From: Deltaproteobacteria bacterium
GTDB taxonomy: Bacteria > Desulfobacterota > DSM-4660 > Desulfatiglandales > Desulfatiglandaceae
Length of the DNA stretch: 38,905 bases
Direction: 5' to 3'
Assembly: GCA_019309145.1 (NCBI GenBank)
Contig: JAFDGR010000009.1
Location: 1 to 38,905, forward strand
Shown: piece after piece, positions 1 through 38,905 of the stretch
Position numbering within the stretch: position 1 is the first letter of the stretch
How the letters are laid out: every line of letters begins with the position of its first letter
The notes under the pieces: generated by a model
Told to the model about the DNA's origin: nothing
What the model saw: the letters and a program-made list of their open reading frames with translations, nothing else
Database searches by the model: none
Program-made: the position numbers and the translations under genes

Positions 1-2
1 TA

Positions 3-128
3 ATCCACGTTTGCAAGGGGCAGGTCACCTATTTTCTGAGGACAGCCATTATGTCTGACGAAAACAAATGGGAAATTTTTGAGGAAGTTGAATTTGTTCG
101 TAAATTTATAAAGCCAAGAGTTGGCTAA
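3..128 (+). CDS. Partial or short ORF, C-terminus ...MSDENKWEIFEEVEFVRKFIKPRVG*, unknown function
   Basis: Frame is open from the window edge to TAA at 126-128; an internal ATG at 51 would give a 25-aa peptide. Confidence 0.25.
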   Translation: MHVCKGQVTYFLRTAIMSDENKWEIFEEVEFVRKFIKPRVG

Positions 129-136
129 CAAATAAA

Positions 137-178
137 GGATTAGTTCCGAGTCGAGGAACGAGAGCTCGGGACTAATCC
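137..178. repeat. Foldback palindrome, 14-bp arms and 14-nt loop
   Basis: GGATTAGTTCCGAG (137-150) pairs with CTCGGGACTAATCC (165-178), with one G-T wobble. Confidence 0.8.
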
Positions 179-502
179 ATGGTTCAAGAAGCCGCGGGCA
201 ATAGGGGAAAAGGTCGATGGTTTCAGGATGGTTTTGCAGGTTGGATCAGGCGGAAAGTTTGAGGAAAATGTTTAAAAAGCGACTGTCCATCGAAAATCTG
301 GTCATTCATTGTCATTAAGATCCTGATTTAAACGACTGAAAACGGGCATTTGGACACACGGGTAGTGTGGAGCATGCCTTTGCCGCTATTGAGGCATCTC
401 TTGTGTCCCAAAAAAAGAATTCTTCTTTCACGCTTTATTTTCTATCCGGAAGATCCCCATCTGGGAGGTTTTAAAAAGGCAATAAACGTTAGGGGAAGGG
501 AA

Positions 503-709
503 CGTCCGCAAATAAGTAAATAACTTGCGATATCTGAATTCATTTTGGGCCTTTGGTCAGGCGCGTCAGAGGAACAAATCGAAAAGATGGCTCATGAAAT
601 GTCAATGGTCAGCTATCGGATAAAACCACGGCTTCGCGCTTCGCCCCAAGGCTGCCTTTGAGAGGCTCGAGTCCCGGCCACACCTGGTATCTTAAGGGGA
701 AAGGGATGG
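503..709 (+). repeat. Diverged intergenic repeat, copy A
   Basis: Shares ordered blocks with 1325-1529: AACGTCCG.AAATAA, CTTGCGAT, GGCTGCCTTT.GAG.GGCT, TCTTAAGG.GAAAGGGATG. Confidence 0.55.
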
Positions 710-777
710 TACACCCCTGATCTACCCGGTGTGTAAAAAAAAGTGAATATGCTCTTTCTCCGTTTTCAACTTGACAA

Positions 778-963
778 GTGTGCGAAAATTATTTTGGAAA
801 ACCACGTAAAAGTACGAGCAGCCACCGGGTTTACAAAACCCCATGGCGAGGTGATCCAAGAATTAATATCCAGAATCATAAAGGAAAGGCCAAGGCATAC
901 CAAGTAAAACAGGTGCTTTTGGCTCTTGAAAAGTTGGAGGTCAGCCATGGTGCTAAAAGATGA
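778..963 (+). CDS. HicA-like toxin, apparently N-terminally short
   Basis: SSHRVYKTPWRGDPRINIQNHKGKAKAYQVKQVLLALEKL resembles the C-terminal half of HicA dsRBD-like toxins (SH(H/R)..., KAKxYQVKQV). In-frame TGA at 772-774 precludes extension. Overlaps the downstream hicB. Confidence 0.55.
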   Translation: MCENYFGKPRKSTSSHRVYKTPWRGDPRINIQNHKGKAKAYQVKQVLLALEKLEVSHGAKR

Positions 964-1276
964 TCGATATACATATCGTGTAACCTGGTCTGAAGATGAT
1001 CATGAATATGTAGGGTTATGTGCGGAGTTTCCAAGCTTGAGTTGGCTGGCTCTTACTCCGGAAGCCGCGCTGAAAGGTATCCGAAAATTGGTTGCTGACG
1101 TCGTAAAGGACATGGATAATACCGGGGAAAGAGTTCCAGAGCCTATTGCTTGCAGGTCTTATAGCGGCAAGTTTATGGTCCGTGTTCCGCCGGATGTTCA
1201 TCGGAAAATTGCTATTCAGGCCGCTGAATCCGGTGTCAGCCTTAATCGGATTGCAAGCGCCAAATTAAGCCAATAA
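947..1276 (+). CDS. HicB-like antitoxin
   Basis: HicB fold pattern (YTYRVTWSEDDHEYVGLCAEFPSLSWLALTPEAALKGI) followed by a ribbon-helix-helix-like C-terminus (KFMVRVPPDVHRKIAIQAAESGVSLNRIASAKLSQ). ATG at 947 after GGAGG. Confidence 0.75.
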   Translation: MVLKDDRYTYRVTWSEDDHEYVGLCAEFPSLSWLALTPEAALKGIRKLVADVVKDMDNTGERVPEPIACRSYSGKFMVRVPPDVHRKIAIQAAESGVSLNRIASAKLSQ

Positions 1277-1324
1277 ATCCAGACACCACACAACCTGCCA
1301 GTGAACAAGACCTGGGAATAAAAA

Positions 1325-1529
1325 ACGTCCGTAAATAAATAGCTTGCGATCTCGGAGCCAATTTACCGTTCATGTTCATATGGCGTCACCAAGACAATTG
1401 GATAGGGTGGCTGAAAAAACGTTACTGGTTAGCGGCCGCGCAGCTCCCTGAGGGCTGCCTTTTGAGCGGCTTGGTTCCCGCTGACAAGGGGAGAAACTAT
1501 CACGCAACATTCTTAAGGAGAAAGGGATG
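1325..1529 (+). repeat. Diverged intergenic repeat, copy B
   Basis: Same ordered blocks as copy A, ending TCTTAAGGAGAAAGGGATG upstream of the transpeptidase gene. Confidence 0.55.
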
Positions 1530-1597
1530 CCCGGGACCTTGTCGGGACTCTCGAGAAAAAAATGGGCTTGCTGAGGCAAATGTTCCGCAGGAATGAA

Positions 1598-2080
1598 ATG
1601 AGATTCTCTCTGCTCATATGCATACTTTTGATTCCGTCCTATGCCTTTTGCATAGAAAAGGCCGATTTGGTGGTAGTGGTTAAATCAGAACACAGGCTTT
1701 ACCTGAAAAAAAGCGGGAAGACTCTCAAAGAATTCCATGTCGTTTTTGGAGCAAACCCAAAAGGTCATAAAATAATGAAAGGAGACGAACGGACACCGCA
1801 AGGGCGGTATGTGCTCGATTATAAAAACAAACATAGCGCATTTTATAAATCAATTCATATTTCCTATCCGAATCAGCAGGACAGGCAACGTGCCAAAAAA
1901 TTAGGTGTCGATCCTGGGGGCCTCATTATGATTCATGGTCAAAAAAATGGCTTGGGCCGGTTCTCGGTCATTACCCAGCGGTTTAATTGGACAGACGGTT
2001 GTATCGCCCTGACAAACACCGACATGGATGAAGTCTGGAATGCCGTGGATGTGGGCATTCCGATCGAAATCAAACCGTAA
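1598..2080 (+). CDS. YafK/YkuD-type L,D-transpeptidase, exported
   Basis: Signal peptide MRFSLLICILLIPSYAFC; MIHGQKN...FNWTDGCIALTN catalytic His/Cys motif. ORF can extend to 1562. Confidence 0.8.
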   Translation: MRFSLLICILLIPSYAFCIEKADLVVVVKSEHRLYLKKSGKTLKEFHVVFGANPKGHKIMKGDERTPQGRYVLDYKNKHSAFYKSIHISYPNQQDRQRAKKLGVDPGGLIMIHGQKNGLGRFSVITQRFNWTDGCIALTNTDMDEVWNAVDVGIPIEIKP

Positions 2081-2090
2081 GCTGCAGAAT

Positions 2091-2166
2091 AACAATCGCC
2101 ACACGCTCGTCACCACGCGCCTGTGATGCTGTAAAAAATAGAGCAGCAGGTGACGCGCTCATTGTT
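2091..2166. repeat. Imperfect long hairpin downstream of the L,D-transpeptidase
   Basis: Nested arms AACAAT/ATTGTT, CGTCACC/GGTGACG and TGCTG/CAGCA. Confidence 0.5.
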
Positions 2167-2291
2167 TCGCATTCTGAAAATACCGGGGCTGTTTTCTATC
2201 AGAAAGGACCGGCAGGCATTCGTGCGATTACGCCTTGCCGTGCGATAGGGAGACGTGAAAAACGTGCCCTTTTTGATTTTGAAGGAGAAAT

Positions 2292-3188
2292 GTGCACGCC
2301 ACCATATTCGACATACAGCGCTTTTGCCTTCACGACGGGCCGGGAATCCGGACCACCATTTTCTTTAAGGGCTGCCCCATGCGGTGTGCGTGGTGCCAGA
2401 ACCCTGAATCCCATAAAACCACCCCGGAAATCGCTTTTTACAAAGAAAAATGTGTCACCTGCTTTTCCTGCCGGAAAAGCTGCTTGCAGGATGCCATCCT
2501 GCCCGGAAATGATCGCAGAATCGATTACCGCAAATGTACCGCCTGCGGTGATTGTGTTGATGCCTGCAACAATGATGCTCTCAGGCTCGTTGGAAATCGC
2601 TGGGATGCCGGCACCCTGCTGGATGAAGTCTTGAAGGACATGGATTTTTATCAGGACTCCGGCGGCGGCATTACCCTGTCCGGGGGCGAACCAACCATGC
2701 AAAGTCCATTTCTGGCCGGCTTTTTGCCCCTCGTCAAAAACAAGGGAATCCATGTGACCCTGGAAACCTGCGGCTTGTCGCCCTGGAATGATTTAACACA
2801 GTTTTTGCCTTATCTGGATCTAATCTATTATGACCTCAAGCTGATGGACCCCGCTGCACACAGACGGTATACGGGATGCTCAAACGAAACGATCTTGAAA
2901 AATTTTGAGAAATGTGCACAATCATTCCCCCAACTTCAACCCCGGATGCCGGTCATTCCGACCATTACCGACGTGCCGGAAAACATTGCGGCCATCGCCG
3001 GCTTTTTAAAGGCAAATCACAAGGAGACAATTCACCTCCTTCCCTATCACAACCTGGGAGAGGCGAAATTACCTCGAATCGATACCGGCCTGAGGCCCAT
3101 GCACCTGGAAAACATCCCGGAAGATCATATCGACACGGTAAAAACACAGTTTGAAAGCCAGGGCATTTGTGCCATAGTGGAATTCTAG
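2292..3188 (+). CDS. Glycyl radical enzyme activase (radical SAM, PflA-like)
   Basis: CPMRCAWC (CxxxCxxC) plus two ferredoxin-like Cys clusters (CVTCFSCRKSC, CTACGDCVDAC) and GGGITLSGGEP. GTG start. Confidence 0.92.
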   Translation: MHATIFDIQRFCLHDGPGIRTTIFFKGCPMRCAWCQNPESHKTTPEIAFYKEKCVTCFSCRKSCLQDAILPGNDRRIDYRKCTACGDCVDACNNDALRLVGNRWDAGTLLDEVLKDMDFYQDSGGGITLSGGEPTMQSPFLAGFLPLVKNKGIHVTLETCGLSPWNDLTQFLPYLDLIYYDLKLMDPAAHRRYTGCSNETILKNFEKCAQSFPQLQPRMPVIPTITDVPENIAAIAGFLKANHKETIHLLPYHNLGEAKLPRIDTGLRPMHLENIPEDHIDTVKTQFESQGICAIVEF

Positions 3189-3279
3189 ATCATCTGTAAA
3201 CCGTTTAAAAAAATCTTCAACCTCTTTCGAGGCAAACTGAGCAAACCCTTCCCGGCCGCAGGTGCAGGAGAGACTCAAC

Positions 3280-5679
3280 ATGAGCACCGATAGAATAAAG
3301 CGACTCAAGCAGGCAGTGCAGACCGCCAAGCCCGGAGTGTGCACCGAACGGGCCCTCATCTGGACCCAATATTTCCGGAACCGCCGGAACCGCAGCAAAA
3401 ACATATTCATCCAGATGGCCGAGGCCCTGCGCGAGGTGCTCCTGAAGAAGAGCATTGTCATTTATCCGGACGAACTTGTGGTCGGCAATTTTTCCTCCAA
3501 GCGCGTCGGTGGGTCCATTTATCCAGAGCTGCATGGCGTGGTGGTGATGCAGGATTTATTCAACTTTTCCAGGAGACGCACCAATCCTCTGGAGATTTCG
3601 AACAAAGAAATCCTTCAACTCTTGAAAATCATTCCCTTCTGGCTCTTCCGTTTCCTTGGCATCAAGGCCCACGCATCCAAGATCCGGACGCTCCGCTTTC
3701 TTATCGACCAGCTCAATGCTCGCTATTATTTTATCAACGAAAGCGGTGGGATCGCGCACTTGGCACCGAACTACGAAAAATTACTCAAACGTGGCACCCA
3801 GGGAATCGTCGCCGAGGTCAACGCCCTCCAGGAAAAGGCCCAGGAGCGTTCCGACTCCTGGTACTTCCTTGAATCCATCAAGATTATCGCCGACGGACTT
3901 TCCGCCTTCGGACGGCGTTATGCCGCCTTGGCCAGCCGGATGGCGAAACAGGAAACTGACCCCGTCAGGAAGCAGGAGCTTTCATATATCGCCGCAGCCT
4001 GCCGAAATGTGCCCCTTAAAGGAGCGGCCACATTCCATCAGGCCCTGCAATCCCTGTTTTTTGCCCAGATTGCCATCAACCTGGAAAGCCTTGACAATGC
4101 CATCTGCCCGGGCCGCATGGACCAATACCTCTTTCCTTATTACGAAAGGGATTTAGCGTCCGGCCTCCTCACACGGAAAATGGCCAAGGAACTCGTCGCC
4201 GCCTTTTCCATCAAAATGTCGGAAATCGTACCGATTTTTTCAAAGCTTATCACCTGTTTTCATGGCGGCATGTTCAACGGCCAAGTTGTGACCGTCGGCG
4301 GCGTGGACGAAGCCGGCGCCGATGCCGTCAACGAACTGTCTTACATTTTCCTGGAAGTTATGGACGAGCTGCGCATGCGCCAGCCGAACTACCACGCCCG
4401 GCTGCACGCTGATTCTCCACGGCCCTATCTTCATAAGATTTTTGAGATTCTGGCTGCCGGAAGCAACTCTCCGGCCCTTTACAATGACGATGTTATCGTG
4501 CCGACAATGGTGAAAAACGGCTACACCATCGCCGATGCCCGCAACTATACCGCTGTGGGATGCGTGGAACCGGTCTGCCAGGGAAAAAGCTTTGCTTCCA
4601 CGGATGCCGCTTTGTTCAACATGCCGATTATGCTGGAGCTGACTCTCAATGAAGGCAGACGATTCGGCACCCGCCATAGAAGCGGCCTTAAAACCAAATC
4701 CGTTTCGCAAATGAAATCAATGGCGGATGTACGAGAGGCTTTTGAAGCCCAGTTGCGATTCGGCATTGAAAAATTACTTTCGGATCTTCAGGCTATCGAA
4801 AAAGCCAACGCCAGGTATCACCCAACACCGTTGACCAGCATGCTCCTGGACGGCTGCTTTGAAACGGCAACCTGCTCCACCCGAGGGGGTGCTGTCTACA
4901 ATTTTTCTGGAATACAATGCGTGGGGCCTGCTGATACGGGGGACTCCCTGTATGCCATTGAGCAGGCCGTGTTTCGAGAGGGGAAGCTCACCCTGCCAGA
5001 ACTTCTTGAAATCCTGAAACACAATTTTCCTGATCATACATGGCAGGCCTACCTGCGTAACCTGGGCAAGTTCGGCAATGACGATGAAAGTGCAGACCGG
5101 TATACGCAATACGTGGTTCAACTGTTCACCGATCTCCTCGCCGGCCGCAAGAATACCCGCGGCGGCTATTACACCACCGGCATTTATTCCGTAACCGCCC
5201 ATCAGTACTTCGGCCAGGTAACCGGTGCACTGCCCAGCGGAAGAGAAAAAGGTGAAAGCTTCGCTTCCGGGATCGCCCCTTCAAACGGCCTGGACCGCCT
5301 CGGCCCCACCGCCATGCTCAACTCGGTAAATCGCATCGACGTCTCCCGCTGCGCCAACGGAGTCAACCTCAATGTCAAGTTCGACGCCGCTTCCCTTCGG
5401 GGAAAAACCGGCCGCAACGCTCTGCAGAGCCTTTGCAAAACCTATTTCCGAAGGGGCGGCATGCAGGTGCAGACCAACGTCCTGGATCCTTCCATGCTCA
5501 TCGCCGCACGGCAAAACCCGGAAGCCTATCCCAACCTTCTGGTGAGAGTATCGGGCTATTCCGCCTACTTCAACGACCTTACACTGGAGATGAAAGATGA
5601 AATCATCCGGCGAACCTTTGTACAGATGGGGATGTCCGTGGAGAGAGGCGCTGAGCTCCCTGGCCTATCCAGTCCTTAA
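3280..5679 (+). CDS. Glycyl radical enzyme (PFL-like superfamily, GCVEP subtype)
   Basis: Active-site loop NYTAVGCVEPVCQGKSF (Cys codon 4561-4563) and C-terminal glycyl motif RVSGYSAYFNDLT (Gly codon 5554-5556). ATG 3280 follows AGGAGA. Confidence 0.92.
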   Translation: MSTDRIKRLKQAVQTAKPGVCTERALIWTQYFRNRRNRSKNIFIQMAEALREVLLKKSIVIYPDELVVGNFSSKRVGGSIYPELHGVVVMQDLFNFSRRRTNPLEISNKEILQLLKIIPFWLFRFLGIKAHASKIRTLRFLIDQLNARYYFINESGGIAHLAPNYEKLLKRGTQGIVAEVNALQEKAQERSDSWYFLESIKIIADGLSAFGRRYAALASRMAKQETDPVRKQELSYIAAACRNVPLKGAATFHQALQSLFFAQIAINLESLDNAICPGRMDQYLFPYYERDLASGLLTRKMAKELVAAFSIKMSEIVPIFSKLITCFHGGMFNGQVVTVGGVDEAGADAVNELSYIFLEVMDELRMRQPNYHARLHADSPRPYLHKIFEILAAGSNSPALYNDDVIVPTMVKNGYTIADARNYTAVGCVEPVCQGKSFASTDAALFNMPIMLELTLNEGRRFGTRHRSGLKTKSVSQMKSMADVREAFEAQLRFGIEKLLSDLQAIEKANARYHPTPLTSMLLDGCFETATCSTRGGAVYNFSGIQCVGPADTGDSLYAIEQAVFREGKLTLPELLEILKHNFPDHTWQAYLRNLGKFGNDDESADRYTQYVVQLFTDLLAGRKNTRGGYYTTGIYSVTAHQYFGQVTGALPSGREKGESFASGIAPSNGLDRLGPTAMLNSVNRIDVSRCANGVNLNVKFDAASLRGKTGRNALQSLCKTYFRRGGMQVQTNVLDPSMLIAARQNPEAYPNLLVRVSGYSAYFNDLTLEMKDEIIRRTFVQMGMSVERGAELPGLSSP

Positions 5680-5795
5680 ACCGGCTACAACTGAAATGAT
5701 GAGTTTTTTCAACAAACACTTCGAGCTCCCAAGGGGACTGCCCTTTGGAGTTGTCACGCACAACGAGACCACAGGCAGGACATTGGAGGTACAGG

Positions 5796-8700
5796 ATGAA
5801 AGATGAACGCAACAGCAATCAAGACCGGCCGGCTGACAAAAAATGGGCCGACGAGTTTTCAAGGAAATTGATCGAGTCGTCTCCAATAGGCATTTATATC
5901 GTACAGGGAGGGAATTTCAAACTGGTCAGCCCGGAGTTTCAGAGGATTACAGGCTATTCTGAAAAAGAGCTTTTGGGCAAAAGTTCCATGGATCTCGTTC
6001 ATCCGGAAGACAGGGAAATGGTGCGGGGAGCGGCGATTGCCATGCTGAAAAAAAATCGCCTCTCTCCTTATGAATTCAGGGCCATAGCCAAGAACGGCGA
6101 CATGAGGTGGATTCTGGAAACAGTCACCTCCCTCGAATACGAGGGTCAAGAGGCTGCCCTGGGATATTTTGTTGACATCACAAAGCGCAAGGAAAAAGAA
6201 GCCGCCGTGGCCGTGATAAAAGAGCGGCTTGCTGTTACCCTGGGCTCCATCGGAGACGGTGTGATCTCCACGGACACCGGCGGCATCATTACCTTGATGA
6301 ACAGGGCGGCGGAAGAAGTGACCGGCTGGAAGGAACAGGAGGCGATCGGCAGACCTTTGCATGAGATCTTCCACATCATCAACGAAAAGACGCGGAAGCC
6401 GTGTGTCAACCCGGTGGAGCAGGTTCTTGAGACCGGAGGGATAGTGGGTCTTGCGAACCACACTGTATTAATATCAAGGGACGGTACTGAAAAGATCCTG
6501 GCAGACAGCGGCGCACCTATCCGCGATAAGGACGGGCGAATCATTGGCGTTGTTCTGGTATTCCGCGATGTCACCAGACAGAGACAAACGGAACGTCATT
6601 TTCTGGAAAAATTAAGAGAAAGTGAGGAAAGGTACCGTGATCTCTTCGAAAACGCGGTGGATGCGATTTTCACCGTCGATATGGAAGGCAATTTCATCGA
6701 AGTCAATAAGGCATTTCTCAACGACGGCGGTTACAAGAAAGAAGAGGTTATAGGCCGTCATTTCAGCTTCATGCTTCATCCGGATGACCTGGCGATCGCA
6801 ACCGAAGCATATGAAAAAGGGCGACAAGGCGAAACCTTCAACTTCGAGACGCGTGCCAAGAGAAAGGATGGGAGCTTTGTGTGGTATTCGTTTATTAATC
6901 GCCCGATTCTCAACAACAACGGCGAAGTGGTTGCCATGCACGGCATTGCCAGGAATATTGATGAACAAAAGCGCACTGAAAAAGCCCTGCGTGAAAGTGA
7001 GGAAAAATTCCGGATCACCTTTGAGAGCGCGCCTGACTCAGTTACCATATCAAGAATAGAGGACGGGCGATATCTCTATGTAAACAACGCCTTTTGCAGC
7101 TTTACAGGATATTCAAAAGATGAAGCCATTGGAAAGACGCCCTTTGAACTTGCCCTGTATGCCAACCCGGCCGACAGAGAAAAACTCGTAAGCCGTCTTC
7201 AGGAAAATGGCATGGTTGACGGTTTTGAATTACAATTTCGGATGAAAGATGGACGTGTCCTTGATGGGCTCCTGTCGGGGAGGATTTTCAGATACGGAAA
7301 AGAGGATTGCCTGGTTGCGGTCACGAAAGATATCACTGAATTCAAAGGGACGCAGGAAGAGCTTCGCCAATCGGAAAAACGGTACAGGGACCTCTTCAAT
7401 TCAGTGTCGGACCTTATCTACACGCAGGATCTTGAAGGCCGCTTTACCAATGCAAACAGGGCCATGACCAGCATATTCGGCTATGAGCTTGACGAGTTTA
7501 TAGGACGTAAGGCAGCGGATTTCATGAAGCAGGAGCTCATGCCACTCTTTTATACCGAGTACATAGAAAGAATTAAGAAACAAGGTCACTGTGAGGGCAT
7601 CTCAGGCTATTTTACAAAAGACAGGCAGAAGATATACCTCGAGTATCGGAGCAATCTCATAAAACCGGCACAAGGAGAACCCTATATCAGCGGTATAGCA
7701 CGGGATGTGACCGAACGCGTCCTGGCTGAAAGGGAGCTCAAGAGACTCCAGAAACAGATGCTCCAGGCTCAGAAAATGGAGGCTGTTGGGACTTTGGCAG
7801 GAGGGATTGCCCATGACTTCAATAACCTCCTCCAGGCAATTCTTGGATATACGCAGATTCTTATTATGCCAAGGGATGAAAGCGATCCGGATATTGCGGA
7901 TCTTCGGCAGATAGAAAAGGCGGCCACCAGGGCCAGTGAGCTCACTCAGCAGCTTCTTACCTTCAGCCGCAAGGTGGAGAGCAAGCCGAGACCCGTGAAC
8001 CTCAATCATGAAGTGCAACAAGTAGAGAAGCTGCTCAAGAGGACAATCCCCAAGATGATCGATATAGAACTCCGCCTGGAAGAAGGCCTTGCAACGATCA
8101 ATGCCGATCCCGCCCAGTTGGAACAGTTGATGATGAACCTGGGAGTGAATGCAAGGGATGCCATGCCGGAAGGCGGGAAACTGTTTATTGAGACGCGAAA
8201 TGTATTCCTGGACGAGAGCTATTGCCGCGACCATCTGGGGGCAAGACCGGGGAAATATGCGCTCTTAAGTATTTCCGATACGGGCATTGGGATGGACAAA
8301 GATACCCTTGAACATATCTTCGACCCTTTTTTTACCACAAAGGGCGTGGGAAAAGGAACCGGCCTTGGCCTTGCCATGGTTTATGGCATTGTCAAAAGTC
8401 ACGAGGGTTATATCATGTGCTACAGTGAACCCGGACAAGGAACAACCTTTAAGATTTACCTGCCGGTGATAGAGGGAGAGACCGAAGATATGAGATTGGA
8501 GAAAAGGGAAAAACCCATACCGGAAGGAGGACATGAGACTATTCTCCTGGTGGATGACGAGGATCTTTTGCGCGGCATCGGCAAGGACATGCTTGAAAAG
8601 TTCGGATACACGGTCCTCCTCGCACACGACGGTGAGAGTGCTCTTGAGCTGTATAGTGAGAGGGCCAAAGATATTTCCCTGGTCATCCTGGACCTTATCA

Positions 8701-8900
8701 TGCCGGGCATGGGGGGGAAGCAGTGTCTCGTGGAGCTCCTGAAGATGAATCCCGGGATAAAAGTAGTGATTGCCAGCGGATATTCCATAAACGGCCATGC
8801 CAAGGATACCCTTGAGGCCGGAGCAAGGGCATTCGTGAGCAAGCCGTATGAGATGAATCAGATGCTTGGAGTTGTAAGAAAAATCATTGATGAGAAATAA
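5796..8900 (+). CDS. Hybrid sensor histidine kinase: about 5 PAS domains, HisKA, HATPase_c and a C-terminal receiver
   Basis: Five PAS-like repeats; [16 protein letters not shown]-box; DTGIGM...[16 protein letters not shown]; receiver ILLVDDE...[10 protein letters not shown]...SKPY. GGAGGTACAGG RBS before ATG 5796. Confidence 0.93.
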
Positions 8901-8961
8901 AATAAGATATTTTGAGTGGGATGATGAAAAAGATTGAACATGCCGGGGATACCCATGCAGC

Positions 8962-9001
8962 AAAATGCTACCACAACGCTCGTCGTGGTAGCATTTTCTT
9001 T
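8962..9001. terminator. Probable bidirectional intrinsic terminator between convergent genes
   Basis: Perfect 13-bp arms AAAATGCTACCAC (8962-8974) and GTGGTAGCATTTT (8985-8997), T-rich on both strands. Confidence 0.85.
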
Positions 9002-9031
9002 TTACATGCAACCTTCTTGGGTTTGCCAATA

Positions 9032-10204
9032 CTACTTAATGGTCACCAACTTTATCCTGACATTTTTGTACCCATATTTGGCTGCCGACTGTTTTTCGAC
9101 CTTCCAAAGTTCAAAGGTACCGGAAGCGCGGTCACACGTGTCATTGAAAGCGATCGGGCCGCTGGCACCTTCAAACTCCAAAGTTTCCATAGCATCTCTT
9201 ATCGCTTTTCCGTCATATTTGCCGGCTTTTTTGATCGCCTTGGCCACCGCCCACACCGCATCATAGGTAGTATCACAGTAAACCTCCGGGGCCTCTCCGT
9301 ATTTGCTCTTATATGCGGCGGCAAACGTATCATAGGTCTTGGTTAATCCTCCGGCAGATCTCGTACCGGCCAGGAAGGCCTTTTCCATGAACTCAGCCGA
9401 TTTTGCTTCTTTGAACAGACCGGAGCCGTAGTTCCCATCACATCCCAACCAGGGAATCTTATCCAGGCCTAAGTCAAGCGCCTGCCTGAAAACAATGATG
9501 CCATCATCACAATAAGTGGAGGCAAAAATGACATCGGGGTTACTGCTTTTAATCTGTTGCAACTGGGTGAGATAATCTTTCTTGGTCTGGTCATAGCGAA
9601 CTGAGGCGACATGCTTTCCCTTCCATCCGGCTTGTTTCAAAAGGTCAACGAGTGCAATTTCCAAGCCCTGGCCATACGTATTGTCAAGCACAAACGTTGC
9701 CAACCGCGTAAATCCTTTTTCCATGATCACATCCGACAGAACCTTGGCCTGAAGATCATCACGAAGACAGGTACGGAAAAACCATTTTGTCCACCGTTGT
9801 TTTGAGAGTTTTGCTGCAGTGGCTGACGGCGTTATCATCGGAACTCTTTTCCGGGACGCATACGGACCCGCAGAAAATGAGCTGCCACTGATCATTGGTC
9901 CCACAATTACTTTCACTCCATTCACATCAATTAATTTCTTGATCCTCTCAAGGCCCTTTGCGGGCTCACAATTATCATTTTCCAGTATTAGTTCGACATC
10001 CTTGCCCAAAAGTCCTCCTTGGGCATTAATTTGATCAATTGCGAGTTTCGCCGCGTTTGCCATCCTGGTACCCATTGGTCCAAGATCTCCGGTTGTTGTC
10101 AAGAGACAACCTATTTTTATGGTTTTGGCCTCTGCAGGCCCAACCACTGCCAATGAAGCGAGCAAACAAAACATTGTTGCCATAAGCATAAATTTCTTGA
10201 TCAT
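9032..10204 (-). CDS. Branched-chain amino-acid ABC transporter substrate-binding protein
   Basis: Signal peptide plus IKIGCLLTTTGDLGPMGTRMANAAKLAIDQINAQGGLLGKDVELI, a type I periplasmic binding protein pattern. Confidence 0.92.
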   Translation of the reverse strand: MIKKFMLMATMFCLLASLAVVGPAEAKTIKIGCLLTTTGDLGPMGTRMANAAKLAIDQINAQGGLLGKDVELILENDNCEPAKGLERIKKLIDVNGVKVIVGPMISGSSFSAGPYASRKRVPMITPSATAAKLSKQRWTKWFFRTCLRDDLQAKVLSDVIMEKGFTRLATFVLDNTYGQGLEIALVDLLKQAGWKGKHVASVRYDQTKKDYLTQLQQIKSSNPDVIFASTYCDDGIIVFRQALDLGLDKIPWLGCDGNYGSGLFKEAKSAEFMEKAFLAGTRSAGGLTKTYDTFAAAYKSKYGEAPEVYCDTTYDAVWAVAKAIKKAGKYDGKAIRDAMETLEFEGASGPIAFNDTCDRASGTFELWKVEKQSAAKYGYKNVRIKLVTIK

Positions 10205-10451
10205 TTTCCGCCTCCTTTCTCAGGATCTCACTCCAAAGATCCCATCCAAAGCAAAAGACATGACATTCTCACCATAGAACCTTTGACCATCACCTCCTCC
10301 CCACAAACAGATAGTATCTAACCCGGACAGCTCAAACTGATACTATTTGTGACACTGAAGTCAAGCGCCTCAAACCGCCGTTGTTTTTCGCCCGCTTTCA
10401 GCAGATTCCAGACACTGATTGCTGGATACTTGTTGGCGCAAAGTGAAAATT

Positions 10452-11171
10452 CTATTTGTCTAATCCCAGGTAGCGTTGCTTTGAATCGTCCTCTGAAAAA
10501 AGAGAATCGGCTGCACCCTCCATGGCACAGGATCCTTCTACCAGGACATAGCCTCTTTTTGACACGCTCAAGGCCTTCTTCACATTCTGCTCTACCATCA
10601 GAATTGCCATGCCTGCTTCTTCTATTCTCTCCAGTTTAGACAAAATAACCGACGTTGGCTTGGGAGAAAGGGAAGCCAATGGTTCATCGAGCAACAATAT
10701 TCTTGGCTGACCCATCATAGCCCTTGCGATGGCCAGCATTTGCCGCTCCCCTCCACTGAGATTCCCTGCGAGATAATCCTTCCTCGCCGCAAGCTCGGGA
10801 AACATGTCAAATGTCTCTCCTATTGCCTTTCTTATGGTCTCTTTTCCCTTTCTATAATAAGCGCCCATATCAAGATTTTCGGCGATGGTTAGATTCGGAA
10901 AAACATTGTCGATCTGAGGCACATAACCTAGGCCTTGTTTTATCAACTTGTAAGGAGCCACCCCGGTAATTTCTTCTCCTTGGTAAAATACCTGACCCTG
11001 AAATACTCGGGCAAAGCCGAGAAGGCTCTTGAGCAGGGTGGACTTTCCGCTTCCATTGGGCCCCACAATAGCCACAATTTCACCTGTATCCACGGTGATA
11101 CAAACATCGTTGACGATGATAACATCCCCATACCCGGCACTTATATTTTGAATAGTGAGAATAGGTTGCAT
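10452..11171 (-). CDS. livF: Branched-chain amino-acid ABC transporter ATPase LivF
   Basis: Walker A GPNGSGKST; LSGGERQMLAIARAMM; LivF-like C-terminus. Confidence 0.92.
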   Translation of the reverse strand: MQPILTIQNISAGYGDVIIVNDVCITVDTGEIVAIVGPNGSGKSTLLKSLLGFARVFQGQVFYQGEEITGVAPYKLIKQGLGYVPQIDNVFPNLTIAENLDMGAYYRKGKETIRKAIGETFDMFPELAARKDYLAGNLSGGERQMLAIARAMMGQPRILLLDEPLASLSPKPTSVILSKLERIEEAGMAILMVEQNVKKALSVSKRGYVLVEGSCAMEGAADSLFSEDDSKQRYLGLDK

Positions 11172-11174
11172 GTT

Positions 11175-11936
11175 TCAGCCCCCTAGATAGACCTCATAAA
11201 ACAGAGCGTTTTTCACGACATCCTTAGGCGCACCTTCAATCAATATTTTCCCCTTGTCCATGACGTACACCCTGTGTGCAAAATCAAACAGCAGCTCGAG
11301 TCTATGTTCGATAATAAAAAGGCTCAAGCCTTTATCACAGAGATCCGCGAGCTTCTCAAAAATTCTCCTGCCTAACTTGGGGTTAACCCCGGCCACCGGC
11401 TCATCCAACAGTAAAAGGGTGGGGGAAGCCATGAGCCCTTTTCCTATCTCCAAGAGTTTTCTTTGGCCACCTGACAGTTCACCGGCCGGAGCTGCAGCCA
11501 AATGCGCTATCTCCAGCAATTCAAGCAGCTCCATAGCCCTGTCCGCCATCTCCACTTCTTGTTCTTGCCAGCTATTCCTGAAAAGAAGGCTGTGAATGAA
11601 GCTGTCTCCTCGATGATTTCTCCCCGCCATCAGCATGTTATCCAGCACGCTCAAAGCCTGGAAAAGTTTGGGTACCTGAAAGCCTTTTACGAGGCCGAGG
11701 CCATAGGTCTGATGGGGTGGCATATTGTTTATGCGTCTGCCACTAAAATAAATACTTCCTTCATCTGGCTGATAGAGACCAAGAATAGTATTAAACAGGG
11801 TGCTTTTTCCACTCCCATTGGGTCCAACCAGGCCCCAAATGCTCCCACTGCTTATGTCCAGGTCCACCCCGTTGACAGCATAGAGCCCCCCAAAATGTTT
11901 ACTAACTTTTCTCAGTTTCAGCAGTGGTTCTCTCAT
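11175..11936 (-). CDS. livG: Branched-chain amino-acid ABC transporter ATPase LivG
   Basis: Walker A GPNGSGKST; LSGGQRKLLEIGKGLM; LLLDEPVAGVNP. Confidence 0.92.
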   Translation of the reverse strand: MREPLLKLRKVSKHFGGLYAVNGVDLDISSGSIWGLVGPNGSGKSTLFNTILGLYQPDEGSIYFSGRRINNMPPHQTYGLGLVKGFQVPKLFQALSVLDNMLMAGRNHRGDSFIHSLLFRNSWQEQEVEMADRAMELLELLEIAHLAAAPAGELSGGQRKLLEIGKGLMASPTLLLLDEPVAGVNPKLGRRIFEKLADLCDKGLSLFIIEHRLELLFDFAHRVYVMDKGKILIEGAPKDVVKNALFYEVYLGG

Positions 11937-12846
11937 GTCCAATTCTATCCCTTGCCTTTGTTCTAATCTGGCTCTCTTTTAGCATGCCTTGCGGCCTATA
12001 CAGGAGGATCAGAATAATCAAGATGCCAAAAATGATATATTGCAAGTTGCTGGGATCCACCGGCAGCGTCAAATAGTCCTTGGCAATATTTGCTCCTCTA
12101 TCGAAAACCATTACCAGGACAGCACCCAATAATGCCCCCCAGTTGTTCCCGGGGCCACCGACGAGAACCATTATCCAGACGGTAAAAGAGAGCATAGGCA
12201 CGAACATGTACGGATCGATGAATTGAATATACTGCGCGTATAAACCGCCTCCCAACCCTGCAATGGCTGAACCCAGTGCGAATATTTGAGCCCTGTATCT
12301 GGTCTTATTCTTCCCCAGTGCTTCAGCGGCCAGCTCATCCTCCCGAATAGCACGCATGACCCTCCCATAGGGAGAATTGGCCAACATCTGCACAACAACG
12401 AAACAGACTGCTAAACAAAAGTAAACCAGACCGATGTTTACCAATGCATCAATGCGAGCCGACGAATCACCAACTGAAATAGCAGGAAGAACCGGAGTAC
12501 CCCAAACGCCCCCTGCAATCCAGCCCTCCGATTTCACAATAAGCTTCAAGATTTCGCCAAAGCTCAAAACCACTATGGCCAAGTAATCCTCTCTCAGCTT
12601 CAACGTGGGCAGAGAAACAATGACGCCAACAATAGCTGCAGCCACTGCACCGGCAAGAAGGCAGAAATAAAAGGGAACATTGATTTCAGACAGAAGATAA
12701 TACGTGTACGCGCCCACCAGCACAAAGGCTACTTTCCCGAAATTGGCCAAACCGGCAAAACCGAACTCCAGGTTCAGGCTTAGTGAAAATATCCCAAAAA
12801 TGCCAATCAAGACAACGAGATCAAGAAAATAGACTAACAGGTCCAA
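11902..12846 (-). CDS. livM: Branched-chain amino-acid ABC transporter permease LivM
   Basis: Hydrophobic permease with REDYLAIVVLSFGEI and GRVMRAIREDELAAEALG motifs. Confidence 0.92.
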   Translation of the reverse strand: MDLLVYFLDLVVLIGIFGIFSLSLNLEFGFAGLANFGKVAFVLVGAYTYYLLSEINVPFYFCLLAGAVAAAIVGVIVSLPTLKLREDYLAIVVLSFGEILKLIVKSEGWIAGGVWGTPVLPAISVGDSSARIDALVNIGLVYFCLAVCFVVVQMLANSPYGRVMRAIREDELAAEALGKNKTRYRAQIFALGSAIAGLGGGLYAQYIQFIDPYMFVPMLSFTVWIMVLVGGPGNNWGALLGAVLVMVFDRGANIAKDYLTLPVDPSNLQYIIFGILIILILLYRPQGMLKESQIRTKARDRIGHERTTAETEKS

Positions 12847-13740
12847 TTATCCTCTCCTGAAAAACATAGCCAAGCCCTGGGGTTTCACAATGAGGGTGAT
12901 GATCAAAATCAAGAAAGCAACTGCTATCCGATAAGAGGTCGAAAAACCGAGGGCCATCAGAGCAACCACCCCGCAATTTTCAGCAAGGCCGATAATGAAT
13001 GCCGCGACGATAGCGCCGTAAAAATTACCAATACCTCCTAAAATGGCAACAGCGAAAATGGGCAATATGATATCCCAACCGGTCATAGGCCAAATCTGGG
13101 TGTTCGCTGCACGGAATATACCGGCAATAGCTGCAAGGCCGGCTCCGACAAACCACGTTATCAGGATCACGTTATCCGTATTCACACCGGATGCCTTCGC
13201 AAGCTCCGGATTACTGGAACTCGCTCTAATGGCCTTTCCAATCTTTGTTTTGATGAGGATAAAGTGCATAATGACGGAAAGGCCCACGGCAGAAAAAATG
13301 ATCCACACCCAAAGCCCGGTTATCCTCAGTGGCCCCATGTCGAGGGATGGCCATTTACTGACAAAGTACAAAGGCTTCCATCCCCAAATCGAACCAATGG
13401 AATATCTCAAGACAAAACCCAGGCCTATTGAGGCGACCATGAGATGAATAATTGTCGCCCCTCTCCGGGCCAATGGCTGAAACACTGATCGATAACACAA
13501 AAATCCCACCACACCCGTGAGCAGGAAAGCTACTGGAAACGCGACGCTCAAACCTAACCCCAACTGTACAGATACCAGATACCCGAAAAAAGCGCCGACC
13601 GTTAGTAACTCAGCATGAGCAAAGTTGGGAAACTTCGAAAGGCCATAGGTCAATGTTAGGCCCACTGCTCCAATGAGATAAATACTTCCTGTAACCGCTG
13701 AATTAAATAATATCTGAACCCAATTTGCCAAAATGAGCAC
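12847..13740 (-). CDS. livH: Branched-chain amino-acid ABC transporter permease LivH
   Basis: LivH-like permease (NFAHAELLTVGAFFGYL, GKAIRASSSNPELAKASG); adjoins livM. Confidence 0.92.
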   Translation of the reverse strand: MLILANWVQILFNSAVTGSIYLIGAVGLTLTYGLSKFPNFAHAELLTVGAFFGYLVSVQLGLGLSVAFPVAFLLTGVVGFLCYRSVFQPLARRGATIIHLMVASIGLGFVLRYSIGSIWGWKPLYFVSKWPSLDMGPLRITGLWVWIIFSAVGLSVIMHFILIKTKIGKAIRASSSNPELAKASGVNTDNVILITWFVGAGLAAIAGIFRAANTQIWPMTGWDIILPIFAVAILGGIGNFYGAIVAAFIIGLAENCGVVALMALGFSTSYRIAVAFLILIITLIVKPQGLAMFFRRG

Positions 13741-14008
13741 CTATAAGCGAAAAAAATGATAACTCGTTCCTCAAAAATGATTTGTGAACGGGGGCTTACA
13801 ATGAACCCTTTCCCTTGGCTTTAATATGAAAAATCTCTTTATCCTTGCCCAACGTGGATTTATTTTCCAAAAATTTGTATTTGTCAATATCTATCTTTTC
13901 AATAATCTACGACTAAATCTTGTGGCACTGGTGTCCCCACCTCGGTAAGTACCTTGCGATATTCGAGCTCACTTGCTCCGCATGGTCAGCTTTTTTCCTT
14001 GACGAATG

Positions 14009-15577
14009 TCAGGGGGCCTTTTTCATGGCCACATGAATACCCAGTAGCTTCCAGGAGGCTCGCTCGTGGATATAGGTCAGGCTGAACGTGGTTCTCTGAG
14101 GCCTCGTTGGATAATGACCTTTTACTTTCAGCAATCCCTCCTGGTCGAGGCAGATTTCATTCTCTATGACGGGATCCAATTGATTCAACGCGGCCAATTC
14201 TTTCTGTTTGGCAAAACTCCTGAATGCTTGGCGCAATCTGGCCGGCGTGGCTTGAATCTGCAACGTTGTGGAGACATTGGCATGAAAGGCTTGAAAATTC
14301 CGTTTCTGCGCGGCATTGGCAAAATCACCCATTGTGACAGCGGCTAATCTTTCGACCTCACCTCTTGAGGGCAGGGAAAGACTCTTGATCCTGGTCACGG
14401 CCAGGTGTTTGCCGGTCACGTCATTGACTACGATTTCGAAAACCCGCCAAACATGCATCCACGATAGTAGATTGTCCTCGGGCCGCATGCAAAAAAGCCC
14501 CAGACCCAGGTAACCGGACCGGTGGCCCAGCACCAGAAAGGCTACTTCACCCGGCACCCCCTTGACCATCACATCCCATTTTTCAAGCTTTCCCAAGGGG
14601 GACGCCTGTTTTGGCATCAGGTCCGCTTTGAGGGTGCACTGATCATAGGATAAGGATATACGTTGGAAGTCTTTTTTCAGATTGGCCAGGATCTCCTCTG
14701 GTGTCGCGCCGGTGCCTTTGGAAAACCCGCCGACACGGATAAACCCATAGGTGGTTACGTTTCCCTTGTTTTTATCACGGACCACCAGGCGCATATCCAC
14801 TGCTGTTTGGCCGGCCGGCAGACCTTGATGCTCTTCGATTTCCCAGCTTTTCGGATGATGGAACTTGAATCTAGGCTTTCCGGCGGAGGCAAAAACAGCC
14901 ATTGGGAAGGCATATCGTTGTGAGGCTTTTTGATGCACGGTGAAAGAGATGGCTGCCGCGGCAAAAATTGGGGCATACCGGATAAATTCGGATTCACGTG
15001 CCGACCCCGATACTACGAAAACACGGTCACCGTGACGGGAGAAAGTCAGTCGTGAAAGGAAGGATGAGGAACCCTTGGAAAACCGGGTCAGAACCTCATC
15101 AATCTCGCGCCGGTTATAGGTCCCTTGCCGGCGCACGAGCACATCCACCTTATTTTCCCTGAAATATTGATCCAAAAGGTCATACAGGCTGATTTCCATG
15201 GCCATCCGAGTATACGCCACCTGGATTCTGGCCGAATCTTTATCGTCTCCAGGGGCAGTTTGCTCGGCAAGAGGGACCATGCGCAGCGTATCCTCCTGCA
15301 GCATGTTGGCCGGCACGGTAAGGTGAATGTCGCGCCACCCTTTCGGTATCAACAGGTTAAAGCTAAGATCTTTGCGTTTCAAGGGTTTGTAGGTGAAGTT
15401 GAAATAGGATTTCTTGATCTGTTGTTCACTCGGCAGTTTGTTCTTCTGGAACGCCCGCAAAGGAGCAATAGCGTCGACGGCAAGAAGGACGGGAGTCTTT
15501 GTCATGACCCCTAGGGCCACAGTAACTACCAAACTTGCAACAAGGGTTCGGGCCATCACTTTGGCTGGGAATAGCAT
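14009..15577 (-). CDS. Secreted protein of unknown function, apparently three domains
   Basis: ATG 15577 behind AGGAGGTACC; N-terminal signal sequence; two PsbP/DcrB-like segments (LIPKGWRD..., HHPKSWEIEE...) and an NTF2-like C-terminal segment. Confidence 0.7.
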   Translation of the reverse strand: MLFPAKVMARTLVASLVVTVALGVMTKTPVLLAVDAIAPLRAFQKNKLPSEQQIKKSYFNFTYKPLKRKDLSFNLLIPKGWRDIHLTVPANMLQEDTLRMVPLAEQTAPGDDKDSARIQVAYTRMAMEISLYDLLDQYFRENKVDVLVRRQGTYNRREIDEVLTRFSKGSSSFLSRLTFSRHGDRVFVVSGSARESEFIRYAPIFAAAAISFTVHQKASQRYAFPMAVFASAGKPRFKFHHPKSWEIEEHQGLPAGQTAVDMRLVVRDKNKGNVTTYGFIRVGGFSKGTGATPEEILANLKKDFQRISLSYDQCTLKADLMPKQASPLGKLEKWDVMVKGVPGEVAFLVLGHRSGYLGLGLFCMRPEDNLLSWMHVWRVFEIVVNDVTGKHLAVTRIKSLSLPSRGEVERLAAVTMGDFANAAQKRNFQAFHANVSTTLQIQATPARLRQAFRSFAKQKELAALNQLDPVIENEICLDQEGLLKVKGHYPTRPQRTTFSLTYIHERASWKLLGIHVAMKKAP

Positions 15578-15734
15578 GGGGTACCTCCTTTCGTGCAAAA
15601 AATTTCTCTAACAGGAACGCCTGACACGATCTATCAAACGCACTTCAAAACGAAAGAGGGTGAATGAGATAAGTGAACAAGGGAAAAGGGTCTGCAACAA
15701 TTGGCCTCGCACAGGCCCTTGCTGTCCAGTGATA

Positions 15735-17465
15735 TCACTCCTGCTCAGCGTGCGCAACGTCCCTGAAATAGTGGGCGAACTTGCGGAGACTCAGAGGGGA
15801 AAAACGATCCAGCACGCTTGTGAGTTCCAGGCCGGGGACAAGGACCTTGACGACCGGGATTTCCAGCTCTTCTCTGGTCAGGTCCACGTAGATGGGATGA
15901 AAGCCGTTTCGGAGCAATACTTCCTCAAGGATTCGCAGATCCTTCGACACATCCCCGGATGAAAAACAGGGGAGTTCCTCATCATTGACGGTCCTGAGAC
16001 CTTCCGGCGGGGCCGTCGATCCGAACCAGTAAGGATATGGATAGGGGATTTCAGTCATCGCCGAAGCCACGGCACGTTTTCCGTCCAGGTGTGCCGCGGT
16101 CCCCTTGAGGATGACTCCGCCCGGTCCCTGGATAAAGGCCTTATAGCAGGGTATCCCGAATTCCTGGGTGAGATCCAGGAACTGGATCTGGATGCCTTTT
16201 CGTTTCATTCCTCCGATAATATCATGTACTTTCGGGTCATCGGAACTGAGCAGAAACCGCCGGCTCTCGCAATAGGGCACGACCTTTTCCGCGTCTCTTT
16301 CGATGACCTCCAGGAGCCCGCTCAGTCTTGCCTCCTCCATGGTGCTGCCCGCGCCAAGGCCTGTTGAGGGAAGCCCGCTGGTAAGGCTCATCTCATCAAA
16401 ATTGGCGAACAGAAAGACCATCTGGGCCGGAACAAGGACACGTGAATACCCCTCCGGACCGGCCATTTCTCCCGAAATCCAATAGAGTTCCTGGTCCTCA
16501 TAAGGGACTTCCAGGAGGAACTCATTGGGATCCACGGCCCCATGCCCCCTTTTCAGGTCCGTATAGGTTCCCTTCACCAGTGTCGGAGCGCCCACGTACC
16601 CCGACAGGGTCTCTTCACGGGCCCGGCAAAACGCGGAATATCGTTCTGCTATCTCCATCAGGCACGAGATCCTGGCCTGGTGAATATGCATGCCGCGCCC
16701 GTAGCTTACCAGTTCCCCGCGCAGTCTCCAGTGGTTCCGTCCCTGTTTCAGGGTCACGTCGAGGTTCCAGGGCCTTTCTACCGCGTAGGGGCTTATCGTA
16801 GCCTCGGTCCTGGCCTCCCATCCCCTGAGGATGCCGAGGCGCTCCAGTTTTTTGGTCACCTGTCTCACGGCTTCTTTTGCCCGGGCCCTTCCTTCCTTCT
16901 CATGGCCGCCCGACCCATGCGAGCGTTGTTCCAGCGCGGCCCGCCCGGCCCACCATTGGTCTATGGCTTCGGGATCGTAAGGGATGGAAAGACCAGCCCC
17001 ATCCGGTGGAGGGAGCGGTTTGTGCCAGGTCATATTTTCTGAAAAAAGCCTGAGCCAGTCTTCATGGGATTCATGGCGGGCCGCTCTTGACCAGCGGATG
17101 TAGATGAGAGGACTCGAATGGGTCAGTGCTTCGAGGTTGTTTGCGGTCAACCGGTCCCGGAGGGGTGCGAATTTTTCAGAAACCAGGGAGGCTTCATAGG
17201 CCAATACCCGGAGCAAAGGCTTTCGCTTCCCGGCTTTATCCACAAGATCGAGGAGTTCATCCGGCTCGAGTTTCCCGATACGGTCCAGCGCGTACTGGCG
17301 CATGAACTGGTCATGGGGATGCTCCTCGAGAGCCGCGGCCAGGTCCGTGAAAGTCGGATCTCTCTCAGGGATGCAGGAAAACCAGCCCACTCCCTGGCCC
17401 GTGCCGAGACGTGAAAGCATATAGTGTATGCTGTGGCTTGCAGGAGTTTGAGATGCATCGTTCAC
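15735..17465 (-). CDS. YcaO-domain protein with ~190-aa N-terminal extension
   Basis: YcaO ATP-binding motifs: SCLMEIAER (Sx3ExxER), GAGSTMEEARLSGLLEVIERDA. GTG start 9 nt after the upstream gene's stop. Confidence 0.88.
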   Translation of the reverse strand: MNDASQTPASHSIHYMLSRLGTGQGVGWFSCIPERDPTFTDLAAALEEHPHDQFMRQYALDRIGKLEPDELLDLVDKAGKRKPLLRVLAYEASLVSEKFAPLRDRLTANNLEALTHSSPLIYIRWSRAARHESHEDWLRLFSENMTWHKPLPPPDGAGLSIPYDPEAIDQWWAGRAALEQRSHGSGGHEKEGRARAKEAVRQVTKKLERLGILRGWEARTEATISPYAVERPWNLDVTLKQGRNHWRLRGELVSYGRGMHIHQARISCLMEIAERYSAFCRAREETLSGYVGAPTLVKGTYTDLKRGHGAVDPNEFLLEVPYEDQELYWISGEMAGPEGYSRVLVPAQMVFLFANFDEMSLTSGLPSTGLGAGSTMEEARLSGLLEVIERDAEKVVPYCESRRFLLSSDDPKVHDIIGGMKRKGIQIQFLDLTQEFGIPCYKAFIQGPGGVILKGTAAHLDGKRAVASAMTEIPYPYPYWFGSTAPPEGLRTVNDEELPCFSSGDVSKDLRILEEVLLRNGFHPIYVDLTREELEIPVVKVLVPGLELTSVLDRFSPLSLRKFAHYFRDVAHAEQE

Positions 17466-17473
17466 GTTGAAAG

Positions 17474-18787
17474 CTACCTTCCGCTCAGCTCATAGGTACC
17501 CCTGACCCGGTCCTGGAGATACACAAAGTCGAATTTCCCCCCGCAGGCCTCTTCAAACCAGGTTTGCCCCTGTTCCCGGCACGAGGCACACGCGTTTCTC
17601 GGGATGTGCACGGCAAAGATATGATTTCCCCTGCTGGATGTTGATTCGATGGAAAAGGTCCCTGGGCAATCCACGCAACGGCGGATTTTCTCGTGCTGCT
17701 CTTCCCGGATGCCGTCGGTATCGTAATAGATCTCCCGCTTCCGTGCCACTATTTCACCGGGCTTATAGGTATTTTTCTGAAACTCCTCCCGCAGGAACAT
17801 GCCTTTGAGATCAATCACCTGCTGCTCAATATAGCGGGTAATATCGCCGCGCTGGGCCTGGTAATCCCGGTCATAATTAGGTTCTTTCACAAACCCGGTA
17901 TCCAGGCCTGCCATGGCCATGATGATACCCACATTCACGTAAGGAAGCGCGTTTTCGACGGCGTACCCCCCTTCCAGGACCGCGATATCCGGTTTCAACC
18001 GGGCATTGAGCAGGGCATACCCTCTGGCTGAAAAATTCATATGGGTGATGGGATCATTGAAGTGGTTGTCCTGGCCCGCGGAATTGATCACCAGTTCCGG
18101 TTTGAATTTCTCCAGCAGGGGCATGATGAGCTCTTCCAGCACATACAGGAATCCCTCTTCTCCTGTCTGGGGAGGAAGCGGGATGTTCACGGTGGTCCCT
18201 TCCGCATTGGGGCCGCCCAGCTCATCGGGAAACCCTGATCCGGGATAGAGGGTTCGTCCGTCCTGATGCACGGAGATATAAAGGGTATTGGGATCATGCC
18301 AGAAAATATCCTGGGATCCGTCACCATGGTGGCAGTCCGTGTCCACGACGGCGATTTTTTCGACCCCGTACGTGTCCCGGATATACTCCGCCATCACCGC
18401 TTCATTATTGATGTTACAAAAACCCCGGTTTCCGTGGACCACCCGCATGGCATGGTGACCGGGCGGCCGCACCAGGGCAAAAGCGCTCTCCACTTCTCCC
18501 TTGAGAACCGCATCGGCAGCCACGAGACAACCCCCGGCTGAAATCAGGTGGCTTTCCGTGGTCACTGCCGCCTCGTCGGGAACGCAAAAATGGACCCGTT
18601 GAATGTCCTTTGCCCCGGCAGGCCTGACCCGGTACTCAAAGATTCCCTCCACGTCCAGGAGCCCCTCTTCCATGACCTGATCCTGGGTGTAAAGAAGCCG
18701 CTCCTCTCGCTCAGGATGGGTCGGGCTGATGGCCCAATCATAGGCCGGAAAAAAAACCAATCCCATGCGTCTTGGTGCCTTTATCAT
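17474..18787 (-). CDS. Histone deacetylase / acetylpolyamine amidohydrolase-like deacylase
   Basis: RPPGHHA, DTDCHHGDGSQDIFW, GQDNHFND, LEGGYA. ATG 18787 overlaps the upstream stop codon (ATGA). Confidence 0.9.
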   Translation of the reverse strand: MIKAPRRMGLVFFPAYDWAISPTHPEREERLLYTQDQVMEEGLLDVEGIFEYRVRPAGAKDIQRVHFCVPDEAAVTTESHLISAGGCLVAADAVLKGEVESAFALVRPPGHHAMRVVHGNRGFCNINNEAVMAEYIRDTYGVEKIAVVDTDCHHGDGSQDIFWHDPNTLYISVHQDGRTLYPGSGFPDELGGPNAEGTTVNIPLPPQTGEEGFLYVLEELIMPLLEKFKPELVINSAGQDNHFNDPITHMNFSARGYALLNARLKPDIAVLEGGYAVENALPYVNVGIIMAMAGLDTGFVKEPNYDRDYQAQRGDITRYIEQQVIDLKGMFLREEFQKNTYKPGEIVARKREIYYDTDGIREEQHEKIRRCVDCPGTFSIESTSSRGNHIFAVHIPRNACASCREQGQTWFEEACGGKFDFVYLQDRVRGTYELSGR

Positions 18788-20475
18788 GATCCCTGCTCCT
18801 TTTTCCACTCCCGGATAATCCCCGGCGTAATACACAGCTTTATGCGGATATTCTGCCCGGTACGTGCATACCCCCGGATCATGTTGAAAACCTGTTCCTC
18901 AATAACGGATATCTCCAGGGAATCCGGATCCGCACCAATTTTCACCGCCTGATCCCTGAGCACCTCGTTTGCAAAGGACATGGCGTCCCGGGACTGATAC
19001 CTGTAGGGAATTTTCTGATCTATTCCCGCCTCAGGGATGACAAGCGATCCCCTTTCCGTGTCCGCCTGGACCGTGATCTCGGCCGTGACCCTTGCGACAG
19101 CCGCACCAATGGCATTGGCCACCCCGAAGTGTTTCGGGACCCGGTGGGGTAACCCCAGGGCTTCCCCGAGAAAAGGGCCGACCTGGGGTGCGGGCCCGCC
19201 GATCACCACCAATGAATCCGGAACGATTTTCTCTTCCTGCAGGACCTCATGGATGGTATAAACCGGCCTGGAATTGATCCTCGCCAGGAAAGCCTCCGCG
19301 GAATCGGCAATGGAACGCGCCATGGTTTCAAGAATGCGCTGTGCCATGACCTTCGGGGAAAAGCCCATGGAATCCCCCATTTTTTTCATGGCAATGTTTG
19401 CCGCTTCCCGATCGCCTGCCTCCAGGAGACCCAGGGCAACCATTGCATCGGTGGGCGTCGGTACCGTGCCCCCAAACGCCATGGGTGGTCCCTGCCTGCG
19501 CGGGCCCACGTGCAGTGATCCATCCTTGGCCATGGTGACTTCACTATCCCCGCCGATTCCTATGGAATGGGTGAGCAGAGAACGGACAAGGGTTTGATAC
19601 GGCCCGATCCTGATGCCCCTCGGCTCCAACAGGGGAATTCCAGCCAGTACCACGCTCATATCAGTGGTGGTCCCCCCAACATCCAGCACCAGGGCCGTGC
19701 CAGGGCATCCATCCAGGGCCAGGGCCCCCATCACGCTTGCCGCCGGGCCCGACTGCGCAGTTGCGGCCGGCGAATGCAGGGTGGACGCCAGGTCGATGGT
19801 TCCGCCATCCGGTTTCAGGAGGTACCGCGGCGCTTTCAGGGATTGTTCATTCAGGATTCGCATGAGGGCGCTCATAAATGCTTCATGCACGCGGTGGAGG
19901 GCCGCGTTCAGATAAGTGGTCGCGATTCTTCTTGGGAAATTAAGGCTCCCGGACACCTTATGCCCCAGCGAGATGGCGGAAAACCTCTCCTTTAGCAAAC
20001 CGGCAATCTGCAGTTCGTGGGCCGGATTCCTGACCGAAAATTTTCCCGCGATTCCCGCCACTGAGATCCCTTTTTCGAGGATCGCTTTGGCCGCTTCCTC
20101 AACCGCCTCCCTGTCCACCGGCATTGCTTCAAATCCCTGGTGATCCAGGCAACCCCCTACCACGTGAAAGGAGGGACCCACGGAAAACCACTCCGGGTTC
20201 ATGCCGGGACCGGCAGAGACAATCATTCCAGCCGGTTCCAGCTGATCCTGGACAATGGCATTGGTGGCCATGGTGGTGGAAAAAACCATCCTCTTGATCT
20301 TTCCCGGATCAATGGCACCGGTCACCTTTTCAACGGCCGTTCTCAGTGTCTCGAGCAAATCCTCCCCGGTTGGTGTCTTTGTTTCCGCCAGCACACCCTG
20401 GTCATCCAAAAGCACCGCGTCTGTCTGGGTGCCGCCCACATCCAGTCCCAGTATCATAGCATCACCATTCATCAA
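18784..20475 (-). CDS. Hydantoinase/oxoprolinase A-like (HyuA) ASKHA ATPase
   Basis: GLDVGGTQTDAVLLD, FSTTMATNAIVQ, SGPAASVMGA, VLDVGGTTTDMSVV, GIGGDSEV. Confidence 0.9.
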   Translation of the reverse strand: MMNGDAMILGLDVGGTQTDAVLLDDQGVLAETKTPTGEDLLETLRTAVEKVTGAIDPGKIKRMVFSTTMATNAIVQDQLEPAGMIVSAGPGMNPEWFSVGPSFHVVGGCLDHQGFEAMPVDREAVEEAAKAILEKGISVAGIAGKFSVRNPAHELQIAGLLKERFSAISLGHKVSGSLNFPRRIATTYLNAALHRVHEAFMSALMRILNEQSLKAPRYLLKPDGGTIDLASTLHSPAATAQSGPAASVMGALALDGCPGTALVLDVGGTTTDMSVVLAGIPLLEPRGIRIGPYQTLVRSLLTHSIGIGGDSEVTMAKDGSLHVGPRRQGPPMAFGGTVPTPTDAMVALGLLEAGDREAANIAMKKMGDSMGFSPKVMAQRILETMARSIADSAEAFLARINSRPVYTIHEVLQEEKIVPDSLVVIGGPAPQVGPFLGEALGLPHRVPKHFGVANAIGAAVARVTAEITVQADTERGSLVIPEAGIDQKIPYRYQSRDAMSFANEVLRDQAVKIGADPDSLEISVIEEQVFNMIRGYARTGQNIRIKLCITPGIIREWKKEQGS

Positions 20476-20504
20476 ATTGCCCTTTCCTGATCCTTGCCCG
20501 CCCC

Positions 20505-20541
20505 CCTTGTGCCTTATGCCTTATGCCTTATGCCTTATGCC
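20505..20541. repeat. Tandem heptamer (CCTTATG)n
   Basis: CCTTGTG at 20505-20511, then four exact CCTTATG units at 20512-20539. Confidence 0.9.
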
Positions 20542-20755
20542 TGACAACATATTTCTATACCATGAATCCCGTGAAAGACCAAAGGGATATTGTGCACGCT
20601 GGCCTCAAGGTTGAGGGGGCAAAACCTGTCTCACTGGCACCAACATTGCAGTTAATACCATGGCGCAAAAAAGACTTTCAAAGTAAAAACCGTGGTGGTA
20701 GGATCTCGTGCAAGAGGGACACAAAATCAACACAGCGGGAAAGAGGTAGCGGCAG

Positions 20756-22582
20756 ATGAACCAGCGGGAAAATTGGGACCGTGCCTTCCCGGCAAAAGAA
20801 ATTTGCCGGCTCTTACTGGACAGAGGAATCATCACCCCCGGACAACACAAGGAAATTCTCGGGAAACACGCAAGCGTCCGGCGGAAGATCGAAACGAGCC
20901 AACAGCCTCGACAGTCTCCTGACTCAAAGACGCCCATTCCGCGTACCCCCGTCACCATCGTCGATGTGATCACCTCCCTCAATCTCGAGAGAGCTGATGA
21001 TCCGGGACGTCCCCTGGACGAGGATTTCATCGTGCAAATCCTTGCCGATCACTGGAATATCCCGTACCAGAAAATTGATCCCCTGGAACTGGATCTCAAC
21101 CTGGTAACGGGAACCATTCCTCACTCCTTCGCCATCAAACATCTCGTCCTCCCCATCGACGTGAAAAACGGCTGTCTCACCGTGGCGACCCCCAATCCCT
21201 TCAACGTGGAAGTTATTGAAGATATCGGCCGCGTCAGCCACATGAAGGTCCGCGTGGTGGTCAGTTCCAAGACCGACATCCTGCGGCTTATTAACGAATT
21301 CTTCGGTTTCAAGCGTTCCATTGCCGGGGCGGAACACCAGTTCTCCGGCCTGCCGGTAGATCTGGGAAACCTGGAACAATACGTCAAGTTGAAATCTTCC
21401 GAGGAACTGCCTTCCGATGATCAGCACATCGTCAATGCCGTCAACCACCTCCTCAATTACGCCTTTGATCAACGGGCGAGTGACGTGCACCTGGAACCGA
21501 AGCGGGATTCCAGCATCGTCAGGATGCGTATCGACGGGGTCCTCCACACCGTGTATAAACTCCCGAAAAATGTCCATTCAGCCATGGTGAGCCGCATCAA
21601 GAATCTTTCACGACTCGATATGGCTGAGAAAAGACGGCCCCAGGACGGCAGGATAAAGACGGCCAGGAAAGGGCTCGAGGCGGAGATCCGGGTATCCACG
21701 GTCCCGGTGGCGTTCGGTGAAAAGATCGTAATGCGGATCATGGATCCCGACATCCTCTTCCAGGACATGGCAGGCCTCGGTTTCACCGAGGGGGATCTTG
21801 CCCGATTCCAGCGGTTCATCGGCATGCCGCATGGTATTGTGCTTGTCTGCGGACCCACTGGAAGCGGGAAATCCACAACCCTGTATTCGGCCATGCGGTA
21901 TCTTTCATCTCCTGAAATCAACATCACCACAGTGGAAGACCCCATCGAGATGGTCCACGAAGACTTCAACCAGATCGCGGTGCAACCGGTGGTAGGCATT
22001 ACCTTTTCCACCATTCTCAGGAATATCCTCCGGCAGGACCCGGATATTATCATGATCGGTGAAATGAGGGACCTTGAAACGGCCCAGAATGCCGTTCAGG
22101 CAGCCCTCACCGGTCACCTGGTCCTTTCCACGCTCCACACCAACGACGCGCCGTCCGCCATTACCCGCCTTCTGGATCTCGGGATTCCATCCTTTCTGAT
22201 TCAGGCGACCCTCGTCGGGGTACTCTCCCAGCGTCTTGTGCGCAAGATCTGCCCCCATTGCAAAGAATCTTTCCCGGTTGATCCGGTCAAGTTGACGGCT
22301 ATGGGCCTGGACCTGGGCGAAGAGGACGTTACCGAACTCTGGCGGGGAAAGGGTTGTATCAAGTGCAGGGGAACCGGGTATCTCGGAAGGACCGCTGTTT
22401 TTGAGGTACTTCCCCTCAGCGAGGCCTTCAAGCAGCTCCTGGCCCAGGAGGTCCGCCTGGAAGAGTTGACCCGGTTGGCAGAGGCCGAAGGCATGGTCCG
22501 CCTCCGGGAAAATGCCGTCAGAAAAATGCTGGACGGGGTAACCACCTACCAGGAAGTCCTCCGGGTGACCTGGAATCAATGA
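20756..22582 (+). CDS. GspE/PilB-type secretion or pilus assembly ATPase
   Basis: Walker A GPTGSGKST; ASDVHLEP; Asp box RQDPDIIMIGEMRD; Zn motif CPHC...CIKC; MshEN-like N-terminus. Confidence 0.93.
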   Translation: MNQRENWDRAFPAKEICRLLLDRGIITPGQHKEILGKHASVRRKIETSQQPRQSPDSKTPIPRTPVTIVDVITSLNLERADDPGRPLDEDFIVQILADHWNIPYQKIDPLELDLNLVTGTIPHSFAIKHLVLPIDVKNGCLTVATPNPFNVEVIEDIGRVSHMKVRVVVSSKTDILRLINEFFGFKRSIAGAEHQFSGLPVDLGNLEQYVKLKSSEELPSDDQHIVNAVNHLLNYAFDQRASDVHLEPKRDSSIVRMRIDGVLHTVYKLPKNVHSAMVSRIKNLSRLDMAEKRRPQDGRIKTARKGLEAEIRVSTVPVAFGEKIVMRIMDPDILFQDMAGLGFTEGDLARFQRFIGMPHGIVLVCGPTGSGKSTTLYSAMRYLSSPEINITTVEDPIEMVHEDFNQIAVQPVVGITFSTILRNILRQDPDIIMIGEMRDLETAQNAVQAALTGHLVLSTLHTNDAPSAITRLLDLGIPSFLIQATLVGVLSQRLVRKICPHCKESFPVDPVKLTAMGLDLGEEDVTELWRGKGCIKCRGTGYLGRTAVFEVLPLSEAFKQLLAQEVRLEELTRLAEAEGMVRLRENAVRKMLDGVTTYQEVLRVTWNQ

Positions 22583-22598
22583 ATAAAGGCATAGAAGC

Positions 22599-24284
22599 AT
22601 GCTGACCCGACTGACCATATCCAATTTTGCAATCATCAAACGCCTGGACATTTCCTTCCAGCCCGGTCTCAACATCCTTTCCGGCGAGACCGGCGCGGGA
22701 AAATCCATCATCATTAATGCCATGAACCTCATCCTGGGCGGCCGTGCCTCCGGAGACCTCATTCGCACCGGTTGCGAGGAAGCCATGGTAGAGGCGCTCT
22801 TTTCCATCCCCTCATCCGGGCATCTCACTGCACTGCTCCAGGACCTTGCCATCCCTTTTGACGGTGATCTGCTGATACGGCGTTCACTCCACCGGGAGGG
22901 TCGAAACAGGATATCCATCAACGGGACCATAGCCACCCTCCAGATGCTTTCCTCCTTGGGGGACCACCTGATCAGCATTTCCGGCCAGCATGAACATCAG
23001 CGCCTCCTTCGCCAGGACCATCACCTCTCCATCCTCGATGAATTCGGGGGGCTGGTCCCTGCCAGGGAAGCGTTTGCCGGCCTTTTCAACCAGTATCAAT
23101 CCCTGCGTGAACAACTCCAGGTACTGGAAAGACAAATCGCTGAAATGAAGGATAAACAGGAGCTCGCGCGCTTTCAAAGGGAGGAGATTGACGGCGCCCG
23201 GATAGAGGAGCATGAAGATGAAACCCTGTCAAAGGAAAAAATGCGCCTTGAACATGCTGAACAACTCCTCACCACCGTCTCAGAAACCTACCAGGAACTC
23301 TACGAAAATGACCGTTCCCTGCTCTCCGCGCTTTTTGATTGTGCAAAAAAACTGGAAAAAGCCGCCCGGATAGATGACCGCCTTGGAGATATTGCCCGCA
23401 CGATTGCTGAAAGCCGGGTGGTCCTGGAAGAGGCCGCCATATCTTTACGGGAGATCCAGGGGACCATTGAAATGGATCCTCAGCGGCTCGAAGCGGTCCA
23501 GGAAAGGCTGGAGATCCTCACCCGCCTCAAGCGAAAATACGGACCCTCCCTCCCCGATGTCCTTGCGTTTCGGCAAAAGATAGCAACAGTGATGGACGAG
23601 CAACATGAAAAGACTGAGAGGAAACGCGAACTGCAATCCCGCCTTTCTTCCCTGGGAGAGGAACTCCTCGAAGCGGCATACCGCCTTTCAGACAGGAGGA
23701 AGCAGGCCGCCCGGCGCCTCGAAAAAGCAGTGGAAAAGGAACTCCATGACCTCAACATGCCCAACACGCGTTTTCGAGTCGCGTTTCTTCCCCAAGAGGA
23801 ACAGGCCCCGGACACCCGGGAGGCCCTTTCCATGCTCCGAAGCGAGGGGATTGATCAGGTGGAATTTCTGCTTGCACCGAATGTGGGAGAAGCCCTCAAA
23901 CCGCTCGCGAAAATAGCCTCGGGCGGGGAGCTTTCCCGTATCATGCTGGCACTGAAAAGCATCCTGGCAAGGAGCGCATCTGTAGAATCGGTCATCTTCG
24001 ACGAAGTGGATGCCGGGATCGGGGGGGCCACAGCGGAGGTGGTGGGAGAAAAACTGGTGGCGCTCGCCCGCTTTCATCAGATCCTGTGCATCACGCACTT
24101 GCCGCAGATAGCCAGCAAGGCCCATACCCACTACCAGGTCAGGAAAAACGTGGTAGACGGCAGGACGGAAAGCTCCATCCTGGAGCTTGGCGAGCAAGAA
24201 CGCGTCGAAGAAATAGCCCGGCTCCTCGCAGGTCGCAAGGTCACTCCACAGGCCCTGGCCCATGCCCGGGAAATGGTGGGATAA
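22599..24284 (+). CDS. recN: DNA repair protein RecN
   Basis: MLTRLTISNFAIIKRLDISFQPGLNILSGETGAGKSI; coiled-coil middle; SGGELSRIMLALK; FDEVDAGIGG. Confidence 0.96.
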   Translation: MLTRLTISNFAIIKRLDISFQPGLNILSGETGAGKSIIINAMNLILGGRASGDLIRTGCEEAMVEALFSIPSSGHLTALLQDLAIPFDGDLLIRRSLHREGRNRISINGTIATLQMLSSLGDHLISISGQHEHQRLLRQDHHLSILDEFGGLVPAREAFAGLFNQYQSLREQLQVLERQIAEMKDKQELARFQREEIDGARIEEHEDETLSKEKMRLEHAEQLLTTVSETYQELYENDRSLLSALFDCAKKLEKAARIDDRLGDIARTIAESRVVLEEAAISLREIQGTIEMDPQRLEAVQERLEILTRLKRKYGPSLPDVLAFRQKIATVMDEQHEKTERKRELQSRLSSLGEELLEAAYRLSDRRKQAARRLEKAVEKELHDLNMPNTRFRVAFLPQEEQAPDTREALSMLRSEGIDQVEFLLAPNVGEALKPLAKIASGGELSRIMLALKSILARSASVESVIFDEVDAGIGGATAEVVGEKLVALARFHQILCITHLPQIASKAHTHYQVRKNVVDGRTESSILELGEQERVEEIARLLAGRKVTPQALAHAREMVG

Positions 24285-24292
24285 TGGATCGG

Positions 24293-25189
24293 CTAGTGCT
24301 TGAGGAGGATCACCTGGCCGATGGTGAAAGCCCCCCCGGAAAGCGGCCGTGCCACCGCCTCATGGTCATCCACTGAAACGATCTCTATCTCTCCCACTCT
24401 CTGGCTGCGCACAGGATAGGGACGGCCACTCATGGAATTGATCCACTTTTCGTAAGAAAATACCTGGAACACATCTCCTTTCTTTATCCCCACGTCACGC
24501 CCGCCGTTAACCCTGATGGCCTTGTCTTCTGCTGAAAGCACCTTTCCGATCCAGGGTATCCCCTCAAGGACTTCTGTGATAGCTGATACCTGCTTTTTCA
24601 GAATCTCCGGCAGGTGATCCTTGATGAGCTCCGCCATGAATTCCTTGTCGTTATCGGCGTACTCTTCTTCAGAGCCTGAAAATTTCCTGGTTTCCAGCCG
24701 CGTAAACAGGACCGCGCCGGTGCTCACGTCGATGAGATTCACCACCACGGAAATCTCATAGAAACGGGTGTTCTTCCGAAACGGCCAGATGCCGGTTCGC
24801 TTCATGGTCACATCGACCGGGTTAAGCACCCCGGTGATCAGGATGTTCAGTCCGCGTTCCTCTGCTTTCCGGATAAAATTTTTGGGAGTAACAATCCCGA
24901 ACCGGGGAGATTTCATATTATCCGGCATGGAGAGCCCAAAGGGCTTCTCGTCCAGGATGACAAAGGGGATCTTGCGTATCTTTGAGATGAACTCGGCGGT
25001 AAATGCATTCCCCAGGTTACCGCCCAGGTGTGTCTCGTCCAGAAACGGGATCACTTTTATCCGCTTGGCGAGCAGAGGCTCGCTGCTGCGAATCCTTTTC
25101 AACAGGGAATGTGTAGAGCTACAGCCCCAAAAAGCGCCCAATGTGATCAGGAGTATAAGTCCGACAATCCTCAAAAGTCTCTTTTTCAT
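24293..25189 (-). CDS. Putative lipoprotein, CsgG/FlgT-like
   Basis: N-terminal MKKRLLRIVGLILLITLGAFWGCSS lipobox-like; C-terminus like FlgT/SH3-type (VNGGRDVGIKKGDVFQVF). Confidence 0.6.
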   Translation of the reverse strand: MKKRLLRIVGLILLITLGAFWGCSSTHSLLKRIRSSEPLLAKRIKVIPFLDETHLGGNLGNAFTAEFISKIRKIPFVILDEKPFGLSMPDNMKSPRFGIVTPKNFIRKAEERGLNILITGVLNPVDVTMKRTGIWPFRKNTRFYEISVVVNLIDVSTGAVLFTRLETRKFSGSEEEYADNDKEFMAELIKDHLPEILKKQVSAITEVLEGIPWIGKVLSAEDKAIRVNGGRDVGIKKGDVFQVFSYEKWINSMSGRPYPVRSQRVGEIEIVSVDDHEAVARPLSGGAFTIGQVILLKH

Positions 25190-25218
25190 TCTCTCCCTTT
25201 CTTCCGAGAAGCCTCTGC

Positions 25219-28551
<3,333 letters not shown>

Positions 28552-28562
<11 letters not shown>

Positions 28563-29358
28563 TGGTTTCTTCCTCTCCTATTACATCCTGATGCATGGAC
28601 AGGATCAGATCCAGGAAGAGTTCCGCACCCTCCCTGGTGACCTTCTTCACGGTGGGACTGGAAAATCCCGTGTGCCATCGCAGGTCAAACAGCTCATCTG
28701 AAACAACGAGCATGCCGGAGAGCGCCACGGAACGGAAAAGCGCCACGTGCATCAGTGCCGACATCTCCATTTCCACGCCCAGCACCCCTGCCCGGCTGTA
28801 CTGTTCCACTTTGGCCGGTGTTTCACGATAGGGGGCATCCGTGGTCCATACGGCCCCGGCCCGGGATTCCACCGGCAATCCCTTTACGGCCTGCACAAGA
28901 AGCTCCGTCAGATCCTGATCCGGTTCAACCGGGCTCTTCCCAACGGGATAGTGGCCCGATGTCCCTTCCTCAGATACGGCGGACGTTGGAATGACCACGT
29001 CACCTATCCGCAGGAAACGCTGAAGAGACCCACACCACCCCAGGACCCAGAACCGCTTTGCCCCCAGCACGATCAGCTTCTCCATGGCAAGCACGGTCTG
29101 AGGAGCCCCCAGAAACGGGCCTGCGAAGCTTACGCGTTCGCCCATCGGGCCTTCCGGCCGGTACAGGTGCGAGAGTGCCATATCATGCACCGGCAGTCTT
29201 TCTCCTTGGGTTTTTTGTACCAGGAAGCGCACGGCATCAGGGACCATGGCCAACACCACATCGGGCCCAAGAAGGGGGTCATGTCTTCCTCTCCGGGGGA
29301 AAATGATCCCTTCTTCCCTCGTTATTTCCCTGCCCGGGCCTGCTGTCCTGTTTTCCAT
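28552..29358 (-). CDS. Nucleoside phosphorylase family protein
   Basis: LGAKRFWVLGWCGSLQRFLRIGDVVIPTSAV and GVEMEMSALMHVA motifs of the PNP/UDP phosphorylase family. Confidence 0.85.
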
Positions 29359-29638
29359 GCATCCATCCTCCACCTTTGCCCCAACCATGGAATACTAAAA
29401 GGTATGGCCAGTATTGGCAACCATAAATTTGACATTTTCCAACGAAATCATGGCTCCCTGCGCAGTCAAACGGCCTATTCCTGTTCGCCTGCTCTTTATA
29501 CAAAATCCTCCGGCACATTTCTCCCCAATAATCTGCTGAACCCTTTTCCAACTCCTCTGAAAGATTTTTATGGAAAAAATACAACGCTGTGATAAAATAA
29601 CGAAAAAGAGACGCACCGGGAGATGGCCGGGTTTTTCA

Positions 29639-29668
29639 TTGACATAATTGATTTTAATGAATAATAAT
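29639..29668 (+). promoter_or_regulatory. Candidate sigma70 promoter for ffh
   Basis: TTGACA 29639-29644, 18-nt spacer, AATAAT 29663-29668. Confidence 0.5.
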
Positions 29669-29694
29669 AGTCGTTTTCGTTTTGAGAGCCAGTG

Positions 29695-31020
29695 ATGTTT
29701 GAAAACCTGACCGAAAAATTCAATCGCGTCTTCAAGAAGGTAACCGGCAGGGGAAAGCTTACAGAGGCCAATGTCCAGGATGCTCTCAAGGAAGTACGCC
29801 TGGCGCTGCTGGAAGCGGATGTCAATTACAAGGTCGTCAAAAGGCTCGTTGAAGACATTAAAATCCGCGCCATCGGCCAGGAGGTCCTCGATAGTCTGAC
29901 CCCCGGCCAGCAGCTGATCAAAATCGTCAACGAGGAGTTGTCGCGTTTGATGGGGGGGGAACGGCGGGACCTGGACCTGACCGGCAAGACCCCCCATATC
30001 ATCATGCTGGTAGGGCTTCAGGGCTCCGGGAAGACCACCACGGCCGCGAAGCTCGCTTATTATTTGCGGAAACAGGGCCGGCACCCCTACCTGGTACCGG
30101 CTGATATTTACCGGCCGGCGGCCATCGAGCAACTGAGAAAGCTCGGTTCTCAAATAGACGTGCCGGTTTATCCCTCAAGCCCTGCACAAAAACCCGAGCA
30201 CATCTGTGTTGATGCGCTGTCAAGGGCGGGAAGGGAGAACTGCGACCTCCTGGTTTTTGACACAGCAGGGCGCCTCCACATTGATGAAACGCTCATGGCG
30301 GAGCTGCAGCGGATCAGGGAAAAGACGAACCCCCAGGAAATCCTGCTCGTGGCAGATGCCATGACCGGGCAGGACGCGGTCAATGTGGCCGGGCACTTTA
30401 ACGACGCCCTTTCCATAACCGGCGTTATCCTTTCCAAGATGGAAGGGGATGCCCGGGGTGGAGCGGCCCTTTCCATCAGGGCGGTGGTCGAGAAGCCCAT
30501 AAAATTTGTGGGCGTGGGTGAAAAGCTCGATGCCCTTGAGCCTTTCTTCCCGGACAGGATGGCCTCCAGGATCCTGGGGATGGGTGATGTCCTTTCCCTG
30601 ATTGAGAAGGCCCAGGCCCAATTTGATGAGAAGGAAGCCGTAAAGCTCGAAAAAAAGATCAAAAAACGGGAATTCGACCTGGATGATTTCTCCGCGCAGT
30701 TAAAACAGGTCAAAAAGCTTGGCTCGCTCGAACAGATCCTGGGCATGCTTCCCGGCATGGGACAGATGAAAAAGCTCAAGCAGCTCAAGCCCGACGAGAA
30801 GGAACTGGTGAAGATCGAAGCGATCATCAGTTCAATGACCAGGCAGGAGCGGAAAAATTACAAGATGATTAACGGCAGCAGAAGGAAAAGAATCGCGAAA
30901 GGAAGCGGTACCTCTCTGCAGGACGTGAATCGCCTGTTGAAGAATTTTGCACAATCAAAAAAGATGATGGAGCGGCTGACCAGGAAGGGTCTTCATGATG
31001 TGGGTGCTCTTTTTGGCTAG
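29695..31020 (+). CDS. ffh: Signal recognition particle protein Ffh
   Basis: MFENLTEKFNRVFKKVTGRGKLTEANV; GLQGSGKTTTAAKLA; C-terminal M domain (ILGMLPGMGQMK). Confidence 0.97.
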   Translation: MFENLTEKFNRVFKKVTGRGKLTEANVQDALKEVRLALLEADVNYKVVKRLVEDIKIRAIGQEVLDSLTPGQQLIKIVNEELSRLMGGERRDLDLTGKTPHIIMLVGLQGSGKTTTAAKLAYYLRKQGRHPYLVPADIYRPAAIEQLRKLGSQIDVPVYPSSPAQKPEHICVDALSRAGRENCDLLVFDTAGRLHIDETLMAELQRIREKTNPQEILLVADAMTGQDAVNVAGHFNDALSITGVILSKMEGDARGGAALSIRAVVEKPIKFVGVGEKLDALEPFFPDRMASRILGMGDVLSLIEKAQAQFDEKEAVKLEKKIKKREFDLDDFSAQLKQVKKLGSLEQILGMLPGMGQMKKLKQLKPDEKELVKIEAIISSMTRQERKNYKMINGSRRKRIAKGSGTSLQDVNRLLKNFAQSKKMMERLTRKGLHDVGALFG

Positions 31021-31057
31021 TCAGAACTAATAACACTACAGGGGGTGATACTGGTAT

Positions 31058-31321
31058 ATGGCGGTGAGAATCAGATTGACAAGGATGGGCGCAAAGAAAA
31101 AGCCCTTTTACCGGTTGGTGGCAGCTGACTCGGAAGCCCCGCGGGACGGGAAGTTTCTGGATATTCTCGGCTATTACGATCCGAAAGCCGACCCGGCGAT
31201 AATTAAAATTCAGGAGGATAAAGTCCGTTACTGGCTGGAAAAGGGCGCGGGAATGACGGAATCAGTCAGATCAATCTTAAAGAAGCAAGGGTTCACAAAG
31301 TCTCCTTCAGCGGCAAATTGA
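31058..31321 (+). CDS. rpsP: 30S ribosomal protein S16
   Basis: MAVRIRLTRMGAKKKPFYRLVAADSEAPRDGKFLDILGYYDP. Confidence 0.97.
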   Translation: MAVRIRLTRMGAKKKPFYRLVAADSEAPRDGKFLDILGYYDPKADPAIIKIQEDKVRYWLEKGAGMTESVRSILKKQGFTKSPSAAN

Positions 31322-31359
31322 GGTGGTGCGGATGAACTCAAACATGGAGGTGAGTCGAG

Positions 31360-31590
31360 ATGAAGGACTTGATTTCCTACATAGCAAAAGCGCTGGTGGA
31401 CAAACCAGAAGATGTGGTTGTCACTGAGATAGAGGGAGAGCAAACCTCTGTGATTGAGCTAAAGGTAGCCAAGGAAGACCTGGGGAAAGTCATCGGAAAA
31501 CAGGGCCGCACGGCGCGGGCCATGAGGACGATCCTCAGCGCGGCTTCCACAAAGATTAACAAGCGGTCGGTTTTGGAAATCATTGAATAG
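31360..31590 (+). CDS. khpA: KH-domain RNA-binding protein KhpA
   Basis: [30 protein letters not shown]; position between rpsP and rimM. Confidence 0.93.
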
Positions 31591-31592
31591 GC

Positions 31593-32129
31593 TTGCCCCG
31601 AAATCCAGATCATAGCCTGCTCCCGGTGGGAAAGGTTCTCCGGCCCCATGGGCTGCGCGGCCAGTTGAAAATTTCCGCGTACGCGCGGTCGGATGCGACC
31701 TTCCTGCGCGCCGACACCATTTTTCTGAGGGATCGAACGGGAAAACTGACGGAATTCACCATCGCTTCCGCAAGGTCCATGAAGTCCGGATATATTGTTG
31801 AACTCGAGGAACTCTCTTCCCTGACTGATGCTGAACGATACCGGGATGCGGATATCCTGGTCAGAAAAAACGCATTGCCACGGAAAGAGGAGGATGAATA
31901 TTTCTGGTACGAACTTCTTGGACTTGACGTGTTCCTGGAATCGGGGGAATACCTGGGTCCCATCAGTGATATCATTGCCACGGGCAGCAATGATATCTAT
32001 GTGATCAAGCGGGGAAAAAGCGAGTTGCTCATCCCCGGCACCCATGAGATCATCAAAAACATTGATCTGGAACGGGGAAAGATGATGATTCACCCCATAG
32101 ATGGCCTCCTGGATCTTCATGAGATATGA
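31593..32129 (+). CDS. rimM: Ribosome maturation factor RimM
   Basis: [18 protein letters not shown]...; PRC-barrel C-terminus. Confidence 0.93.
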
Positions 32130-32856
32130 TGTTCTGACCATATTCCCGGAAATGATCCAGGGATATCTCAAGGAAGGCATTCTGGCACGCGCCGCAAAAC
32201 GGGATCTGATCAAGATTGAGGTAACGGACATACGCGCCTTTGCAAGGGGCGCTCACAAGAATACGGACGACCGTCCCTTCGGGGGCGGGGACGGCATGGT
32301 GATGAAGCCCGGGCCCATATACAGGGCACTGGAATCGGTGCCCAGGGTCGCGCCGGAAAGCCTGGTCCTGCTCCTGACACCCCAGGGGAAAAGATTTGAC
32401 CAGGCCATGGCCTGGGAGCTGTCCAGGCAGAAACAACTTATTCTGCTCTGCGGCCGTTACGAGGGAATTGACGAGAGAATCAGGAAACTGTGCGTTGACC
32501 GGGAATTATCCATCGGGGATTATGTCCTGAGCGGGGGGGAACTGGCGGCACTTGTCCTCATGGACGCGGTGAGCCGGCTCATTCCCGGAGTCCTGGGAGG
32601 TGAAAAATCCACCCAGGAGGATTCTTTTGAAGATGGATTACTCGAATACCCGCAGTATACCCGTCCCAGGGTATTCAGGGGTGAGGAGGTCCCGGAGGTT
32701 CTTCTGTCGGGGGATCATGAAAAGATCCGTCAATGGAGGAGAGCCCAATCCCTGAAACGGACGCTTGAGAAACGGCCCGATCTCCTTCACCACGCCCGCC
32801 TCACTCCACAGGATGAGGCGATGCTGAAGGAACTCAAGGGGAAGGTCGATAAATAG
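32119..32856 (+). CDS. trmD: tRNA (guanine37-N1)-methyltransferase TrmD
   Basis: [76 protein letters not shown]. Confidence 0.97.
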
Positions 32857-32875
32857 AGACGCAGGACTGTAGTAG

Positions 32876-33436
32876 ATGCCCCTGTACATAGGACTCGTTC
32901 ATTATCCCGTGTATAACAAGAACGAGCAACGGATTGCCTCGGCAGTCACCCCGGTTGACCTCCATGACCTGGCACGCGTTGCCAGGACCTATGGTGCCCG
33001 CAAATTGCTGGTGATAACACCGCTGAGCGATCAACAGGGGCTTGTGGATCGCATCTGCAATCATTGGACAGCAGGTTTCGGGGCCTCCTACAATCCCCAC
33101 AGGAAAAAGGCCATCGAACTTGTGACCGTCGCCCCCTCCCTGGAGGATGCCGTTCTGAGCATCCACGCAACAGAAGGGGAAGCGCCGTTTGTGCTGGCCA
33201 CTGACGCGAACAGGCAGAAGGAGAACATGCTCTCCTTCCCGGACGCGCGCGCCATGATCCGGCAGGACCGGGTTGTGTTTCTCCTTTTTGGAACGGCATG
33301 GGGGCTGGATCAGGAGGTCCTGCAACAATCAAACGCTGTTCTGGAACCGGTCCCGGGGGTGGATGGGTACAACCATCTCTCTGTCCGGGCGGCGGCGGCA
33401 ATTGTATTGGACCGTTTAGTTGGTGCCTATCCATAA
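32876..33436 (+). CDS. SPOUT-type RNA methyltransferase (PF09936-like)
   Basis: MPLYIGLVHYPVYNKN..., FLLFGTAWGL, YNHLSVRAAAAIVLDRL; syntenic after trmD. Confidence 0.85.
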   Translation: MPLYIGLVHYPVYNKNEQRIASAVTPVDLHDLARVARTYGARKLLVITPLSDQQGLVDRICNHWTAGFGASYNPHRKKAIELVTVAPSLEDAVLSIHATEGEAPFVLATDANRQKENMLSFPDARAMIRQDRVVFLLFGTAWGLDQEVLQQSNAVLEPVPGVDGYNHLSVRAAAAIVLDRLVGAYP

Positions 33437-33477
33437 ATCAGAGATTTGCGGAGGGAGCCATTTGTGGATAGGCACCA
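33421..33477 (+). promoter_or_regulatory. 18-bp hairpin spanning the MTase stop codon, upstream of rplS
   Basis: TGGTGCCTATCCATAAAT (33421-33438) pairs with ATTTGTGGATAGGCACCA (33460-33477), one wobble; no U-tract follows. Confidence 0.8.
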
Positions 33478-33593
33478 CTTGGGACAAAAGAGACATCGTT
33501 CGGAAGCTGAATGGGTAAAAGTCCGGTAATCGATGATCAGATCGAGACCTTTTCCATTTGGCTCCGTCGTGTACGGTAAGACGAGGAGGAAAT

Positions 33594-33938
33594 ATGAACA
33601 TTCTGGAAATGCTTGAAAAGGAACAAATGCGAACCGACATCCCTGACTTTCGTCCGGGTGATACGGTAAAGGTCCATGCCAGGATCAAAGAGGGCGAAAA
33701 AGAGCGAATCCAGGTCTTCCAGGGCGTTGTCATCCGGAAACGGAAAGGCAACACGGGAGCAAGCTTTACGGTTCGAAAAATATCGTATGGCATTGGTGTG
33801 GAAAGGATCTTTCCACTCCATTCCCCTTCCATCGAAAAAATCGAGGTTATGACCAGAGGGAAGGTGAGGAGGGCCCGGCTTTATTACCTGAGGAAGCTGC
33901 GAGGAAAAGCCGCCCGGATCAAGGAAAAAAGGTACTAA
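33594..33938 (+). CDS. rplS: 50S ribosomal protein L19
   Basis: [34 protein letters not shown]...; GAGGAAAT before ATG. Confidence 0.97.
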
Positions 33939-33963
33939 CCCTTTAGGTATTTAGACCATTTTC

Positions 33964-34614
33964 TTGTCGAGTCCACCCGAAAACCTGTCCCTTTTTCCTG
34001 AGGGAATTGACCCCGGTGAATGCCATCCCTTTCTGCACGAGGCAATGGCCAGGAGGGCCGGCTATACCACGGTTGCCGGGCTGGATGAAGCGGGACGGGG
34101 CCCCCTTGCGGGCCCGGTTGTGGCTGCAGCGGTGATCCTCCCCGGGGAGGTGCATTTGCCGGGAGTCCGCGACTCCAAGAAAATGACTCCTCATGCAAGG
34201 GAAAAGGCCTTCGAATTGATTCAGCAGGAGTCAACGGCCGTGAGCATTGCGGTCGTTTCGCATACCTACATCGACACCCATAATATCCTGAACGCCGCCC
34301 TTGAGGCAATGAAAAGGGCTGTCCTGGCGCTTGCACCGCGGCCGACTTTTCTTCTGGTTGATGGTATCCATCCAGTGCCCGTGCGCTTGCCGCAGAAGTG
34401 CCTGAAAAAAGGCGACCAGAGGAGCATGAGCATATCAGCGGCCTCGGTCATGGCAAAAGTTTACCGTGACCGGATCATGGAAAATTATCACCGCCTGTTT
34501 CCACAGTACGGTTTTGAACAGAACAAGGGCTATGGGACGCGGTATCACCTGGACGCCCTCAAACGGTTTGGTCCCTGTCCGTTTCACCGCCTCACGTTTC
34601 GGGGGGTCTGTTGA
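33964..34614 (+). CDS. rnhB: Ribonuclease HII
   Basis: VAGLDEAGRGPLAGPVVAAAVIL; VRDSKKMTPHAREK; NKGYGTRYHLDAL. Confidence 0.96.
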   Translation: MSSPPENLSLFPEGIDPGECHPFLHEAMARRAGYTTVAGLDEAGRGPLAGPVVAAAVILPGEVHLPGVRDSKKMTPHAREKAFELIQQESTAVSIAVVSHTYIDTHNILNAALEAMKRAVLALAPRPTFLLVDGIHPVPVRLPQKCLKKGDQRSMSISAASVMAKVYRDRIMENYHRLFPQYGFEQNKGYGTRYHLDALKRFGPCPFHRLTFRGVC

Positions 34615-34615
34615 C

Positions 34616-34984
34616 GTGACAAGGGAGCGCCTTGATCTCGGAAAAAAGGGAGAAGAACTCGCCCTGAAGACCATCCGGTCCATGGGATACAAGGAAATCC
34701 TTCAAAATTATCGCTGTCCCCTTGGGGAGATTGACTTGATCGCGCGCGACGGTGATACCCTCGTATTCCTGGAAATCAAGACCAGGAGGACCGGATCAAC
34801 CGGCTATGCCAAGGAGGCGGTAAATGCCCGCAAAAGGCGCCAGATCTCGAAGGTCGCGCTCGCTTATATGAAGGCGAATCATTGCGGGAACATGCGGGCC
34901 AGGTTCGATGTGGTGGCCATAAGCCTGGCGGGGCCTTCTCCGAAGATTGAGGTCATTAAGAATGCGTTCGATCTCGCGTACTAG
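34616..34984 (+). CDS. UPF0102/YraN-family endonuclease-like protein
   Basis: LGKKGEELALKTIRSMGYKEILQNYRCPLGEIDLIARDGDTLVFLEIKTRR; GTG start just after the rnhB stop. Confidence 0.92.
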   Translation: MTRERLDLGKKGEELALKTIRSMGYKEILQNYRCPLGEIDLIARDGDTLVFLEIKTRRTGSTGYAKEAVNARKRRQISKVALAYMKANHCGNMRARFDVVAISLAGPSPKIEVIKNAFDLAY

Positions 34985-35843
34985 TCCCGGCACGCTCTCC
35001 ATCGTTTCCACCCCCATCGGAAACCTGGAGGATATCACACTCAGGGCCTTGAAAACCTTGAAGGAAGTCGATATTATTGCTGCTGAAAATGTTGGCCATA
35101 CCAGGGGGCTCTGTGCACATTACGGGATCAAGACCCGGGTCGTACGGTATAACCAACACAATCAGAAAACAAAAGCCCCCGAACTCATCGGCAGGTTGAA
35201 GAGGGGCTTCAATGTAGCCCTGGTGACCGATGCGGGAACACCGGGCGTTTCAGATCCGGGCACATTGCTTATTCACAAGGCCGCCCAGGAAGCTCTCACG
35301 ATTACGCCGATCCCGGGACCGTCCGCGGTTACCGGTGCCGTTTCGGTCTCCGGATTTCCTGCGGAGCAATTCGTTTTTGGAGGCTTTCTTCCCCCGCGGG
35401 CCGGCAAGAGGAGACAGGCACTCCGGGCATTTATTTCCGAACACCGCACCATGGTCTTTTTCGAGGCGCCGCATCGATTAAAGGCCATGCTCGCAGATAT
35501 GCGGGACGTGCTGGGCGATCGAGAGATTGTCCTGATCCGGGAGATGACCAAGCTTTATGAACAGACGTACCGGGGAAAAATATCCGGTATTCTGGCAAAT
35601 CTGCCGGAAGAGCGCATCAGGGGGGAATTGACGCTTGTGGTGAAGGGAAGCGAGGAAAAAGCAGGTCCCGGAGAAATTCCTGCACAGGTACTTGACAAAA
35701 TAGACAAACTACTGACTGAGAAACAGTTGAGTGTAAAAGATGCTGCCAGGGACATTGCCACTGAACAAGGATTGCCTTACCGGCAGGTATACAGGATCTG
35801 CCTGACCAGGAAAACAAGGTTGTCTTCAACGGAAATCCAATGA
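34962..35843 (+). CDS. rsmI: 16S rRNA (cytidine1402-2'-O)-methyltransferase RsmI
   Basis: LSIVSTPIGNLEDITLRALKTLKEVDIIAAE; VTDAGTPGVSDPG; PGPSAVTGAVSVSG. Confidence 0.96.
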   Translation: MRSISRTSPGTLSIVSTPIGNLEDITLRALKTLKEVDIIAAENVGHTRGLCAHYGIKTRVVRYNQHNQKTKAPELIGRLKRGFNVALVTDAGTPGVSDPGTLLIHKAAQEALTITPIPGPSAVTGAVSVSGFPAEQFVFGGFLPPRAGKRRQALRAFISEHRTMVFFEAPHRLKAMLADMRDVLGDREIVLIREMTKLYEQTYRGKISGILANLPEERIRGELTLVVKGSEEKAGPGEIPAQVLDKIDKLLTEKQLSVKDAARDIATEQGLPYRQVYRICLTRKTRLSSTEIQ

Positions 35844-36133
35844 ATGCAAGCGAATCAAACAGAGAAAAAAAAAGGATGCTCAAAATAGCAAATACCCTTG
35901 GGCTGCATGCCAGGGCGGCAGGGAAAATCGTGGCCCTGGCAAATCAATATGAATCAAAGCTGTTCCTCAGAAAAGACGAAGAAGAAGTGGACGGCTCCAG
36001 CATTCTCTCCATCCTCACCCTTTCCTGTCCAAAGGGCACTGAGGTGGAAGTCAAAATCATAGGTGAAGATTCAGAGGCGTTCATGGAAAGCCTGACAGAG
36101 CTTTTCTCTAACAAATTCGGGGAAGAGGCATGA
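35840..36133 (+). CDS. HPr-like phosphocarrier protein
   Basis: NTLGLHARAAGKIVALAN active-site His; SSILSILTLSCPKG. Confidence 0.9.
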   Translation: MNASESNREKKRMLKIANTLGLHARAAGKIVALANQYESKLFLRKDEEEVDGSSILSILTLSCPKGTEVEVKIIGEDSEAFMESLTELFSNKFGEEA

Positions 36134-37914
36134 CCGCCCACCCAGGTAAATTAAAGGATACGATGCAGGGAATTCCCGTGTCACCGGGAATCATCATTGG
36201 AAAGGCTCACCTTGTGGACCGGTCCAGGGTCAAAATTCTCTACCAGTACCTCATTGATGAAAAACAGGTCTCCGGGGAGGTGGAACGCTTTGAGAATGCC
36301 CTTCGTGCTACCGAGGAACAGCTTGAAACGCTCAAAAACAAGATGCCCGAGCATGTCAAGGAACATTCCTTCATCCTTGACAGTCACTTGATGATCCTGC
36401 AGGACAGCATGCTCCGGGATTCCACCATACGCAGGATTGAAGAGGAAAAAATCAACGCGGAATGGGCACTGAAGAAATCCTTCCATGAAATCCGGAAGAT
36501 TTTTGCCCAGATAGATGACGAGTACATCAGCAACAGAATACAGGATGTAGAGAGCGTCTCGGAAAGGATCTTGAGAAACCTCTCCGGGAAAGCGCAGGAA
36601 AGTCTCGCGGAGATACACGAGCGGGTGATCATCGTTGCCCATGATCTCTCCCCGGCCGACACCACCGAGCTTAATATCAGCAAGGTCATGGGATTTATCA
36701 CCGACGTAGGGGGCCAGACGTCCCATACCGCGATCATGGCCCAGGCACTTGAAATCCCCGCGGTGGTCGGGCTTGAATCCGCAAGTGCAAGGATTTCGGA
36801 CGGAGACCTGCTCATCGTTGACGGCAGCACCGGTGAGGTCGTTATCAATCCTGATGACGCTGAAATCATCCGTTACCAGGAAAAACAACTCCAGCACGAA
36901 AAATATAAATCCACGATCGCGAGAATCTGTCATCTCCCCGCGCAAACACCTGACGGATACCGGATTGCCATAAAGGCCAACATAGAATTCCTGGAGGAGG
37001 TGGCCGCTGTCCGGGATCACGGGGCCGAGGGCATCGGGCTTTACCGGACGGAATTTCTCTATCTGCGGAGCAAGGGCCTGCCTACCGAAGAAGAATTGTT
37101 TAAGGACTACAGGGAAGTCGCGGAGATCATGGCCCCGGAACCGGTGACCATCAGGACCCTGGATATCGGAGGGGACAAATTCGCCTCGCATATCGAGATC
37201 GCCAATGAGATGAATCCTGCAATGGGTCTGCGGGCCATACGTCTGTGCCTCAAGGAACCAAACCTTTTCAGGACGCAGCTTCGGGCCATCTTGCGCGCAA
37301 GCACCTTCGGGCGGGTCCAACTCATGTTTCCCATGATCTCCGGTATTCAGGAAGTGCTGGAAGTCAAGGAAATCCTCGACACAGTGAAAAAAGAATTGGA
37401 CAGTGAAGGAATCATCTATGATGAAAACATGCCGGTAGGGATCATGATCGAGATCCCATCGGCCGTGACCATTGCAGATCTCCTCACGAAGCATGTTGAT
37501 TTTTTCAGCATCGGGACCAATGACCTCATTCAATATGCCCTGGCCATTGACCGGGTGAATGAACACGTTGCCTTTATGTACCAGCCCTTTCATCCGGCCA
37601 TCCTGCGAATGATCCAACAGGTGGTACGAGAAGGCAGAAAAGCGGGAATCAAGATATCGCTGTGTGGTGAAATGGCCGGGGATCCGCTTTGTATCCCGAT
37701 CCTGCTCGGCCTGGGCCTTGATGAATTGAGCATGAATGCCCGATCCATTCCCCTGGTGAAAAATATCGTCAGGGCCATTCCCCTTCAGCAGGCCCAGCAG
37801 GATTTTGAACGGGTTATTCACCTCAGCACCGCCAAGGAGGTCCGCGACTACCTCCTCACACGAATGAAGAAAATGATCCCGGAACTGGGTGAAAAAGGCT
37901 TTTTTCCGGCTTGA
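36130..37914 (+). CDS. ptsI: PTS enzyme I (phosphoenolpyruvate-protein phosphotransferase)
   Basis: [61 protein letters not shown] overlaps the upstream stop. Confidence 0.96.
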
Positions 37915-37963
37915 TCCGCCCCCATTTCATCAACCACCAAATGCATCCCGAGAGCAAAACACC

Positions 37964-38419
37964 ATGGGTATAAAAATTGTCTGCCAGAACAGAAAGGCCT
38001 CATTCGACTACCATATAGATGAGACCATTGAAGCGGGACTCGTCCTCCTGGGGCCCGAGGTAAAGTCCTTAAGGGAAGGGAGGGCCAGCCTGGTGGACAG
38101 CTATGCCAGGATCAGGAAAGGAGAAGCCTTTCTCTACAGTATGCACATAACCCCCTACCCCTTTTCTCACCACATGGAACTGGACCCGGTCAGGACCAGA
38201 AAACTCCTGCTCAACAAACGGGAGATCAAGCGCCTCATCGGCAAAACCGAAGAAAAAGGATACTCCCTCGTGCCCACGAAGGTTTACTTCAAGGATGGCC
38301 GGGCAAAAGTGGAACTCGCCCTGGCCAAGGGGAAGAGAAAATATGACAAACGCCGGGCTCTGAAAGAGAAGGAATTGAAGCGGGAAATAGAGCAGGCACG
38401 CAAGAGGGGCCGTTATTGA
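37964..38419 (+). CDS. smpB: SsrA-binding protein SmpB
   Basis: [42 protein letters not shown]; adjacent to ssrA. Confidence 0.97.
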
Positions 38420-38444
38420 CATTCCCCGAAAAAATGGTTATAAT
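38416..38444 (+). promoter_or_regulatory. Perfect-consensus sigma70-type promoter for ssrA
   Basis: TTGACA 38416-38421, 17-nt spacer, TATAAT 38439-38444. Confidence 0.9.
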
Positions 38445-38467
38445 GTTTTTACATCATAATCAAGAAA

Positions 38468-38820
38468 GGGGGCGAATAGGTTTCGACGGGGATAGAGAAG
38501 CTTGGGTTGCATACCGAGGTTCCACTTGCTCGTAAAACAGGTGGGATAAAGACAAACGCAGACGATTATGCGTACGCCCTAGCCGCATAGACGGCTAGCG
38601 TCCTCTCAGTGTTTGCCTGCGACACTGAATAGGGCGCCGACGAGCAGGCTAGCTGACCCGCCGTACCTGTGAGACGGGAAAGCAAAAACTTTCACAGGTT
38701 AATCCCCTGGCTACCATGCCCGGCAGGTTCCAGGGGGTGAAAATCCTTTGTCGGGCTATGTATGTAGACGCCTAAGTGGAATGTTTCCGGACGCGGGTTC
38801 GACTCCCGCCGCCTCCACCA
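38468..38820 (+). ncRNA. ssrA: Transfer-messenger RNA (tmRNA)
   Basis: GGGGGCGAATAGGTTTCGACGGGG 5' end pairs with CGCCTCC-ACCA 3' end; T-arm GCGGGTTCGACTCCCGC; tag ORF ending DDYAYALAA* at 38588-38590. Confidence 0.97.
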
Positions 38821-38848
38821 TTTTAGCGAAATTTTATCTTATGATATT

Positions 38849-38886
38849 AGGAAGTTACCGAATGGGTGATTTCCTATTTTCATTTT
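38849..38886 (+). terminator. Intrinsic terminator of ssrA
   Basis: AGGAAGTTACC (38849-38859) pairs with GGTGATTTCCT (38865-38875), followed by ATTTTCATTTT. Confidence 0.7.
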
Positions 38887-38905
38887 GGGGCACATTTGGG
38901 GCACA
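38884..38905. repeat. Tandem direct repeat TTTGGGGCACA x2
   Basis: Exact 11-mers at 38884-38894 and 38895-38905. Confidence 0.9.

Follow-up and report, generated by a model that had tools for sequence, protein, structure and literature searches.

The conserved unit at this locus is, almost certainly, a pair of genes, encoding a short HyuA protein and an HDAC-fold zinc amidohydrolase, and not the trio of hyuA, HDAC and ycaO genes that a preliminary description of the same DNA had put forward as a single system for amide chemistry or protein modification. By analogy with known enzymes, HyuA and the HDAC have about an even chance of forming an ATP-dependent system that hydrolyses amides or lactams, either as its two subunits or as enzymes obligately coupled to each other. 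The ycaO gene appears instead to be an accessory or accidental neighbour and is treated here as separate; the data give no support to a modification system made up of all three genes. The earlier proposal is thus partly supported, being right about undescribed amide chemistry and wrong about the unit. The relevant features of the window (i.e., the whole stretch of DNA that was analysed, 38,905 nucleotides in length) are these:

18784-20475, minus strand: hyuA, encoding the short HyuA, a core member of the pair; 563 aa as listed; Pfam Hydantoinase_A and Hydant_A_N
17474-18787, minus strand: gene for the HDAC-fold zinc amidohydrolase, a core member of the pair; ATG start; 437 aa; Pfam Hist_deacetyl
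17477-17752, minus strand: C-terminal domain of the HDAC protein, residues ~346-437, with invariant C371, C374, C400 and C403
15735-17465, minus strand: ycaO, accessory or accidental neighbour; GTG start; 576 aa; YcaO domain at residues ~250-576, preceded by an N-terminal region with no assigned family

Coordinates and Pfam matches bear out the three minus-strand open reading frames and the families first assigned to them, the scores lying far over the cut-off for all three genes (230 bits for Hist_deacetyl in the HDAC protein and 169 bits for YcaO in the ycaO product). The ATGA overlap of hyuA and HDAC is present at 18784-18787; the distance from the HDAC stop to the ycaO start, given earlier as 9 nt, measures 8 nt to the GTG. 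Because relatives open with MILGLDVGG, the true hyuA start is probably an ATG near 20457, downstream of the listed TTG at 20475. In a second genome of the same genus (G001) the order, strands and tight spacing are repeated, with hyuA overlapping HDAC, ycaO following 9 nt after it, and pilB and recN upstream; given this recurrence, the order of the trio is not an assembly error. Short GCATAAG tandem repeats (20500-20545) separate hyuA from a divergent pilB-like gene, and downstream of ycaO, at 14009-15598, lies the gene for a 529-aa protein that has no Pfam or NCBIfam match and that is absent from this position in G001. A promoter and terminator scan gave signal no better than that of shuffles.

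The evidence for the pair includes its co-occurrence across genomes. Profiles of both proteins were searched against 394 genomes of the window's phylum, each at least 90% complete. The HDAC subfamily was found in 120 of these, and the cognate short HyuA, which is set off from other HyuA proteins by a clear score gap (426 bits down to 268), in 119 of the 120 and in no other genome of the set; in the remaining HDAC genome (G400) the cognate HyuA was recovered by tblastn. Within the phylum of a spirochaete genome (G463), for which the genome lists were compared by eye, 26 of 197 genomes carry the HDAC, and it is exactly these 26 that also carry the cognate HyuA. Together, co-occurrence in the two phyla is 146/146, unlinked cases included, a tie between hyuA and HDAC stronger than the preliminary description could have foreseen.

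The two genes are adjacent in 101 genomes of the window's phylum and apart in 18; in the second phylum, 2 of the 26 pairs are unlinked. Both phyla thus yield about 125 adjacent pairs, often overlapping by ATGA, and about 20 genomes in which the genes are far apart (in G153, by 2.58 Mb on a single contig of 3.25 Mb), so that the co-occurrence amounts to more than linkage. A scan of genomes with the HDAC protein found 80 full-length relatives, and a short HyuA gene lies upstream of HDAC at every locus whose contig extends far enough; these loci span the Desulfobacterota, the Oxalobacteraceae and other Pseudomonadota, the Spirochaetota and the Bacillota, and the two genes usually overlap or stand a few tens of bases apart (about 1.8 kb at one locus). 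Presence of the pair is patchy even inside genera (g2, g5 and g21), so joint gain or loss of hyuA and HDAC has taken place on many occasions. Pairwise distances among the HyuA and among the HDAC proteins correlate with r = 0.94 (best of 2000 permutations, 0.11), a value that owes something to shared descent. Candidate HyuA-HDAC fusions turned out to be long open frames of GC-rich, artefactual origin, and no fusion was found. Nor did the literature that was searched yield a description of the pair.

HyuB is the usual partner of HyuA. Of 47 genomes with the pair, 29 lack it, and three of those 29 are single-contig assemblies. The window itself holds no hyuB, as had been noted, yet three HyuB matches occur on other contigs of the same genome.

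Both proteins retain the residues expected of active enzymes of their families. In HyuA, D12 and D265 are invariant among 74 relatives and, in an alignment with 6yra, correspond to CapA D11 and D295, mutation of which lowers caprolactamase activity (PMC8453981). The AF2 model of HyuA (pLDDT 88.3) finds its best fold matches in N-methylhydantoinase (NMHase), the acetone carboxylase beta subunit and caprolactamase; HyuA is predicted to be an ASKHA-type, ATP-dependent carbonyl-activating subunit. At five loci of family f79 (L188, L190-L192 and L196) an unlinked HyuA gene directly adjoins ExbB/ExbD/TonB-like genes.

In the HDAC protein, the His dyad (H111 and H112), the zinc ligands (D149, D151 and H153, together with D240) and Y275 are invariant among 73 relatives. 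Its AF2 model (pLDDT 81.5) shows the HDAC core and, at the C-terminus, a compact domain of strands and helices that lies mostly at pLDDT 84-96. The best PDB matches are bacterial HDAC-like amidohydrolases, all whole-chain matches being to the HDAC core. The C-terminal domain, which carries the four invariant cysteines listed above, has no Pfam match over the cut-off (the weak DnaJ_CXXCXGXG match has an E-value of 0.011); it is probably a zinc ribbon that marks this HDAC subfamily.

A mechanism for the pair can be modelled on caprolactamase, for which a proposed mechanism has an activated lactim formed on the ATP subunit and then passed to the zinc site of CapB for hydrolysis, CapA and CapB sharing the work as ATP site and zinc site, respectively (PMC8453981). 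Both kinds of site are intact in alignments of the pair. HyuA would bind ATP and activate, by phosphorylation, the carbonyl of an amide, lactam or ureido group of low reactivity. Cleavage of the activated bond would then fall to the metal-bound water of the HDAC-fold enzyme, which would stand in for the zinc subunit (HyuB or CapB) of known HyuAB enzymes and whose four-cysteine domain would probably dock HyuA or the substrate. YcaO would not be required. It is by inference that complex formation, the direction of the reaction and the class of substrate are assigned here, the mechanism being drawn by analogy with CapAB. Here an ATP subunit of the CapA family goes with a zinc hydrolase of another kind, and on the simplest reading the HDAC takes the role of HyuB. 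That it indeed serves as hydrolytic subunit to a HyuA amidase driven by ATP, and is hence a non-homologous replacement for HyuB in several phyla, is a tentative proposal with somewhat less than an even chance of being correct. HyuA is without the C-terminal region of the ~700-residue CapA/HyuA proteins, so the pair could not just take over the known HyuA-HyuB interface. HDAC enzymes, moreover, normally cleave amides without ATP, which, like the lack of fusions, counts against an ATP-coupled model.

If the model were correct, then a pair that is widespread in anaerobes (sulfate reducers, syntrophs, spirochaetes and Oxalobacter), and whose members have so far gone by no more than the generic labels of their families, 'hydantoinase' and 'histone deacetylase', would constitute a single enzyme; HDAC chemistry would be coupled to ATP, an energy-coupled form so far unknown; and a missing housekeeping or damage-repair reaction would be indicated.

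Neighbouring genes bear on the substrate. Across the loci examined there is no constant third gene beside the pair: CMD/AhpD-like, EpmA-like, patatin, RlmN, LarE-like and DUF362 genes each recur in some lineages only. Because no pathway neighbour is constant, a housekeeping substrate, such as a lactam that forms spontaneously or a metabolite carrying an N-acyl group, is suggested in preference to a peripheral catabolic one; a housekeeping or repair function also agrees with retention of the pair in single copy within small genomes such as that of Oxalobacter. Five relatives (L036, L039, L040, L044 and L051) have a LarE-like PP-loop gene upstream of hyuA-HDAC. At three spirochaete loci (L075, L091 and L102) a 61-aa cysteine-containing protein with an ECPVCSRARKK-like motif is encoded upstream of hyuA; the one such protein searched has no Pfam match.

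The pair might alternatively belong to a sequential small-molecule pathway with no ATP-dependent amidase, in which, for example, the HDAC deacylates a polyamine or amino acid that bears an N-acyl or N-carbamoyl group and HyuA acts upon another bond. HDAC-fold acetylpolyamine amidohydrolases are known, and in four genomes of f42/g107, where the two genes are apart, the HDAC gene adjoins a carboxynorspermidine synthase-like gene (e.g., L183 3620-8328, L195 1591-5366 and L181 5940-8804), with nspC also present in two of them (L183 and L195), an arrangement that would suit a plain polyamine deacylase. It probably reflects a single evolutionary event, however; nspC scores over the cut-off in 14 of 40 pair-bearing versus 6 of 40 pair-less genomes and is not in the window's genome, and arginase-family genes do not separate the two kinds of genome either. 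This reading is accordingly judged unlikely. A polyamine pathway as the general answer, an idea prompted by the g107 neighbours, was set aside, as the distribution of polyamine genes among genomes does not follow that of the pair. Polyamine deacetylases form one cluster in a survey of bacterial deacylases (PMC11532494). At L183, the gene for a 116-aa protein overlaps the HDAC gene.

Somewhat less probable still is that the HDAC is a protein lysine deacylase targeted by its zinc ribbon, possibly to translation, with HyuA regulating it or else supplying or removing the acyl group. The classical HDAC fold and residues are in keeping with this, as are the EpmA-like aminoacylase and RlmN genes downstream of the pair in some lineages and the RsmB-like gene upstream in Oxalobacter; but these neighbours differ by lineage, most loci are without any of them, and such a deacylase gives no reason for the need for HyuA in every genome.

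That in this lineage YcaO, HyuA and the HDAC work as a single system to modify proteins or peptides, as first suggested, is very improbable: against the tight co-orientation of the trio in the window's genome and G001, its linkage in G015 and G032, and a weak association between YcaO and the pair among 61 relatives (7/10 vs 10/51; Fisher p 0.003, uncorrected for descent) stand the absence of ycaO beside all remaining pair loci examined, orthologues that are mostly unlinked, and three orthologues in genomes without the pair. Linkage is confined to those four genomes, in two genera (the window's own and g15), and other orthologues occur in unrelated contexts, including proS-relA-rpmB-mpl and ddl/proC. 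The preliminary description had staked its proposal on conservation of the trio outside this genome: for the trio such conservation nearly fails, while the pair is clearly conserved. The YcaO tree is compatible with linkage to the pair having arisen once or twice, and, by search and tree within the order searched, clear members of the YcaO clade are found in the window's family only.

The window YcaO keeps the core ATP-site residues E271, E274, E378, E386, E389 and R390; the positions of E. coli S184, Q195 and R286 are changed. The R286 equivalent, which is S468 in the window YcaO, is lost from all 11 clade members (the window's, encoded at 15735-17465, and ten orthologues), which have a TEIPYPYPYWFG signature in its place. 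The protein scores 117 bits against TIGR03266 (TfuA-linked/McrA thioamidation; cut-off 365) and 116 bits against TIGR03604 (TOMM cyclodehydratase; cut-off 219). TfuA, reported earlier as missing from the window, was not found anywhere in its genome, and is absent from 11 YcaO-bearing relatives, a Methanosarcina acetivorans control being positive. The earlier view that this is not a canonical TOMM, McrA-thioamidation or 5-oxoprolinase locus is supported. EcYcaO-type uL16 thioamidases are strongly acidic (pI ~4.4; PMC13063428); the window YcaO, at pI 5.81 as compared with 4.38 for EcYcaO, is not.

The same genome encodes a second YcaO, on contig C160 (2577-5156, locus L128), a YcaO-TPR protein that resembles D. 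vulgaris DVU2210, which is associated with molybdate sensitivity (PMC7774982). Immediately upstream of its gene is a LarE-like PP-loop gene, which hints at sulfur transfer and thioamidation; a gene of this kind also precedes hyuA at the five hyuA-HDAC loci noted above.

Compared with known systems, the window YcaO shares with other YcaO enzymes (EcYcaO in uL16 thioamidation, the YcaO-TPR protein DVU2210, and the TfuA-linked and TOMM enzymes) a YcaO domain with E271/E274 and E378/E386/E389/R390; it differs in that its genome lacks TfuA, in its less acidic pI (5.8, not 4.4), in having no C-terminal TPR and, relative to EcYcaO, in the replacements at the three E. coli positions. The DVU2210-like protein of this genome is the product of the C160 gene, a different gene from the window's ycaO. 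With the classical bacterial deacylases HdaH, Kdac1, AcuC and ApaH, the HDAC shares the fold and all catalytic and zinc residues; it differs in that its identity to ordinary HDACs is ~40%, over the catalytic core only, and in having the extra C-terminal Cys4 domain and an obligate HyuA partner. The main text of the 2024 deacylase survey mentions neither hydantoinase nor zinc finger (PMC11532494). With the HyuAB/oxoprolinase family, that is, caprolactamase CapAB, N-methylhydantoinase and 5-oxoprolinase, the pair shares HyuA homology and fold, the ATP-site aspartates and, on the mechanism proposed here, the split between one subunit for ATP and another, with zinc, for hydrolysis; unlike that family, it has no HyuB, and its HyuA is shorter and is paired with an unrelated zinc protein of the HDAC fold. 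By this analogy, HyuA-HDAC would be a variant of the HyuA-type kind of ATP-dependent amidase.
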